NCBI RefSeq assembly: GCF_014651515.1
Contig: NZ_BMXA01000001.1
Span: 496,001 to 560,000 of the forward strand
Origin: Arenicella chitinivorans
GTDB taxonomy: Bacteria > Pseudomonadota > Gammaproteobacteria > Arenicellales > Arenicellaceae
DNA length: 64,000 bases
Reading direction: 5' to 3'
The position numbers and the translations under genes are program-made. Under the pieces are notes generated by a model that saw only the letters and a list, made by a program, of their open reading frames with translations, was not told where the DNA came from and did no database searches. Below, in pieces: positions 1 to 64,000 of this stretch. Numbering within the stretch: position 1 is the stretch's first letter; the number at the start of each line of letters is the position of its first letter.

Positions 1-2761
1 CCTGATTGACCACCTCATTAATGGTCTCAGTGGGTAACTCAATAGTGGGGTCAACTTCACGTAATTTTTCATCCAACCCGTCGGCAAACGGGTGTTTCAC
101 AAGCCCCTGCATTGCACCAGGCTTGCTGGCTAGGTAGTTTGATGTGGTCGCCATCGACGGTAGGAAAGAAGGGACGACAACTCGGCCAGCAAATGGCATG
201 TCGGTGCCACTAAGGTAGTAGGTGTGCACCAATGGGTGAGTGACAAAACTCGCTTGGGAACCACCGGTGCAGTCGCCGAAGCCGAACACCATGACGGGCA
301 AGCCAGTATCGGCAATGAAATTGGTGATGCGGTCATTCACAATCGCCATCGAGAACAAGGAGCTTGGTCCTTCTTTTGTTTGCATGCCGCCGGATGACAC
401 AAAACACACGACGGGCAGTCCGCGCTCAGCACAGTCGAGCAACAGCGAACACAACTTTTCGGCGCCGGCCATATCAAAGGCGCCAGCCTGAAACGCCACG
501 TTAGAGATCAATGCACCGACTTCGCGAGTGTTGCCGTCGTCGTCTAACTTGAACTTGCCGATCCCGGTGATCACACCGCATGGTGTGACGTTATTGTTCA
601 AAGCCTTCTCGATAGATTGACGAAAGCCCGGAAACGAGACCGGGTTGGCGGTCATTTTATTGGCGTTAGTTTCTTCAAAGTCGATAAAGAAACGTTGTTT
701 GAACGCATCAACGGTGGTGGCCTTTTGCTTTTTATACGATGTCAGAACACGTTGGATTAGCAAATCTTGATACGCGATATTCAGCTGATTCCAGAAGTCT
801 TTGCGTTTACCAATGCGCCACGGGTTGATCTGGCCGTTGTAGCTTTTGCCACTCATCTGTGCCTCGATAAAGCGCGGCACCAGGGTTTCAAAGAAATAGG
901 TGATCAGCACCAGCAGTGAGTCTGACATGCGCGGGAAGTTTACACGCTTCCATTCCTCGACCGCCGACAGAAATTCGCCACGTTGATCGTACTTGACGAA
1001 ATGGCCGAGCCATTTAGCAAACTCGGACTTGATATCGCTGTCGACGACGCCATCGGCCATTGAGCCGGTCACGTTACTGGCCACTTCCTCTAGCGAGGAA
1101 TCTAGAATTTTGCGCAACGTTTTTTCGGATAAGGACTCGAAGGCTTTCGACTCCTCAGCGATTTCGCCAAAATTATCGACGATATTGTTGTACAGCGCGT
1201 CAAAGATCAGAATGTCGCGGAACTGTGTGTGCAGGATATCGCGAATGGTTGGCTCGTTGAGTGTGTCCAACAGTGTCAGTTCGGCTTCTGGTTTGGACAG
1301 ATAGTCGTCGCTTTCGTTGCTCAATTCGCTGAGGCGATTGTTCATTTCTACGAAATTAAACGCGGCGTCCGATTTCCAGCGATTGTACAAATACAAGCAC
1401 AGTACGAAGCAGTAATTCTTCTGGGCGCTGCGGTAATTGCTTTGCGGGTCGCCGAGAATCAGCGCAGTAATCTTGTTGCGGTCGGTATTCAGCTCGTCAC
1501 GCTTGCTTTTTAGGTGGGCCCAAGCTTTCGCAAGTTCATCGTTATAAACCAGCTTTTCCGGGTCCGATAGCCACTGTTCAAACGCTTTCTCGCGCATTTG
1601 GCGCAGGCGGTCCTTGAGGTCGCCCTTGGGTATTTCTTTGTCTGCTAATCGGCCGTAAGTCTCGATGGTCGCAGAATGGATTCGGCAGCGCAGTGACAAA
1701 GAACGCAGATACATCATGGCGTGTGAGTACACACTAGGATACTCCGTGAGTTCGCCATACAGTTCAAATTGCGCTGCTTTTTGTAACTCAGCGAAACTGT
1801 CACGGTGCAACTTTTCAGTCCGCACATTGTCTAGGTAATCGGTGCCAACAATGGGGTTTTCCAATACTTCACGCTTGGCGTCTGCTTCGATTTCCTTAAC
1901 GCCTGTGAAAATCGCAGCGACCAGATTGGACGTATCGTCGTTGTTGTCACTTGGGTCCCAGTCAATAACGCCATCGATGGCGCCGCTGCGGTACAGTTCC
2001 GAGGGCGATACTCCGACATAGCGTGCGCTTTCCTGCCAAGACAAGTTGTATTGACGGGCAATGTTGGCCAACCCCTTCGGTTGAATCGTGTTGAATGCAG
2101 CGCAGCGAACGGCGAGCAGCAGATTGGTAGTCGCCAGTGGAATTGCACCGCCAGAGTAACCTAAACCATAAATCACGCCTATAGATGGCACCTTGGCGGC
2201 GGCCATCACCGCAATCAAACGTGAAATTGAGTGTGCCTGGTTAGATGCGTTGGCATCCGTCCCAGCATCAGCGCCGGGTGTGTCCATAAAGGTCACGATC
2301 GGAATGGCTCGACGCGCGTAGCCGTCGACTAGGCGACATGCCTCTAGGTGATGCTCAGGACTCCAGACGCCGTTTGCCACACTGCGGTTTTGTGCAATCA
2401 TGGCGATGCGGCGCGTATCACCGTTGTATTCCAGTGAAAGCTCGATTGCATATAACGGGCCAAGCTCGAATTCTTGATGGATCTTGCCGCGTAACTGGCT
2501 GATGATGGTTTTCGCGCTCGGCCGATTGGCCGACTCAGCGGGGTCAAGAACTTTGGCCACATAGTCATCGACAGAGAGCTTTTTGAGGCTTTGGCGCGTT
2601 GCTTCAACGTCTTTGGGGCTGAGTAAGCCGCTGATATTTTGATGCCATTTGAATGGGTGTTTGGTGCCATTCAGGGACAGGTTGTTTGCGCGTCGTTCGA
2701 TATCTTTGAACAGACTCATCATCTGGTCAGATTTCACTTTGGATTGATCGTTCGTATTCAA
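1..2761 (-). CDS. Biotin-dependent carboxylase carboxyltransferase, AccA-like then AccD-like halves (3' partial)
   Basis: About 920 residues are visible and the frame stays open to the window edge, so the C-terminus is missing. The N-terminal half has an AccA-type CoA carboxyltransferase core: FMDTPGADAG near residue 150 and GLGYSGGA near residue 200. The later part is AccD-like: a GVITGIGKF strand, then VCFVSSGGMQTKEG near residue 787 and a GG-rich FGDCTGGSQASF stretch. Such enzymes transfer a carboxyl group from carboxybiotin to acetyl-CoA or a related acyl-CoA. The alpha-like part precedes the beta-like part, the reverse of the usual fused order. A biotin carboxylase or carrier domain could follow outside the window. 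I chose a TTG start at 2761 because AAAGGG lies about 9 bases upstream and an in-frame TAA sits just before it; ATG at 2722 or 2719 is the alternative but has no ribosome site. Acyl-CoA substrate unknown. Confidence 0.85.
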   Translation of the reverse strand, partial: MNTNDQSKVKSDQMMSLFKDIERRANNLSLNGTKHPFKWHQNISGLLSPKDVEATRQSLKKLSVDDYVAKVLDPAESANRPSAKTIISQLRGKIHQEFELGPLYAIELSLEYNGDTRRIAMIAQNRSVANGVWSPEHHLEACRLVDGYARRAIPIVTFMDTPGADAGTDANASNQAHSISRLIAVMAAAKVPSIGVIYGLGYSGGAIPLATTNLLLAVRCAAFNTIQPKGLANIARQYNLSWQESARYVGVSPSELYRSGAIDGVIDWDPSDNNDDTSNLVAAIFTGVKEIEADAKREVLENPIVGTDYLDNVRTEKLHRDSFAELQKAAQFELYGELTEYPSVYSHAMMYLRSLSLRCRIHSATIETYGRLADKEIPKGDLKDRLRQMREKAFEQWLSDPEKLVYNDELAKAWAHLKSKRDELNTDRNKITALILGDPQSNYRSAQKNYCFVLCLYLYNRWKSDAAFNFVEMNNRLSELSNESDDYLSKPEAELTLLDTLNEPTIRDILHTQFRDILIFDALYNNIVDNFGEIAEESKAFESLSEKTLRKILDSSLEEVASNVTGSMADGVVDSDIKSEFAKWLGHFVKYDQRGEFLSAVEEWKRVNFPRMSDSLLVLITYFFETLVPRFIEAQMSGKSYNGQINPWRIGKRKDFWNQLNIAYQDLLIQRVLTSYKKQKATTVDAFKQRFFIDFEETNANKMTANPVSFPGFRQSIEKALNNNVTPCGVITGIGKFKLDDDGNTREVGALISNVAFQAGAFDMAGAEKLCSLLLDCAERGLPVVCFVSSGGMQTKEGPSSLFSMAIVNDRITNFIADTGLPVMVFGFGDCTGGSQASFVTHPLVHTYYLSGTDMPFAGRVVVPSFLPSMATTSNYLASKPGAMQGLVKHPFADGLDEKLREVDPTIELPTETINEVVNQ

Positions 2762-2873
2762 CGTAACTTACCCTTTAGAGTTGATTACTGTATGTTGTGG
2801 TTTGAGTCAGGTTCGTCATCCACCTTCAATCCGGCGATATCCTGCGCTCACCGTTGATTGCTGGTCAAAATGA

Positions 2874-3308
2874 TCAGTATGTACGAGTGTGATGACGATT
2901 TATCTTTTTCTTTTGCTTAATGGTTAAGTATGCCATGAAACTACCTGAGATTCCGAGTAGTAAATCTTTCAGTTCGACATTGCGGCCGACACCAAGTTGT
3001 AGGATTTCAGCAAGTAAACACAGGCCAACCGTACAGGCCAACACCTTTGCAGCGGACTGTTTTAATAGTGGCAGGTTGGATGCATATAATAACGCGGTGA
3101 TGAAGAGTCCGCCAAGCAGGTGTAAAGCAATGTCAGCGTTTTGCTCGAACCACAGGATTGCGTCGTAAGGCACGCCGACGGAGCGCAGTGCTCGGTGAGG
3201 CATCCAATGCGAAAAATTGTACTGTGGCTGCAAGACGACATAACTACCGATACTCAGCACTGTGAGCAGCAGCATGCGGTAAAACCATTTTGCTTCTAAT
3301 CTGAGCAT
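2874..3308 (-). CDS. VanZ-like family membrane protein
   Basis: A 144-residue protein with about four predicted membrane segments: residues 10-27, 61-78, 86-103 and 117-132. It carries the family's EILQ motif (LLAEILQLGVGRN) between membrane segments, followed by an ELKDLL element resembling the VanZ pattern of a conserved Asp in the last helix. VanZ in enterococci gives low-level teicoplanin resistance, but most bacterial homologues have no proven role, so I infer only an inner-membrane location. The tail is very basic (KQKKKINRHH). It is divergent from recJ with 43 bases between starts, and lies downstream of nothing on its own strand. Confidence 0.75.
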   Translation of the reverse strand: MLRLEAKWFYRMLLLTVLSIGSYVVLQPQYNFSHWMPHRALRSVGVPYDAILWFEQNADIALHLLGGLFITALLYASNLPLLKQSAAKVLACTVGLCLLAEILQLGVGRNVELKDLLLGISGSFMAYLTIKQKKKINRHHTRTY

Positions 3309-3351
3309 AGTTCATAATTCTCGCCTGCTAAGGCAAACTCCCTCAAGTATT

Positions 3352-5082
3352 GTGACTGAATTACTCATTAAATCGCGCGCCAGCCAATCGTCTCGACCGT
3401 TGCCTGGCCTGTCACCGTCTGTCCAGCGCGTGTTGCACAACCGCGGTATTAGCGCCCCGCATGAACTTGAGTATAGTCTCAAGCGTTTATTGCCACCGCA
3501 TTCATTAACCAATATTGAGGCAGCCGGTACGCTGTTAGCTGACGCCGTAATGGCCGGTGCCAATATCGTGATTGTTGGCGATTTCGACGCGGATGGCGCC
3601 ACAAGTTGTGCGCTGGCTGTTCGGTGTTTAAACGCTTTCGGTTTGTCTTCAGTGAGCTACTTGGTGCCCAATCGGTTTGAATTCGGTTACGGCTTGTCGC
3701 CAGAAATTGTCGGCGTAGCTGCCATGCGTCAGCCGGATATTCTGGTTACTGTTGATAATGGCATCAGCAGCGTTGGTGGTGTGCATGCCGCGCAAGCGCT
3801 CGGTATGTCGGTATTGGTCACAGATCACCATTTGCCCGGCGAGGAGATTCCGACCGCGGATGTGATCGTCAACCCGAATCTGCCCGGCGATCGCTTTGCC
3901 AGTAAAAATCTTGCTGGCGTTGGTGTGATTTTCTACGTCATGTTGGCTGTCCGCGCAGAGTTGCGTCAGCAGCGGTGGTTTGAACAACAGGGCATCGCAG
4001 AACCCAATATGTCGCATTTTCTTGATCTGGTGGCCTTAGGTACTGTTGCGGATGTGGTTCCGTTGGATGCGAATAATCGAATCTTGGTTCAGCAGGGCAT
4101 GCAACGGATTCGTCAGGGGGCTGCCTGCCCGGGCATTCAGGCCTTGCTGACAGTCGGAAAGCGGAATGCGGCCCGATTGTCTTCGAGTGATCTCGGGTTT
4201 GCCGTCGGGCCGCGTCTGAACGCAGCAGGGCGATTGGATGATATGTCGCTCGGCATCGAGTGCTTACTCACAGACGATGTCGATGCCGCAATGGCGATGG
4301 CCTTACAACTCGACGAGTTAAACCAGCAGCGTCGTGATGTTGAGCGAAGTATGCAACAAGACGCGCTTGCCATTGTCGAGCAAATACAAATTGACGACGA
4401 CGGTGACCTGCCGGCGATACTGACTTTATCTGACCCGACTTGGCATCAAGGGGTCGTTGGTCTGGTTGCATCGAGGATTAAAGAGCGCGTTCACCGACCG
4501 GTGGTTGCGTTAGCGCCGGGCGACAATGAAGGTGAATGGAAAGGCTCGGCACGCAGTGTTGATGGAATTCATATTCGAGACTTATTGGCTCGCGTCGACG
4601 CACTCCATCCAGGCCTGATCACCAAGTTTGGCGGACACGCTATGGCCGCTGGATTATCCGTAACCGATGCCAACCTCTCAGCGTTTACCAAGGCCTTGAG
4701 CACGGTCGCAACTGAATTGACACAGGGTCACGATTGGCGTCAAATCATCTGGACCGACGGTGCGCTCGATGCGGTCGAGTTCAGTGAGGAAATTGCAGAG
4801 CAGCTGCGTACCATGACGCCTTGGGGGCAGGGATTTCCAGAACCCTTATTTGAAGGTGAGTTTGAAGTTCTGGATGCGCGCATTGTTGGCGAGTCGCATG
4901 CCAAACTCGTATTGCGTCCAAGCGTTGGAGAACAGCCGTTGGACGCCATTTGTTTCGGTTATCTGGACACCCATGCTGAGTTGCCCACTGGCACCATTTA
5001 CGCGGCCTTTCAGTTGGATGTGAATGAGTTTCGCGATCGTAGAACGCTACAGTTAATGGTGAAACATATTCATCTTTGCTAA
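3352..5082 (+). CDS. recJ: Single-stranded-DNA-specific exonuclease RecJ
   Basis: Degrades single-stranded DNA 5' to 3' in recombination and mismatch repair; cytoplasmic. The 576-residue length fits the family (E. coli about 577). DHH-superfamily metal motifs are all present: DFDADGAT at residues 77-84, VTVDNGISS near 133, TDHHLPG with DHH at 158-160, and the DHHA1 region with KFGGHAMAAG near residue 424. The start is GTG at 3352 because the N-terminus then aligns with E. coli RecJ; no strong ribosome site is visible upstream. The gene stands alone, divergent from the VanZ-like gene and about 87 bases before the Bax-inhibitor gene. Confidence 0.96.
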   Translation: MTELLIKSRASQSSRPLPGLSPSVQRVLHNRGISAPHELEYSLKRLLPPHSLTNIEAAGTLLADAVMAGANIVIVGDFDADGATSCALAVRCLNAFGLSSVSYLVPNRFEFGYGLSPEIVGVAAMRQPDILVTVDNGISSVGGVHAAQALGMSVLVTDHHLPGEEIPTADVIVNPNLPGDRFASKNLAGVGVIFYVMLAVRAELRQQRWFEQQGIAEPNMSHFLDLVALGTVADVVPLDANNRILVQQGMQRIRQGAACPGIQALLTVGKRNAARLSSSDLGFAVGPRLNAAGRLDDMSLGIECLLTDDVDAAMAMALQLDELNQQRRDVERSMQQDALAIVEQIQIDDDGDLPAILTLSDPTWHQGVVGLVASRIKERVHRPVVALAPGDNEGEWKGSARSVDGIHIRDLLARVDALHPGLITKFGGHAMAAGLSVTDANLSAFTKALSTVATELTQGHDWRQIIWTDGALDAVEFSEEIAEQLRTMTPWGQGFPEPLFEGEFEVLDARIVGESHAKLVLRPSVGEQPLDAICFGYLDTHAELPTGTIYAAFQLDVNEFRDRRTLQLMVKHIHLC

Positions 5083-5169
5083 CGCCGCCATGATAAAAAC
5101 ACTGCATGCTATGATTGCTTTTTTGGTGGCAAGCCCCATACACAACGATTATTTTTTAGGAGAAATTTT

Positions 5170-5877
5170 ATGAGTTACATGAATGTTGCATCTGACGCGG
5201 TCGTGAGTGAACTGCCCGGAGAGGCGCGGGCTGCATTTATCAAACGCACCTACGTGCATGTGGCTGGCTCATTGGCCGCCTTCGCTATGTTGGTGTCGTT
5301 TTTTCTGTCACTTGGCTGGGGTGAGAAAGCCATGCAATTGCTGGCAGTCAGTCGTTGGAGTTGGCTGCTTGTACTGGCTGCATTTATGGCCGTGAGTTTT
5401 GTTGCAAACCGTTGGGCGCACAGCGGCGCATCACGTGAGCTGCAGTACGCAGGCCTAGGCTTGTATGTGGTCGCCGAAGCCATCATCTTTCTGCCTCTGA
5501 TCGCGATCGCGCAATTATATGCGCCGGGCGTGATTCAAAATGCCGCGGTAATTACAGGCGCGTTAGTGACGGCATTAACCTTTATCGTCTTCACGACGCG
5601 CAAGGATTTTTCGTTTCTAGGCCCGATCTTGTCGATTGGCGGTTTTGTCGCCCTGGGCGTGATTGCGGCCTCAATCGCGTTTGGTTTCACGCTCGGCACC
5701 GTGTTCTCTGGAATTATGATTGCCTTCGCTGGTGGCTCAGTGTTGTATACCACGTCTAACGTGTTACACACGTATCGTGAAGATCAACATGTCGCCGCCT
5801 CCTTGGCGCTATTTGCCAGCATCGCATTGATGCTTTGGTATGTGATTCAATTGTTGATGTCACTGGGTGATGATTAG
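5170..5877 (+). CDS. Bax inhibitor-1/YccA family membrane protein
   Basis: A 235-residue inner-membrane protein with about seven predicted membrane segments and the family pattern of a hydrophilic N-terminus, then evenly spaced helices, then a short C-terminal acidic tail (SLGDD). Bacterial members (YccA, YbhL, YetJ) are linked to FtsH regulation or calcium leak, but the specific function here is unknown. The ATG at 5170 is preceded by AGGAG at a good distance, so the start is firm. It is close to cysM downstream (27 bases) and could be co-transcribed with it. Confidence 0.9.
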   Translation: MSYMNVASDAVVSELPGEARAAFIKRTYVHVAGSLAAFAMLVSFFLSLGWGEKAMQLLAVSRWSWLLVLAAFMAVSFVANRWAHSGASRELQYAGLGLYVVAEAIIFLPLIAIAQLYAPGVIQNAAVITGALVTALTFIVFTTRKDFSFLGPILSIGGFVALGVIAASIAFGFTLGTVFSGIMIAFAGGSVLYTTSNVLHTYREDQHVAASLALFASIALMLWYVIQLLMSLGDD

Positions 5878-5904
5878 GCATAAGCCGATTTTGACGGAGC
5901 AGTC

Positions 5905-6804
5905 GTGAAAATAAACACCCTTCAAGACTTTGTCGGCAACACGCCGCTGGTCAAAATTCAGCGGTTGTGGCAAGGTCAGCATGCCCACCTGTTCGCGAAA
6001 TTGGAAGGGAATAACCCGGCCGGTTCGGTAAAGGATCGCCCGGCGCTCAATATGATCGCCAAAGCGGAAGCTCGCGGTGACATTAAGCCTGGTGATACTT
6101 TAATAGAAGCAACCAGTGGTAACACCGGCATTGCGCTGGCGATGGCTGCGGCCATGAAAGGGTACAAGATGACCTTAATCATGCCGGACAATATGAGCGA
6201 AGAACGGCGAGCTTCGATGCGTGCTTTCGGTGCCGAGATCATTTCTGTGTCACAGGCGGCCGGCGGTATGGAGCTGGCGCGCGATCTGGCGTTGGAAATG
6301 CAGGCAGAGGGTAAGGGCAAGGTGCTGGATCAGTTTGCGAACCCCGATAATTGGATGGCGCACTACGAGTCGACTGGCCCGGAAATCTGGCGCGACACCG
6401 ATGGCGAAGTCACGCACTTTATCAGTTCAATGGGTACCACGGGAACCATTATGGGCGTCTCCAGGTATTTAAAGGAGCAATCTTGTGAGGTCGAAATCGT
6501 TGGTGTGCAACCCGATGGTCACTCGCAGATACCTGGAATCCGGCGCTGGCCGGCCGCGTACTTACCAAAAATATTTGAACCGAGTCGCGTTGACCGCACC
6601 TTGGATGTCGCACAGTCAGTGGCAGAGAACACCATGCGCGAGATGGCCAAAAAGGAAGGGATATTTGCTGGCGTATCGTCCGGCGGCGCCATGGCGATTG
6701 CCCTGAAAGTCGCCGCTGAGCAAGAAGCGCTGGGCAACACGGCAGTGATTGTCACGATTGTGTGTGACCGTGGTGACCGCTACTTGTCGACTGGTGTGTA
6801 TTAA
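5905..6804 (+). CDS. cysM: Cysteine synthase B
   Basis: PLP enzyme that makes cysteine from O-acetylserine with sulfide or thiosulfate. The 299-residue length matches CysM (E. coli 303). The PLP lysine is K43 in NPAGSVKDRPA, followed by the phosphate-cradle motif ATSGNTGIALA. The C-terminus CDRGDRYLSTGVY is typical of the B isozyme, which separates it from CysK. Starts with GTG at 5905, with GACGGAG upstream. The exonuclease gene begins 9 bases after its stop, so the two are probably one transcript, and rlmD lies nearby as in many gammaproteobacteria. Confidence 0.95.
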   Translation: MKINTLQDFVGNTPLVKIQRLWQGQHAHLFAKLEGNNPAGSVKDRPALNMIAKAEARGDIKPGDTLIEATSGNTGIALAMAAAMKGYKMTLIMPDNMSEERRASMRAFGAEIISVSQAAGGMELARDLALEMQAEGKGKVLDQFANPDNWMAHYESTGPEIWRDTDGEVTHFISSMGTTGTIMGVSRYLKEQSCEVEIVGVQPDGHSQIPGIRRWPAAYLPKIFEPSRVDRTLDVAQSVAENTMREMAKKEGIFAGVSSGGAMAIALKVAAEQEALGNTAVIVTIVCDRGDRYLSTGVY

Positions 6805-6813
6805 TTAACCGTT

Positions 6814-7602
6814 ATGAACGTATTGGCATTTGATATAGAGACCATTCCCGATGTAGCTGGAGGGCGACGGCTATTGGGCTTGTCCGATGAGCTCTCCGAT
6901 GCGGACGTGGCTGAGGCTATGTTTGCTAAGCGACGAGAGAAAACGGGGTCGGACTTTATTGCCACACATTTACAGAAGGTGGTGGCCATCTCGGCGGTGT
7001 ATCGGAACAGCCACAAAGATCAATTTTCGGTATGGACGCTCGGAAATGAGCAAAGTACGGAAGCGGAGATTGTAGAGAATTTTTTTGCCGGCATCGATAA
7101 GCACACGCCAACTTTGGTGACCTGGAACGGGTCTGGTTTTGATTTGCCCGTACTGCACTACCGAGCCTTGATCAACGGAATTCAGGCTGCACGATACTGG
7201 GAGTTGGGGGAAGACGATTCGAATTTCCGCTGGAACAATTACATTGGCCGGTTTCACTTGCGTCATACTGATTTGATGGATGTGATGGCCGGTTACAATA
7301 ATCGTGCATTTGCGCCGCTGGATGAAATTGCCGTGTTACTTGGCTTACCCGGCAAGATGGGCATGAGCGGCGCGCACGTCTGGGAGCAGTATAAGGCTGG
7401 CGAAATCAAAGCGATTCGAGACTACTGTGAAACCGACGCCTTAAATACCTATCTAGTGTATCTGCAATGGCAATTTATGCGCGGTCAGCTAGACGCTACA
7501 GGCCTAGCCGCGGAACAAGCGGTGGTGCGTACGGCGCTGGCAGAGTCAGAGCCGCACTTGATCGCATTTCTGGACGCGTGGGGTCAGGGTAGAGCGTCGT
7601 AG
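6814..7602 (+). CDS. Predicted 3'-5' exonuclease, PolB-like DEDD superfamily
   Basis: A 262-residue protein with the DEDD exonuclease metal motifs. ExoI is FDIETIP at residues 6-12. ExoII is WNGSGFDLPVLHYRAL around residues 105-120. ExoIII is RDYCETDALNTYLVY around residues 203-217, in the DEDDy-like spacing. It belongs to the family of stand-alone exonucleases related to the proofreading domain of DNA polymerase B (PF10108-type). The physiological substrate is not established. It lies 9 bases after cysM and is likely co-transcribed. Confidence 0.88.
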   Translation: MNVLAFDIETIPDVAGGRRLLGLSDELSDADVAEAMFAKRREKTGSDFIATHLQKVVAISAVYRNSHKDQFSVWTLGNEQSTEAEIVENFFAGIDKHTPTLVTWNGSGFDLPVLHYRALINGIQAARYWELGEDDSNFRWNNYIGRFHLRHTDLMDVMAGYNNRAFAPLDEIAVLLGLPGKMGMSGAHVWEQYKAGEIKAIRDYCETDALNTYLVYLQWQFMRGQLDATGLAAEQAVVRTALAESEPHLIAFLDAWGQGRAS

Positions 7603-7628
7603 GTACCGAGAAACTTATTTACCGAAAC

Positions 7629-8021
7629 TTACAGCAAGTCTCGAATAACGCCAAATACTGTTAGCAACAGCATTACCACGCTGGCCAGACCGGTAATTAA
7701 CATGCCGGGACCGCGCCGCGATGGCTCATCTGACAGGTAGCCGCGGGCATACAGAAACCGTCCGATTAAATAAACCACACCGAGCCCGGCTGCGACATCG
7801 GGGCGAAAAAACGTGGCGCACAGCCACAGCGCAGGTAGGGCTAATACCATTTGCTCCAAGGTATTTAACTGCACACGCAAAGCGCGTTCGAAGCGGACAC
7901 CGCCGGTCATGGCGGGTGCTTTAACGCCTTCTTTGCCGCGTGCCTGACCGGCGAGCGCAATAAAGTAAATGTATTGTGCCAGAATGAGCACCGATACCAG
8001 TGCGACGTAGTGAAGCGTCAT
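7629..8021 (-). CDS. MAPEG family membrane protein
   Basis: A 130-residue protein with four predicted membrane segments. The helix-2 region carries the MAPEG pattern ERALRVQLNTLEQMVLALPALW, in which the R-x-x-x-N-x-x-E core is typical. Family members include microsomal glutathione transferase and leukotriene synthases; bacterial ones are mostly uncharacterised. The start ATG at 8021 follows an AGGAGAGA ribosome site (minus strand). It is convergent with the exonuclease gene and divergent from rlmD. Confidence 0.85.
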   Translation of the reverse strand: MTLHYVALVSVLILAQYIYFIALAGQARGKEGVKAPAMTGGVRFERALRVQLNTLEQMVLALPALWLCATFFRPDVAAGLGVVYLIGRFLYARGYLSDEPSRRGPGMLITGLASVVMLLLTVFGVIRDLL

Positions 8022-8332
8022 GTCATCTCTCCTGTAATGGGTAGTCCAAAGCCACTTAGCATAGCCTGCGGTAATTGGTTTTGTACAGTTGTCGTTTTGA
8101 TCGTCAATCGCTTCGTAGACGTAGTCGAAACCACACCATTAGTAATCGGTACGCGAGGTCGAGCGGATTTTTCTACCCGACTTAGTTGTCAGTGGCGCGC
8201 TTAACTGGTTAAATCACGCCACTTTTGCTGCCGACAGGCCACTTTGGTTTCAGGCGGAGGCGGTTTATCCGTCGCAACCGACTCTGATATGGAGTCCTAA
8301 TCAACTTAATTGCTCCAAATAGAGATCAGAGT
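8022..8332. other. Divergent intergenic region, MAPEG gene / rlmD
   Basis: 311 bases between divergent genes. The MAPEG gene's ribosome site occupies its left edge. I see no supported gene, RNA or strong inverted repeat in the remainder; it presumably holds the rlmD promoter, but I could not fix -35 and -10 boxes with confidence. Confidence 0.5.
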
Positions 8333-9688
8333 ATGGCAAGAAGACGCAGACGTGCCCGTAAGCAACTGGATTTAACGCCGCGCGAAATTCAGATTGATTC
8401 GCTGGCACATGACGGCCGTGGTGTTGGTCGTGGTGAAGACGGTAAGGTGGTGTTTGTTGACTTCGCGTTGCCGGGAGAGCGTGTTAAGTATGTGCCGGTG
8501 ATGAACCGTAAAAGCTATTTATTCGGGACCACCATCGAGGTATTAGAGGCGTCGCCACATCGAATTGAGCCAAAGTGTGCGGTTTTTGGTCAGTGTGGTG
8601 GGTGTGTGCTACAACATCTAGAGCCTGAGAAACAGATCCACTACAAACAGCAAGCCTTGCTGGAAAACTTCAAAAAAATCGGCGACGTTCAACCTGAAAC
8701 ACTGTTGGCACCAATGGTCGGTCCACAATGGGGATATCGCCGTCGTGCCCGTCTGGGTGCTAAATTTGTGCCCAAGAAGGGCGGGATGATTGTCGGTTTT
8801 CGGGAACGAAATTCAAGTTATATTCAACCTACCGAGCGCTGCGAGGTGTTGTATCCGCAAGTGTCGAATTTAATTCCGGCGTTACGCGACACGCTGGGGA
8901 AAATCTCGTGCAATGACAAGCTACCGCAGGTGGAAATTTCGGTTGCGGATAATGCCACGGTCATGATTTTGCGCCATCTGGAGACGTTGCTTCAACAAGA
9001 TCTAGATCTGCTGACAGCATTTGCCAAGCAGCACGAAATCCAGCTATTTTTACAGCCGGGCAACCTCAAAAGCGTACACCCGTTGTATCCGCCGAGTCCA
9101 GAGCCACTTTATTACCGGTTTGATGCGTTTGATATCACGGTTGAGTTTCTGCCAACAGACTTCATTCAAGTGAATGGCGGCATAAACGATCGCTTAGTGG
9201 CTACGGCAATCGAGTTACTTGACTTACAAGAAACCGACCGCGTGCTGGATTTGTTTTGCGGGGTAGGTAATTTTACCTTGCCGCTTGCTCGCTGTGCAGC
9301 CCACGTGGTTGGCGTCGAGGGTGATCGTGCGTTGGTCGATCGGGCTGACCATAACAAAGCGCTCAATAAGCTGAACAACCTTGAATTCCATTTCGGCGAC
9401 TTGTTTAAAGAAGACATGACGAGTGAGTCGCATGGCGGCTGGCTGGAACAGTCTTTTGATAAAGTGTTGCTGGACCCACCGCGCTCTGGCGCGGCAGAGA
9501 TGGTTAAGCGTATCCCCCAATTCAATCCGAGTAAAATAGTGTATGTGTCGTGCGGCCCAGCCACACTTGCACGCGATGCTGGTGTGTTGGTAAATGAGCA
9601 TGGGTATCGCATGACGCATGCTGGCGTGATAGATATGTTCCCGCACACTGCGCACGTTGAGTCGATCGCGGTATTCGAAAAAGATTGA
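8333..9688 (+). CDS. rlmD: 23S rRNA (uracil(1939)-C(5))-methyltransferase RlmD
   Basis: SAM-dependent methyltransferase that makes m5U1939 in 23S rRNA. 451 residues. The order is a basic N-terminal leader (ARRRRRARKQ), a TRAM RNA-binding domain (about 15-75), four iron-sulfur ligands (C82, C88, C91 and C170), then the Rossmann methyltransferase domain with the SAM motif DLFCGVGNFTLP at 306-317 and the catalytic cysteine C407 in VSCGPATLARD. The four cluster cysteines distinguish RlmD (RumA) from TrmA. Start ATG at 8333. Divergent from the MAPEG gene. Confidence 0.96.
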   Translation: MARRRRRARKQLDLTPREIQIDSLAHDGRGVGRGEDGKVVFVDFALPGERVKYVPVMNRKSYLFGTTIEVLEASPHRIEPKCAVFGQCGGCVLQHLEPEKQIHYKQQALLENFKKIGDVQPETLLAPMVGPQWGYRRRARLGAKFVPKKGGMIVGFRERNSSYIQPTERCEVLYPQVSNLIPALRDTLGKISCNDKLPQVEISVADNATVMILRHLETLLQQDLDLLTAFAKQHEIQLFLQPGNLKSVHPLYPPSPEPLYYRFDAFDITVEFLPTDFIQVNGGINDRLVATAIELLDLQETDRVLDLFCGVGNFTLPLARCAAHVVGVEGDRALVDRADHNKALNKLNNLEFHFGDLFKEDMTSESHGGWLEQSFDKVLLDPPRSGAAEMVKRIPQFNPSKIVYVSCGPATLARDAGVLVNEHGYRMTHAGVIDMFPHTAHVESIAVFEKD

Positions 9689-9833
9689 TTTATCTAATAG
9701 ATTGTTGGCTCGCTTTCGTTTTGTAAAATAGATCATAAGCTTCGGTATTATTGATTTCACATTAATCGAGAGCCCTTGTACTCTATTCAAGTAACGAATT
9801 ATTCCTACTTTACCCAACACGATGAGGATTACC

Positions 9834-10304
9834 ATGAGTGATATTGATATTGGAATTAACCAAGCTGATCGCGAAGCCGTCGCACAACATCTCAAGAAGC
9901 TACTGGCGGATTCATATACCCTGTACTTGCAGACCCATAACTTTCATTGGAATGTCACTGGGCCGATGTTCCATCAACTGCATTTGATGTTTGAAGAGCA
10001 CTACACTGAGTTGGCTGTGGCGGTAGATGATATCGCTGAGCGAATTCGTAGTCTGGACATTGCAGCGCCAGGCACGTACAAAGCGTTTGCGCAGTTGAGT
10101 TCGATTAAAGAAGTCGACGGTGTTCCATCTGCCGACGACATGGTGGCTATCTTGACAGCAGGGCATGAGCAGGTGGTAAAAACTTGCCGAGCAGCGTTAA
10201 CCGTTGCCCAAGAGGCTGATGACGAATCGTCTGCCGCGTTGATTTCAGACCGAATGCGCATTCACGAAAAAACAGCGTGGATGTTGCGTGCGTTGAACCC
10301 TTAA
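9834..10304 (+). CDS. dps: Dps family DNA-binding ferritin-like protein
   Basis: Forms a 12-subunit shell that oxidises and stores iron and protects DNA from peroxide. 156 residues. The ferroxidase ligands typical of the family are visible: the [12 protein letters not shown] segment, then the [11 protein letters not shown] helix with the D and E ligands, and [13 protein letters not shown] set the start at ATG 9834 because GAGG lies 8 bases upstream; an in-frame ATG at 9822 lacks a ribosome site. It stands alone, and ends 4 bases from the convergent glycosyltransferase gene. Confidence 0.93.
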
Positions 10305-10308
10305 GGTG

Positions 10309-11514
10309 TTATCGCACTGGCGATGAATCTCGTATTGCCGTGTAGTTTCTGATTAATTGCTGAACTACGTGGGACCATTGAAAGTGTTGTTCCACGTAGT
10401 CTCTGGCCGCATTGCCCATCTCCTGTAGTGCTTCGAGGTCCGTCACGGCGTGTGCCAGAGTGCGGGCAATGTCGTCGACATCAAGTTCGGTGACGTACCC
10501 GACGTCATGTTCAGCCACCGTACGCGACAAGGCAACCTCGGTGCTTAATAAGGTGGGTGTGCCAGCGGCCAATGCTTCCAATGCAGCGATACCAAAATTT
10601 TCTGAAAAAGAAGTCAATGCAAACAGGTCTGCGCCCTGCAGTAATAGGGCTTTCTCGGCACCTTTGGCAAAACCAACGAAGTGGCAATTGTTGTTTATTT
10701 TCAAGGATGTGGAAAGGTTTTTGAGATGCTGAACATAGTCCGGTTCGCCGTCACCAGCAACGATGAGCTGAACGTTTAAGTCAGGAATTTTAGCCACCGA
10801 TTCGAATAGTATTTCCAACCCTTTTTTGCGGTGTAGGCGTGATAAGAAAAGCACGATCGGACATTCACGCTTGAGTTTCAGTCGGGCAACAAGTTTTTCA
10901 CGAGCGCCGCGAACTTCCATTGGCATTTCAAGCCCAAGCGGGATGACCTCCGACTTCATCGCATGAATGACTTCTTGAGCTTGCTGCATTTCGGCAGCGG
11001 CGGTAAATTGCACAAAGCCAGCGTTGGTAATATTTTTTCGTTCGATCCAATCAAGGTACCACTGCTTACGCCCCTTCGATTGCTGTAATGACCATCTTTC
11101 AAGTTGCCCGATGGGACGAACTACGTACGGTACGCGGTTTTTGCGTGCCAGTTGCATTGCCCTTGTTGAGCAGTACGAAAATATCGCATGTACGTGAATG
11201 ATGTCGTAGTCATGAATATGATGCTTCAACCAATGCCCAAACCCCGGTGCGTAACTGTATTCGCGCAATGCTGTTATTGGGAACGAGATCCGGTTGAAGT
11301 AGCGAACCGGAACCCCTTGATATTCAGTCAACGCGTTGATGTTGACCCCAAGCTTACGCGGGCCATCATCGTTGGTGGTCGCGATTTCGGCATTGATGCC
11401 GGCTCGTCGCAAGGCTGAAACCATCTCGATTACTGCTTTGCTGGGACCGCCTCGGCATGGAGCCACGGATGGGATGACGTGCAGTACCCGCATAGCAGCT
11501 AACTTAGCGGACAT
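10309..11514 (-). CDS. Glycosyltransferase family 4 (GT-B)
   Basis: About 401 residues, retaining GT-B glycosyltransferase. The N-terminal domain has RVLHVIPSVAPCRGGPSKAV, with the glycine-rich acceptor loop. The C-terminal donor domain has VLFLSRLHRKKGLEILFES near residue 220 and ENFGIAALEALAAGTPTLLS, which is the E-x7-E nucleotide-sugar motif. Donor and acceptor sugars are unknown. The start at 11514 overlaps the end of asnB by 11 bases, which suggests coupled translation; an ATG at 11493 gives the classic MRVLHVIPS N-terminus and is equally possible. With asnB it forms a two-gene surface-glycan unit separate from the main cluster. Confidence 0.88.
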   Translation of the reverse strand: MSAKLAAMRVLHVIPSVAPCRGGPSKAVIEMVSALRRAGINAEIATTNDDGPRKLGVNINALTEYQGVPVRYFNRISFPITALREYSYAPGFGHWLKHHIHDYDIIHVHAIFSYCSTRAMQLARKNRVPYVVRPIGQLERWSLQQSKGRKQWYLDWIERKNITNAGFVQFTAAAEMQQAQEVIHAMKSEVIPLGLEMPMEVRGAREKLVARLKLKRECPIVLFLSRLHRKKGLEILFESVAKIPDLNVQLIVAGDGEPDYVQHLKNLSTSLKINNNCHFVGFAKGAEKALLLQGADLFALTSFSENFGIAALEALAAGTPTLLSTEVALSRTVAEHDVGYVTELDVDDIARTLAHAVTDLEALQEMGNAARDYVEQHFQWSHVVQQLIRNYTAIRDSSPVR

Positions 11515-13279
11515 GCCGTTTTCGCCATTCTTCAAACACAATCAAACTCCATTGACGGTACCATGGTGTTAACGGAATCCATTTTGGCACAGACGGACGT
11601 GTGAGGGACTGCCATTCATCGGAAAACCATTCGTCAAAAGGGAAGCGGAAACCTCGCTTTTCACGTTCTGTTACCCATTTCGGTAGCTCGGGTACCGCAT
11701 CGATTAGAAGTTGTTTGCCGGTCATAAGTCGCATATCCGATGGGATCGTGCTGACCCGGTCGACCAAGATTTTGTCGACAAACGGAACACGTAGTTCCAA
11801 GCCCCAAGCCATACTTGCCATATCACTATCTCGTAGCAGTTGATTGCGCATATATACATTGATTTCATGTGCGCTGATATTGTCTGCCATGTCTTCGAAT
11901 GCGTCTTTCGGCAATCTAGGGATACCGCCCGCTTTATCAGCGTATTGTGAAGTCAGTACGAGTGCTTCGCCGGTGGCAAAAATGCCCCGCAAACTTCGAT
12001 GCGCGGCTGCAATGGATTTCGGATTGCACAGTGCGTCCAGCATGCGACGATATTTGACGGGCACAAACTTCTGCAAGCTAGGTTTTAAGGCCTGAATAAT
12101 CGGTAGTGCCGGTCGGACGCGTGCGCTCTGACGCAACATGTCTGGGATCAAGCTGAAGGACTTGTAGCCACCGAACAGCTCATCGGCGCCAAGCCCCGAA
12201 AGCACAACTTTTTCGCCGTGGTCATGTGCCAGTTTGGCAACGCAAAACGTGTTGAATCCGTCGATAGTAGGTTGATCTACCGCATCCAGATATTGCTGGA
12301 AAAGCGGTAAAGCCAGCATCGGCGTCATCGTTAGTTCGGTGTGGTTGGTGCCGAAATGTGCGGCTGTGCGCTTCGCGATGTCTGCTTCGTTCCACTCGGG
12401 GTTGGAAAATGCCAATGAGTACGTGTTGATGCGCTTATTGGTAACCTTTTTTGCTAACGCCACGAGTGCCGTAGAGTCAATACCACCGCTTAGGAAGATG
12501 CCTACCGGGACGTCGCTCACGAAGTGTGCGCGCACACTGTCTTCGAGTGCCGTGCGAGTGATTTCGGTAGCTTGTTTGCGGTTGACATACTGTGGTTTGA
12601 ATTTCAAAGACCAGTAATTTTTAACGCGTACTTTGCCTTGTCGCCAAGTGAGGTAGGCGCCGGCCGGCAGCATTCGTATGTCGCGGATTAGCGTGGCAGG
12701 TTCTTGCGGGGTGCCACGTAGAAAATAGCCGGTCAACCCGCCGCTCGATAGTTTACGATGACTTAGTCCGCTGGCCAACGTAGCCCGCAGTTCAGAGGCA
12801 AAGGCGAATTCCGATGTGTGTTGCACATAATAGAACGGTTTGATGCCAAGCGGGTCGCGTGCTGCAAATGCCTCCTTCTTTTGTTCGTCCCAAATTACAA
12901 ATGCAAACATGCCGCGCAGAAAGTGAATGCATTTGCTGCCTTTGGCTCGGTACATTTTAAGAATGACTTCGGTGTCGGTTTGGGTGCTAAACGTTTCGCC
13001 ATCGGCTTCCAATCGGCGTCTGAGTTGCAGGTAGTTATATATCTCGCCGTTGAAGGTAATGGTGAAACGACCGTCTGAGGTGCTGATTGGCTGTTTGCCG
13101 TTGGCAGACAGGTCAATAACCGCGAGACGCGTGTGGGTGAGGGCCGCCTGCTTGGACGGAGCGACGTAATCGCCGTGGCCGTCGGGACCACGATGGCGGA
13201 GCGCTTTTTGCATCGCCGCGAGTGGCGTGGCAATGTCACTTCGAGGTTTGGTGCTGAGTAATCCGGCAATACCACACAT
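11504..13279 (-). CDS. asnB: Asparagine synthase (glutamine-hydrolysing), polysaccharide-associated type
   Basis: 591 residues. The N-terminal class II glutaminase domain starts directly with the nucleophile C2 (MCGIAGLL), with RHRGPDG and FNGEIYNY as expected. The C-terminal synthetase domain has the ATP PP-loop SGGIDSTALVALA near residue 262. Members of this family amidate aspartate, or in polysaccharide clusters amidate sugar acids or other carboxylates; the pairing with a GT4 gene suggests the second role, but that is an inference. It overlaps the downstream glycosyltransferase gene by 11 bases. Confidence 0.92.
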   Translation of the reverse strand: MCGIAGLLSTKPRSDIATPLAAMQKALRHRGPDGHGDYVAPSKQAALTHTRLAVIDLSANGKQPISTSDGRFTITFNGEIYNYLQLRRRLEADGETFSTQTDTEVILKMYRAKGSKCIHFLRGMFAFVIWDEQKKEAFAARDPLGIKPFYYVQHTSEFAFASELRATLASGLSHRKLSSGGLTGYFLRGTPQEPATLIRDIRMLPAGAYLTWRQGKVRVKNYWSLKFKPQYVNRKQATEITRTALEDSVRAHFVSDVPVGIFLSGGIDSTALVALAKKVTNKRINTYSLAFSNPEWNEADIAKRTAAHFGTNHTELTMTPMLALPLFQQYLDAVDQPTIDGFNTFCVAKLAHDHGEKVVLSGLGADELFGGYKSFSLIPDMLRQSARVRPALPIIQALKPSLQKFVPVKYRRMLDALCNPKSIAAAHRSLRGIFATGEALVLTSQYADKAGGIPRLPKDAFEDMADNISAHEINVYMRNQLLRDSDMASMAWGLELRVPFVDKILVDRVSTIPSDMRLMTGKQLLIDAVPELPKWVTEREKRGFRFPFDEWFSDEWQSLTRPSVPKWIPLTPWYRQWSLIVFEEWRKRHVR

Positions 13280-13475
13280 AATTTTATGACGTGAATAGCT
13301 ACAAGATTGGTAACTATATCAGCAACTTAGCGAAATGCGTAGTTCGTCGCAGAATGCGCCTCTGGAATGGCGTGCTCGAGGGTGTTTTTTTACCTCGTAA
13401 GACCGATTTCATCCTTTTGGTCGGCGTCCGTGTGCCGTATGCGCTTTGGTTGCAGAATGAATCCCCAACGAGCAA

Positions 13476-13508
13476 CCCTCGATTAGCTTGAAGTATGCCA
13501 ATCGAGGG
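13476..13508. repeat. Inverted repeat between rne and asnB
   Basis: A perfect 9-base inverted repeat: CCCTCGATT at 13476-13484 and AATCGAGGG at 13500-13508, with a 15-base loop. It lies about 66 bases beyond the rne stop on the minus strand, where a terminator would be expected. No clear T-run follows, so factor-independent termination is uncertain; it could equally be an RNA-stabilising hairpin. The rest of 13280-13573 holds nothing else I can support. Confidence 0.5.
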
Positions 13509-13573
13509 CTGGGTGACGTCACGGGTTAGCGGCGGGCACTTATTAATAATGTGCTGCCGACGTTTAGACGGGT

Positions 13574-15679
13574 TTAGCTGGCTTTCTCCGCTGCAGGCGC
13601 GGTGTTGGCCGCTTTGTTAGCGGGCTTTGCAGCTTGATCGTTCGAATTTTGCTGCTTATTTCCGTTTTGGTTGTTGCGATTGCGGTTGCGATTGCGGTTA
13701 CGGTTGCGATTCCGGTTACGGTTGTTTCCGCCTGGCTTGCCTTCGGAATTGTTGTTCGGCGCACCGCCGTCCTTCTTGCCTTGGTCGCTATTTCTATTGT
13801 TACCGCCTTGGCTGTGTTGTTTGCCTTTGCCGCCGCGGTTATTCTGGTTCCGGTTGCTGTTACCGCCTTTTTTGCCGCCGCGGTTGTTACCACCTTGACG
13901 TGACTTTTGATTATTGCCCTTATGGCTTTTCTTCTTAGGCTTGGTTTCTTCAATTTCGCCTGTGCCGAACAGTGCGCGCCACCACCGTACGAAAAGACCA
14001 GGTTGTACTGGTTCAGGTTTCGGTGCGGGGGCAGGTGCATTGTCCATTTGGATCGATTCAATGGCGACCGCAGGTGCCGTGTTCGGCGCGATTACGACGC
14101 TACTGCTTTGATTCTTCTTTTGATATTTGGCCTTGCGCGTATCTTCTTTGGGCTCTTGAATTTCAGTTTTATAGCTCGGCAAATTCGGCATCTCATCCAA
14201 ATCTTCACTGCGCAGGCGTTGAATTTTAAAGTGCGGTGTCTCGAGCTCAATCGTCGGCACGATCGTGATGTTTGTGCCAAGTCGGTTTTCAAGTAAGCTG
14301 ACTTCGTGGCGTTTCTCGTTTAACAGATACGTTGCTGTTTTGATTGGTAAGTGCGCATTAATCGCCTCTGTGTTCTCTTTCAACGCCTCTTCTTCAATGA
14401 TTCGCAGCACGCTTAGGGCCGACGAGCCGACGCTGCGGATATGGCCATTACCTTCGCAGCGTGGACAGACATGATAGTTTGAGTCGCTGATTGAGGAGCG
14501 TAAGCGTTGACGTGACATCTCCAGCAGGCCAAAGCGCGAAATGCGTCCTACTTGCACCCGTGCCCGATCCGCCTTCAGCGCTTTCTGTAAACACTGTTCT
14601 ACAGCACGTTGGTTTTTGTTTGCGAGCATATCGATGAAGTCAATGACGACGAGGCCACCGAGGTCGCGGATACGTAACTGACGTGCTATTTCTTCGGCCG
14701 CTTCCAAATTGGTTTGCAATGCGGTCTCCTCAATGTCACCGCCTTTGGTCGCGCGTGCGGAGTTGACATCAATTGAGGTTAACGCCTCAGTTGGGTCAAT
14801 GACCAGTGCGCCGCCAGACTGTAGACGGACTTCGCGGGCGTAAGCCGACTCGATTTGATGCTCAACCTGATAGCGTGAAAACAGCGGTACTGTGTCTTCG
14901 TAAAGCTTAAGTTTGATGACGTTTTGCGGCATCACTTGATTCATAAAGCGAGTAGCGCGCTCGAAAATTTCTTTGTCATCAATGATGATTTCGGTGATGT
15001 CGCTGCGGAAATAGTCTCGAATCGAACGAACTACCAGATTGGTTTCCTGGTAGACAAGAAAAGGTGCTGGTTGTGATTCGGCCGCTTCCTGAATAGCGTC
15101 AGATAAGCGTTGCAGATAATCCAGATCCCATTGCAGTTCTTCAGGGCTTTTTCCGATACCCGCAGTACGCGCAATTAAGGCGTGTTCTTTGGGGATTTCG
15201 AGTTGTGACATGGCGTCACGCAGTTCTTGACGCTCTTCGCCCTCGATGCGACGTGAGATGCCGCCACCTTTCGGGTTGTTCGGCATGAACACCAAATAAC
15301 GTCCTGCTAGGCTAATAAAGGTGGTCAGAGCTGCGCCCTTGTTGCCACGCTCGTCTTTTTCGACTTGGACCAGCAGTTCTTGACCGGTTTTCAATGCGTC
15401 AGCGATCTTGACCTGCGAAATAGGTGTTTCTGATTTATAGTTTTGAAAGTAAGTGCGCGACACTTCTTTCATTGGCAAGAAGCCCTGGCGATTGCCGCCA
15501 TATTCAACAAACGCCGCTTCGAGACTTGGCTCGATGCGAGTGATTTTGCCTTTGTAGATATTGCCTTTCTTAAGAGCAGTGCTGGCTGACTCTATATCCA
15601 AGTCAACCAGTTTTTGTCCATCTACAATCGCAACGCGCAGTTCTTCTGGGTGCGTTGCGTTAAAAAGCATTCTTTTCAT
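13574..15679 (-). CDS. rne: Ribonuclease E (short form with Asn/Arg-repeat tail)
   Basis: Essential endoribonuclease for mRNA decay and rRNA/tRNA processing. 701 residues, against about 1061 in E. coli. The catalytic half is complete: S1 domain ([23 protein letters not shown], from residue 39), the DNase-I-like active site ([13 protein letters not shown] near residue 345), and the Zn-link CPRCEGNG near residue 406. The tail from about residue 590 is low-complexity, rich in Gly, Asn, Lys and Arg, and includes a run of seven Asn-Arg dipeptides. The usual degradosome scaffold motifs are not obvious. Start ATG at 15679 with GAGGAAG upstream. rne is divergent from rluC, as in E. coli. Confidence 0.95.
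13674..13727. repeat. Hexanucleotide-type repeat encoding Asn-Arg dipeptides in rne
   Basis: On the plus strand, units of the type TTGCGA / TTGCGG / TTACGG / TTCCGG follow one another, encoding alternating Asn and Arg on the minus strand. The copies are imperfect at third codon positions, so the repeat is old enough to have drifted but could still change length by slippage. It lies in the disordered RNase E tail. Confidence 0.8.
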
Positions 15680-17015
15680 GTCTTCCTCTTTGCCGTTGGC
15701 AAGTTCGAAAACAGTGGTGTCGGGAGGGCACCAAGCGATGCGCTAAATCGTGAGGCTGCAAACCGGCCATAGAGTGTGTAACTAGACCATTCGGATGGCC
15801 AAGCTGCACGCGATATGTGGCGAAATAAACCGGTAGAACACCGGCGTCAGTGATTCAACTGAGTTGTCATGGTCGTGACACTATAAGTCAAAGTCGTTAT
15901 GAAATGCGCCTCGCCTAATCAGGTTCAAGGCTGAGACGACTGACTGTAAGTCAATCATAAGGCCTTGTGTTGGGCTGCATTGATAACGGATCTAACATTG
16001 CGTCGGCGTGGTGCCTGTCGCGTGTGTGGACCAGTCATTACGTACTTGGTGGATTTGCCGTATCGACAGTTCTTCGATCTAACCGTACTGACTTCAATAA
16101 TTCGTCACTGAAGTATGTGCGGCTTGTTCGGGCTCCAACCAAGTCCGGTTGCTCGTCATCAAGTGTCGAGCGTAATCTGTTCAATCACTAACGATTTCGC
16201 TAGCTTGCGAACGTCAGAACTGGCTTGCCTGCACTGAAACGGTCCTATGGTCCGATTCGCGCAGAAAATTCTGCTCGCTCATCACGATCAAGTAAGCGCA
16301 ATAACTGCTGTGCCTAGTCCTTGATCATCAACTGTTTTGGCAGTGTTTAATTAAATTTAGCTGCCCGTTGCGTTTCATAAATCAGGGTGAAGCGCATTGC
16401 CCTGGGTGTAAAGTACAAATGAGCCATGTGTTGCTCGTCGGTTTGCGAAAAAAGAGGTGGCGGTGGTTACGTCTATTAACGCCTGTGCGCTAGAGTGCTA
16501 CGCTGTTCAACAGATCGAGCGTGTGTCGATCATGCGATGAAAATGATGTTCACGAGATGTGAAGTCCATCATTTTGCGATTCCAATGCAGCAGAAGCCAC
16601 CGTAGGATGCCAGCTAATCAAATAAGTGAGAGGCAAGCATTTAGGTGGTGTAACCAGCTTGACCAGCCTCGATTCATTTAGTGTGTATAAACCGATTTTG
16701 TCTTTACTGATTCCGGTAAGTCTATTGTGAACTGGAGGAACGCGGGGCGAGCCATTCAGTGGCAATACAACTTACAGAGTTTTGTCGTGTTCGATGCAAG
16801 ATGAATTGTGATATCTCACATGGCCGCGAGGTGTTCGGATGCGTGGCCCGAAAAACCATCGCGGTTACCATCAATAGCACCGGACTGGCGGATAATAACA
16901 GTTAAGAATCGAATACGCAATTGCCCTAATTGCGCACCAATATTAGCGCTGGCGGTGATTGGGCGAGATGTAAAACTGCCGTATAATCACGCCTTTGATT
17001 CTGCCGAGAAGCCGT
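15680..17015. other. Long divergent region between rne and rluC, no gene supported
   Basis: About 1.3 kb between two divergent genes. The part next to rne probably holds its 5' leader; in E. coli the rne leader is about 360 bases and mediates autoregulation. Short open frames here (15967-16191, 16550-16765, 16808-17074) have no recognisable product, poor starts and no coding-like bias, so I do not call them genes. The right edge holds the rluC promoter. No tRNA or known small RNA was recognised. Confidence 0.6.
16959..16987 (+). promoter_or_regulatory. Sigma-70-type promoter of rluC
   Basis: TTGGGC at 16959-16964 and a perfect TATAAT at 16982-16987 with a 17-base spacer. Transcription would start near 16994, leaving about 22 bases before the preferred GTG start of rluC at 17016. 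Confidence 0.75.
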
Positions 17016-17999
17016 GTGTCTCCAACTCCGCCAACACTAAAACAGCATCACCAGGTCTCATTTGTCACGATTGATGACGTGCATGCTGGTCAGCGCGTGG
17101 ATAACTTTTTATTCACGCATTTAAAGGGTGTGCCAAAAACGCATATTTATCGCATTATCCGTAAAGGTGAGGTGCGGGTTAACAAAGGGCGAGTTAAACA
17201 AACCACTAAGCTTAAGGTCGGTGACCAAGTGCGTATTCCACCAATCCGGTTGGCAGAGCGTACTGCGGCAAATATTGACGCCACGCGTTACGAGTTTCTA
17301 AAGCGAGCAACCCTGTTTGAAGATGACGCCTTACTGATTATCAATAAGCCTTCTGGTATGGCTGTGCATGCTGGAAGTGGTATTCAGATTGGCCTGATAG
17401 AAGCGTTGCGCGCGGTAAGACAGGATTTGCGGTATCTGGAATTAGTACACCGCCTGGATCGTGCTACATCGGGGTGTTTGGTGCTCGCTAAAAAAGCCAG
17501 TGTATTAAAAGCTCTACATGAAGATTTTAAGAACAACTCATTGACCACAGGCCGATTAGATAAGCGTTACTATACGTTAGTGAAAGGCCGCTGGCGTCAT
17601 GGAGAACGTAATGTGGTTAAGCCGCTGAACACCGAGGCACGACAACATGGTGAGCGCGTGGTCATTGTGGATGCGCAGGGCAAGTACGCGCGCTCAATCA
17701 TGCGTCCGGTTAGTGTGTCCGACCTTGCATCACTGGTCGAAGTCAAGTTGTTGACCGGACGTACCCATCAGGTTCGCGTGCACGCCCTGTCAGAAGGTCA
17801 TCCAATTGCCGGCGATCCAAAGTATGGGGACCTGGAATTTAATAAATCCATGAAAGCATTCGGTTTATCAAGGTTATTTCTGCATGCGGTGAGTCTGCGT
17901 TTTCGTCACCCGATTACGGATGCCGAATTGCAAGTCGAGGCGCCGTTATCAGACGACTTGAACGCCGTATTGACTCAATTAACGCTAAGCTTGAACTGA
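17016..17999 (+). CDS. rluC: 23S rRNA pseudouridine(955/2504/2580) synthase RluC
   Basis: 327 residues. The N-terminal S4 RNA-binding domain (HAGQRVDNFLFTHLKGVPKTHI, RKGEVRVNKGR) is followed by the RluA-type catalytic domain with the nucleophilic Asp in LVHRLDRATSG and the LLTGRTHQVRVH motif. Sequence and rne adjacency both fit RluC. I place the start at GTG 17016, with GAGAAG upstream and just after the predicted transcription start; a TTG at 16995 would leave no leader. The stop overlaps the start of the next gene by one base (TGATG), so the two are probably translationally coupled. Confidence 0.93.
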   Translation: MSPTPPTLKQHHQVSFVTIDDVHAGQRVDNFLFTHLKGVPKTHIYRIIRKGEVRVNKGRVKQTTKLKVGDQVRIPPIRLAERTAANIDATRYEFLKRATLFEDDALLIINKPSGMAVHAGSGIQIGLIEALRAVRQDLRYLELVHRLDRATSGCLVLAKKASVLKALHEDFKNNSLTTGRLDKRYYTLVKGRWRHGERNVVKPLNTEARQHGERVVIVDAQGKYARSIMRPVSVSDLASLVEVKLLTGRTHQVRVHALSEGHPIAGDPKYGDLEFNKSMKAFGLSRLFLHAVSLRFRHPITDAELQVEAPLSDDLNAVLTQLTLSLN

Positions 18000-18667
18000 T
18001 GTATCAATTAATTATCTTCGACTGGGACGGCACGCTGATGGACTCGGCTGCCAAAATATCTAACTGTATTCGAGCGGCTGCCCGAGATGTCGGGCTAGCG
18101 GTTCCTTCGACGCATGACGCTCAGCAGATTATTGGTTTGGGACTTCTGGAGGCTATGCAACGCCTTTTTCCTGAAGCCTCGCCCGAGCAGCTGGAAGCGT
18201 TGATCACGGCCTACAAATATCACTTTGTTACCGGCGATGTCACCGAGCAACGATTGTTTGATGGCGTGCTCGAAGGGCTTAGGTATATCGCCGATAGCGG
18301 TGCATTGCTGGCCGTGGCGACCGGAAAGTCGCGCGCTGGGTTGACGCGCGCCCTTGAAACCACAGGGTTGGGTTCACATTTCACCTATACGCGATGTGCC
18401 GACGAAACGCGATCCAAGCCGCATCCGCAAATGTTGGAGGAGATTCTGAATTTCACCGCAGTTGACCCAAATAAGGCGCTTATGATTGGTGATACCACCT
18501 TTGACATGGAGATGGCCGCGCATGCCGATATTGACGGTTTGGCCGTCAGCTATGGTGTGCACGGGGCGTCCGACCTTGGTGCCACCTCGGCGTTGGATGT
18601 GGTGTCTTCCTTTCATGATGTCAGTTCATGGTTATCCAGCGGCCGACTGCAAAAGGTGTTCACATGA
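17999..18667 (+). CDS. HAD-superfamily hydrolase, phosphoglycolate-phosphatase-like
   Basis: 222 residues. HAD motif I is FDWDGTLMDS at residues 7-16, motif II is AVATGKSRAG near 103, and motif III/IV is KPHPQMLEEI followed by MIGDTTFDMEMA near 162. A helical C1 cap lies between motifs I and II, giving a HAD-IA small-molecule phosphatase. The substrate is not fixed by sequence. It overlaps rluC by one base and the Rieske gene by four (ATGA), inside the rluC-HAD-Rieske-sppA operon. Confidence 0.88.
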   Translation: MYQLIIFDWDGTLMDSAAKISNCIRAAARDVGLAVPSTHDAQQIIGLGLLEAMQRLFPEASPEQLEALITAYKYHFVTGDVTEQRLFDGVLEGLRYIADSGALLAVATGKSRAGLTRALETTGLGSHFTYTRCADETRSKPHPQMLEEILNFTAVDPNKALMIGDTTFDMEMAAHADIDGLAVSYGVHGASDLGATSALDVVSSFHDVSSWLSSGRLQKVFT

Positions 18668-19035
18668 GCAGTCATAAACGAGTTGCGTTGGCCAGTACCG
18701 CCGATTTGAATGAGGGTGGTAAAGGCGTGCGTTTTGATGTGCGCAATGCCGCCGGGGTCCTTATTCCAGCCTTTGTGGTGTGTTTTGATGGTCAATATTT
18801 TGCCTATCTTAACCAGTGTGGGCATATTGCTATTCAGTTAGATTACATGCCGGGTGAGTTTTTTAGTGATGATGGGCGCACCTTGGTTTGTGCGACACAC
18901 GGTGCTGAATATGCGCCGGATTCAGGTGCGTGTCTGGGTGGGCCTTGTTATGGTGTGGGGTTGACACCTATTGAAATCGTAGAAGAAAACCAACACTTAT
19001 ATTTGGCCAATGACAATTACACGCTGGTTGATTGA
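18664..19035 (+). CDS. Rieske [2Fe-2S] domain protein
   Basis: 123 residues, a single small Rieske domain with no oxygenase catalytic part. Both ligand pairs are present: C52-x-H54 in NQCGHIA and C76-x-x-H79 in VCATHGAEYAP. The partner and redox role are unknown. The start ATG at 18664 overlaps the HAD gene stop as ATGA and has AAAGGTG upstream. Its place between the HAD phosphatase and SppA recurs in other proteobacteria from general knowledge, but no function for the linkage is established. Confidence 0.9.
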   Translation: MSSHKRVALASTADLNEGGKGVRFDVRNAAGVLIPAFVVCFDGQYFAYLNQCGHIAIQLDYMPGEFFSDDGRTLVCATHGAEYAPDSGACLGGPCYGVGLTPIEIVEENQHLYLANDNYTLVD

Positions 19036-19079
19036 CGAGGGCAATCAGTCATTTGAGCAATGAGTTAACGAGAGAAAAT

Positions 19080-20066
19080 ATGTTTGGACGTAAAGAGAAT
19101 AAGACCTACCCTGGCCCGTTACCTGGAAGTAATCGGGCTGGGGTGTCAAGCGATGAAATTCTGGAGCGCCTTGCGCAGGATTATATGAATGACCGGAAAT
19201 GGCGTCGGTTTTTCAAGTTTCTGGTACTGGGTTTGGTGGTGTTGTATTTGATGTCGTTGATGCTTTTTGCTGGCAGTGCTGGCACCGATTTGAATGCGTC
19301 TAAACCGCACACGGCCTTGGTTGAGCTAGAAGGGCCAATTGGTGTCAGTGGTGGGGTTGATGCAGATCAAATGAATCGTAGCTTGCGTCGCGCATTCGCC
19401 TCTAAGAACTCGAAGGGAGTGGTGCTGCGAATCAACAGTCCGGGCGGATCCCCGGTACAGTCTGACGATATCAATAGTGAGATATCGCGCTTGCGTGCCA
19501 AGTATCCGGAAAAGCCACTTCATGTGGTGATTTCAGATGTGTGTGCTTCGGGTGGCTATTATGTCGCGGCGGCGGCGGATAAGATTTACGCGAATCCTTC
19601 ATCTATTGTCGGCTCCATCGGCGTGCGTATGGACAGTTTTGGCTTTGTTGATGCCATCGAAAAGCTGGGGGTGGAGCGTCGTTCGCTGACCGCCGGTGAG
19701 AACAAGTCGATTTTAGATCCATTCCTGCCAGTACAGGCTGAGCAAAAAGCGCACGCGCAGACCATGTTGGCCATTGTGCATCAGCAGTTTATTGATAAAG
19801 TCAAAGCTGGGCGGGGTGACAAGCTGGTTGATGACCCGGATTTATTTACAGGTTTGTTTTGGAGTGGCGCGCAGGCTAAGTCACTGGGGTTAGTCGATGA
19901 ATATGGAAGCTTGGGAACAGTGGCTCGGGATGTGATTGGCCAGGAAACGGTGGTGGATTACACCTACCGCCCCGGCTTTTTCGAGCAGCTAACTCAAGAT
20001 TTTGGTGCGTCAGTCGGGGCCGGTGTCGTCAATGCCTTAGGGTTGAACGCCACGACCATTCGTTAA
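19080..20066 (+). CDS. sppA: Signal peptide peptidase SppA, short (36K) form
   Basis: 328 residues, S49 serine peptidase that degrades leftover signal peptides in the inner membrane. One N-terminal membrane segment (about residues 42-62) follows a charged cytoplasmic stretch. The catalytic Ser is S157 in DVCASGGYYVA; the Lys partner is probably K209 in GENKSILDPF. I start at ATG 19080 (MFGRKENK), with CGAGAG upstream, rather than an upstream TTG. It is the last gene of the rluC operon, and ends 10 bases from the convergent GT2 gene. Confidence 0.93.
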   Translation: MFGRKENKTYPGPLPGSNRAGVSSDEILERLAQDYMNDRKWRRFFKFLVLGLVVLYLMSLMLFAGSAGTDLNASKPHTALVELEGPIGVSGGVDADQMNRSLRRAFASKNSKGVVLRINSPGGSPVQSDDINSEISRLRAKYPEKPLHVVISDVCASGGYYVAAAADKIYANPSSIVGSIGVRMDSFGFVDAIEKLGVERRSLTAGENKSILDPFLPVQAEQKAHAQTMLAIVHQQFIDKVKAGRGDKLVDDPDLFTGLFWSGAQAKSLGLVDEYGSLGTVARDVIGQETVVDYTYRPGFFEQLTQDFGASVGAGVVNALGLNATTIR

Positions 20067-20076
20067 GCGCGGGTGA

Positions 20077-20859
20077 TTACTTAAATATGCCGATGCGAGC
20101 CAGTTGCAGGTAGCATTCAGCTAAGGTGCGTTGCCAGGTGTATTCAAGCCCTGGCAAACCATCGAAAAGCACCTTACGTACGAGTAGTGTATAGGGAATT
20201 ACCAGCAGGGGCGCGAGCCCAAGGACGCGCAGTTTGTCCTGCAGTCGCAGCGAGTTGAATGGAGTGCTGGCAAGCTTGTGCGCTTCCTGCAGCGCATACT
20301 TGCGTTGAGATTGACGCCAACGCTTTGCCGATTTGCGATCATCATGGTAGATCGGATGGGTTAGCTCAACCGTTTTACCATGGACCTCTAAGCGTTGCGT
20401 GTGGCCATCCTGAACGTAGTGACCAGCACCGCGCCGGAACAGTGTCAGTACCGGTGGGTACAATGAGCCTCTGAGGCTCTTGCCGCGAATTTTGTAGATG
20501 AATGTTGACCAGTAGGCGATTACGTCATCGGCGGGTTCGAGGCTCCTCAGCTCGTCAATCAGAGCTTCACTGAGCACATAATCCGCGTCCAAAGAAAGAA
20601 TCCACTCAGCATCTTTTACATGCTCGATTGCTGCATTCCATTGCTTGGCGTGCTGATCAAATTGGCGTTGTTTGAAATCAACATTGGGGAACGCCAGGCA
20701 GCGTGCCTGCGTGTCATCCGTACTTAAGCTATCGAGGATCAGTACACGCTTCGCCCAACTCAAACGCGCTAGAGTCCGTTCAATATTGGCTGCCTCGTTA
20801 TAGGTTAAAATGACCGGGGTGATGCAGGACAGAAAACCGGCGTCAGGCATAAAGATCAT
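20077..20859 (-). CDS. Glycosyltransferase family 2 (LPS-core KdtX/WaaE-like)
   Basis: 260 residues, GT-A fold. PVILTYNEAANIERTLARL opens the nucleotide-binding region, LILDSLSTDDT follows, and SLDADYVLSEAL has the DxD-type metal site. A long C-terminal basic helix region follows (DDRKSAKRWRQSQRKYALQEA), as in the WaaE/KdtX family that adds sugars to the LPS core. The specific sugar is not deducible. Its start overlaps the end of maf by about 17 bases, suggesting co-expression. Confidence 0.85.
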   Translation of the reverse strand: MIFMPDAGFLSCITPVILTYNEAANIERTLARLSWAKRVLILDSLSTDDTQARCLAFPNVDFKQRQFDQHAKQWNAAIEHVKDAEWILSLDADYVLSEALIDELRSLEPADDVIAYWSTFIYKIRGKSLRGSLYPPVLTLFRRGAGHYVQDGHTQRLEVHGKTVELTHPIYHDDRKSAKRWRQSQRKYALQEAHKLASTPFNSLRLQDKLRVLGLAPLLVIPYTLLVRKVLFDGLPGLEYTWQRTLAECYLQLARIGIFK

Positions 20860-21430
20860 ATCCTTCGGCTTCCAGCATCGATACCAAGCGAATTAAAGGT
20901 AGACCAATCAGCGCGTTCGGGTCATCACCATCAAAACGCTCGAACAACGCCACGCCGAGCCCTTCGGACTTCACGCTGCCCGCGCAATTATACGGTTGCT
21001 CTTTGCGCAAGTAGCGTTCGATAATCTCGTCGCTCAGTGGTTTGAAGTGCACTGTAAAAGGAACGACCTCGGACTGAATATTGCCAGTGTGCGCATTGAT
21101 AAGCGCGAGCCCGGTGTATAGCTTGATTGATTTGCCTGAGGCGGTGCGCAATTGCTCAACGGCACGTTCGTGCGTGTTCGGCTTGCCAACGATTTCAGCG
21201 CCATGCATTGCGACTTGGTCGGATCCGATAATCAAGCCTTGGTGGTGCTGTTCTGCGATTTTTTGTGCTTTTTCTACCGCGAGGCGTTCTACTAACGCGA
21301 TCGGTGATTCACCAGTAAGTGGCGTTTCGTCGATAGCCGGGCTTTCCGTTGTGAAGTTGACCTGTAAGCGTTCCAGCAACATTTTTCGAAACGGGGAGGA
21401 TGAGCCTAGGATCAGTGGCGGGTTTAGCAT
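20843..21430 (-). CDS. Maf/YceF nucleotide pyrophosphatase
   Basis: 195 residues, Maf family with the N-terminal LILGSSSPFRKMLLERL, the catalytic SDQVA motif (IIGSDQVAMHG near residue 70) and GKPNTHERAVEQLR. The YceF subfamily hydrolyses m7GTP and related modified nucleotides; the SSSPFR N-terminus and rluC neighbourhood fit YceF rather than the dTTP/UTP pyrophosphatase YhdE. First gene of a two-gene minus-strand unit with the GT2 gene. Confidence 0.88.
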   Translation of the reverse strand: MLNPPLILGSSSPFRKMLLERLQVNFTTESPAIDETPLTGESPIALVERLAVEKAQKIAEQHHQGLIIGSDQVAMHGAEIVGKPNTHERAVEQLRTASGKSIKLYTGLALINAHTGNIQSEVVPFTVHFKPLSDEIIERYLRKEQPYNCAGSVKSEGLGVALFERFDGDDPNALIGLPLIRLVSMLEAEGYDLYA

Positions 21431-21566
21431 GCGCGAGTAGTGATAAAAAGGTTGATTAACACGCGATTATGCGTCAAACCGCGTGCACTTGCACCCTGTG
21501 CCGCAGTCGGTATGGTCAAACTGGGTCTTCAAGGTTTCTTTCGAAACTAATGGTATAGTCCATCTT

Positions 21567-22475
21567 ATGAGTGAAAAAAAGGACATAACGTCCAGCAACG
21601 CAGACCTAATTGATCTTTTTACTGATGCGGTGTGGGTCGAATCCGGGTTATCAAACAATACACTCGCTGCGTATCGATCGGATCTGACCAGTTTTGCACA
21701 GTTCTTGCAGGCAAAGTCGTTGCACGCGGTGGAACAGGTGGATATTCAGCGTTTTCTAGCTGCGCTGATGGCGCAAGGCATGAAGAGCAGCAGCAGTGCG
21801 CGCGTGTTGTCCACCCTGAGGCGTTTTTATCGCTACGCTGTGCGTGAGCGCACGATGCCGGATGATCCCTGTGCACAAGTGCGATCGCCTAAGCAAGGCC
21901 GTCCATTGCCGAAGACGCTGAGTGAGCGCCAGGTGACCGAGCTACTAGAGGCTCCAGATGTTCAGGGTCCGCTCGGATTGCGCGACCGCGCAATGCTTGA
22001 GACCTTATATGCTACGGGTCTGCGTGTCAGCGAGCTGGTTGCGCTTACCTTGCTCGAGATTAATCTCGATGTTGGCGTGGTGCGCATCGTTGGGAAGGGC
22101 AATAAAGAGCGTCTCGTGCCATTAGGGGAACAGGCAATTGACTGGATTCAGCACTATCAAAATAGTGCACGTGATGAATTGCTCAAGACTAAACACAGTG
22201 ACGCCTTATTTGTGACGACGCGCGGTGGTCCAATGACGCGTCAAGCATTCTGGCATTTGATAAAGAAATACGCATTGGCAGCCGGTATTCGGCAGACGTT
22301 GTCGCCGCACACATTGCGTCACGCATTTGCCACTCACCTGATTAACCATGGTGCAGATTTGCGTTCCGTGCAAATGCTGCTTGGACATGCTGATCTTTCT
22401 ACCACACAGATCTACACACACATCGCCCGTGAACGACTCCAAGCACTGCATATGCGTCACCACCCAAGAGGCTGA
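21567..22475 (+). CDS. xerD: Tyrosine recombinase XerD
   Basis: 302 residues. Site-specific recombinase that resolves chromosome dimers at dif with XerC and FtsK. The SAM-like N-terminal core-binding domain runs to about residue 105. The catalytic set is complete: Arg in ATGLRVSEL, Lys in GKGNKERLVPLG, H-x-x-R in PHTLRHAFATHL, His in LGHADLSTTQIYTH, and the nucleophile Y283. Length and the LLGHADLSTTQIYTHI ending fit XerD, not a mobile-element integrase; no att-like duplication is seen nearby. Start ATG at 21567. Confidence 0.93.
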   Translation: MSEKKDITSSNADLIDLFTDAVWVESGLSNNTLAAYRSDLTSFAQFLQAKSLHAVEQVDIQRFLAALMAQGMKSSSSARVLSTLRRFYRYAVRERTMPDDPCAQVRSPKQGRPLPKTLSERQVTELLEAPDVQGPLGLRDRAMLETLYATGLRVSELVALTLLEINLDVGVVRIVGKGNKERLVPLGEQAIDWIQHYQNSARDELLKTKHSDALFVTTRGGPMTRQAFWHLIKKYALAAGIRQTLSPHTLRHAFATHLINHGADLRSVQMLLGHADLSTTQIYTHIARERLQALHMRHHPRG

Positions 22476-23285
22476 TTTTTTATTAAATAGTACTGGTAAC
22501 TGGGGGCGAAGTTGGGCAAAATGTGGACTGGAAAATTGATTCCAGCACGCAGCTAGTCGAAGAAGAATAATTTGCGTGTCGATCTGGCACATAGATGGCG
22601 GCACACGTTGCTGCGTATTATCATCGCCGTGGCCAGGACGAGCGGGGTTTAACAAATCGTGTTCGTCACTATATAAAGGTTAATCCAGCGAAAACGCATT
22701 CTAGTTGTAGGGAAGGTGCGACAGCCTTTGTTAATTTCTTGACATCGCTCCGATTCGGCCCCGTATCAGACAGTTGCCTTTGAGCGTGTCTGTTAGGTAG
22801 AACTTGGTTTGATCGACGGCGCGGCCCCATCGCGTATCGGCAGTGCGACACGCTCCACGGTGTTGCTGGTTTAACGTTTTACGATAACTGGGTAACTAGC
22901 ATTAGAGCCTGGTATTTAGTGCTCGCTGTATCGACTCAATACAGCGTGTTTTGAATACTGGAATATGTGAGGTCAGGTTTGTGCCATGCTGTGACCAGCG
23001 GTGGCATCCTCATGTTGGCGAGGTACAGTCAGTTGCTGGCCTCATGATTAGGTCTCGAGCGTAGCCGTGTGTGTGAATAGGGTTGCGGCTTGTATGGCCT
23101 GCTGGACATACTGGTCTTAGTTGTAGAGAGACTATGTTAAGAATAATCAAAAATCGGGACATACTAATTGAGTGAATGCTCGCGTTTAGCTTGAGCAGAT
23201 TCTTTTAATTCATAGCAATTTCAGATAGGGCTGACCGGCACGCTGTGCTCGTAGGCAATGGCCCGTAATATGTAAGAGACTTACC
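22476..23285. other. Gene-free stretch before pcnB, with inverted repeats
   Basis: 810 bases without a supportable gene. Visible structure: a perfect 8-base inverted repeat CGCTGTAT / ATACAGCG at 22924-22946 with a 7-base loop followed by TGTTTTG; a 9-base inverted repeat GAGCGTGTC / GACACGCTC at 22782-22790 and 22847-22855 enclosing a GC-rich loop; and a perfect TTGACA at 22739-22744 with only a weak -10 candidate. Short frames here look random. A structured RNA or long pcnB leader is possible but unproven. Confidence 0.5.
22924..22950 (+). terminator. Hairpin, possible terminator
   Basis: CGCTGTAT at 22924-22931 pairs with ATACAGCG at 22939-22946, loop of 7, followed by TGTTTTG. The T-run is short and interrupted, so this is a weak terminator candidate. 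It lies about 450 bases after xerD, so it would end either a long xerD transcript or an unrecognised RNA starting nearer. Confidence 0.4.
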
Positions 23286-24998
23286 TTGAAAACAGCAAAT
23301 GTAATGCCAGCGGTCGAAGCTGGAATTGATAACCAAGATATCAGTGAAAAAGCACTGCACGTAGTGCAAGAGCTTCAAGATGCCGGGTTTCAGGCCTACC
23401 TTGTTGGTGGATGTGTGCGTGACTTGATCATCGGTACCAAACCAAAGGATTTTGATATCGCCACGGATGCCACACCTGAGCAGGTCAAGAAAGCCTTTGG
23501 TCGTAATGCACGTATAATTGGTCGGCGATTTAAAATTGTCCACGTTCGCTTCGGCTACGAAGTCCTTGAAGTCGCTACGTTTCGCGCTGATGCCAGCGAT
23601 CGAGACGGTGTGTCGAGTCACGAAATGTCGGAAGGTGATCAAGGTCAGCTGTTGCGCGACAACGTCTATGGTTCCATTGAAGAGGACGTAGTGCGTCGTG
23701 ATTTCACGGCCAATTCGTTGTACTACGACAGTGTCAACCAGGAAATTCTCGACTTTATGGGCGGTATAGAGGACATTCGCGCAAAAAAGCTAGTGAGTAT
23801 TGGTGAACCTGAGCAACGCTTTACTGAAGATCCAGTGCGGATGCTCCGGGTGATTCGATTTGCCGCAAAACTTGGTTTCGATATGGAGCCAGAAGCAATG
23901 CAAATGATCGAAAATCAGGGAAAGCTATTGTCGCATGTGTCCAGTGCGCGGCTGTTCGAAGAAGTCCTTAAACTGTTCCACGGCGGCGCGGCGTACGACA
24001 CCTATCTGTTGCTGCGCAAGTACGGTTTGTTCAAGTATCTTTTTCCATTCACCGACACGATGGTGGTCGATGGTGTGGAAGGGATGCCGGAACGCGCATT
24101 GCAAAATACGGACCGCAGGGTCCGAGAGGGCAAGCCCGTTATTCCAGCCTTCTTGTTTGCCTGTATGATGTGGGACCCGGTCAAGGCTGACGCCCAAGTA
24201 CTCATGGACGATGGTGCGAGCGAGTCTCATGCATGGCGCGTCGCGATGAATGATGCGCTGCGCGATCAAAATCAATACGTTGCTGTACCACGACGCTTGG
24301 CCGATATCATCTTGGATATCTGGAATATTCATTTTCGTCTCATTAAGCGCAACCCGCGTATGGTGAAAGCAAGCTTGAATAATCGGCGCTTTCGGGCTGC
24401 TTATGATTTTCTATTACTTCGTACTCTCGTGCACGAAGTGGATGAAGAAATCAGTGAGTGGTGGACCCGTGTTCAGGAAGTGGATGCAGACGAACGCGAT
24501 GAAATGATTGCGGAAGTCGGAAAAATTTACAAGCAACAACGTCAGCCACAACAGGGTAATGAAGAGCCGAATTTTAACAGCGTTAATTACAATGTCAGCA
24601 CGTCGGATTACGAGGGTGTGTATGTTGGTGGCGTCGATGACGGGTTTGGCAATGGAGCCAAACCAAAGCCGCAGCAGCGTCGCGGTGGCAAGAAGAAGAC
24701 CGGGACTCGACGCGGTAAAAAGGCGAAGCGCAATGCGCGTTCTAATGGCGGTGACTTGAATGGTGGTGCAGGCAATGCGCGCACTCAGACTGAAGGCGGA
24801 CGGCGGCGTAAGAAACGCGCCAAGAAAGCCACTCGCCGCGGGCCAGGCGCTGGTCGGCGTGCGTCTGCTGGCGATCAGCGTTATGTTGATGCACGACCCG
24901 CAGATGAATTTGGCGTAACGTCGAGTGGTGCCAGCAAGAAGAAAGTAAAAGTTCGACGCAAACGCAAACTCTCAGTTGATGATTCGCCGCATTTTTAG
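23286..24998 (+). CDS. pcnB: Poly(A) polymerase I
   Basis: Adds 3' poly(A) tails that mark RNA for decay. 570 residues. The nucleotidyltransferase domain has YLVGGCVRDLIIG and the metal pair in PKDFDIATDATP (around residues 59-70), then RRDFTANSLYYD and the RNA-binding segment EDPVRMLRVIRFAAKLGF. A very basic tail from about residue 455 (runs of Lys, Arg and Gly) is longer than in E. coli. The start is TTG 23286, with AAGAGA upstream; an ATG at 23304 lacks a ribosome site. A weak start is notable because E. coli pcnB also uses a rare start codon. Upstream of folK as in other gammaproteobacteria. Confidence 0.94.
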   Translation: MKTANVMPAVEAGIDNQDISEKALHVVQELQDAGFQAYLVGGCVRDLIIGTKPKDFDIATDATPEQVKKAFGRNARIIGRRFKIVHVRFGYEVLEVATFRADASDRDGVSSHEMSEGDQGQLLRDNVYGSIEEDVVRRDFTANSLYYDSVNQEILDFMGGIEDIRAKKLVSIGEPEQRFTEDPVRMLRVIRFAAKLGFDMEPEAMQMIENQGKLLSHVSSARLFEEVLKLFHGGAAYDTYLLLRKYGLFKYLFPFTDTMVVDGVEGMPERALQNTDRRVREGKPVIPAFLFACMMWDPVKADAQVLMDDGASESHAWRVAMNDALRDQNQYVAVPRRLADIILDIWNIHFRLIKRNPRMVKASLNNRRFRAAYDFLLLRTLVHEVDEEISEWWTRVQEVDADERDEMIAEVGKIYKQQRQPQQGNEEPNFNSVNYNVSTSDYEGVYVGGVDDGFGNGAKPKPQQRRGGKKKTGTRRGKKAKRNARSNGGDLNGGAGNARTQTEGGRRRKKRAKKATRRGPGAGRRASAGDQRYVDARPADEFGVTSSGASKKKVKVRRKRKLSVDDSPHF

Positions 24999-25038
24999 CC
25001 ACCGCGCTAAAACTTTGTCCTGACCTAAGGTTGAGTCA

Positions 25039-25548
25039 GTGAGTCAACAAACGGTCAACGTCTATCTGGGGTTAGGTGCGAACTTGGGTGACCCGATGCA
25101 GCAACTGGTGGACGCGCGTAGCGCGCTACGGTGTTGGCATCACTGTCTTGGACTTCGATGCTCACGTTTTTATCTGACTTCGCCGGTGGGCTACGCTCAG
25201 CAGCCCGACTTTATAAATTGCGTGGTGGAAATGCAAACCAGGGCCCCGTTGGACAAGGTGTTCGTGTACACGCAAGAACTTGAGCAACAACTGGGGCGTC
25301 GACGGGACGCGGGCAACCAAAATGCGCCGCGCACCATTGACATCGATGTGCTGCTTTATGGTGATCACATACAGAATACTGAACGCTTGACGGTGCCCCA
25401 CCCGAGGCTGCAAGAGCGATTGTTCGTGCTTTTGCCACTGGCCGAGTTGCTAGCGGATAATCATCACGCTTTGATCGGTAGCCCGACTAAGTTAGTATCA
25501 GAACCTTCCCGGTTCGAGGGGCAGTTTGTGTCTCTCCTTAGAGTTTAG
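25039..25548 (+). CDS. folK: 2-amino-4-hydroxy-6-hydroxymethyldihydropteridine pyrophosphokinase
   Basis: 169 residues; transfers pyrophosphate from ATP to the pterin in folate synthesis. The family motifs are in order: YLGLGANLGDPMQQL at the N-terminus, SPVGYAQQPDFINCVVEMQT near residue 55, and the signature PRTIDIDVLLYGD near residue 98, followed by VPHPRLQERLFVLLPLAE. Start GTG at 25039. It is 40 bases after pcnB and 2 bases before the YciO-type gene, so all three may form one transcript. Confidence 0.95.
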   Translation: MSQQTVNVYLGLGANLGDPMQQLVDARSALRCWHHCLGLRCSRFYLTSPVGYAQQPDFINCVVEMQTRAPLDKVFVYTQELEQQLGRRRDAGNQNAPRTIDIDVLLYGDHIQNTERLTVPHPRLQERLFVLLPLAELLADNHHALIGSPTKLVSEPSRFEGQFVSLLRV

Positions 25549-25550
25549 CG

Positions 25551-26174
25551 ATGGCGCAGTATTTTCAAATTCATGCTCAAAATCCCCAAGCGCGTCTGAT
25601 TCAACAGGCCAGCGAAATTGTGCGTCAGGGCGGTTTGATCGCCTACCCAACCGATTCCAGTTACGCTTTAGGTTGCCATCTTGATGATAAGCGCGCGGTG
25701 GATCGTATACGACGCATTCGTAAACTCGATCGACACCATAATTTCACTTTGGTGGCGGCAGACCTCAAGCAGGTTGCTCAGTTCGCCAAAATTGATAATG
25801 AGCAATATCGTCTCATCAAATCGTTAACGCCGGGTGCTTACACGTTTATCCTAGCCGCAAAACGTCTGGTCCCCAATCGCTTAGTTCATCCAAAACGGCG
25901 TACCATTGGTATCCGTATTCCTGATAACGCGATTGTTCGCGCTCTGTTGGCCGACCTTGCCGAACCGATTATGAGCTCCAGTCTTATTTTACCTGGCCAG
26001 AAAATGGCAATGGCTGATCCAGAACAAATTCGTGCTGAACTTGAGCATGAGGTTGATTTGGTGGTAGACGGTGGAATTGGGGTTATTGAACCATCCACTG
26101 TCATTGACTGGCACGATGATCGTCTGCGGATTGTACGCCAGGGTGCCGGTGACGTCGCCTTTCTGATGCAATAG
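25551..26174 (+). CDS. YciO/Sua5/YrdC family protein
   Basis: 207 residues with the YrdC-like fold: GLIAYPTDSSYALGCHL near residue 29, then KLDRHHNFTLVA, the SLTPGAYTFILAA segment, and a positively lined groove with RRTIGIRIPDN. TsaC and Sua5 make threonylcarbamoyl-AMP for tRNA t6A. The YPTDSSYALGC and RKLDRHHNFTLV forms fit the YciO branch, whose threonylcarbamoylation role is less certain. Starts 2 bases after folK. Confidence 0.85.
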   Translation: MAQYFQIHAQNPQARLIQQASEIVRQGGLIAYPTDSSYALGCHLDDKRAVDRIRRIRKLDRHHNFTLVAADLKQVAQFAKIDNEQYRLIKSLTPGAYTFILAAKRLVPNRLVHPKRRTIGIRIPDNAIVRALLADLAEPIMSSSLILPGQKMAMADPEQIRAELEHEVDLVVDGGIGVIEPSTVIDWHDDRLRIVRQGAGDVAFLMQ

Positions 26175-26255
26175 CGCGCTTTGCGCAACGCTGGTGCTAG
26201 TCTTGCTAGGCCCTAAACGGTAAACTCACCTTTTGTAAAACGAATCCCAAAACTC

Positions 26256-27476
26256 ATGATCTCCAAGTCTGGACAATCTAATCGCGTTGTATCTGGTATG
26301 CGACCAACGGGTCGACTTCATTTAGGCCATTACCACGGCGTGTTAAAGAACTGGTTGCAGTTGCAACACGAATATGACTGTTACTTTTTCGTGGCGGACT
26401 GGCACGCACTGACCACGCACTACGAAGAAGACTCTGAAACCATCAACGATAATGTTTGGGAGATGGTGATTGACTGGTTGGCAGTGGGGGTAGACCCAAG
26501 TCGTGCAACCTTGTTTATTCAGTCGCGTGTGCCGGAGCATGCCGAACTCAACCTGTTATTGTCGATGATTACGCCACTTGGTTGGTTGGAACGCGTGCCA
26601 TCTTATAAAGATCAGCAGGCAAAGCTGAGCGAGCGTGATTTGTCGACGCACGGCTTTCTGGGGTACCCGGTGTTACAGGCGGCGGATATCTTGCTGTATC
26701 ATGCGGCGCAGGTGCCGGTTGGTGAAGATCAGGTCCCGCATATTGAACTGACGCGCGAGATCGCTCGACGCTACAACTATTTGTACGGTCGCGAAGCCGG
26801 GTTTGAAGAGAAAGCCGAAGAAGCTATTCGTAAACTCGGTAAGCGCGGGGCTAAGCTTTACCGAAACTTGAAGAATGCTTATACAGAACGTGGCGACCAT
26901 GAAGCGCTTGAAAAAGCCCAGGCACTACTCGCAAGTAATCAAAATATTACCAATGCTGAGTTAGAACGGCTGTACGGTTATTTGGAGGGCGGTGGTCGCA
27001 CAATCCTGACCGAGCCGGAAGCATTGTTGACTGAAACTTCCAAATTGCCGGGTCTGGATGGAGAGAAGATGTCCAAGTCGTACCGCAATACAATTGCTCT
27101 ACGGGACGACCCGGAGCGTGTCGAGAAGGAGGTTCGTGCCATGCCTACTGACCCTGCTCGGGTCCGCCGGAATGATCCAGGTGATCCGAATAAGTGTCCG
27201 GTTTGGCAGTTCCACCATGTGTACTCAAACCAGAGCACGCGGGACTGGGTGAACGAAGGTTGCCGTTCCGCCAGTATTGGTTGTGTTGATTGCAAACAGC
27301 CCCTGATTGAAGCCTTGCTTAAAGAGCAAGCCGAGATTGCGGAGCGGGCGCAACCCTACATAGATGATCCTACGCTGGTTCGTAACATCATTGCCGACGG
27401 CTGTGAAAAAGCGCGTGAAACCGCAGACGAAACCATGGAGCAAGTGCGTTCCACCATGAACTTAGACTACTACTGA
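26256..27476 (+). CDS. trpS: Tryptophan--tRNA ligase (long form)
   Basis: 406 residues, class I aminoacyl-tRNA synthetase. The HIGH motif is LHLGHYHG (near residue 23) and the KMSKS motif is EKMSKSYRN, with KMSKS at 271-275. Compared with the 334-residue E. coli enzyme there is an insert of roughly 70 residues between about 175 and 245, rich in Lys, Glu and Ala and predicted helical, and a cysteine-containing segment GCVDCKQPL near 345. Long forms are known in Pseudomonas and relatives. It precedes scpA by 35 bases. Confidence 0.95.
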   Translation: MISKSGQSNRVVSGMRPTGRLHLGHYHGVLKNWLQLQHEYDCYFFVADWHALTTHYEEDSETINDNVWEMVIDWLAVGVDPSRATLFIQSRVPEHAELNLLLSMITPLGWLERVPSYKDQQAKLSERDLSTHGFLGYPVLQAADILLYHAAQVPVGEDQVPHIELTREIARRYNYLYGREAGFEEKAEEAIRKLGKRGAKLYRNLKNAYTERGDHEALEKAQALLASNQNITNAELERLYGYLEGGGRTILTEPEALLTETSKLPGLDGEKMSKSYRNTIALRDDPERVEKEVRAMPTDPARVRRNDPGDPNKCPVWQFHHVYSNQSTRDWVNEGCRSASIGCVDCKQPLIEALLKEQAEIAERAQPYIDDPTLVRNIIADGCEKARETADETMEQVRSTMNLDYY

Positions 27477-27511
27477 GCCGAACGGTCTGCCGCGTCTGCT
27501 AAAATAAACTC

Positions 27512-28402
27512 ATGAGTAACCAAGATCCGCAAAACCCGACTTCAGGCTCGACTGAACAACCATTGGGTTCAGAGTCTGCGCAGCAGGCACCGTCGCCGCA
27601 GGCCGAGAAAGCACAGGTGCAGATGTATACTGAGAGTATGCGTGCTGTGGTGATGGGCGAGGTGATGCGAGAATGGCCACAGGATTTGTTTATTCCGCCC
27701 GATGCGCTCGAAGTGGTGCTCGAGAGTTTCGAAGGTCCACTGGATTTGCTTTTGTATCTGATTCGCAAACAAAATCTGGATATCTTAAATATCCCAGTTG
27801 CCGACATAACGCGTCAATATATGACCTATGTTGAAATTATGCGCGCGGCGAATCTTGACCTCGCGGCCGAGTATTTGGTGATGGCGGCGCTACTGGGTGA
27901 AATTAAATCTCGCATGTTACTCCCGCGTCCCAAAGCCGAGGAAGAAGATGAGGAGGACCCAATGGCGGCTTTGGTTCGTCGCCTGCAGGAATATGAGCGT
28001 TTTAGCCAGGCCGCAAATGAGCTAGACGATCGACCGCGACTGGAACGTGATATTTTCGCTTCACAAGCTGTGTTCGACGATCCGAATCCGCCGGAAGTGA
28101 AGGCAGAGGTCAGTCTGGAACAGTTGGTAAAAGCATTTCAAGCGGTGGTCGAACGAGCGGATGCAAATCAGCATATGAAAGTTTCACGCGATATGTTGTC
28201 AATGCGCGAGCGAATGACGAACATATTGAGTCGCTTACAGAACCAAGATTATCTTCGCTTCGAGGAGTTATTTACCCATGCGGAAGGGCGATTGGGCGTT
28301 GTGGTGACTTTCATCGCGTTACTCGAATTATTTCGCGATGACATGCTGGTGGTGGTACAGACCGAACCGCTGGCGCCGATTCATATTAAGCGCGCTGCGT
28401 AA
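27512..28402 (+). CDS. scpA: Segregation and condensation protein A
   Basis: Kleisin subunit of the SMC-ScpAB condensin-like complex. 296 residues. After a Gln/Pro-rich non-conserved leader of about 65 residues the ScpA core starts at LESFEGPLDLLLYLIRKQNLDI, followed by IPVADITRQYMTYVE and the LPRPKAEEEDEEDP acidic linker. The C-terminal winged helix has TFIALLELFRDDMLVVVQTE. It lies directly before scpB, its binding partner. Confidence 0.94.
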   Translation: MSNQDPQNPTSGSTEQPLGSESAQQAPSPQAEKAQVQMYTESMRAVVMGEVMREWPQDLFIPPDALEVVLESFEGPLDLLLYLIRKQNLDILNIPVADITRQYMTYVEIMRAANLDLAAEYLVMAALLGEIKSRMLLPRPKAEEEDEEDPMAALVRRLQEYERFSQAANELDDRPRLERDIFASQAVFDDPNPPEVKAEVSLEQLVKAFQAVVERADANQHMKVSRDMLSMRERMTNILSRLQNQDYLRFEELFTHAEGRLGVVVTFIALLELFRDDMLVVVQTEPLAPIHIKRAA

Positions 28403-28446
28403 GCAGTGTGGTGTTCGTCACAGCAGGGTGTCGAGCTGGTAGAAAC

Positions 28447-29280
28447 ATGAAACAGAAAGATTTAAATATGGCGAAAAAAGAGGCGGATCAGCAGGTCGAA
28501 TCGACATCAGATGAAACAACCGATGACCAGCAAATTGACAGCGAGTTAACCAATATTATCGAAGCTGCGCTGTTCGCGTCCAAAGTGCCACTGGGTGTGC
28601 GCAAAATCATCTCGTTATTTCCGGAAGACGCTCAGCCAACTAAGGTAGACATTCAGAATGTGTTATTGGCACTCGAAGAACGTTATGCTAAACGCGGAAT
28701 TGAGCTGCGTCGGATTGGTAATGGCTGGCGCTTTCAATCCCGAGAAAAATATTCGCCATGGCTTCGTAAACTGCGCGGCGATAAAGCACCGCGTTACTCG
28801 CGCGCTTTGCTCGAAACCTTGTCGATCATTGCCTACCGTCAACCAGTGACGCGGGGCGATATCGAAGAAATTCGTGGTGTCGGGGTAAGCAGTGATACTA
28901 TTCGCGTGCTCGAAGAGCGGGACTGGATTACCCAGATCGGCCATCGCGATGTGCCTGGTCGCCCCGCGCTGTTTGGCACGACGCAAGGTTTTTTGGAATA
29001 TTTCAATATGACCAGCTTGCGCGAACTACCTGAGTTAATGGATAAACGCGCACTTGGTGAGATTGCCAAAGATATGAACCTGACCCTGCCGATGGATGGT
29101 GTGGCGCCAGATAATGAAAATGAGCCTGATGCCAAGAGTTCCGCGGAAGTAATTACATTGCGACGGAGTGACGCGGCGCAGGATGACGAATCAGCAAATA
29201 CCGAGAGCGTCGAATTGGACGAGATCAGTGGTGTTGATTCGGCAACGGCTTCACAGCGTGACGAAGACGATGAGCGATAA
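28447..29280 (+). CDS. scpB: Segregation and condensation protein B
   Basis: 277 residues from the ATG at 28447; ATG 28468 (MAKKEADQQ) is an alternative, with GAAAG upstream. Two winged-helix domains: the first from IIEAALFASKVPLGVRKII, the second from RYSRALLETLSIIAYRQPVTRGDIEEIRGV with the family hallmark, then GRPALFGTTQGFLEYF. The acidic, Asp/Glu-rich C-terminal tail is not conserved. Its final codons overlap the start of rluB by 11 bases, indicating coupled translation. ScpA and ScpB together bind SMC to organise the chromosome. Confidence 0.93.
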   Translation: MKQKDLNMAKKEADQQVESTSDETTDDQQIDSELTNIIEAALFASKVPLGVRKIISLFPEDAQPTKVDIQNVLLALEERYAKRGIELRRIGNGWRFQSREKYSPWLRKLRGDKAPRYSRALLETLSIIAYRQPVTRGDIEEIRGVGVSSDTIRVLEERDWITQIGHRDVPGRPALFGTTQGFLEYFNMTSLRELPELMDKRALGEIAKDMNLTLPMDGVAPDNENEPDAKSSAEVITLRRSDAAQDDESANTESVELDEISGVDSATASQRDEDDER

Positions 29281-30229
29281 ACTACAGAAGCTGTTGGCTC
29301 ACGCCGGGCATGGCTCACGTCGCGAAATTGAGACATGGATTGAAAGCGGGCGAATCACGGTCAATGGCAAGCGTGCCAAGTTGGGTGATCGGGCCACGGT
29401 GCGAGATCGTATTCTTCTGGATGGTAACTTGGTGTCGCTAAACTCGGCTGCGACGGAACCGATTCGGGCTTTGATGTATCACAAACCTGAGGGCGAGATT
29501 TGTACACGCAGTGACCCCAAAGGACGGCCGACTGTGTTCGAGAAGTTGCCAGCCATCCCAAATGGACGCTGGGTCTCAGTAGGGCGACTGGATTTGAATA
29601 CAAGTGGTCTGTTGCTATTCACTAACAATGGCGAGTTGGCGAACAAATTAATGCACCCATCGACCGGGCTTGAACGCGAGTATTTGGTCAGAATTCGAGG
29701 TGTAGCCAGCGATGAAACGGTTCAAAAACTGACCGGTGATGGCGTTATGATCGATGGTCGTAAAGCTAAGTTTGATAGCGTTCAGCCCGCGGATATGGCG
29801 GAGCAAGGGACCAATCGTTGGTATCGCGTGGTGATTCGCGAGGGTCGCTATCGTGAAGTCCGCCGTATGTGGGACGCTGTGGGCCACACGGTCAGTCGCT
29901 TGAAACGTATTCGGTATGGTACGGTCAAACTTACACGCGATGTGAAACAGGGGCAAAGTAGCAAATTAGCGCCAAAGCAGTTAGAAAAACTGGTGCGCTC
30001 TGTTGGGCTCGGCGATGCGTTTGCCGGACAGCTTTATTCTGCGGGTCGTGACGGCCCCGGCTCGCGCACATCGGGCAAGCCCGCCAGAGCATCAAGCACG
30101 ACGCGCCGAGGGCAGCGAGCGTCTACCGACCGTTCCCCTAGACCGACAAAAAAATCACCCAATAAGTCAACACGAGGTAATTCCCGTGCCGGTAGTACAA
30201 CTGCCAGAAGGCGTTCGACTAAGTCGTGA
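29270..30229 (+). CDS. rluB: 23S rRNA pseudouridine(2605) synthase RluB
   Basis: 319 residues. S4 domain (QKLLAHAGHGSRREIETWIESG) followed by an RsuA-type catalytic domain with the nucleophilic Asp in VGRLDLNTSGLLLFTNNG and the REGRYREVRRMWDAVGH motif. A basic Ser/Thr/Arg-rich tail from about residue 270 resembles the RluB tail. Placement after scpB is conserved in gammaproteobacteria and supports RluB over RluE/RluF. The start ATG at 29270 is inside scpB. Confidence 0.93.
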   Translation: MSDKLQKLLAHAGHGSRREIETWIESGRITVNGKRAKLGDRATVRDRILLDGNLVSLNSAATEPIRALMYHKPEGEICTRSDPKGRPTVFEKLPAIPNGRWVSVGRLDLNTSGLLLFTNNGELANKLMHPSTGLEREYLVRIRGVASDETVQKLTGDGVMIDGRKAKFDSVQPADMAEQGTNRWYRVVIREGRYREVRRMWDAVGHTVSRLKRIRYGTVKLTRDVKQGQSSKLAPKQLEKLVRSVGLGDAFAGQLYSAGRDGPGSRTSGKPARASSTTRRGQRASTDRSPRPTKKSPNKSTRGNSRAGSTTARRRSTKS

Positions 30230-30263
30230 TTGCGGGTTTGCCAGCAACGACGCCCCCGCTTAG

Positions 30264-31025
30264 ATGAGAATTTCCGTCATCACGGTGGTGTACAACGCGC
30301 AGGAAACGATTCTTGAAGCCTTGCAGTCGGTTGCCAGCCAAACTTATCCTTACGTCGAACATATTGTTATCGACGGCGCGTCGACCGATGGCACTGTCGC
30401 TAGGATAAACGCGGCCACAGTTAAGCCAGCTAAATTTGTCTCTGAACCAGACGCCGGTATTTACGACGCGATGAATAAAGGCATTGCGCTGGCGACCGGT
30501 GAGGTCATCGGTCTTCTCAACGCAGACGATGTGTTTCAAGATGAGACTGTATTAGCGCAAGTCGCTGAGGCGCTGCGCGATCCGGAGTACGATGCGTGTC
30601 ATGCGAATTTGGTCTACGTGAAAGCCGACAATACGCGTCATGTTACGCGCTATTGGCAATCGCGGCCGCATACGCCTGGACTTTGCTTCACCGGTTGGAT
30701 GCCGGCACATCCCACGTTTTATTTACGCCGTTCTACCTACGATAAGGTCGGTGCGTACCGTACTGATCTGCGCTATCAGTCAGATTTGGAGTTCTGCGCG
30801 CGCGCGTTTGAAGTACATGCAGTTCGTAGTCGTTATATTGATTCGCTTTGGGTAAGAATGCGGCTTGGTGGTGTGACCAATAATAGCTTCAAGACGATGT
30901 GGCGTGGTAACTGGGAGTCGTATCATGCCTTGCGTGAGCTCGGTCTTAAGCGTTCTCCGCTTAGCTACTTCTTCCTTAAGTTCAGTGTAAAACTGCCGCA
31001 GTTTTTTCGTCGCGGCCGAGCATAG
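30264..31025 (+). CDS. Glycosyltransferase family 2
   Basis: 253 residues, GT-A fold: ISVITVVYNAQETILEALQSV at the N-terminus, VIDGASTDGT, EPDAGIYDAMNKGIALATGEVIG (a pattern typical of the WcaA/WfgS-like group), and the DxD-type metal site in LLNADDVF. The catalytic region continues with AHPTFYLRRS. Acceptor and sugar are unknown. It starts 34 bases after rluB and is followed after 2 bases by a GT2-like gene, so the two form a pair. Confidence 0.88.
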   Translation: MRISVITVVYNAQETILEALQSVASQTYPYVEHIVIDGASTDGTVARINAATVKPAKFVSEPDAGIYDAMNKGIALATGEVIGLLNADDVFQDETVLAQVAEALRDPEYDACHANLVYVKADNTRHVTRYWQSRPHTPGLCFTGWMPAHPTFYLRRSTYDKVGAYRTDLRYQSDLEFCARAFEVHAVRSRYIDSLWVRMRLGGVTNNSFKTMWRGNWESYHALRELGLKRSPLSYFFLKFSVKLPQFFRRGRA

Positions 31026-31027
31026 GC

Positions 31028-31912
31028 ATGCCGATACTGTCGGTTGTTGCTCCGGTTGAATTTGCGGTGCAAGCGAGCGAGCAAAGCATCTTGAGCATGT
31101 TGGCTCAATTGCCACAAGATACTGAACTGATACTAGTCAGTTTTAAAAACTCACACAGTCTAAGCTCGGATTTTAGTAACTGGGTACGTCAACAACAACA
31201 GGTCAGATGCTTCGAATCAGCGCCAAGTCGTGCGGCGGGATTCGAGGCTGGCCGGTTAAATGCGAGCGGCCTTTACCTGATGTATCTCGACGCACTGTCA
31301 TTGCCCAGCGAGTCGTACATTGAAAACGCGTGCCGTTATCTGGATGAACATACTGCCTGTGACGCAGTGGCAGCACCAGGCAGTGCGTTGGATCGATCTG
31401 CTCTTTTATTGAATCCGGATGTCGCCGTTCATGGTTGGGTAGTACGTCGTGCGCGGTGGGACTTGCTTGGCCCCTGGATGGGACTACCCATTAGTACCGC
31501 ATGGGAATACTTGGTCCGTGCGTGGACACAAGGCTTTGTAGCTGCTGCATCGACGTTGGGTGAGACGCCGAGTTTTGAACCGAAGGCGTGGCAGTCTCGG
31601 CGTTTATACGATCAGTCGGCGGTAGCAGACTATCTGCAAGCGCTGGCTATTCAGGCAGGCAGAGTGGTTGAGCTTGTCGATGCGTTCCTGCCAACTTTGC
31701 CAGATCAAGGTAAAGCTGATCGAGTAGCACTCAGTCTGCTCTTGTTTCGTTATGGACGTGCTTGTGCTCGCCATCAATTGAGCAGCGAAGCCCGTGCGTT
31801 TCTGTCGATGTCGATCCGAATTAATCAACGCAAAACATTGCAACACCGAGCGTATATCAAGTTGGTCAGGCTGCTAGGATGGCAGCGGGCGGCTCAGTTA
31901 TTACGTCAGTAA
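31028..31912 (+). CDS. Glycosyltransferase-like protein, degenerate GT2 fold
   Basis: 294 residues. The first 170 residues have a GT-A-like outline (LSVVAPVEFAVQASEQSILSML, then AAGFEAGRLNASGLYLMYLDA), but the DxD metal site is reduced to LDALS and the acceptor loop is unlike its neighbour. The C-terminal 90 residues are helical and not recognised. It may be an active variant, a partner of the preceding GT2 protein, or a former enzyme. It starts 2 bases after that gene's stop. Confidence concerns the coding call; function is uncertain. Confidence 0.75.
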   Translation: MPILSVVAPVEFAVQASEQSILSMLAQLPQDTELILVSFKNSHSLSSDFSNWVRQQQQVRCFESAPSRAAGFEAGRLNASGLYLMYLDALSLPSESYIENACRYLDEHTACDAVAAPGSALDRSALLLNPDVAVHGWVVRRARWDLLGPWMGLPISTAWEYLVRAWTQGFVAAASTLGETPSFEPKAWQSRRLYDQSAVADYLQALAIQAGRVVELVDAFLPTLPDQGKADRVALSLLLFRYGRACARHQLSSEARAFLSMSIRINQRKTLQHRAYIKLVRLLGWQRAAQLLRQ

Positions 31913-31926
31913 CGACAAGCACGGCA

Positions 31927-32664
31927 CTAGGCCTTGAGTTGTTGCCCGTGGTGGCGATGGCCCCCTGCGAGAATAGATAAGTAAGTTGGAACCACGCTTT
32001 GAGGTGTTGGCAGCGAAGCCTGATCTTCTCCAGGGTGTGAGCGACGCCGTAATTGTGTACGAACCGGACCGGGGTCGATAGAGTTAACCTTGATGTGAGA
32101 CGTGTTCTCGAGTTCTTCAGCCCAAATTTTCATTTGTGCTTCAATCCCCGCGTAGGCAATACTGTAAGCGCCCCAGTACGCTTGTGGCGCACGGCCGACA
32201 TCAGCCGAGGTGAAAAGCAGTTGGGTGTCAGTTTCTTGACGAAGCAGTGGCAGTAGAGCACGAGTCAGCAGATAAGGCGCATGCAAATTGGTCTGCATGA
32301 CCGCTTGCCAGTAATCCATATCGTATTGGTCCATAGGGCTCGGTGAACCCAACTCAGCAGCGTTGTGCAGCAGTGCGTCGAGCTTGCCAAAATCATCGTA
32401 TACCGCCTGCGCGAGCGTGGTGGCGGTTTCTGGCGTGATGGTCATCAGATCAACCGGTAAAATCACTGGGGAAGTGAACCCGCGATCCAAGATCTCATCC
32501 GACAGTGTTTCGAGATGCCGCGACTTTTTATCAAGCATAAGCACCGTGGCTCCGGCTTCCGCTAACCCTACGGATACACTGCGACCAATACCGCTCGCGG
32601 CCCCGGTAATGAGTATGGTTTTATTTTTTACGGTGTGCATGTCTTGAGATGTTTGCTGTGACAT
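31927..32664 (-). CDS. YciK-like short-chain dehydrogenase/reductase, catalytic Lys replaced
   Basis: 245 residues. The NAD(P) motif TGAASGIGRS (residues 20-29) and the catalytic serine S153 and tyrosine Y167 are present. In the YxxxK motif the lysine position 171 is a tyrosine: the DNA reads TAC in a frame that is otherwise intact. The usual NNAG is HNAA. Context matches YciK, downstream of mtaD-ubiG-gph, where the family's reaction is still unassigned. Without the lysine, normal SDR chemistry would be impaired, so this may be a poorly active or non-redox variant. Start at 32664, with ATG 32640 as alternative. Confidence 0.85.
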   Translation of the reverse strand: MSQQTSQDMHTVKNKTILITGAASGIGRSVSVGLAEAGATVLMLDKKSRHLETLSDEILDRGFTSPVILPVDLMTITPETATTLAQAVYDDFGKLDALLHNAAELGSPSPMDQYDMDYWQAVMQTNLHAPYLLTRALLPLLRQETDTQLLFTSADVGRAPQAYWGAYSIAYAGIEAQMKIWAEELENTSHIKVNSIDPGPVRTQLRRRSHPGEDQASLPTPQSVVPTYLSILAGGHRHHGQQLKA

Positions 32665-32719
32665 TATGTTTAATCGAGTAACTCACTCTCTAATGGAGTT
32701 GCATGGAGACTAAGTGAAA

Positions 32720-33388
32720 TCAGGTATTGCCGCGCCCAGTCATGTACTCGTCGAGGCTGGCGGGGGTCGAGAAAATGCAGGTGGGGTTCCAGTCTTCGAG
32801 GTTCACTGAGTGCGGTAAGTATCCCCACGCTGCAGCCCCGGTGTCCATGCCGGCGGCATTGCCAGCTTGAACGTCTCGCTCATGGTCGCCGATGTATAGG
32901 CATTCGCTGGGCGCCACGCTGAGTAGCATGCAGGCGTGCAACATGGGAACCGGGTCGGGCTTTTTGACCGGTAAACTGTCGCCACCAAGCAGAACGGCAC
33001 AGCGCTCGAGTAAACCAAGCCCCGCCATCACGTCTTTCGCCAAATGCAGCGGCTTGTTGGTGATGACGCCCCATTTAATATCATTCGACTCACAATACGA
33101 AAGCACGTCATGCATGCCGTCATATAAAGCACTGTCCACGCACACATGCTGCTGGTAGGTGCTTAGAAACTGTTCGATAAGCGCTTGCTGTTCTCGCTCG
33201 TTTTGAATATCAGGGAAGCCAAATTCAATCAGTGCGCGCGCGCCATTCGAGACCAATTTCGACGCGGCGGATAGATCGCAGGCTGGTCGTTGGTGGGCAT
33301 CGAGTAGGCGATTTAGGGCGCCGACCATGTCTGGCGCGGTATCGACCAGGGTGCCATCTAGGTCGAGCAAAAGGGCTCGTAACTGCAT
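32720..33388 (-). CDS. gph: Phosphoglycolate phosphatase
   Basis: 222 residues, HAD-IA phosphatase. Motif I is LLLDLDGTLVDTAPDM at residues 6-21, motif II ITNKPLHLAKDVMAGLGL near 111, and motif III/IV KKPDPVPMLHACM with YIGDHERDVQAGNAAGM near 167. TNKP and HERDVQAGNAAGM are typical of Gph. It removes phosphate from 2-phosphoglycolate arising in DNA repair. It sits 3 bases downstream of ubiG on the minus strand, in the mtaD-ubiG-gph-yciK operon. Confidence 0.93.
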   Translation of the reverse strand: MQLRALLLDLDGTLVDTAPDMVGALNRLLDAHQRPACDLSAASKLVSNGARALIEFGFPDIQNEREQQALIEQFLSTYQQHVCVDSALYDGMHDVLSYCESNDIKWGVITNKPLHLAKDVMAGLGLLERCAVLLGGDSLPVKKPDPVPMLHACMLLSVAPSECLYIGDHERDVQAGNAAGMDTGAAAWGYLPHSVNLEDWNPTCIFSTPASLDEYMTGRGNT

Positions 33389-33391
33389 TGT

Positions 33392-34111
33392 CTAGTGCTC
33401 TTTCTTAGTGTGGATCATGTAGTTAACGTCTACGCCGGGGCCGAGCTTGTAATGCTTGGTCAACGGGTTGTAATGTAGCCCGGTCATGTCTTTTAGGCTC
33501 AGGCCTGCTTGACGCGCATAGTCACTCAGTTCAGAGGGCTTGATGAGTTTGTCGTATTCATGTGTACCGCGTGGCAGCAAATTTAAAATGTACTCCGCGC
33601 CAACGATGGCAAACAACCATGCTTTAGGGTTGCGATTGATGGTAGAGAAATACACATCGCCACCGGGTTTGACCAATTTAGCACAGGCGGCAACAATCGA
33701 CGCTGGGTCGGGTACGTGTTCGAGCATTTCCAGGCAAGTTACCACGTCATACTCGCCGGGGCGTTGTTCCGCCAGTTGTTCGGTGGTGATTTGTAGATAT
33801 TCGACGTCCTCTCCGCTTTCTAACAGATGGAGTTTTGCGACATTTAAAGGCGCTTCCCCCATGTCGATTCCGGTGACCTTAGCGCCGAAGTGTGCCATGG
33901 CTTCACTGATCAGGCCGCCCCCGCAGCCGACATCCAGTAGGCGTAAACCGGTTACTGGTGAACGGAGATTTATGTACTCGGTTCGCAACGGGTTAATGGC
34001 GTGCAGCGGCGCGAATTCACTCTGCGGATCCCACCAGCGCGAAGCCAGTTCTTCAAATTTGCGGATTTCGCTGGCGTCGACGTTATCGCCGACCGTATTG
34101 GGTTTCGTCAT
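33392..34111 (-). CDS. ubiG: Ubiquinone biosynthesis O-methyltransferase UbiG
   Basis: 239 residues. Class I SAM methyltransferase that methylates both hydroxyls in ubiquinone synthesis. Motifs: [19 protein letters not shown] near the N-terminus (hallmark of UbiG), the SAM loop [16 protein letters not shown] near residue 61, [13 protein letters not shown] near 130, and the C-terminal [15 protein letters not shown] start at ATG 34111, which overlaps the mtaD stop as ATGA, rather than further upstream. A quinone-based aerobic respiratory chain is implied. Confidence 0.95.
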
Positions 34112-35421
34112 GACGTAGATAACCTTTCGCCCCACATGCGGGCAGTTTGCAGCAGGTGTTCGATGTCGATGTTTACCAGCTGCTTATGTTTTACTCGCTG
34201 AATGCCTTCTACCCAGACATCGGTGATCTGTTCACGCGACGCACTGTAGACAATCTGCGACACCGGATCATACACGGGTTGTGTGGAGATGTGGTCTAAA
34301 TCAATGGCGATAAAGTCAGCTGATTTCCCGATGCACAGCGAGCCCACCTGGTCCTGACAGTTGAGGGCGAGAGCGCCGTTGATGGTCGCCATTTCGAGCG
34401 CCTGCCAGGCGGGCAGAGCCTGTGCATTCTGCGCGGTGACTTTAGCCAGCAATGCTGCCGTTTGCATTTCACCCAGCATATCCAGGTCGTTGTTGCTGGC
34501 GGCACTGTCGGTGCCTAAGCAGACGTTGGCTCCCGCAGCTAACAAATCTGCAACCCGGCATTGCCCACTGGCTAATTTTAGATTCGACTCAGGACAGTGA
34601 ACGATCGAGATCCCTTGCTCGGCACACAGTGCGATTTCGTCGTCTGTCAATTGCGTCATGTGCACAGCCATCATGCGTGGGTTCAGTAAACCAAGTGCAT
34701 GTAATCGAGCCAATGGACGAGCACCATTTTGAGCGACTGCGTCAGACACTTCGTTGCGGGTCTCATGTACATGCATTTGAATCGGTATATTGAGCTCGTC
34801 GGCATACGTTCGGACCTGTTCAAGCGGTGCATCTGAGACAGTGTATGGCGCGTGCGGTGCAAGGGTTGTGCCGATGCGCGACAATGAGCGCACTTCATCA
34901 TGTACGTGTAAGCCTTTATCAAAGTAGGCATCAGGCGAATCCGCCCAAGAAGTTGGAAAATCCATCACGATCAAACCAACAAAGGCGCGTATGCCCATTT
35001 CCTGTGCGATGTGGGCAACAATGTTTGGAAAAAAGTACATGTCATTGAAGCAGGTGGTTCCGCCCAGTAGCATTTCGGCAATCGCGAGTTCAACACCGTC
35101 CCGCACAAATTCCTGCCCAACCCATTTGGTTTCGGCGGGCCAGATATGGTTATTCAGCCAGTCCATTAATGGCACGTCGTCTGCCATGCCGCGGAACAGA
35201 CTCATGGCGGCATGCGTGTGGGCGTTGATGAAGCCCGGTATCAGCGCGTGCGTATTGTGCTCCGTGACGGGTGTATCCGGGTATTTGGACCTGATGTCTT
35301 TGGTCGGAAGAATGTCGGTGATTCGACCATTCTCGATAACCAACGCGTGGTTCTCGAGTACTTGCTGGCGCGGCTGAACTGGAATTACCCAGCGGGCGGC
35401 AATAATGGATTTTACGGACAT
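34108..35421 (-). CDS. mtaD: 5-methylthioadenosine/S-adenosylhomocysteine deaminase (TRZ/ATZ family)
   Basis: 437 residues, amidohydrolase that deaminates methylthioadenosine or S-adenosylhomocysteine. Metal motifs are in order: [16 protein letters not shown] near residue 63, [10 protein letters not shown] near 217, VHMTQLTD near 252, and [14 protein letters not shown] near 307. Salvaging SAH next to UbiG makes sense because SAH inhibits methyltransferases. First gene of the mtaD-ubiG-gph-yciK operon, with conserved order in Pseudomonas. Substrate choice between MTA, SAH and others cannot be settled from sequence. Confidence 0.88.
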
Positions 35422-35556
35422 GGTGTCAATGCGTTTTGTTTAATAAGTGGCTTATTCAAAGCCATCGCGATTTGTGTCGCCGTGTATTATATACTTGTGC
35501 GCCTAATGTAATTCACCCTTTGTTGGACAACAATCCCAACTCAGCTTTCTACCCAA

Positions 35557-36528
35557 ATGCACATTCTAGTCACCGGCGCGGCCGGATTCATTGGCGCTGA
35601 TTTAAGCCAAAAGTTACTCGCTCAAGGTCATTCCGTTGTCGGCGTCGATAATTTTAATGACTATTACGAGGTGGCGCTGAAACGAGCCCGGCACGCCAGT
35701 ATTCAAAACCACGCCCGAGCAGATGCCTTCTCCATGCAAGAGATGGATATCGTCGACCGAGATGCGATGGGTGCGCTGTTTGCTCGCCAGCGTTTCGACG
35801 TGGTTGTTCACCTGGCAGCGCAGGCTGGTGTGCGCTATTCGATAGAGAATCCAAACTCATATATTGATTCGAACTTAGTGGGCTTTGGTAATATATTGGA
35901 GGCTTGTCGTCACCATGCGGTATCTCATCTGGTGTATGCGTCATCGAGCTCGGTTTATGGTGCCAATAAGAATTTTCCGTTCAAAGAGAGTGACCGCGTC
36001 GATAACCCGGTGTCACTTTACGCGGCTACCAAAAAAGCCAATGAGCTGATGGCACATGCCTACGTGGATCTGTATGGATTTCGTTGTACCGGACTGCGTT
36101 TTTTTACGGTGTATGGCCCGTGGGGGCGGCCAGACATGGCGCCGTTTCGGTTTGCCTCGAGAATGCTCAAAGGGGAGCCGATCCCAGTGTACAACCACGG
36201 CGACATGATTCGTGATTTTACCTACATTGACGACATCACGGAAGGCGTGCTGAGAGTATCCGAGAGTCAGTGCAATTCATCCGGTTATGCGGTCTATAAC
36301 ATTGGTCGCGGGGAGCCGGTGCAGTTGATGGATTTTATCCAGACTCTTGCCAAGCATTTAGGGGTTGAGCCGAACATTAATATGCTGCCGATGCAGGACG
36401 GCGATGTGCCGAGGACAATGGCCGATACCACGGCGCTGGTGCGCGACTTCGATTACAACCCCAGTGTTTCAATTGATCGCGGATTGGCGCAATTCGCTGC
36501 ATGGTATAAGGATTATTACGTGCAATGA
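35557..36528 (+). CDS. NAD-dependent nucleotide-sugar epimerase (UDP-glucuronate 4-epimerase-like)
   Basis: 323 residues, extended SDR. The NAD motif is TGAAGFIGADLS (residues 6-17), and the catalytic pair is Y155 and K159 in SLYAATKKANE. The HSYIDSNLVGFGNILEACRH-like region, LRFFTVYGPWGRPDMAPF and RDFTYIDDI are typical of the UDP-glucuronate 4-epimerase group (WbpP/CapI/RfbB branch), which yields UDP-galacturonate. First gene of the plus-strand polysaccharide segment; its stop overlaps the next start (ATGATG). Confidence 0.9.
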   Translation: MHILVTGAAGFIGADLSQKLLAQGHSVVGVDNFNDYYEVALKRARHASIQNHARADAFSMQEMDIVDRDAMGALFARQRFDVVVHLAAQAGVRYSIENPNSYIDSNLVGFGNILEACRHHAVSHLVYASSSSVYGANKNFPFKESDRVDNPVSLYAATKKANELMAHAYVDLYGFRCTGLRFFTVYGPWGRPDMAPFRFASRMLKGEPIPVYNHGDMIRDFTYIDDITEGVLRVSESQCNSSGYAVYNIGRGEPVQLMDFIQTLAKHLGVEPNINMLPMQDGDVPRTMADTTALVRDFDYNPSVSIDRGLAQFAAWYKDYYVQ

Positions 36529-38783
36529 TGCCGATTTTTTTTAATCTGGAATCTCATCTCTGGATTGCTTATCTACTTTTTCTTAATGGATTTTTACTGA
36601 GTTATTGTTTAGCGACTTGGTCGGTTGGGTATCGCGAGCTGGTGTCAAATCTCGAAGCCCAGGTTTTAGCCGCATTTTCGCTTTCTCTCGGTCTCAACGG
36701 CGTGGTTTTGTTGGTTGCTGACACCCTGGCGATGTCATGGCAAAACCTGTTACCGGTTTTTGTGTGTGTTACCTCGGCGGCGCTCATTCTGACATGCTAC
36801 CGGTTTCTGGTTTGCCGCCAATGGGCACTGACATTCGATCGAATCCTCTGGTTTCGAGTGGGCCTATATCTATTGGCATTTGTTATTTTGTTTTATAACG
36901 GAGGACTGATTGAACAAATTTCGGACGCTTGGTGGCATATGTCTTTGGCGAACGAAATGGTTCACTCCAGTTCATTTACGTTGGAGCGAGGCCATTTGGA
37001 TGGTATTTCACAACGTTACTATCCGCCGCTTTGGCACGGCAATCTGGCCTTGCTCAGGTCATTATCCGGCGAGCAGTTACCAGTTATTTGGAATTCGTTT
37101 ACTGCGTGGGGCGCCGTACTGAAGTTAATGGGGGTTTATCTATTCGCCCTAGCATTGGGCAGGAACACCGCTTTAGCGGTGCTGGCGGCGGTCATGTTTA
37201 TGCTGCTCCCGGGCATCGGGATTTCGTATATGCGTGTCTCGGCTTGGCCGTCGCATGTGGCGTATGCTTTGTGGTTTGCATTGTTTTATGTCGTTTTTTG
37301 TACTCTGTATAGCGTTACCTCTAAGGTTCAAGGGAGTGTTGTCGGTGAGCTCAAATCGCTCTTCGCCCGTCATCATGCGGCGGTGGCTGTGGCGGTTGTA
37401 TTGCTGATCCAGATCGCATTGACGCACCAACTAGAGCTGGTGTGGTTTTTTGTCGCTATGCTTGGTTTTGCCTTTGTGCAAAGTATGTGTCAGCGCAGTG
37501 CCGGCGGAAACCTGGCTGGCTCCTATAGCGCAACGCTATATTGGTTTTTTCAGTTGTCGGTGGTGGTAATTGTCTGTTACACGATGCTGCTGCTTGGCGA
37601 AAAAGCCATCACCCGTGGTGTTTCAATTGATAAAGCGCTGGCACATATTATACCGGCGTCGGTGCTAGGTCTCTGCTCCCTTGCATTGATATTCAAACGA
37701 CGACGTGTCTCTGTTGGGATACTTATTGTCGCTGCCGTGCTGTTTCTGTTTACAGTAGATTATAAGCATCTGGTGTCGTTATTCGTTCCTGATATGGCGT
37801 TGCCGTCCCAAGGTTACCGACAACAACCGCTGCTTGCAGAGGGGTTATTTGACGGTGTTTTATTTGTGCCAGGCTGGCATCTCCAGCTGCGCGAGGGGTT
37901 CTTGTTTGCTGGGATATTGGCAATCCCTATCGCGGTGGTTATGGCATACCTGAAGCCCACTGTGATGAACTTGTTCTTGGCGGTAAACGCGGTGCTGGCA
38001 TTTGCCTTTTGTGTGTCTCCCTATTTTTATCAGTGGTTGACTGATGTGTTGCGCTATCATTCGGCATGGCGTGTTGCCATATTGCTGTTTACGCCTTTGG
38101 TGTTGGCACAGAGTATCTTTTTTCTCTGGGCCCGAGCTACTGACAAATCCTACTCGAAGGGTTCACGCAGAATGGCAGGCGGTTTAACAATTGCCTTAGC
38201 ACTGATTGTGGCGAAACATGCACTGGTACATTTCGATGGTCGGCGTGTTGATTTGAAGCAACAGTCGAGTTCTGCTCAGCGCCATTGGAGCGTATTCTAC
38301 GGACAACATTACGTGTACACCGGTGCTTCGTTTAAATACCAGTCTGATATCGATTCTTTACGCGGACTGTTGCCGGTCGGCGCGATAGTGCTGACAGACA
38401 TTTCCACCAGCTACTATCTTGCTGCTGAACTACCAATCACAGTCAAGAACCTACACCTTCACCATCGTATGGCATCGCGGTCTTATTGGGAAAGAGTTTT
38501 ACGCCGGCTTTGTTACCTGGATCAAGAAGAAAACAAGTCTGCGTTGGCGCTTCAATTTTCGGCAATGCTCAAACGGGGAAAGCCTCATGGCGTCAGTTCT
38601 GGGCAGTATTTTGTAGTCAATAAAGATCAAAATAACAACAATATGCAGAATGATTGCTTATCGCAGCGTCGCCGCGCTTTCATCAATAATTACCAGGGTC
38701 TTGCCGCGTTGGAGTTCGACGGTGAATACTTAATGCTGTTTCGGTTTCTTGACAGCGCTAGCGACCGCCACGCTGGAAAATAG
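36525..38783 (+). CDS. Large multi-pass membrane protein, GT-C-like
   Basis: 752 residues with about 12 predicted membrane segments between residues 10 and 545 and a C-terminal soluble part. EQISDAWWHMSLANEMVHSS near residue 130 has a D-x-WWH loop after the second group of helices, as in GT-C-type lipid-dependent glycosyltransferases; a YPPLWHGNLALLRSL loop follows. I do not recognise the exact family. A role in transferring a lipid-linked sugar, or in glycan polymerisation, is inferred from the cluster. It overlaps the epimerase by 4 bases and the convergent sugar-transferase gene by 26. Confidence 0.75.
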   Translation: MMPIFFNLESHLWIAYLLFLNGFLLSYCLATWSVGYRELVSNLEAQVLAAFSLSLGLNGVVLLVADTLAMSWQNLLPVFVCVTSAALILTCYRFLVCRQWALTFDRILWFRVGLYLLAFVILFYNGGLIEQISDAWWHMSLANEMVHSSSFTLERGHLDGISQRYYPPLWHGNLALLRSLSGEQLPVIWNSFTAWGAVLKLMGVYLFALALGRNTALAVLAAVMFMLLPGIGISYMRVSAWPSHVAYALWFALFYVVFCTLYSVTSKVQGSVVGELKSLFARHHAAVAVAVVLLIQIALTHQLELVWFFVAMLGFAFVQSMCQRSAGGNLAGSYSATLYWFFQLSVVVIVCYTMLLLGEKAITRGVSIDKALAHIIPASVLGLCSLALIFKRRRVSVGILIVAAVLFLFTVDYKHLVSLFVPDMALPSQGYRQQPLLAEGLFDGVLFVPGWHLQLREGFLFAGILAIPIAVVMAYLKPTVMNLFLAVNAVLAFAFCVSPYFYQWLTDVLRYHSAWRVAILLFTPLVLAQSIFFLWARATDKSYSKGSRRMAGGLTIALALIVAKHALVHFDGRRVDLKQQSSSAQRHWSVFYGQHYVYTGASFKYQSDIDSLRGLLPVGAIVLTDISTSYYLAAELPITVKNLHLHHRMASRSYWERVLRRLCYLDQEENKSALALQFSAMLKRGKPHGVSSGQYFVVNKDQNNNNMQNDCLSQRRRAFINNYQGLAALEFDGEYLMLFRFLDSASDRHAGK

Positions 38784-40122
38784 TCAGTAAAGTACGAACC
38801 ATGATGTTTAAGTCCAACAATAACGACTGGTGTTTGATGTAATACAGTTCATATTGTAATTTTCGTAACGCATCCGAGGTTGACGCGCCGTATGGAAATA
38901 TGACTTGCGCCCAGCCGCTGATGCCAGGCTTCACAAGGTTGCGCAAGTTATAATATGGAATCTCGTCGGCAAGCGTGTCGGTAAACTCCGGTCGTTCCGG
39001 CCGAGGGCCAACAAAACTCATCTCACCGCGTAGCACGTTCCAAAACTGCGGCAGTTCGTCCAGTCGCGTCTGACGCATAAAACGTCCGACCCTCGTCACG
39101 CGTGGGTCATCCTCTTGCGCCCATTGTGCACCAGAAGCTTCAGCGTGTTGATGCATCGTGCGGAGTTTGTATATGGTGAACTGAGTGCCGCGTAAACCAA
39201 CTCGACGCTGTTTGAACAACGCTGGGCCTCGAGAAGTCACTTTAATGGTTAAGCAGCAGAACAGTATGATTGGTGCGGTCAATATCAATAGCGCCGCCGC
39301 TAACACCGCATCCAGCAATCGTTTTATCCTTGCCGAGATGGCGCTACCGAGCATTGAAAAACCCTGTGAATGCAGAAACCATTCGTCGCTGATGTGATTC
39401 ACCGGCACCATAAACCAGTGCGACTCGTAATAATCGGCCAGTGATATCACGGACTCCCCAGACAGCTTCGCTGAAATCAACATTGATTTCTCTTGAGTGG
39501 TGGGATGGAACTCTGGGTCAATAATAATAGCCTGCCAACCTTGTTTTAGTGTTTCGGCGCTGAGAAACTCGCTAATTTGAGTAATTCCGAGTTGTTCAAC
39601 ATCGATTTTTTCGGTGCTGAGAATGGAAAGCCCTCGGTTTTCCTGATGGTTTCGCAGTTCATCAAGAAATGCATGTGTGCTTGGTGAATAACCAACATAA
39701 AGTAGTTCAATCCGGCTTTCTTGTAGATGGTATAAGCTGTTGACGGCATAGCGCACGAGCGTGGTGGCGATACCGAACAGCAGAGTTCCAAGCGGAAGCA
39801 CGCCACGGCCAAAATAGTTATTGAATTCTTTGGGGCCAAGCAAATACACCCATAGGACGCATAAGCCGCCGCCGACAATGCATACGAAGAAGGTTCGAAT
39901 GGGCAGCCTTGGCAGTCGACCTGATTTTTCCTTGACGTAGGTGCCGGACAGGTACAGCGTACTGATGAAAGTGAACACAATTAACCAAAGGTCCGCAGAG
40001 AGATAGTCCGGTAGGTTTTTCAGACGTAACTGATATACGCCTGAAAAAATCGTCAATAGTGCAACGAGATCACAAACCAGTATCAATAGGCTTCGCACAC
40101 TGCGAATGGTGCCACGATTCAT
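38758..40122 (-). CDS. Undecaprenyl-phosphate sugar phosphotransferase (PHPT, WcaJ-type)
   Basis: 454 residues. The N-terminal region has four predicted membrane segments, the middle is a Rossmann-like cytoplasmic domain, and the C-terminal sugar-transferase domain starts at ARIKRLLDAVLAAALLI with KQRRVGLRGTQFTIYKLRTM, then DELPQFWNVLRGEMSFVGPRPERPEF and KPGISGWAQV. This enzyme starts a glycan by transferring a sugar-1-phosphate to undecaprenyl phosphate. Last in a minus-strand pair after the DegT aminotransferase, 9 bases away. Its presence is the strongest sign that the region assembles a lipid-linked repeat unit. Confidence 0.93.
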   Translation of the reverse strand: MNRGTIRSVRSLLILVCDLVALLTIFSGVYQLRLKNLPDYLSADLWLIVFTFISTLYLSGTYVKEKSGRLPRLPIRTFFVCIVGGGLCVLWVYLLGPKEFNNYFGRGVLPLGTLLFGIATTLVRYAVNSLYHLQESRIELLYVGYSPSTHAFLDELRNHQENRGLSILSTEKIDVEQLGITQISEFLSAETLKQGWQAIIIDPEFHPTTQEKSMLISAKLSGESVISLADYYESHWFMVPVNHISDEWFLHSQGFSMLGSAISARIKRLLDAVLAAALLILTAPIILFCCLTIKVTSRGPALFKQRRVGLRGTQFTIYKLRTMHQHAEASGAQWAQEDDPRVTRVGRFMRQTRLDELPQFWNVLRGEMSFVGPRPERPEFTDTLADEIPYYNLRNLVKPGISGWAQVIFPYGASTSDALRKLQYELYYIKHQSLLLDLNIMVRTLLTIFQRGGR

Positions 40123-40131
40123 GATGCGTCG

Positions 40132-41262
40132 TTAAATTTTTGCTGTTTGAACCAGAACCGCACAGATGGTATCTATCTGCTCTTCGCTAAGGTAGGGATG
40201 CATCGGCAGGCTGAATATACGCGTTGAAACATGCTCGCTGACTGGGAACGAGGAATTCTCAGAACCCAGCGATTTATACGCGGTTGAGCGATGGATCGGG
40301 GTGGGGTAAAACACCGCAGTCGGGATGCCAGCCTGTGCGAGTGCTTCTCTGACCTCGTCTCGATTCGCCACTTGCACAGAATACTGCGCCCAGACACTCT
40401 CTTGGCCTTCGGGTACAATCGGGGTTTCCACAACACCTTGCAAACGATGTGTATAGCGTTGTGCAACGTTGTTTCTGAGTTCGATCTCTTCCGCGTAATG
40501 AGCCAATTTTTCGATCAAAATCGCGGCCTGAATGGTGTCCATGCGGCCGTTCATCCCGATGCGAATATTGTCGTATTTGTCTCCTGTATGGCCTTGGCCG
40601 TGAACTCGAAGTGATATGAGCTCTTCGTGCAAACTGCTGTCATTGGTGAAGACAGCACCGCCATCGCCATAACAGCCGAGTGGCTTGGCTGGATAAAAGC
40701 TGGTCGCACCGACATCGCCTATTCCGCCAGCGCGCTGCCCAAAATAGCCCGCGCCAAACCCTTGCGCGGCATCTTCCAAAACAAACAACTCATGTTTGTC
40801 AGCAATCGGTTGAATGCGTTTGTAATCCGCCGCGATGCCAAATAAGTCGACTGGTATGATGCCGCGTGGATTCAATCGACCTTCTTGCGTTACCCGGTTA
40901 ATCGCCGCTTCGAGGCTTTCTGGGCACATATTGTACGTTTGCGGATCAATGTCAACGAAGACCGGCGTACCACCTGCCAACGAGACAGACTCCGCGGTGG
41001 CAAAAAATGTAAAGGTCGGAATAAACACCGCGTCGACGGCTGTTAAAGACTTGGTCATCAATGGCAAAACCAAGGCGTCAGTGCCACTAGAGCAAGCCAG
41101 AGCGTGTTTGACGCCGAGAAAGTCAGCGAGCTGTGACTCGAGCTCAGAGACTTCTGGTCCCATGATGTACTGCCCATGCTCCAATACAGAAAGGACGCGC
41201 TGATCGATCTCAGACTTGTAGCGGTTGTACTGGGTTTTTAAATCGATGAAGGGAATGCTCAA
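40132..41262 (-). CDS. DegT/DnrJ/EryC1/StrS aminotransferase
   Basis: 376 residues, PLP enzyme that converts keto sugars to amino sugars on nucleotide carriers. IPFIDLKTQYNRYKSEID at the N-terminus, ACSSGTDALVLPL as phosphate cradle, EDAAQGFGAGYF with the PLP aspartate, and the PLP lysine K193 in SFYPAKPLGCYGDGG. Probably supplies an amino sugar donor for the glycan; which one is not deducible. It heads the minus-strand pair with the sugar transferase. Confidence 0.93.
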   Translation of the reverse strand: MSIPFIDLKTQYNRYKSEIDQRVLSVLEHGQYIMGPEVSELESQLADFLGVKHALACSSGTDALVLPLMTKSLTAVDAVFIPTFTFFATAESVSLAGGTPVFVDIDPQTYNMCPESLEAAINRVTQEGRLNPRGIIPVDLFGIAADYKRIQPIADKHELFVLEDAAQGFGAGYFGQRAGGIGDVGATSFYPAKPLGCYGDGGAVFTNDSSLHEELISLRVHGQGHTGDKYDNIRIGMNGRMDTIQAAILIEKLAHYAEEIELRNNVAQRYTHRLQGVVETPIVPEGQESVWAQYSVQVANRDEVREALAQAGIPTAVFYPTPIHRSTAYKSLGSENSSFPVSEHVSTRIFSLPMHPYLSEEQIDTICAVLVQTAKI

Positions 41263-41562
41263 AGTTGTATCTCTGGTTATTTGGTTGGCGCCGAATGATT
41301 GGCAAAAAATGAACTAAATTATAATTTAAATATGCCTTTTGTTATACTCCTGCCCAGAGTAAGAATAGTAATACCTCAACATTCATTAATGTGTTTGTTC
41401 ATCCTTAGTTCGAATTCGCGGTGACGCGCTTTAATATGTTCGATATCCGCCTACCACTCGGTGGTTTTATCAGCGCAGCAAGGTCTTTTGTGGTTCACGC
41501 TGCAGGTGTAAATCGACCGGTGACCATAATTTCTCAAGTACAGCGCTTTTTAAGTATCCTCT
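41263..41562. other. AT-rich divergent region between the aminotransferase and the trifunctional transferase genes
   Basis: 300 bases with an AT-rich core around 41300-41350. A TATAAT at 41320-41325 follows TTGGCA at 41299-41304 with a 15-base spacer, shorter than optimal, and TATACT sits at 41343-41348. The A+T core is almost palindromic in composition, so a promoter may work in either direction. I see no gene here. Confidence 0.45.
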
Positions 41563-44500
41563 ATGAGTAAAAGAATAGTAATTCACGGGGTTCACCGGTC
41601 AGGGACCTCTTTGACTGCCAGTCTCATATCTGCCGCCGGCTGCTGGTACGCCGAAGACGACTACCGAATGGCGGCAGCGGACGATAATAAACGTGGATTT
41701 TGGGAGCGTACTGATGTCGTCGATTTGAACGATCAAATGCTCGCAGAACTAGACATGAATTGGTTTACTTTGCGACCTGAGATACAAGCCGCAGAGATTG
41801 ATCGTTTGTGTGCATTGTTCGCGCCGCAGATAGAAGTTATCTCGGCGCGACTGTCACGCCACCAAAGCTGGTTTTTAAAAGATCCTCGGATGAGCATCAC
41901 TTGGCCAGTTTGGACGCGTTTCTTGAATGTCACTGACCATCTGGTTGTACACCGTCACCCGGTCTCAGTGGCTCGTTCTTTACAGAAGCGCAATGGCATC
42001 GCTCTATCTCATGGCTTGGTGTTTTGGTATCACCAAACACGAATGATCGCTGCGGCCCTAACGGGGCTCGAGGTCAAGCAGTTGATATTCAATGATATTG
42101 AGGCAGATACATCGACGTTCCAGCAGGTGATCAACCAAATTTTAGACAGTGATGTTGATCTTGCGCAACTGGATGCCGCTGATGTAGCTGCCGTTTTTGA
42201 CCCGAAGCTAGTGAGCCAGGATGCGAAGGAGAGTGACCTACTTGATTCCTTTCCACAAGTCGCACACGCCTGGAGTTTGGTTCAACAGAATGAGTTAGAA
42301 TCTCTTGCAAAACTCCCCGTCATTGCTTTGGGTACATTTGATTGGCGTGAATTGGATTCCAGTTTTAGTCTGCACTGTCAAATTGAAAAACAGGCGAGAG
42401 ATCACACCCTTGCTGCTGAGCATATCGCGAACCTTGAGCATGAACAGACGCGTCTGCGCGACAACCTAGAAGACTTGCGGCTTGAACTAAGCATTGCACA
42501 TCGTGAGCTGAGTGACGTACAAACAGAGCTGAGCGACACACAAACAGAGCTGCGCGACGCACAAACAGAGCTGAGCGACGCACAACGTGAGATCTCTGAA
42601 TTCAATGACGTGGTGGCGGAACTGAATCGGCGGTTACTCGAAATCGGTGGTGAAGTGAAGACCTACATGGGATCTAAGCGTTACTTTGTTGGTGCGGTCA
42701 TTGGGAAATTAAAGAAACTTTTCCGACTGCAGCCGGGGCCCAATTTGTATCATGCGATGGATGTTGCTACGTATGGGCATTCCGCTGTTGATTTGGAGCA
42801 GGTTTTGCCAAAAGTCTCGGCCAGAAGGTTGCTCATTTCAATGTTGATCCGCAACCCGGGGGTATTCCTGCGCAAGCTGAGCGTAAACCGCCTTCGAAAA
42901 GGTTTAGCGTTGCTTTGGGGGCGCGGTGAGGTCAGTGCAAGTCTCGACCATGCGCTGCTGCAGTACTCAAGTGCTGATCTGCCGCACTCTGCGACGCAGG
43001 ACATTTTTGATCCTGATGAAGCAAATGCGTGGCGTGATCAGCCACTCACATTCGAGCCTTCAGTGTGCCCGAAGGTATCGATCATTATTCCCGTTTACAA
43101 CAACTACCTAACGACGTTGTCCTGTCTGCACAGCATCGCTAAGCACACGGCGTCGAATGAGATAGAGTTCGAGATTATTATTGCGGACGATTGTTCGACC
43201 GATGAGACTGCGACGATTGAGGACCGCGTAAGTGGCTTGACCGTGGTTCGCGGCAAACAGAACGTAGGTTTTTTGAAAAACTGTAATCACGCGATGTCTC
43301 ACGCAAAGGGTGAGTTTGCTGTCCTGTTGAACAATGACACAAATGTTCAAGAAAACTGGTTAACCGAGCTGGTTGCGCCGTTAGAAGAAGATGCTTCCAT
43401 TGGCATTACCGGACCCATGTTCTTGTACCCGGATGGTCGCGTTCAAGAAGCGGGCGGGATTATATTTAATGATGCGTCTGGCTGGAATTACGGGCGTTTG
43501 GACAAGCCGGAGAAGCCGGAATACAGTTTTGCCCGAGATGTGGATTACGTTTCTGGCGCATGTTTGGTTTTCCGAATGGCATTGTGGCACCAGGTTAATG
43601 GTTTTGATGACAGGTTTGCGCCTGCTTATTATGAAGACACGGATTTCTGTTTTGCCGCACGTGATAAAGGTCAACGGGTACGTTATGTACCAACGGCGCG
43701 CGTGGTGCATTTTGAAGGTGTATCTCATGGCAATGATGAAACCGCCGGTATAAAGCAGTATCAGGTCGTAAATAAGGAAAAATTTGCTCACAAATGGAAG
43801 CAAGTTCTTGCCGATCAGCATTACGTGGGCCCAGAGGCGTTATTTTCTGCTCGCGTTCACGGGCGTGGCAAACCAGTCTTGTTGTTTATTGATCATCACG
43901 TGCCGTTTTACGATAAGGATGCCGGCTCGAAAGTCGCTCAACGCTATATCGAGCTGTTTATTGAGCAGGGCGTTCACGTTATTTTTCTTGGCGATAACTT
44001 CTATCCCCATCAACCATACACCGCACAGCTACAAGCGCTCGGTGTCGAAGTGCTGTACGGCGACCATTACAAGAAAAACTGGTTTGAATGGTATCGAGCC
44101 AATGCGAGCAGAATTGACGCGGTTTACTTGAATCGACCACACATTTCGATCAACTATTTGCATAAAATCAAGTCCGTTGAGCAGGTTCCATTTATTGCGT
44201 ATCACGGAGCTGATTTGCATTACATTCGGGTCGCCCGTGAAGAAAAACTGGGTGTTAACTCTGATGGCGGGTTGTCGTCAGAGGAATGGAAGAAGATTGA
44301 ATATGAGCTGATGCGCGGTTGTGATGTGTCGATGTGGTTGTCGGCAGGCGAGGTAAACCTTGTGGCAAACGAGGATCCTTCGATAAATTGCAGTTATATG
44401 CCTATGTATTGGTTCGAAAAAGAGGACCTTAGCCAATTTCGGGGTGTCGCAAAGTGTCCGAACTTGCTGTTTGTTGGCGGGTTCGGTCATCCTCCCAATT

Positions 44501-44988
44501 TGGATGGGTTGATGTGGTTTATGGATAACGTATATCCTCACGTCATTGAGTCACACCCGAATACTAAATTGACGGTGATCGGTTCGAACTGTCCGCCGCA
44601 GGTAGAAGCGTTGCGGAGTGAGTTAGTGGATATCAGGGGCTACGTAACCGAAGATGAGTTGATTCAGGCATACAAGGAAGCTCGCGTGGCGATCGTGCCA
44701 CTGCGTTATGGTGCGGGGGTAAAAGGAAAAGTAATTGAAAGTATGAAATATGGGGTGCCCGTGCTTACGACGACAATCGGAGCGGAAGGGTTGCCAGGCA
44801 TCGTGGGGGACTATTTAACCGTGAGTGACGATCCTCATGAGTATGCATTGCAACTGCGCCGACTTCTTGATGACGACGAATTATGTGCTACCAAGATATC
44901 TATGTCAGACTCGGTTTTACTTGAAAGTTACTCGCGACAGTCCGCCCTAACGGCAATACGTGAGATTTTAGGTCAAGCGCGGGGTTAA
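41563..44988 (+). CDS. Trifunctional sulfotransferase-like / GT2 / GT4 protein with coiled coil
   Basis: 1141 residues in four parts. (1) Residues 1-230: sulfotransferase-like P-loop fold with a PAPS-binding loop IHGVHRSGTSLTASLI and a second site HLVVHRHPVSVARSLQKR. (2) Residues about 276-352: coiled coil with four near-identical 7-residue repeats such as LSDAQTE. (3) From about 502: a GT2 domain with KVSIIIPVYNNYLTTLSCL, FAVLLNNDTN and AYYEDTDFCFAARDKG. (4) From about 768: a GT4 domain with LLFVGGFGHPPNLDGLMWF and GAGVKGKVIESMKYGVPV. It could add two sugars and a sulfate to one glycan chain. Substrates unknown. No ribosome site is strong before ATG 41563. Confidence 0.85.
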   Translation: MSKRIVIHGVHRSGTSLTASLISAAGCWYAEDDYRMAAADDNKRGFWERTDVVDLNDQMLAELDMNWFTLRPEIQAAEIDRLCALFAPQIEVISARLSRHQSWFLKDPRMSITWPVWTRFLNVTDHLVVHRHPVSVARSLQKRNGIALSHGLVFWYHQTRMIAAALTGLEVKQLIFNDIEADTSTFQQVINQILDSDVDLAQLDAADVAAVFDPKLVSQDAKESDLLDSFPQVAHAWSLVQQNELESLAKLPVIALGTFDWRELDSSFSLHCQIEKQARDHTLAAEHIANLEHEQTRLRDNLEDLRLELSIAHRELSDVQTELSDTQTELRDAQTELSDAQREISEFNDVVAELNRRLLEIGGEVKTYMGSKRYFVGAVIGKLKKLFRLQPGPNLYHAMDVATYGHSAVDLEQVLPKVSARRLLISMLIRNPGVFLRKLSVNRLRKGLALLWGRGEVSASLDHALLQYSSADLPHSATQDIFDPDEANAWRDQPLTFEPSVCPKVSIIIPVYNNYLTTLSCLHSIAKHTASNEIEFEIIIADDCSTDETATIEDRVSGLTVVRGKQNVGFLKNCNHAMSHAKGEFAVLLNNDTNVQENWLTELVAPLEEDASIGITGPMFLYPDGRVQEAGGIIFNDASGWNYGRLDKPEKPEYSFARDVDYVSGACLVFRMALWHQVNGFDDRFAPAYYEDTDFCFAARDKGQRVRYVPTARVVHFEGVSHGNDETAGIKQYQVVNKEKFAHKWKQVLADQHYVGPEALFSARVHGRGKPVLLFIDHHVPFYDKDAGSKVAQRYIELFIEQGVHVIFLGDNFYPHQPYTAQLQALGVEVLYGDHYKKNWFEWYRANASRIDAVYLNRPHISINYLHKIKSVEQVPFIAYHGADLHYIRVAREEKLGVNSDGGLSSEEWKKIEYELMRGCDVSMWLSAGEVNLVANEDPSINCSYMPMYWFEKEDLSQFRGVAKCPNLLFVGGFGHPPNLDGLMWFMDNVYPHVIESHPNTKLTVIGSNCPPQVEALRSELVDIRGYVTEDELIQAYKEARVAIVPLRYGAGVKGKVIESMKYGVPVLTTTIGAEGLPGIVGDYLTVSDDPHEYALQLRRLLDDDELCATKISMSDSVLLESYSRQSALTAIREILGQARG
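42505..42588 (+). repeat. Four tandem 21-base repeats encoding heptads of a coiled coil
   Basis: Units start at 42505, 42526, 42547 and 42568. The consensus is GAGCTGAGCGACGCACAAACA and copies differ at only a few bases, encoding E-L-S-D-x-Q-T heptads. The frame is kept by the length of 21. Recent duplication is likely, and copy number may vary between strains. Confidence 0.9.
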
Positions 44989-45064
44989 CGCCTGCCATCT
45001 TATCACTGTAGTGGTAGCGTATTTTTCGTAGGCTACGGCTAAACTGAATATCTCTTCACGAAAT

Positions 45065-47062
45065 ATGACTTATTATCCTCACATTGACGGCTTGCGTGCT
45101 GTTGCAGTTTTAAGCGTGATTCTATTCCATCTTGGCATCGATCAGCTAAGTGGAGGATTTGTGGGAGTCGACATTTTCTTTGTGATCAGTGGGTTTCTGA
45201 TTACACGAATAATCGTTAATGAAGTGAGTCATTCCGGTTCGTTTAGTTTTGCTGGCTTCTATCTACGCAGAGCTCGGCGGCTCCTCCCGGCGATGATCGC
45301 GACGTTGATTTTAACGACTCTAGTTGTCATACCACTGTATTCTTCTTCCCAATTACAAAGCTATTCGCATGAATTGATTGCGGGAATTTTTTCATTGGCC
45401 AATATGCTGTTTTGGAATTCAAGCGGCTACTTTGATACTGCTGCTGAAAGTAAGACGCTGTTGCATATGTGGTCGTTGAGTGTAGAAGAACAGTTTTATT
45501 TGATATGGCCGGGCGTATTGGTTTTTTTTGCCGCCCGTTTTTCTAGAAGAACGCAATTTTTGCTGCTCTTAATACTCTTTTCTGGGTCCTTGATTGCAGC
45601 GATATTGTTAGCTCATATAGAGCTAGCTTGGTTTCGAAATCAAACAGAGGCGCTTTTCTTTCTAACACCTTTTAGGGTCTACGAATTCATTGTTGGAGCC
45701 GCAGGTGTTTGGATAGTTGAGAGAGTTAGTCAAAGCAGAATACACCAAGAACTCATGTTTTTGTGCGGGGTTATCGCTGTTGTGGTCTCGATTGGGGTTT
45801 ACGATTCTGAGACGCCGTTCCCATATTTTTATGCATTGCTTCCTTGTGCCGGTACCCTGTTGTTGATTTTAAGCGGGCGATCGATATTGTCACAACTTAT
45901 ACTAAGTAACCGCGTCGCAGTGTTTATTGGTTTAATAAGCTACACTCTTTACTTGGTTCATTGGCCAGTGATTGTAGTGTTGAGGCACTTGGAGTTCGGA
46001 GGCGTTATTCAGGAGAGTATGTGGCTCGCTGTTGTATTGATGGTGCTGATAAGCCTTTGCATTTATTATGGCGTAGAGAAGCCTCTGAGGAAGCCAAGCG
46101 GCGTATCGCGCAATCAACAAACTTTGTTCCGAGAAAATCAAGGTTTTCTTGTAGGCTGTACTACGATGATGGTGCTTACTGCAGGTCTGGGCGGTCTGAT
46201 GGTATTCAGTTCTGGCCTGTCTGGGATTAAAGATGAGCTGTTTTCTCAGGATCAGGTGAAGCTAGGGAAGCAACAGCGGTATGTGTTGACTCGTCAAGCG
46301 TGTACCATCAAAGACCAACAATCACGCAACTGCGATTTCAGTAAACCAATACAAGTGCTTGTCTATGGAAACTCTCATGAGCCCGATGGATACAACATAT
46401 TGACGGAGATTATGGCTGATAGAAGCGACGTCAATCTTATTATGTTCGGAGGAACGAATTTTTGTCATATTCATGTTAGCGAAAAGGGAGACATTGTTTC
46501 TGATGTGAAGAAGAGAGCATGTAGTGATAGAGTCAGCAGCCTCAATTTAGAGTTTGTAAAGGGGTTAGATTACATTGTCTATAGTTCGAACAAGCCGTTT
46601 GCAGACAACAAGCGTGGCGATTGGGATGCCTTTCGGCGGTTGAAGCAAATGAATCCAGATGTTGGTTTGGTTGTTATCGGTACGTATTTCAATACACAGC
46701 AAGAGTGTGCGGAAGTCGCAAACCGTTTTGGGTCAGTTGATGCATGCAAGGCAACAGAGTATCTTTCATATTCGGGACGAGGTGAGTCACGATCAAACCA
46801 GGCAAAGAAGCTATCAGAAGGTGTTGACTATGTTTATCTTGATAAGTTTTTGGCGGCTTGCGGGGATTCGGATCTAACTAATGAGTCCTGTGTAGTTGAC
46901 GCGCGAGGTGAGCCAATGTATTACGATGGACATCATCTTTCTTTGGGATTTGCTCAGTTTATTGGAGAGCAATTTAAAGAAGTTTATGCGGATACGTTGA
47001 GGGAATTGGGACTGCTGCCTGGGTCGAGAAATTCAATTGAAAGACAATCCAGCCAAAACTAG
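45065..47062 (+). CDS. O-acyltransferase with C-terminal SGNH-like domain (OafA/YrhL type)
   Basis: 665 residues. The acyltransferase-3 domain has about ten membrane segments. It opens with YPHIDGLRAVAVLSVILFHLG, continues with FVGVDIFFVISGFLI, the YLRRARRLLPA loop and the LLHMWSLSVEEQFYLIWPG motif, all family hallmarks. The periplasmic C-terminal part has YGNSHEPDG, in which the SGNH block I is GNSH rather than GDSH, and ends with the catalytic-looking YYDGHHLSLGFAQF. Such proteins O-acetylate cell-surface glycans from acyl donors in the cytoplasm. Its end overlaps the GT4 gene by 26 bases. Confidence 0.9.
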   Translation: MTYYPHIDGLRAVAVLSVILFHLGIDQLSGGFVGVDIFFVISGFLITRIIVNEVSHSGSFSFAGFYLRRARRLLPAMIATLILTTLVVIPLYSSSQLQSYSHELIAGIFSLANMLFWNSSGYFDTAAESKTLLHMWSLSVEEQFYLIWPGVLVFFAARFSRRTQFLLLLILFSGSLIAAILLAHIELAWFRNQTEALFFLTPFRVYEFIVGAAGVWIVERVSQSRIHQELMFLCGVIAVVVSIGVYDSETPFPYFYALLPCAGTLLLILSGRSILSQLILSNRVAVFIGLISYTLYLVHWPVIVVLRHLEFGGVIQESMWLAVVLMVLISLCIYYGVEKPLRKPSGVSRNQQTLFRENQGFLVGCTTMMVLTAGLGGLMVFSSGLSGIKDELFSQDQVKLGKQQRYVLTRQACTIKDQQSRNCDFSKPIQVLVYGNSHEPDGYNILTEIMADRSDVNLIMFGGTNFCHIHVSEKGDIVSDVKKRACSDRVSSLNLEFVKGLDYIVYSSNKPFADNKRGDWDAFRRLKQMNPDVGLVVIGTYFNTQQECAEVANRFGSVDACKATEYLSYSGRGESRSNQAKKLSEGVDYVYLDKFLAACGDSDLTNESCVVDARGEPMYYDGHHLSLGFAQFIGEQFKEVYADTLRELGLLPGSRNSIERQSSQN

Positions 47063-48179
47063 TTCCTTGGTCGTAGTTGACGCGAGACCCCTGACGAGGG
47101 GGGGAGGTGGGATATCGCGCTACACTCTGCTGGCTTTGCCTTCTTTGTTGGGACTGCCAAATGTGGAGTTGATTCTGTATTCTGACCAACCTATCCCGAG
47201 TGGGATTCTGCGCAGTCTTGGTAGCCCAAGGGTGAGAAACTTACGGATGAGGGTTGGGTCTTCATGGGTTTGGCATTTGGTAGTTCCTTTGTGGCTGCTA
47301 GAGGACAAACCCGCCCTTTTTTGGTCCCCCCGGCAGCACCTGCCAATTTGGATGCCCAGCTCCACGAAATCTGTGGTGACCGTGCATGATCTGGTATGGA
47401 AGACCCATCCTAAAACTATGCCATTCTTGCAACGCTTATCTGAGCGTGTCTGGATGCCTAGCTCAGTTAAAAAATCAGATGCAATCATCGCGGTTAGCCA
47501 GACTACGCGGTCAACATTAGAGGATAGCCTGCCGTATTCAAATGGTAAGGTATGCGTCATTAAGCATGCTAGTTTAGTCAAAAGATCTGCTGATTATTCA
47601 TCGTGCGTGCACCAAGACCGTAATCATTTTCTAGCCGTAGGTACTCTGGAACCACGCAAAAACTATGTTCGTCTAATCCGAGCGTTCAATTTGTATTCCC
47701 GTTCTGGAGGACAAAAAGACTTAGTGATCGTTGGGAGAGATGGTTGGAAGACTGCAGCTATGTACAGAGAATTAGATGATTCACCGTACCGAGAGCGTAT
47801 TCACGTAATGCATGACGTCACAGACCAGAAGCTGGTGGAATTGTATACGAAAGCTTTTTGTTTGGTGTCAACTAGTTTGGATGAAGGCTTTGGCTTGCCT
47901 TTGCTGGAAGCGCGAGCCTTCGGTTTGCCATTGTGCATCTCCGCAATTCCCATTTACCAAGAGCTGTTTGCTGACGCAGAAGTTTGGTTTGATCCTAAGT
48001 CGGTTCATCAAATCGCTGATTCTTTCCAAAAAATATCTTCTTGTCGCTGTGAGTATGTACCTCGTTTCAACTCGACTTCGGGTTCTAAAGATCTTGAGCG
48101 ATGTCGGGCAGAGCATCGTAATTTGTTCTTAAAGGTGTTAGGTGAAGTAAATGACAGAGGCGTATTAATCGATAGTTGA
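47037..48179 (+). CDS. Glycosyltransferase family 4
   Basis: 380 residues from TTG 47037, with GAGAAA upstream. VDARPLTRGGGGISRYTLLALPSL at the N-terminus is typical of WbpY/mannosyltransferase-like GT4 proteins. The donor domain has FLAVGTLEPRKNYVRLIRAFN near residue 200, VGRDGW, and SLDEGFGLPLLEARAFGLP, the E-x7-E motif. Likely a mannosyl- or rhamnosyl-type transferase by resemblance, not proven. It overlaps the acyltransferase end by 26 bases and the convergent secreted-protein gene by 15. Confidence 0.85.
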   Translation: MKDNPAKTSSLVVVDARPLTRGGGGISRYTLLALPSLLGLPNVELILYSDQPIPSGILRSLGSPRVRNLRMRVGSSWVWHLVVPLWLLEDKPALFWSPRQHLPIWMPSSTKSVVTVHDLVWKTHPKTMPFLQRLSERVWMPSSVKKSDAIIAVSQTTRSTLEDSLPYSNGKVCVIKHASLVKRSADYSSCVHQDRNHFLAVGTLEPRKNYVRLIRAFNLYSRSGGQKDLVIVGRDGWKTAAMYRELDDSPYRERIHVMHDVTDQKLVELYTKAFCLVSTSLDEGFGLPLLEARAFGLPLCISAIPIYQELFADAEVWFDPKSVHQIADSFQKISSCRCEYVPRFNSTSGSKDLERCRAEHRNLFLKVLGEVNDRGVLIDS

Positions 48180-48797
48180 CTTTGTTTTATTCTTCTCAGC
48201 CTTCTTTATCTGCTTTAAAGCTTTGTTGCGTTTCAATGCGTTCCTTTTAAGGGTTTCATCGACAAGCTTGAAAGATAGATAGCCTTCGTTGTAAGTGCTG
48301 ACGCTGCTGTAATAAACGGTTAGACTTTTACCTGATGGGGCACCTGAGACTTTGTCGTCAAAACCCGGGTCTTCAATTTTCTCACAGGCGCCATAACACA
48401 TGGAATATTTGAAGCCCGAGAAGCCGCCCTCCTCGAAATCTCCGCCAGACTCCATTGTGGCCTCTTGATATCGCGCTTCAATCTGTGACTTTAGCTCTGT
48501 CCAACTCGGATTAAAGTCAAAGTACTTGCTGAAGAAGACTTCGTAGACTGAATCGCTAGGCTCGTCCAACGCGATCTTTAAGACCCTGCTCGGGGAGTCG
48601 CTGCAGTCGATTATCGTGACAGACTCTTGAGCTTCATGCTCGCATAGCTCGTGAAGATCGATCACCTCTTGCTTCTTCATGCCCAACCTTACATCTTTAA
48701 GTTCAAAGGCTTGGATTTGAGCATGTGTAAGTGAATGGGTGCCTGTAGCAATCAGAATAGCTAAAAGTGAAGGAGTTTTTAGAGGAGGGAGTTGCAT
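48165..48797 (-). CDS. Secreted protein of unknown function
   Basis: 210 residues with an N-terminal signal peptide: SLLAILIATGTHSLTHA then a cleavage site before QIQAF. Four cysteines after the signal (in LCEHE, DCSDS and MCYGACEK) could form disulfides in the periplasm. The C-terminus is very basic, with repeats of Lys-rich stretches (RNALKRNKALKQIKKAEKNKTK). I do not recognise a family. It is the only minus-strand gene among the glycan genes here, convergent with the GT4 gene (15-base overlap), and may be an accessory insertion. Confidence 0.7.
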   Translation of the reverse strand: MQLPPLKTPSLLAILIATGTHSLTHAQIQAFELKDVRLGMKKQEVIDLHELCEHEAQESVTIIDCSDSPSRVLKIALDEPSDSVYEVFFSKYFDFNPSWTELKSQIEARYQEATMESGGDFEEGGFSGFKYSMCYGACEKIEDPGFDDKVSGAPSGKSLTVYYSSVSTYNEGYLSFKLVDETLKRNALKRNKALKQIKKAEKNKTKSTID

Positions 48798-49146
48798 GTA
48801 TGAAAAGTCTCAATTGAAGTTTATGAATGGTACTGGTGCTCTCGGTTATTCTCAATTTCTATCTTGTGTCTTCGATGCTCGAGATTTTAACATTCAATTA
48901 ATACGTTGCCCATTTTATAAAGTATCCATACGTGTCTCTAGAGTTTGAGTTCAAGTTTACTGGTTGTTGTAGAAGAGGGTCTAGTTGAATAACAAGAGTT
49001 GACAGGAGAGACCGGGTCAAACCTTTATTTCTATCGAGCCAGTATTCGCCGTGGATGCATGGTATCTTTCGCGTCGTGGCGTGTGGACAAATATTAGTTA
49101 CTCACGTTCTGGCGTATTAGTTTTGTTAGAGTTTTATGATATTTTT
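48798..49146. other. Divergent intergenic region before the second GT4 gene
   Basis: About 350 bases, AT-rich, between the secreted-protein gene (minus) and a GT4 gene (plus). The frame of the GT4 gene is open back to GTG 49051, but the family homology begins only after about 49156. I see no strong promoter, RNA or repeat in it. Confidence 0.45.
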
Positions 49147-50304
49147 ATGGTTAGCATGAAAGAGGGCAAGGTTGGGAGCGTACTGCACGTCTGCAAAGTT
49201 TACCTCCCGACGCAAGGTGGTGTTCAAACAGTTATTCAGCGAATATGCGCAGGACTCAACCCCAGAGGGTGGAGTAGTTCTGTGCTGACTACCGCGGATC
49301 GTGACAGCACCAGTGTTTTGGAGGACAAGACCCAGTTGAGGACGGTCCGCTCATTTCTGGAGCTTTTTTCGATGCCAATCGCGCCTAGCTTATTGTGGCA
49401 GGTGCGTAAACTTGCTAGCACTTGCGACATTGTCTGTGTTCACTATCCATTTCCCATTGCAGATGTGGCCGCTCTTTTGATTGGACGAAAGAGCGCGCCC
49501 GTGGTCGTCTACTGGCATTCGGAAATCGTGTCACAAAAACTAAGCTCTCTGTTAGTGAGGCCTTTCACCAAACTAATGCTAGCCAAGGCTGCTAAGGTAG
49601 TGGTTTCTTCACCGCCATTGTTGACGCACTCAAAAATGCTCCATGCGTATAGACACAAGTGTGTAGTACTCCCTTTTGGTATACCACAAGCGAGTGATTC
49701 TAAAGAATATATAGCACCTAGTGAATCCAATTACATGCTAATGATCGGTCGACACGTGCCATATAAAGGAATTGATGTCTTGTTGAAGGCGTATTCGAGA
49801 TGTGTGCATCAGTTAGTCAAGTGCGATTTACCTGGCTTGGTCTTGGTCGGAAACGGGCCGCTTTTGAGTGAACACCAAACATTGGCTAAGTCACTTGGCA
49901 TATCGGACCGCGTACGGTTCGTCGTCGACGCGGATGATCAAGATGTTGATACCTTGTTGCGTGCTTCTCGTTGCTTGATTTTACCGTCAACTTTGCCTAG
50001 TGAAGCGTTTGCGTTGGTCCAGATCGAAGCTATGGCTCATGGAAGGCCTGTTATTAATACTAACCTGAGTTCCGGTGTTCCTTGGGTGGCTCGAGATGGA
50101 AGGGAGGCTATCACTGTGACAGCTGATGATGTCGAGGAACTGAGCGCGGCTATTCAACGTTTCGCTTATGATTGTGAACTGGTTGATCAACGTGGGGAGG
50201 CAGCTGAGCGTCGTGTGAAGAGTGAGTTTAATTACACACTTTTTTGTGATAGAACTGAGGCGCTATATTCCGCGCTATGCGTCAAAGGAAGTGACCATGG
50301 ATAG
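49147..50304 (+). CDS. Glycosyltransferase family 4
   Basis: About 385 residues from ATG 49147; ATG 49156 is also possible. Both give the GT4 N-terminus KVGSVLHVCKVYLPTQGGVQTVIQRI with the acceptor glycines. The donor domain has YMLMIGRHVPYKGIDVLLKAYS, VLVGNGP, and SEAFALVQIEAMAHGRPVI with the E-x7-E pattern. Retaining transferase; sugar unknown. Its stop is 8 bases inside the next gene, so expression is coupled. Confidence 0.85.
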   Translation: MVSMKEGKVGSVLHVCKVYLPTQGGVQTVIQRICAGLNPRGWSSSVLTTADRDSTSVLEDKTQLRTVRSFLELFSMPIAPSLLWQVRKLASTCDIVCVHYPFPIADVAALLIGRKSAPVVVYWHSEIVSQKLSSLLVRPFTKLMLAKAAKVVVSSPPLLTHSKMLHAYRHKCVVLPFGIPQASDSKEYIAPSESNYMLMIGRHVPYKGIDVLLKAYSRCVHQLVKCDLPGLVLVGNGPLLSEHQTLAKSLGISDRVRFVVDADDQDVDTLLRASRCLILPSTLPSEAFALVQIEAMAHGRPVINTNLSSGVPWVARDGREAITVTADDVEELSAAIQRFAYDCELVDQRGEAAERRVKSEFNYTLFCDRTEALYSALCVKGSDHG

Positions 50305-51253
50305 CAAAGTCGGTGTTGCATTACTCCAGTGGGGGCGGGCGGATTTGACGATCGCGTTGTTGAAGTCTCTGGCTCTCGAGTCTGGCTTGCAGGTGGTGGT
50401 CGTGACTGATAACGGCTCTGAAGAACAGGATTTTGAAAAGCTTGAGCTGTTTTTAAGGGGTATCGAACGCTTAAATTCAGGGCGAGGACCCAAATTCATA
50501 CTAATTCGCAATGAAGTTAATTCTGGCTTTTCATTGGGAATGAATCTTGGTATCGCGAAATTGCAAGAGGAGGGTGTTGATTGGGTGTGGATGCTGAACA
50601 ATGATGTTATGGTTGAGCAGGGCACTGTATCAAGTTTGGTGGCGTCGTTGCGCCAAAAGAGCCCAAATATATATGGATTTCAAGTTGCTGAAGCGGGAAA
50701 ATATGAATTCACTGGCTTTTATAAATTCAACCCTTGGACGACTCGATACCGCCCGGTTATGTTGAGAAGTGAGTTAGACTCGCTGGCCGACAAAAATCTG
50801 TATGTGAGTGGCGCTAATATGGTGGTCCATCAAAGTGTTTTCCAAGCGATAGGTTGCCTCAACCCGCGCACCTTTCTGTACTTTGAAGAACTGGATTTCG
50901 CATCGCGAGCTCGTACGCATGGATTTACGCAGATTTTTATAGATAATATAAAGTTAACCCACTTGGGAGCAGGTAGCTCCGGTGAAGGCTCATTGGCACC
51001 TCTCAGGTTGTACCATGAAACATGGAGTATGTTAGATTTTTATCGCACGCATCGTCCTAGTATGTTCATTTGGGTTCTTGTTTTTAGAGCGCCTGTGCGT
51101 GCGTTTTTATTATTGTGTTCGGGGCGTGCGCAGCTAGTTAAGTACTTGTTATCGGCCAGCCGGGACTTTTTTCACGGGCGCAATAAAAATTTGGTTGTGC
51201 CCAAAATGGTGTCCGTGCAGTACTTTAATGACAGTCGACCAACCCGCGGTTAA
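50297..51253 (+). CDS. Glycosyltransferase family 2 (rhamnosyltransferase-like)
   Basis: 318 residues from ATG 50297, with AAGGAAG upstream. VGVALLQWGRADLTIALLKSL, TDNGSEE, VNSGFSLGMNLGIAKL and the metal site WMLNNDVMVE are in order, then the ED-type catalytic block FLYFEELDFASRAR. The NSGFSxGMNxGI form is common in rhamnosyl- and galactofuranosyl-type GT2 enzymes. Coupled to the preceding GT4 gene by overlap. Confidence 0.88.
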   Translation: MDSKVGVALLQWGRADLTIALLKSLALESGLQVVVVTDNGSEEQDFEKLELFLRGIERLNSGRGPKFILIRNEVNSGFSLGMNLGIAKLQEEGVDWVWMLNNDVMVEQGTVSSLVASLRQKSPNIYGFQVAEAGKYEFTGFYKFNPWTTRYRPVMLRSELDSLADKNLYVSGANMVVHQSVFQAIGCLNPRTFLYFEELDFASRARTHGFTQIFIDNIKLTHLGAGSSGEGSLAPLRLYHETWSMLDFYRTHRPSMFIWVLVFRAPVRAFLLLCSGRAQLVKYLLSASRDFFHGRNKNLVVPKMVSVQYFNDSRPTRG

Positions 51254-51387
51254 AAGAGTCTGTTCAGCTTGCTGGTAACTGTGCGACAATCACGCCGCCT
51301 TTGCTAGAGCTCGTCATTCAATGAATATTGGTGTTCGGTTCGACGCGAGGGTGATCTTGACAATACTCTAAACTTAGTTTTTGATAA

Positions 51388-52362
51388 ATGAAAAAGGCGT
51401 TGACTCCAAATATACAGATCAAACGGTCGGCCTCGGTCCTACGGTTCTATTTACGACTGGTGGTTGTGATGCCAATTCGTTCGATGTGCATTATCCTTAC
51501 TGGATTTATAGGCCGATTATTCGGGATTGCTACATTTGTATTCATATTCAAGACATTGCTTTCGATAGTCAGTCCGAACTCCGTGACTCCAATAGTTGAG
51601 ACAGTGAACTCGTACTTGCCCTCGCAGTTTGTGATTGCGCCAGAATCGGTGTCCTACGTGTTAATTTCATGCCTCGGGCTGGTCTCTCTTGGAGCGTATG
51701 TTAATGGTCAAGTCAATTTGCGACTGTTACTTAGTGTGCGACGCCTTCTTCAGCAGCGAGGTCCTGATCTTTTATTGTCTGACAAGAAGTTAGATAACCG
51801 CAAGTACGCAATGGATCAATTGCCTCGAGGGTATGATGCGGCAACTAAACTCATACAAATAACGCTCTTTTTCTCGTTGATGGTCGTTGCACTATTTTAT
51901 ATCAGTCCCTTGTTGGGAGGATTGGTTATCTCAACTATTCCGTTGCTGACTGTGTATTTGGTTTTGAGACAAAGGAAGCACGTTTTTTTATCTAAAGAGG
52001 CTCAGGCGGCAAGAAAAAATTTGGGAAGACTAAGTGATGAAGAGTACTTGGAGCCTATCAGAAAGCAAAACTACCAGTTCGCGAAGGAGCGGCAGAATGG
52101 GCTTGTTTCGGATATGCTTAGTGGTTTTATGATGGTAGCGATTTTTTTTCTGTACCTTATGTATAGACCTGATGGCGCCACGATTAGTATTGGCGGTATT
52201 GTTCTGGTGTTCTGCATGCGATTTTCACTTGTCTACGCGCGAGAGTGCAGTGTAACACTAGGGCGATTGTTAAGTCAGCGTGCCACTATGCCTGAGCTTG
52301 ACGGAGTGGATCTGAGTCCGCTAAAACTGAGTGGCAACGAGGAAGGCTGCGTTAGCAACTAG
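51388..52362 (+). CDS. Orphan membrane protein resembling an ABC-transporter transmembrane domain
   Basis: 324 residues with about six predicted membrane segments: two near residues 25-60, one near 92-108, a pair near 152-190 and a final pair near 240-275. The helix layout and the loop after it resemble the ABC exporter TMD1 family, but the frame has no Walker A, signature or Walker B sequence, and none follows downstream. It could be a stand-alone export or scaffold subunit, or a remnant of a lost transporter. It is followed after one base by the sulfotransferase-like gene. Confidence 0.65.
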   Translation: MKKALTPNIQIKRSASVLRFYLRLVVVMPIRSMCIILTGFIGRLFGIATFVFIFKTLLSIVSPNSVTPIVETVNSYLPSQFVIAPESVSYVLISCLGLVSLGAYVNGQVNLRLLLSVRRLLQQRGPDLLLSDKKLDNRKYAMDQLPRGYDAATKLIQITLFFSLMVVALFYISPLLGGLVISTIPLLTVYLVLRQRKHVFLSKEAQAARKNLGRLSDEEYLEPIRKQNYQFAKERQNGLVSDMLSGFMMVAIFFLYLMYRPDGATISIGGIVLVFCMRFSLVYARECSVTLGRLLSQRATMPELDGVDLSPLKLSGNEEGCVSN

Positions 52363-52363
52363 A

Positions 52364-53485
52364 ATGCGCGTAATCATTCACATCGGGACTGAGAAAACTG
52401 GCAGTACCACAATTCAAAAATTCCTGCGCACAAACCGAAGGGTCATTGGTGCAGCAGGTGTGCGGCACTTGTCATGTTTGGGCAGGGAGAATGCTAGAGC
52501 TTTAGTCGCTTATTGCATGAGCAATTCTAGGTCAGATGTCTACACCCGAACGAATGGGATTGACGACGTGGCGAAACGAATTCGGTGGAAGAGAACACTG
52601 TGTCGGAGGTTGAATTCTGAGTTAGCCTGGTTGAAACAGAGCAGCAATACAGTTGTAATTTCTTCTGAGCATTTCCACTCTCGCTTAAAGAGCGTTGAGG
52701 AGGTGAAGGCGTTGGCTGACTTGCTTTCACCGTATGCCTCTAAGGTCTCGGTGGTGGTTTACCTGAGGCGACAAGATAAGGTAGCGGTAAGTCTCTTTAG
52801 TACTCGATGTAAAGAAACAAATTCTTCATTGCAAATTCTGCCTGAGGCATCTTCAAACGTGGACTCTTACTATGACTATTATGCTCTTCTTGAGCGGTGG
52901 TCAGAGGTTTTTGGTGAAGAAGCCCTCGTGATACGACGTTTCGAAGGACCCCGGCGAGGGGCCAATGCATTGCTGCTCGATTTTTGTGATGCGGCGGGCT
53001 TGCCTTCGGATGTTAGATATCAATATCCGGAGATGTTTAATCGCGGGCTGCCGGGCCAAGCGCAGTATGGTCTTGTCTGGTTTAATCGGATCTTTTCTGT
53101 CCAATCTGGATATCATATATGGCTAAAAAGGCAGTTGTCTGAGTATTTGGTCGCGTGCTTTGATGGGCCTCAGCTGCTGCCGGCGAGATCAGATGCGGAA
53201 TCATTTCTTCGTCGATACAATGCAGGTAACAGACGAGTAGCTGAGCGGTTTTTATCAAATGAGCAGTTATTCTCGACTGATTTTTCAGGTTATCCCTTTA
53301 GTTCAGAACCTCGTTTTAATGTAGATGAGGTAAAGCAAAAGGTGCTTGAGTTTTGCGTGTCCAAACAAAAGAATTTGTGTGTTCCACCTCTGAGCCGTGA
53401 TGGCATGTTGCTGTTGGCATACAGGGTTTATTACGATTCTGCTCCGACAATTAAAAGGTTAATCGATAGCGTTTTTGCGAGATAA
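52364..53485 (+). CDS. Sulfotransferase-like protein
   Basis: 373 residues from ATG 52364. The N-terminal PAPS loop is IIHIGTEKTGSTTIQKFL (residues 3-20), with the K-T-G-S-T form of the 5'-phosphosulfate site. The 3'-phosphate region is VVVYLRRQDKVAVSLFSTR near residue 130. The rest is not recognised beyond the P-loop fold. By analogy it would transfer sulfate from PAPS to a sugar or peptide hydroxyl; the cluster context favours a glycan. Confidence 0.82.
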   Translation: MRVIIHIGTEKTGSTTIQKFLRTNRRVIGAAGVRHLSCLGRENARALVAYCMSNSRSDVYTRTNGIDDVAKRIRWKRTLCRRLNSELAWLKQSSNTVVISSEHFHSRLKSVEEVKALADLLSPYASKVSVVVYLRRQDKVAVSLFSTRCKETNSSLQILPEASSNVDSYYDYYALLERWSEVFGEEALVIRRFEGPRRGANALLLDFCDAAGLPSDVRYQYPEMFNRGLPGQAQYGLVWFNRIFSVQSGYHIWLKRQLSEYLVACFDGPQLLPARSDAESFLRRYNAGNRRVAERFLSNEQLFSTDFSGYPFSSEPRFNVDEVKQKVLEFCVSKQKNLCVPPLSRDGMLLLAYRVYYDSAPTIKRLIDSVFAR

Positions 53486-53563
53486 ACATGTTAAGCTAAC
53501 GCAGTGCCGGTATATTCAGCCTCATGCATTGGAAACTTAACTTGACAAAATCAGGCTAATTTC

Positions 53564-53593
53564 TTGTGTCAGGAGTTGGATATCAGGTATATT
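53564..53593 (+). promoter_or_regulatory. Predicted promoter of the small secreted-protein gene
   Basis: TTGTGT at 53564-53569 and TATATT at 53588-53593 with an 18-base spacer. It would give a leader of about 32 bases before ATG 53632. A second -35-like TTGACA at 53542-53547 lacks a good -10. Confidence 0.55.
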
Positions 53594-53631
53594 GCTTGTA
53601 TCGATACTAACCATTTCTAAAAAAGGAAATT

Positions 53632-53985
53632 ATGATGAATATCAAAACTAAAGTTAAATCGTTAGCGATTGCTGCGTTGGGTATGACATTGTTCGCAGGT
53701 ACGGCTAACGCTGAGCCTCGTACTGCAGTTGCTAAAATTGTTAAAATGCGTCCATATAGCACGGGTGCATACTTCGTAACTTTGGACTCAAATTTGCTTG
53801 GCGGCGCGGCTTGCACTACTACTTATCGTGTAAACTCTGATGGCGCTGGCGCTAAAACTGTTATCGCTTCTCTTTTGACAGCGTATGCGTTGGAACAGTC
53901 TGTACAGTTAGAAGTGCCATCTGGTGGCGCTGACTGCGAAGGATTTGGTACTCCCATCCAAAGCGTGTTTATGTCTGCCTCTTAA
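53632..53985 (+). CDS. Small secreted protein of unknown function
   Basis: 117 residues. Start ATG 53632 (or the adjacent ATG 53635) follows AAAAAAGGAAATT. Signal peptide residues 1-27: KSLAIAALGMTLFAGTANA then cleavage before EPRTA. The mature part of about 90 residues is predicted beta-rich, with two cysteines (in AACTTTY and ADCEGFG) that could pair. I know no family. Codons are mostly the ones favoured in highly expressed genes (GCT, CGT, AAA, GGT), unlike the glycosyltransferases on both sides. It has its own promoter and terminator, so it is a separate unit in the polysaccharide region. Confidence 0.8.
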   Translation: MMNIKTKVKSLAIAALGMTLFAGTANAEPRTAVAKIVKMRPYSTGAYFVTLDSNLLGGAACTTTYRVNSDGAGAKTVIASLLTAYALEQSVQLEVPSGGADCEGFGTPIQSVFMSAS

Positions 53986-54033
53986 TAGTAGTTGAGCAGA
54001 TGGCAGGAGTGTTAACTTCTGCTATAAATACAG

Positions 54034-54067
54034 CAGCGTTGGTGCCAGAGGGTGCCAGCGCTGTTTT
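54034..54067 (+). terminator. Rho-independent terminator
   Basis: CAGCGTTGG at 54034-54042 pairs with CCAGCGCTG at 54055-54063 (nine pairs, one G-T), 12-base loop, followed by TTTT at 54064-54067. It ends the small secreted-protein transcript about 50 bases after its stop codon. Confidence 0.75.
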
Positions 54068-54090
54068 AGTTTGTGCTGGAGTTTATGTAA

Positions 54091-55470
54091 ATGTTTTTCA
54101 ATCGCAGGGCATTACCTCAAGAGATTACTCCTGAGCAAGGGAGTAAGCTGCTAATTTCAGGTGATTTTTCTTGGGTTTCTTCCGGAGACCTAATTGGAAC
54201 CAAGGATGACTGGGCCTCGATTGGGCAATTCTTGTGTGACGATTGTGTCGCGTATGATGAGCTATGGCAGGTCGTGTCGGGTTTATGTGGTGCCGTAGGG
54301 GATTTGCCTTCTTCGAAGGTAGCCCTTTTGGCAAATCAGTTGGCAAATTCGTTTATAAAAAGAGGTCGGCTGCGGGAAGCTTTAGAGCTCGCTGTTGGGC
54401 TGTCAAGCAAATTTCCCGAGGTTACAGCACTCCATTTGTGTCAATGCCGTGTGAAGCTCAGGCAGGGGCGTGTTGATGAGGTGAGGGGTGAGTTGGATAG
54501 ATACTCGCAGGCGACAGACCCGTGGGTAGCAAACGCCGTGCTGGAAATGGCATCGGCTACACGTCATTACGCGTTATTAGATCTTTTGGTCAATAATGTG
54601 CCTCTGGGTATCGAGGCTGCGGGTTTATCGATGGTGGGTCAAAAAGCGCTGAAAGGTAAAATGGTCCTTGCGAAGGCGTTGCTAGGTTTTCAGGGTTCCG
54701 GTGGTAAGAATATGCAGCGTCATTCCCCGCTTGAGATCGCGCGAGGCGCTGATTCAGGTGTTTTTTCTGTTGTCTGTATCAACCTCGATCGGGATGCGCA
54801 ACGATTTCTGCTTCTGAGAGCACTTTATAAGGAGATTGGAATTCAGCCTGAGCGCCACCCGGGAATATTTGGTGCAAGCGTTCCCCAAATAGCCGTGGAC
54901 TCAATATTTAAATCAAAGAGGCCCTTGAATGCGATTGGCTGCACAATGTCCCATATTTCTGTTTGGGATAAAGTGGCTAAGTTAGATGATGAACAGGTTG
55001 TCTTGGTTTTGGAGGATGATGCGCTTCCGTCTCATCAATATAATGTTTCAGAGCTTCTAGCTTCGCTGCCGAGCGATATGGATTATTGCTTTGTCAACGA
55101 TCGCGCGGCTGGGGGATGGACGTCCAATGACTTGAGCAAATATCAATTCGAGAAAGCGCAATATGCGAATCGGAAGTTGTCTGATGATTGTCGTGCTATT
55201 GGCGGCGACGGCTACTTGTTGTCACCAAAAGGCGCTAGGAAGCTATTAGGGTTGGTTGCTCGTGATGGGGTCGTGCATAGTGTGGATTGGCAAATGTACG
55301 CACTGGGTTTGAGTGATGCTCTTGGCGAATTGAGTGGTCGGGTGGGGGGTATTGTGGAGTCGATTCTTACAAAGCTTGATCACTCTTATGATTTTAACGT
55401 TTATGTTTGTTCAACTCCTTTGGTTATTCACTCGCCGCTTGGGTATACTCCACGTTCTCATTTTAACTAA
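54091..55470 (+). CDS. Glycosyltransferase family 25-like protein with helical N-terminal half
   Basis: 459 residues. The N-terminal half (1-210) is helical and TPR-like in outline (paired helices with GRLREALELAVGLSS). The C-terminal half matches the LPS beta-galactosyltransferase family GT25: VVCINLDRDAQRFLLLRALY, NAIGCTMSHISVWDKVAKLD and VLVLEDDALPSHQYN with its acidic metal site. It probably adds a galactose or related sugar to the glycan, in the cytoplasm. Start ATG 54091 at only 24 bases from the preceding terminator, so it needs its own promoter or read-through. Confidence 0.82.
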   Translation: MFFNRRALPQEITPEQGSKLLISGDFSWVSSGDLIGTKDDWASIGQFLCDDCVAYDELWQVVSGLCGAVGDLPSSKVALLANQLANSFIKRGRLREALELAVGLSSKFPEVTALHLCQCRVKLRQGRVDEVRGELDRYSQATDPWVANAVLEMASATRHYALLDLLVNNVPLGIEAAGLSMVGQKALKGKMVLAKALLGFQGSGGKNMQRHSPLEIARGADSGVFSVVCINLDRDAQRFLLLRALYKEIGIQPERHPGIFGASVPQIAVDSIFKSKRPLNAIGCTMSHISVWDKVAKLDDEQVVLVLEDDALPSHQYNVSELLASLPSDMDYCFVNDRAAGGWTSNDLSKYQFEKAQYANRKLSDDCRAIGGDGYLLSPKGARKLLGLVARDGVVHSVDWQMYALGLSDALGELSGRVGGIVESILTKLDHSYDFNVYVCSTPLVIHSPLGYTPRSHFN

Positions 55471-55496
55471 TTAATTAATTCTGTTTTAGCAAGCTT

Positions 55497-56696
55497 ATGA
55501 ATGTTATTGTTTTTGGGGGGGATGGGTTTTGTGGATGGCCCACCGCTCTTCACTTATCCAATCTTGGTTTCAATGTCACGATTGTTGACAACCTCTCTCG
55601 CCGAAATATTGATAATGAGCTGGGGTGTTCTTCGCTGACTCCAATTGCGTCTATGGATGCACGCTTAAAAGCCTGGTACGAAATAACTGGAAAAGAGATT
55701 CAGTTCGCGAATATAGATATGGCTGAAGACTACGCTGGTCTTAAGGCGGTATTGGAACAGGTTTCACCAGATGCGGTAATCCATTTTGCAGAACAGCGAG
55801 CCGCTCCATACTCTATGAAAAGCGCCGCGCATAAATGTTACACGGTGATGAACAATATCGGTGCCACGCACAATTTGCTTGCAGCGGTTGTGGATGCAGG
55901 GTTGGATCCGCATATTGTTCATCTAGGGACTATGGGGGTGTATGGGTACGGTAGTGCAGGCATGAAAATTCCAGAAGGCTACTTGAATATTAAGTGTGAA
56001 GGTGACGAAGGGCAAGTTATTGAAAATGAGATACTCTATCCAGTTAACCCAGGAAGTATCTATCATATGACAAAGACCCAGGATCAATTGTTGTTCGCAT
56101 TCTATAATAAGAATGACCACGTTAGAGTTACAGATTTGCATCAAGGGATCGTCTGGGGAACTCAAACTAAAGAAACTGAGCTTGATCAAAGACTAATAAA
56201 CAGGTTTGACTACGATGGCGACTACGGGACTGTATTAAATCGATTTTTAATGCAGTCAGCGGTCGGACACCCTTTGACGGTGCATGGGACTGGCGGGCAG
56301 ACGCGCGCGTTTATTCACATCCAAGATACCGTCAGATGTATCGAGATAGCCTTACGGAATCCGCCTAAAAAAGGTGTCAAGGTAGAGATATTTAATCAAA
56401 TGACGGAGACGCATAAAGTTCGCGACTTGGCCGAAATGATTTCTGATCTAACTGGTTGTGAGGTTGCGTATCTGACTAACCCACGAAATGAGGCGGACGA
56501 GAACGAGCTTCACGTTAAGAATGATAAGTTTTTGTCGCATGGCCTTGAACCGGTTACTTTAAAGGAGGGTTTGTTGTCTGAGGTCCGAGATATTGCGGAA
56601 AAGTATTCTGGGCGTTGTGACCAGGCTAAGATTCCTTGTGTTTCAACTTGGAATAAAGAACGCGCTGCTGAAATCAAAGAGCACGTTATCAAATGA
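55497..56696 (+). CDS. UDP-sulfoquinovose synthase (SQD1 family)
   Basis: 399 residues, extended SDR that makes UDP-sulfoquinovose from UDP-glucose and sulfite. The NAD motif is GGDGFCGWPTALHL (7-20). All SQD1-specific residues are seen: T145 in LGTMGVYGYG, the Y189-x3-K193 pair in YHMTKTQDQ, HFAEQRAAPYSM near residue 96, and VWGTQTKETELD, the UDP-binding part. The C-terminal FNQMTETHKVRDLAE and DENELHVKNDKFLSHGLEP also follow plant and cyanobacterial SQD1. It is separated from the next gene by an ATGA overlap. No sulfolipid synthase (SqdX/SqdC) is near, so a glycan rather than lipid product is likely. Confidence 0.92.
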   Translation: MNVIVFGGDGFCGWPTALHLSNLGFNVTIVDNLSRRNIDNELGCSSLTPIASMDARLKAWYEITGKEIQFANIDMAEDYAGLKAVLEQVSPDAVIHFAEQRAAPYSMKSAAHKCYTVMNNIGATHNLLAAVVDAGLDPHIVHLGTMGVYGYGSAGMKIPEGYLNIKCEGDEGQVIENEILYPVNPGSIYHMTKTQDQLLFAFYNKNDHVRVTDLHQGIVWGTQTKETELDQRLINRFDYDGDYGTVLNRFLMQSAVGHPLTVHGTGGQTRAFIHIQDTVRCIEIALRNPPKKGVKVEIFNQMTETHKVRDLAEMISDLTGCEVAYLTNPRNEADENELHVKNDKFLSHGLEPVTLKEGLLSEVRDIAEKYSGRCDQAKIPCVSTWNKERAAEIKEHVIK

Positions 56697-57475
56697 GTAG
56701 TGAGGACTCCCCGGTGATAGTGCACGCGCATTTGTTTAAAAACGCGGGTTCAACCATTGACTGGATACTAAAAAAAAATTTTAAATGGGCATTTCTAGAT
56801 GACCGAAACGATGACCGGATGCGTATGGAGCCGGGGTACATGGGCGAGGTTCTGCGAGAGAACAAGGGGCTGAAGGCAATTTCAAGTCACTCAATTCGTC
56901 TACCTTTGGCTGATGTGCCTGGTTATCGATTCCATCTATTGTTCTTTCTGCGGCATCCGGTGGCCCGTGTTAGAAGTGTGTATGATTTCGAAAGAAAACA
57001 AAATGCAAAGACCCCGGGTGCGGTTAAGGCAAAGGAGTTATCGTTTTCAGAGTATGTTCGATGGCGACTTCGCGATGATGTGCCGAAGACGATTCGCAAT
57101 TTCCATACAAGCTACTTGACGGCGTGTGTGCCGGGTAGGCTGGGTCTTTCTTCTAATGAATTATTGAAAAGTGCCATTAATTTAATAGAGTGCACACCAT
57201 TAGTAGGGCTAGTGGAGTACTTTGATGCAAGTATGGCGTATTTTAAGTGTGAGCTTGAGAATGATTTTCCTGGTATTGATCTTTCTTATGAAATACAGAA
57301 TAGTTCGCGCGGAGCTCCTGTCTGTGTTGCCGATTCTGTCAAGCGTGTGAGGGATGATTTGGGAGAGAGTCTCTATGCACAATTCTTAGAGAAAAATGAA
57401 GCTGACCTACTGCTCTATAACGCCGCAGAGGAAATTCTGAAGGCGCGTTGGAAGCTAGGAGTAGGGCAAGCATAA
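56693..57475 (+). CDS. Sulfotransferase family 2 protein
   Basis: 260 residues. The 5'-PAPS loop is HAHLFKNAGSTIDWILKK (K-N-A-G-S-T), and the 3'-phosphate block is LLFFLRHPVARVRSVYDFER near residue 83, both clear hallmarks of the Golgi-type carbohydrate sulfotransferases. It probably sulfates a hydroxyl on a cell-surface sugar, with PAPS made elsewhere. Its start overlaps the SQD1 gene stop (ATGA), so both are translated together, which links sulfonation and sulfation of one product. Confidence 0.88.
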   Translation: MSSEDSPVIVHAHLFKNAGSTIDWILKKNFKWAFLDDRNDDRMRMEPGYMGEVLRENKGLKAISSHSIRLPLADVPGYRFHLLFFLRHPVARVRSVYDFERKQNAKTPGAVKAKELSFSEYVRWRLRDDVPKTIRNFHTSYLTACVPGRLGLSSNELLKSAINLIECTPLVGLVEYFDASMAYFKCELENDFPGIDLSYEIQNSSRGAPVCVADSVKRVRDDLGESLYAQFLEKNEADLLLYNAAEEILKARWKLGVGQA

Positions 57476-57558
57476 TCTTGGCAGTCGAGGTGACGCTGAG
57501 ATCACCATGATTGGCGTTGCAAATTACGCTAAGCCATGCAAATGAGCCCTTAGTCCGT

Positions 57559-57564
57559 TATAAT
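57559..57564 (+). promoter_or_regulatory. Extended -10 of the gyrA promoter
   Basis: Perfect TATAAT at 57559-57564, followed by 34 bases to the gyrA ATG at 57599. The -35 region at 17 bases upstream (ATGCAA) is poor, so the promoter is partly inferred. Confidence 0.55.
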
Positions 57565-57598
57565 ACTGGGGTTCATTTGTACTGCCAACTGCCTCTAT

Positions 57599-60223
57599 AT
57601 GACCGACCAATTTGCTAAAGAAACCATCCCCGCTAATCTCGAGCAGGAGATGCGTCAATCCTACCTTGATTACGCGATGAGTGTAATCGTTGGGCGAGCG
57701 TTGCCAGACGTTCGAGACGGCCTAAAGCCGGTGCATCGACGCGCGTTGTTCGCCATGTCGCAGCTTAATAATGACTACAACAAGCCGTACAAGAAATCGG
57801 CGCGTATCGTGGGCGATGTGATCGGTAAATACCATCCGCACGGTGACACAGCTGTGTACGACACGATTGTTCGATTGGCGCAGGATTTCTCTATGCGCTA
57901 CCCGTTGGTGGATGGTCAGGGTAACTTTGGTTCGATTGATGGCGATTCGCCCGCCGCAATGCGGTATACCGAGATTCGACTGGCTAAGATCGCACACGAA
58001 ATTCTCGCCGATCTTGATAAAGAAACCGTCGATTTTTATCCGAACTACGACGAAAGCGAGATGCAGCCATCGGTGATGCCGACCAAAATTCCGACGTTGT
58101 TGGTTAATGGTTCTTCCGGTATCGCGGTTGGAATGGCGACCAATATTCCACCGCACAATCTTACGGAAGTTATCAACGGCTGTGTCGCAATGATCGACAA
58201 CGAGGACATCACCGTTGATGAATTGATGGAGCATATTCCCGGTCCGGATTTTCCAACTTCAGGTTTTATCAACGGTGCCAAAGGGATCCGAGACGCGTAT
58301 CGCACCGGACGTGGAAAAATCTACATGCGTGCTCGTACGCACATTGAGACTAATGAGAGCAATGGTCGGCAGGCGATTATCGTGACCGAGCTGCCTTATA
58401 TGGTGAACAAAGCACGTTTGCTGGAGAAGATCGCCGAACTGGTCAAGACTAAAAAAATCGACGGTATTACGGAGCTGCGCGACGAATCTGACAAGAGCGG
58501 TATGCGCATGTTTATTTCAGTGCGTCGTGGCGAAGTTGCTGAGGTCATTCTCAATAAGTTGTTTCAACAGACACAAATGCAAACGGTGTTCGGTATCAAT
58601 ACGGTTGCACTTCTGGACAATCAGCCGCGTCTGTTTAACCTGCGGGAATTGCTGGCAGAGTTTATTAAACATCGCCGAGAAGTCGTAACCCGTCGTACCA
58701 TCTACAATTTGCGTAAGGCGCGTGCCCGGGCCCACACTCTGGAAGGCCTGGCCATTGCCTTGAGCAACATCGACGAGATGATCGAGTTGATTAAACAATC
58801 AGCCAGCCCCGCTGTGGCGAAAGAGCAACTGCTGGGGCGCAGTTGGACGCCGGGTGTGGTGGCCGATATGATTGCGCGCGCCGGTGCGGTGTCCTCCAAG
58901 CCGATTGGATTAGATCCTGAGCTGGGTTTGCACGGGAATGAATACCGATTGTCTGAAAAGCAGGCGCAGGCCATTTTGGATCTACGTTTGCATCGTCTGA
59001 CCGGCCTCGAGCAAGACAAGATTCGTGAAGAGTATGCCGAAGTTCTCGAGAAAATCGCCGAATTTATAAATATCTTGGAAAACGTGGACCGATTGATGGA
59101 AGTGATTCGCGAAGAGCTTGTTGCTATTCGTGAAGAGTATGGCGATCAGCGGCGCACCGAGATTATTGATCAGAAGCTCGATCTTACGCTAGAGGACATG
59201 ATCGCCGAGGAAGATTTGGTGGTGACCTTGTCGCACGAAGGTTACGCCAAGTCACAGCCTCTGAGTGACTACCGCGCGCAGCGTCGTGGCGGTAAGGGCA
59301 AAAGTGCAACCAAAACCAAAGACGAAGATTTTGTCGAACGTATGTTTGTTGCCAATTCGCACGATACCATTCTGTGCTTTTCGGACAAAGGCAAGGTTTA
59401 TTGGTTGAAAGTCTATGAGTTGCCACAGGCCGGGCGCAATGCGCGGGGTAAGCCAATTGTGAATCTCTTGCCGCTCGAAAATAGTGAGCACATCACTGCG
59501 ATTTTGCCGGTGAAAGAGTTTACCGAAGGTCAATTCGTGTTCATGGCCACCAGCGACGGCACGGTCAAGAAGACATCATTGATGGACTTTTCGCGTCCTC
59601 GAGCTAACGGTATCATCGCGCTGGATCTGGTGGATGGTAACTCGTTGGTCGGTGTCGGGTTGACCAGTGGAGAACAAGAAATCATGTTGTTCTGTAGCTC
59701 GGGCAAAGCTATTCGGTTTGCAGAACAGGATGTTCGCCAAATGGGTCGCACTGCGCGCGGCGTACGTGGCATTAAAGTCGGTGATGGGCATCAAGTGAAT
59801 GCCATGATTATTTGTGACGCAGGTGATGCAGAGTCGGCGGTATTGACCCTAACTGAAAACGGTTTTGGCAAACGCACGATGCTGTCGGAATACAATACGC
59901 AAGGCCGCGGCGGCCAAGGCGTGATCTCCATTCAGACCAGTGATCGGAATGGCAATGCGGTTGGCGCAATTTTGGTGCAAGAAGGTAACGAAGCAATGTT
60001 GATTACCAATGGTGGTACGCTGGTTCGCACCCGGGTCTGCGAGGTGTCAGTGATTGGTCGCAATACGCAGGGCGTGAAAATTATTGGTGTTTCTGGTGGT
60101 GAGAAGCTCATCAGTATAGAGAAGGTCGCGGAGTCGGACGACGACGAATCAGGCGACGATGAACTCGCTGACGGCGATGCCGGTGGTGTACAATCGGACG
60201 AGGAGACGCACGATAACGAGTAA
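57599..60223 (+). CDS. gyrA: DNA gyrase subunit A
   Basis: 874 residues, the strand-cutting subunit of gyrase, which introduces negative supercoils. The catalytic tyrosine is Y123 in [10 protein letters not shown]. The quinolone-determining region is [12 protein letters not shown], with Thr at 84, the equivalent of E. coli Ser83; Thr is the wild-type residue in Pseudomonas and others, so it is not in itself a sign of resistance. The GyrA box is [12 protein letters not shown] near residue 560. The C-terminal tail is a run of Asp, Glu and Gly ([19 protein letters not shown]). Upstream of the protease island. Confidence 0.97.
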
Positions 60224-60248
60224 ATTGGCAGTATTTCGAGAGCATTTA

Positions 60249-61490
60249 TTGGTTCAGATTGTACGGCAAACAAGCTGGGTTCGATTGTTGCTGAGCCTAG
60301 TGCTCAGCGTAGGGTGTTTTGCGTCGGTTTCGGCAGGCTTGCCGCCAGATATCTCCGTATCGATCTCACCTACGAAGACGCAGATAGCGCGAACGGACTC
60401 TGTATTGATCTCAGTCACTTACCAAAATCAATCCTCTGAGGTGGTGCGTTTGCTTCAATATGGCACGGCGCTCGAAGGTTCGGTGGCGGAAGATTTTCTC
60501 ATCGTTGTGCGTAATGGCGAGCCTCAGCCGTATCAAGGAATTCTTGCCATGCGGTTTCCGCCGTCAATCAATGATTACACTGTTTTGGTGCCCGGGCAGT
60601 CAGTGACTGCCGAAGTCGATATTGAGGCAAGCTACGGTGTACGACAGGTTGGAGGGTATCAAGTTTACCATCGGGATGGCCAAGGTGGTGCTATAGAAAG
60701 TGGTGGTGCGCAGTTTTGGTTAACCGAATCGCGAGCACAACCCGCATTACCTCGGCAGGCCTCACCTCAGCAGGTCGCACCTAAGCAGGCTTCGGTTGCA
60801 CGCTTTTGCAGTGTTGCGCAGGCGGCCGCGGCGGACGGAGCGTTGAGTGTCGCGGAGACTTACGCACGCCACGCCCGCGATGACCTCAGAAACACATTGA
60901 TAAGTGCGCGGTCGGACGCGCGTCGCTACCGTTATTGGTTTGGGCAATACAGTCAGCCACGCTGGAATCGCGTGCAAGACGGAATGACTCGAATCTACAG
61001 CGCAGCTAGCAGCCGACGATTTACGTTTGATTGTGCTTGCGAAGCTGGAACTAACCGCACTATCGCCTATGTGTATGGTGCGCGTACGTCTGAAATTTTC
61101 TTATGCGACGGATTCTTTGGCATGCCGAGAGCGGGTGGGGATTCTCAGGCATCCGTTCTGGTCCATGAAATCAGCCACTTCAATGATACGGCAAACACTG
61201 ACGATGGTCCCCATGGTGTTAATGGTGCGCTTTACGGCCAAGGCGCGGCTGTGGGGTTAGCAATAACCAACCCTGATCGTGCCGTCGGGGCTGCCTCTAA
61301 TTACCAGTATTTTGCTGCCAACCCGACAGGCCTGCCAATGCCAACAGAGGGTGGTGATGGTGATAATGGAGGTGGTGATGAGGGCGATGAGCCTGGTTCT
61401 CTGCTTGATCCATTGATTCCGCCGGAGCCGGAATCAATACCACGCATTCTGGTGCCGATTGTGGACTTGCTGCTTGGCAACGAACGTTGA
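60249..61490 (+). CDS. Secreted M35-type (aspzincin) metallopeptidase
   Basis: About 413 residues from TTG 60249; an upstream TTG at 60225 is possible. Signal peptide (SWVRLLLSLVLSVGCFASVSA), then an N-terminal domain of about 110 residues, then the M35 catalytic domain. The zinc motif is H306-E307-I-S-H310 followed by a TDDGPHGVNGALYG region with the third-ligand Asp (D318 or D319). YFAANP follows. A Gly/Asp linker and a hydrophobic C-terminus (IPRILVPIVDLLLG) end the protein. Such enzymes cut before lysine or are broad endopeptidases. It begins about 25 bases after the gyrA stop with no terminator between. No SD is strong, and the start is uncertain. Confidence 0.85.
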   Translation: MVQIVRQTSWVRLLLSLVLSVGCFASVSAGLPPDISVSISPTKTQIARTDSVLISVTYQNQSSEVVRLLQYGTALEGSVAEDFLIVVRNGEPQPYQGILAMRFPPSINDYTVLVPGQSVTAEVDIEASYGVRQVGGYQVYHRDGQGGAIESGGAQFWLTESRAQPALPRQASPQQVAPKQASVARFCSVAQAAAADGALSVAETYARHARDDLRNTLISARSDARRYRYWFGQYSQPRWNRVQDGMTRIYSAASSRRFTFDCACEAGTNRTIAYVYGARTSEIFLCDGFFGMPRAGGDSQASVLVHEISHFNDTANTDDGPHGVNGALYGQGAAVGLAITNPDRAVGAASNYQYFAANPTGLPMPTEGGDGDNGGGDEGDEPGSLLDPLIPPEPESIPRILVPIVDLLLGNER

Positions 61491-61512
61491 TATTTATTCC
61501 GTGGGCAAATAA

Positions 61513-62010
61513 ATGACCTCAAAATTTTACTTCGCCATGATACTATCGTGTACGACTTTATTGTTGGCAGCCTGCAATGCACAATCTATGCAATTGACCT
61601 TGAGTCTCAACCTAGCTGAACTTGAGGCAGGGCAGGTGGTGCTGGAGGCAGAGCTGAAAAATAACGGTCAAGAGTCTGTCGAACTGTTGCCTTGGAATAC
61701 GCCAATGGAAGCGACTTTATTAGGCGATCTCTACCGAATTACACATGATGCTGCGGTCGATGCGCAAGCTTTGCCCTACCTTGGGCGAATGGTGAAGCGC
61801 GCGGCACCGGAGGTGGACGACTATGTCGTGCTGAAGGCCGGCGAAGTTTTACGTAATACTCAGCGTCTAAGCGAAGGGTACTCATTCTGTGCCAATCGCG
61901 CTTACCGACTAGAGTATATCGGCGTATTTGTGTCGCGTGACAACAACGTCGTACCGACTCGTAATAATATATTGAATTTTACAACTGGGCCCAGTTTTCC
62001 CCAGTGCTAA
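61513..62010 (+). CDS. Lipoprotein resembling the N-terminal domain of the flanking M35 peptidases
   Basis: 165 residues. Lipoprotein signal with lipobox LLAAC (cysteine near residue 21). The mature part aligns with the N-terminal domain of both neighbours: LPYLGRMVKRAAPEVDDYVVLKAGEVL matches LPYMGRHYKRAPATSADYISLAPGESR in the downstream peptidase and the equivalent in the upstream one. No catalytic domain follows. It may anchor, inhibit or fold the two peptidases in the outer membrane. Three genes close together (22 bases before; overlap of 7 bases with an upstream frame of the next) suggest one unit. Confidence 0.85.
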   Translation: MTSKFYFAMILSCTTLLLAACNAQSMQLTLSLNLAELEAGQVVLEAELKNNGQESVELLPWNTPMEATLLGDLYRITHDAAVDAQALPYLGRMVKRAAPEVDDYVVLKAGEVLRNTQRLSEGYSFCANRAYRLEYIGVFVSRDNNVVPTRNNILNFTTGPSFPQC

Positions 62011-62072
62011 TCTACCCAGTACGGGGCATGGTAGATGAACTGTGTCGCGTACCAATCAGGAGAATTTCGACT

Positions 62073-63503
62073 ATGTCTAAGTTGATGTTGGTGTTTAAAA
62101 ACAAGGCTGTATTTCGAATCCTGGCGCTAGGACTCTTACTGGTTTGCGCTAATGTTTACGCGGATTTGCCAAGTGGCATCGCGATGAGCGTGGATGTGGT
62201 GCAAAGTAAAGTCAGTCCCAGTGAGCAAGCCTTGGTAAAAGTCACGTACACCAATGTCGGGTCGACACCCAAGCAACTCCTGCGCTGGGAGACCGCGTTC
62301 GAGGGGCGGGTCGATGAAGATTTTTTGACCGTCACTCATGAAGGTCGCGTGTTGCCCTATATGGGGCGTCACTATAAGCGTGCTCCGGCGACTTCAGCCG
62401 ATTACATCAGTTTAGCGCCGGGCGAAAGTCGCAGTCAGGTCGTCGATATTAATACAGGCTACCACCTCGATTACAAAGGGGAGTACCTTATTAGCCCTAA
62501 GGGCGCTGCCGTGGCGCAAAAGTCACCGCCTGTCAAATTGATCTTGAGCAAGGATCGCCCAGTAAGTCTGAAACAAACGCCGATTATCAACAGTTGTGAT
62601 GGTGATCGTCCAGATCAAATTGATTCCGCCTTGGGTGCCGCTGAGAGTTTGGCAAAACGTGCGCGCGATGACATGCGGGCAACGCCGGTCGCGTTTCGTC
62701 GTTCGGTGCAACGCTACAAAGAATGGTTTGGGGCGTATACAGCGACCCGATGGAACGCTGTGCAACGAAATTTTGATCGTATTTTCTCAACGCTCAGCGG
62801 CCGTACAATCACGTTCGAGTGTGACGACAGCGTGCCATATTTTGCTTACGTTTACCCTGGTCAACCTTACGATGTCTATCTGGGGCAAGCATTCTGGAGT
62901 GCGCCGATGACTGGCACTGATTCCAAGGCGGGCACGATTATCCATGAGGTTAGTCACTTTAACGTGGTGGCGGCAACCGACGACATAGAATATGGGCAGT
63001 CGGCAGCTCGAAGCTTGGCGCGAACACGCCCTGCTGATGCGGTACGAAATGCAGATAGTCATGAGTATTTTGCGGAAAATACCCCGTCTTTGCCTATGTT
63101 CACCGCAACTGTCGATCTGGTTTCATCAATTACAGTGACAGAAGATCTGAAAACAGTAGTCGGTGGCAATGTGAGTCTCTCCGCGTCGGTGAGTAATGTG
63201 GGGAGCGCGGATGCACCGTCGACGACGGTTACCGTACGCGTGTCTGCTGATTCGGTGATATCACTTGCAGATCCCGTGGCTGGCAGTGCGCCTGTCATGG
63301 CGCTTGCCGGTGGTGAGGAGCTGGCTGTTGATTTGTCTTTTAAAGCGCCGCGTGAAGAGGGGCAATACTGGATTGGTGTGTGTGTCACTGAGGTCAACGG
63401 GGAGTCAGGTACCGACAATAACTGTTCTGGTGGTGTGCCACTTACCGTGCGCAAAATGTCATTACTGTCCGTTTTGATGCTGTTACTAAGCGACGATGAC
63501 TAG
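62073..63503 (+). CDS. Secreted M35-type metallopeptidase with CARDB domain
   Basis: 476 residues from ATG 62073, with AGGAG upstream at 10 bases. Signal peptide (FRILALGLLLVCANVYA). The N-terminal domain (about 30-135) has LPYMGRHYKRAPA. The M35 domain carries H291-E292-V-S-H295 and the third ligand in ATDDIEYG (D304), the standard HExxH plus GTxDxxYG pattern. After it, residues about 350-450 resemble a CARDB adhesion domain (SVSNVGSADAPSTTVTVRV). A short hydrophobic tail (MSLLSVLMLLLSDDD) ends it. Substrate unknown; the CARDB domain may bind a surface or matrix. Confidence 0.87.
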   Translation: MSKLMLVFKNKAVFRILALGLLLVCANVYADLPSGIAMSVDVVQSKVSPSEQALVKVTYTNVGSTPKQLLRWETAFEGRVDEDFLTVTHEGRVLPYMGRHYKRAPATSADYISLAPGESRSQVVDINTGYHLDYKGEYLISPKGAAVAQKSPPVKLILSKDRPVSLKQTPIINSCDGDRPDQIDSALGAAESLAKRARDDMRATPVAFRRSVQRYKEWFGAYTATRWNAVQRNFDRIFSTLSGRTITFECDDSVPYFAYVYPGQPYDVYLGQAFWSAPMTGTDSKAGTIIHEVSHFNVVAATDDIEYGQSAARSLARTRPADAVRNADSHEYFAENTPSLPMFTATVDLVSSITVTEDLKTVVGGNVSLSASVSNVGSADAPSTTVTVRVSADSVISLADPVAGSAPVMALAGGEELAVDLSFKAPREEGQYWIGVCVTEVNGESGTDNNCSGGVPLTVRKMSLLSVLMLLLSDDD

Positions 63504-63546
63504 TTTGGTTCGCCTCACCGTATAGATTTCTTGAATACCCAACATG

Positions 63547-63578
63547 GTTGGCCATAAAACCTAGTGATTATGGCCAAC
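63547..63578. repeat. Perfect 11-base inverted repeat between the second peptidase and serC
   Basis: GTTGGCCATAA at 63547-63557 and TTATGGCCAAC at 63568-63578, with a 10-base loop. A short T-run (TTTTT) begins about 12 bases later at 63591, so it can be a bidirectional terminator that isolates serC from the peptidase genes. The rest of 63504-63752 has no gene; serC's promoter should lie after it. Confidence 0.7.
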
Positions 63579-63752
63579 TAGTCATATGGATTTTTGTCTT
63601 CCTTGTGTAGAATACTCTGCTTATTCATGGCATTGACTGGCAGCGCTTCAAATTCTGCCATCTGCGGCCCGACATGACAGCGAATGAAGCCCAGCCGGTG
63701 GTGGTTGGTGTCTGATCGCAAGACAAGATTTTAACTTTCTTGGAGACTTATA

Positions 63753-64000
63753 ATGAGTCGTGTTTATAACTTCAGTGCAGGTCCAGCTGTACTGCCATTG
63801 GCTGTGCTTGAAGAAGTGCAAGCTGAGCTACTGGAATGGGGGCATACCGGTGCGTCGGTGATGGAAGTATCACATCGAGGTGGGCCCTTTATGCAGACTG
63901 CCGCACAAGCAGAACAGGATTTGCGCGATTTGATGGGCATCCCGGATAACTACAAAGTCCTGTTTCTGCAAGGTGGTGCCACGATGCAGTTCTCTGCAAT
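63753..64000 (+). CDS. serC: Phosphoserine aminotransferase (5' end only)
   Basis: Only the first 82 residues are in the window: [26 protein letters not shown], then [13 protein letters not shown] and [13 protein letters not shown]. These fit class V PLP transaminase SerC, which makes phosphoserine in serine synthesis and acts in pyridoxine synthesis. GGAG precedes ATG 63753. gyrA-serC is a usual neighbouring pair in gammaproteobacteria; here the peptidase trio separates them. Confidence 0.93.

What the first reader, a model, noticed from the sequence alone, without database searches (positions are those of the whole stretch)
60249..63503. Metallopeptidase - free N-domain lipoprotein - metallopeptidase trio between gyrA and serC
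Seen in sequence: two secreted M35-type peptidases (HEISH and HEVSH zinc motifs) flank a lipoprotein that has the peptidases' N-terminal domain but no catalytic part. The pairing of LPYLGRMVKRAA with LPYMGRHYKRAP is strong. Established knowledge: propeptides of some M35 enzymes in Aeromonas act as folding chaperones and inhibitors. Inference: the lipoprotein is a membrane-anchored inhibitor, immunity factor or chaperone for secreted peptidases, possibly a toxin-immunity-like system. The trio sits where gyrA and serC are normally near each other, suggesting an insertion.
Basis: partly seen in the sequence, partly recalled or inferred. Interest (0 to 1): 0.75.

Follow-up and report, generated by a model that had tools for sequence, protein, structure and literature searches.

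The report
Free propeptide lipoprotein beside M35 peptidases
Next to two secreted zinc-dependent protein-cutting enzymes lies a small membrane-anchored protein that is a stand-alone copy of the enzymes' own propeptide domain, and the same pairing turns up in many distant bacteria, including beside bacterial toxins, so it is most likely a dedicated inhibitor that protects the producing cell.

Summary
Window 60249-61490 and 62073-63503 encode signal-peptide-bearing M35 (aspzincin) peptidases. Between them, 61513-62010 encodes a lipoprotein homologous to their N-terminal domain, with no catalytic part. Its AlphaFold2 model best matches the AsaP1 zymogen of Aeromonas, then an Ig-like Bacillus protease inhibitor. 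The genus is Arenicella (Gammaproteobacteria).

The pairing is not local. Free propeptide-domain genes sit beside M35 genes in about half of 80 M35 loci (Shewanella, Aeromonas, Rheinheimera, Massilia, Myxococcota and others), upstream, downstream or convergent; some M35s carry a second copy fused at the C-terminus. Two are placed like immunity genes, after a VgrG-M35 cassette and an RHS Tox-MPTase3. No Pfam or NCBIfam model covers them.

Nearly all carry a Y-G-x-x-x-KR loop. In the enzymes' own propeptides the loop Lys is always kept when the Lys-specificity Glu is kept (126/126) and is lost in 4 of 6 enzymes without it.

Best explanation: a cognate, envelope-anchored propeptide-type inhibitor (immunity or safety factor) that docks its Lys loop in the S1' pocket, more likely of the downstream peptidase. 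Binding and inhibition are inferred, not tested.

The parts
57599..60223 (+). gyrA (left flank of the slot)
   Evidence: ORF and homology across the genus
60249..61490 (+). P1: secreted M35 aspzincin peptidase: signal peptide, N-domain, catalytic domain, hydrophobic C-terminal tail PIVDLLLGNER
   Evidence: PF14521 E 3.2e-28; 36% identical to P3
60549..60551 (+). P1 N-domain loop residue Met (Lys in nearly all other M35 N-domains)
   Evidence: alignment
61164..61178 (+). P1 zinc motif HEISH
   Evidence: translation
61296..61307 (+). P1 S1' specificity positions Ser and Gln (Asp and Glu in Lys-specific aspzincins)
   Evidence: alignment
61513..62010 (+). P2: lipoprotein that is a free M35 N-domain (propeptide domain) without catalytic part
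   Evidence: AF2 model pLDDT 87.5; Foldseek best hits AsaP1 zymogen
61564..61575 (+). P2 lipobox LAAC (acylated Cys21, Asn at +2)
   Evidence: translation; Cys present in all ten genus homologues
61795..61800 (+). P2 conserved loop Lys95-Arg96 (Y-G-x-x-x-K-R-x-x-P), proposed active-site contact
   Evidence: invariant in the ten genus lipoproteins; KR in 92 of 101 free rows, repeats of a locus included
61888..62007 (+). P2 Cys126 and Cys165 (first and last codon of this stretch), probable disulfide, invariant in the ten Arenicella lipoproteins
62073..63503 (+). P3: secreted M35 peptidase with N-domain, catalytic domain, CARDB domain and C-terminal tail; proposed partner of P2
   Evidence: PF14521 1.2e-39, CARDB 7e-9; PDB 2x3a 4e-61, 1g12 1e-32
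62376..62378 (+). P3 own N-domain loop Lys (YKRAP)
62943..62957 (+). P3 zinc motif HEVSH
63054..63065 (+). P3 S1' specificity residues Asp and Glu (D154/E157 of the Grifola Lys-N enzyme)
   Evidence: alignment; E157 role in PMC11985622
63753..64000 (+). serC (right flank of the slot, runs off the window)
   Evidence: full gene in L006

Best explanation
The middle gene encodes a stand-alone copy of the M35 propeptide domain, lipidated and held at the cell envelope, that acts as the cognate inhibitor (immunity or safety factor) of the neighbouring secreted Lys-specific M35 peptidase, chiefly P3. Shown here: homology and fold to the M35 propeptide; lipobox; genus-wide and wider genetic linkage to M35; conservation of a K-R loop. 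Inferred: in the periplasm or on the envelope it binds the catalytic domain as the covalent propeptide does in the zymogen, its loop Lys sitting in the S1' pocket as a substrate-like plug, so that any peptidase that sheds its own propeptide too early is neutralised before export. P1, whose S1' residues and own loop residue are both changed (Ser and Gln for Asp and Glu, Met for Lys), is probably not the main target.
For: (1) Sequence and fold. The model's best PDB matches are the AsaP1 zymogen chains (E 7e-8, prob 1.00), then the B. subtilis protease inhibitor IPI (3isy, E 6e-4), an Ig-like inhibitor (PMC3901451). (2) Linkage: in 9 Arenicella species the free gene lies directly upstream of an M35 gene between gyrA and serC. 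In 80 named M35 loci, 40 free copies occur, in upstream, downstream and convergent positions. Three M35s carry a second N-domain fused at the C-terminus (L190, L194, L195). (3) Occurrence: of 398 phylum genomes 13 had the domain and 21 had M35, with 11 shared. (4) Toxin-immunity layouts: VgrG, then M35 without signal peptide or propeptide, then a secreted N-domain (L241); RHS Tox-MPTase3 followed by a secreted N-domain (L334). (5) Pocket-loop covariation: loop Lys kept in 126/126 M35s with the specificity Glu, lost in 4/6 without it (Fisher 1.2e-6; 1.1e-4 on 80% representatives). (6) Known biology: the periplasmic immunity protein PA0261 binds and neutralises the T6SS metallopeptidase VgrG2b, and its homologues are lipoproteins in Enterobacteriaceae (PMC6899460).
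Against: No complex was modelled or measured. The covariation rests on about three independent losses of Lys, and a tree-aware pairs test cannot reach significance. Two enzymes without the Glu keep the Lys (L132, L081). In the two family surveys 8 of 24 and roughly 8 of 45 free copies were not within 6 kb of an M35 (some at contig ends). Four species of one genus keep an intact K-R loop with no M35 nearby, no M35 N-domain match in the genome and no signal peptide. The C-terminal fusions show linkage but not inhibition. Other T6SS-like M35 loci seen here have downstream proteins that are not N-domain proteins (L250-L253).
Confidence: 0.66

Rival explanations
1. The lipoprotein is an intermolecular folding chaperone (foldase) for the M35 peptidases, like lipase-specific foldases: it templates the catalytic domain in trans at the membrane and is not mainly an inhibitor.
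For: Propeptides often serve both roles (general knowledge); the fold equals the zymogen propeptide; membrane anchoring resembles Lif foldases (general knowledge).
Against: P1, P3 and nearly all partner enzymes keep their own N-domain, so a second foldase is not needed. Several M35 genes in the genus and elsewhere lack a free partner. Where the enzyme lacks its own propeptide (L241) the layout is that of a T6SS toxin and its immunity gene.
Confidence: 0.15
2. It is a retention or display adaptor: the lipoprotein tethers the peptidase at the outer membrane, or presents it to a secretion machine, without blocking the active site.
For: Lipobox Cys in all ten genus copies; C-terminal fusion in three M35s.
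Against: Many relatives outside the genus have a plain signal peptide instead of a lipobox. The conserved patch is the K-R loop, and that loop changes with the enzyme's specificity pocket.
Confidence: 0.08
3. The conserved loop Lys is a cleavage site rather than a plug: the free protein is a sacrificial substrate, or a regulator inactivated by the peptidase, and the Lys-Glu covariation reflects cleavage specificity.
For: M35 enzymes of this type cut before Lys (PMC11985622), and the same covariation would follow.
Against: An invariant Arg next to the Lys and a confidently modelled loop (block means of pLDDT 90-96) fit a rigid docking element better than a cleavable linker. Neither model explains the orphans that keep K-R.
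Confidence: 0.08

Closest known systems
Propeptide of AsaP1 (M35 aspzincin zymogen, PDB 2x3a/b/c)
   Same: Same domain by sequence (E 3e-26) and fold (E 7e-8), including the Y-x-G-x-x-x-KRAAP loop.
   Different: There it is covalently part of the enzyme; here it is a separate lipidated protein with its own gene and an extra Cys pair.
VgrG2b-PA0261 / Tpe1-Tpi1 T6SS metallopeptidase effector-immunity pairs (PMC6899460, PMC10673891)
   Same: A metallopeptidase paired with an envelope-localised binding immunity protein, in some lineages a lipoprotein with a likely disulfide.
   Different: The Arenicella peptidases have their own signal peptides and propeptides and no VgrG/PAAR context. Whether PA0261 is related to the propeptide fold was not tested; a term search of the paper found no mention of a propeptide.
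Stand-alone propeptide-like inhibitors: I29 (CTLA-2, crammer), I9 (subtilisin propeptide-like inhibitors), free PepSY proteins (general knowledge)
   Same: A peptidase propeptide domain reused as a separate inhibitor.
   Different: Different peptidase clans and folds; none is for M35 as far as I know.
B. subtilis intracellular proteinase inhibitor IPI/BsuPI (PF12690, PDB 3isy; PMC3901451)
   Same: Ig-like protease-inhibitor fold; fifth Foldseek hit.
   Different: No detectable sequence relation; it acts on subtilisins and was reported ineffective on metallopeptidases.
AprI/Inh serralysin inhibitors (PF02974) (general knowledge)
   Same: Small periplasmic inhibitor encoded beside a secreted metallopeptidase.
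   Different: Different fold family; not homologous to the enzyme's propeptide.

Membership tests
M35 aspzincin peptidase (P1, P3) | PF14521 domain over cut-off | tested here: met
   99.4 and 136.5 bits against a cut-off of 30
M35 aspzincin peptidase (P1, P3) | HExxH plus downstream zinc Asp, with a Tyr three residues on | tested here: inconclusive
   P3 TDDIEYG fits; P1 has TDD but an insertion moves the Tyr (TDDGPHGVNGALYGQ)
Peptidyl-Lys (Lys-N) specificity, P3 | Asp154 and Glu157 of the Grifola enzyme at S1' | tested here: met
   NADSHEYF
Peptidyl-Lys (Lys-N) specificity, P1 | Asp154 and Glu157 of the Grifola enzyme at S1' | tested here: not met
   AASNYQYF
M35 propeptide domain (P2) | Sequence and fold match to a solved M35 propeptide | tested here: met
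Bacterial lipoprotein (P2) | Signal peptide with lipobox Cys | tested here: met
   LAAC at residues 18-21; Cys invariant in ten homologues
Peptidase inhibitor (P2) | Measured inhibition or complex formation | not testable with these tools
   no complex prediction or assay available
T6SS metallopeptidase effector-immunity pair | Effector linked to VgrG/PAAR/Hcp and lacking its own signal peptide | tested here: not met
   P1 and P3 have signal peptides and lie between gyrA and serC; a distant relative does meet it (L241)
BsuPI/IPI inhibitor family (PF12690) | Pfam model match | tested here: not met
   No Pfam family for P2 at E up to 1

The most novel reading that the evidence does not exclude
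The M35 propeptide fold is a general, so far unnamed family of zinc-peptidase antidotes in bacteria. It occurs as covalent propeptide, stand-alone lipoprotein or periplasmic inhibitor beside secreted M35 enzymes, C-terminal fusion, and immunity protein to T6SS- and RHS-delivered metallopeptidase toxins. Its specificity would be set by one loop residue that matches the enzyme's S1' pocket.
Probability: 0.45. Interest if true: 0.75.

Novelty: new variant of a known kind. Interest (0 to 1): 0.66.

Why it matters
If true, many secreted M35 peptidases, including relatives of the solved Aeromonas enzyme AsaP1, come with a dedicated antidote gene that no Pfam or NCBIfam model covers and on which I found no paper. 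It would show how a covalent propeptide becomes an immunity protein, would let immunity genes of metallopeptidase toxins be recognised by fold, and would give a one-residue test of inhibitor specificity. It is directly testable with two purified proteins.

Tried and rejected
Local duplication of the neighbour's N-domain was rejected: on the tree the free domains form deep groups apart from the M35 N-domains, with 9 label changes against about 40 when shuffled (few columns, many open forks). One apparent free copy (L191/G073) is probably a second M35 interrupted by a run of N and should not be counted as free. An apparent split gene in L240/G708 may be a frameshift and is not used. A chance match was rejected. 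The wide-orphan reading was tested in 197 and 246 genomes of two families: orphans are a minority, and one (L336) has lost the K-R loop. A DNA search of E. coli genomes for the T6SS-linked pair gave nothing, and a search of 149 genomes of its family found no second copy. The P3 model has an uncertain domain arrangement (pTM 0.59; rmsd about 17 to AsaP1 over both domains), so it was not used for loop distances, and coordinates are not exported. Literature searches on M35 propeptides as free inhibitors found nothing. My first C-terminal-tail pattern had one residue too few (corrected).
Full report
OBSERVATION. The window holds gyrA (57599-60223), a gene for a secreted M35 peptidase (P1, 60249-61490), a lipoprotein gene (P2, 61513-62010), a second M35 gene (P3, 62073-63503) and serC (from 63753), all on the + strand. 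Gaps inside the trio are 25 (after gyrA), 22 and 62 bp. No terminator-like site lies between the three genes on the + strand; the one candidate, 63306-63325, is inside P3. They look like one transcription unit, which was not tested. Pfam identifies M35 in P1 and P3 and nothing in P2. P2 aligns with the N-domain of P3 (E 7e-12) and of P1 (E 3e-7). P1 and P3 are 36% identical. A third M35 lies elsewhere on the same contig (C1:777071-778060).

FOLD. The AlphaFold2 model of P2, from ten genus homologues, has mean pLDDT 87.5 and pTM 0.77 and is mostly beta apart from the signal peptide. Foldseek against the PDB ranks four chains of the AsaP1 zymogen first (E 7e-8 to 5e-7, probability 1.00, TM on query length about 0.6). 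The fifth hit is the B. subtilis intracellular proteinase inhibitor 3isy (E 6e-4). That protein has an Ig-like fold and inhibits subtilisins, although whether the family are inhibitors or competing substrates has been debated (PMC3901451). A profile of 29 free relatives hits AsaP1 residues 8-149, that is the propeptide, at E 3e-26. The P3 model's best hits are AsaP1, and its catalytic part matches the Grifola Lys-N enzyme 1g12 at TM 0.93 on the target.

GENUS CONTEXT. Record titles of matching contigs show that the genus is Arenicella. Between gyrA and serC two species have M35-lipoprotein-M35, seven have lipoprotein-M35, and three have M35 without the lipoprotein. One species has the lipoprotein and an M35 on different contigs. 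In G015, G018, G019, G020 and G001 gyrA lies directly before serC, so the trio occupies an insertion slot. Other secreted metallopeptidases sit before serC in some relatives (L070, L262, L263). All ten lipoproteins keep the lipobox Cys, the loop Lys-Arg and two further Cys.

WIDER CONTEXT. A scan of one genome per species returned 80 M35 loci. With profiles of the N-domain and of the catalytic domain, 40 N-domain ORFs without catalytic domain were found in these loci. They occur in Shewanella, Rheinheimera, Alteromonas, Aeromonas, Massilia and relatives, Myxococcus, Pyxidicoccus, Archangium, an Aminicenantes MAG, Thiothrix, Thiosymbion and Methylomonas. Their place relative to the M35 gene differs: upstream, downstream on the same strand, or convergent. 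Three M35 proteins carry a second N-domain at the C-terminus (L190, L194, L195). Linkage that survives changes of order, and even fusion, points to a functional partnership rather than an inherited neighbourhood. Outside Arenicella many free copies have an ordinary signal peptide rather than a lipobox, so lipidation is a variant.

CO-OCCURRENCE. In 398 genomes of the phylum 21 have M35, 13 have the N-domain and 11 have both. The two without M35 are a 267-aa protein (L242) and a weak hit (L243). In two families (197 and 246 genomes) 27 and 58 genomes have N-domain hits; most short ORFs lie within 6 kb of an M35-sized one, and a few lie 8 kb away or on other contigs. Orphans were inspected. Four species of one genus have a signal-less copy with the K-R loop intact and no M35 nearby. 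One copy is degenerate (L336). One is beside an RHS metallopeptidase toxin (L334).

TOXIN LAYOUTS. In L241 a VgrG gene is followed by an M35 catalytic domain without signal peptide or propeptide (PF14521 E 7e-9) and then by a secreted N-domain protein (profile E 3e-11). In L334 an RHS C-terminal Tox-MPTase3 (PF15639 E 2e-9, HEATH motif) is followed by a secreted N-domain protein (profile E 2e-7). These are the classic places of immunity genes. Published work shows that VgrG2b of P. aeruginosa is a T6SS metallopeptidase toxin neutralised in the periplasm by PA0261 through complex formation, and that related immunity proteins are lipoproteins in Enterobacteriaceae and have conserved cysteines (PMC6899460). 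An M35 toxin and its immunity protein were also shown in another vgrG locus (PMC10673891). Other T6SS-like M35 loci seen here (L250-L253) have different downstream proteins, so the N-domain would be one of several solutions.

LOOP AND POCKET. The conserved signature of free and covalent domains is Y-x-G-x-x-x-K-R. The Glu that governs P1' Lys specificity in the Grifola enzyme (E157; PMC11985622) is present in 126 of 132 unique M35s here, and all 126 have Lys in the loop. Of the six without it, four have another residue: Met in P1 and in its G006 orthologue, Arg in G073, Ser in G316. Two keep Lys (Fisher 1.2e-6; 1.1e-4 on 80% representatives). The free protein beside the G316 enzyme has Gln. 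Other free copies with a changed loop are those at the toxin loci, orphans, contig ends or doubtful genes. Only about three independent changes exist, so this is suggestive, not proof. It fits a loop Lys in the S1' pocket. The window's P2 has Lys, as P3 does, while P1 has Met and a changed pocket, so P3 is the expected partner.

ORIGIN. The N-domain tree needs 9 changes between free and M35 labels against about 40 for shuffled labels, and the free copies form a few deep groups, so they are old. Support is limited by 107 columns.

MECHANISM AND STATUS. Shown: homology, fold, lipobox, linkage, recurrence in toxin cassettes, loop conservation. Inferred: binding to the catalytic domain, inhibition, envelope protection during export, loop Lys in S1'. 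The chief rival, a foldase, is less likely because the enzymes keep their own N-domain.

NOVELTY. Stand-alone propeptide inhibitors are a known kind for other peptidase clans (general knowledge). For M35 I found no description in the searched library, and no Pfam or NCBIfam model matches the sampled free copies above its cut-off. The library lacks most subscription papers, so prior description cannot be excluded.

Noticed in passing
window 61457-61487 and 63459-63500; L070 2726-3787; L262 143-1180; L263 2887-3879; L347, L348, L352, L353, L355, L360, L366: Many unrelated exported Arenicella proteins (M35s, other metallopeptidases, adhesin-like repeat proteins, others) end in a short hydrophobic tail of the form PI-x-x-LLL-D-D/E at the very C-terminus; possibly an undescribed C-terminal sorting or anchoring signal.
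   Followed up: partly
L005 5039-6727 (C1:777071 region) with L005 2432-4126 and 4228-4800; L079 same order: A third M35 (562 aa) with a different C-terminal region follows two conserved secreted proteins in the same order in two species; no free N-domain there.
   Followed up: no
L241 4365-7977: VgrG, then M35 without signal peptide, then a secreted N-domain protein: T6SS effector and immunity layout, next to a trehalose operon.
   Followed up: partly
L334 6161-7525: RHS C-terminal Tox-MPTase3 followed by a secreted N-domain protein.
   Followed up: partly
L330-L333 (about 7.2-7.9 kb in each): Orphan N-domain proteins without signal peptide in four species of one genus; K-R loop retained with no M35 nearby.
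   Followed up: partly
L190, L194, L195: M35 proteins with a second, C-terminal N-domain that keeps the K-R loop.
   Followed up: partly
window 54091-57475: Glycosyltransferase family 25, NAD-dependent epimerase and sulfotransferase-like genes directly upstream of gyrA.
   Followed up: no
M35 genes in L067, L070, L071, L072, L074, L076: A subgroup of Arenicella M35s has Asn for the S1' Asp, and several seem to lack the usual Tyr after the zinc Asp, hinting at changed activity.
   Followed up: no
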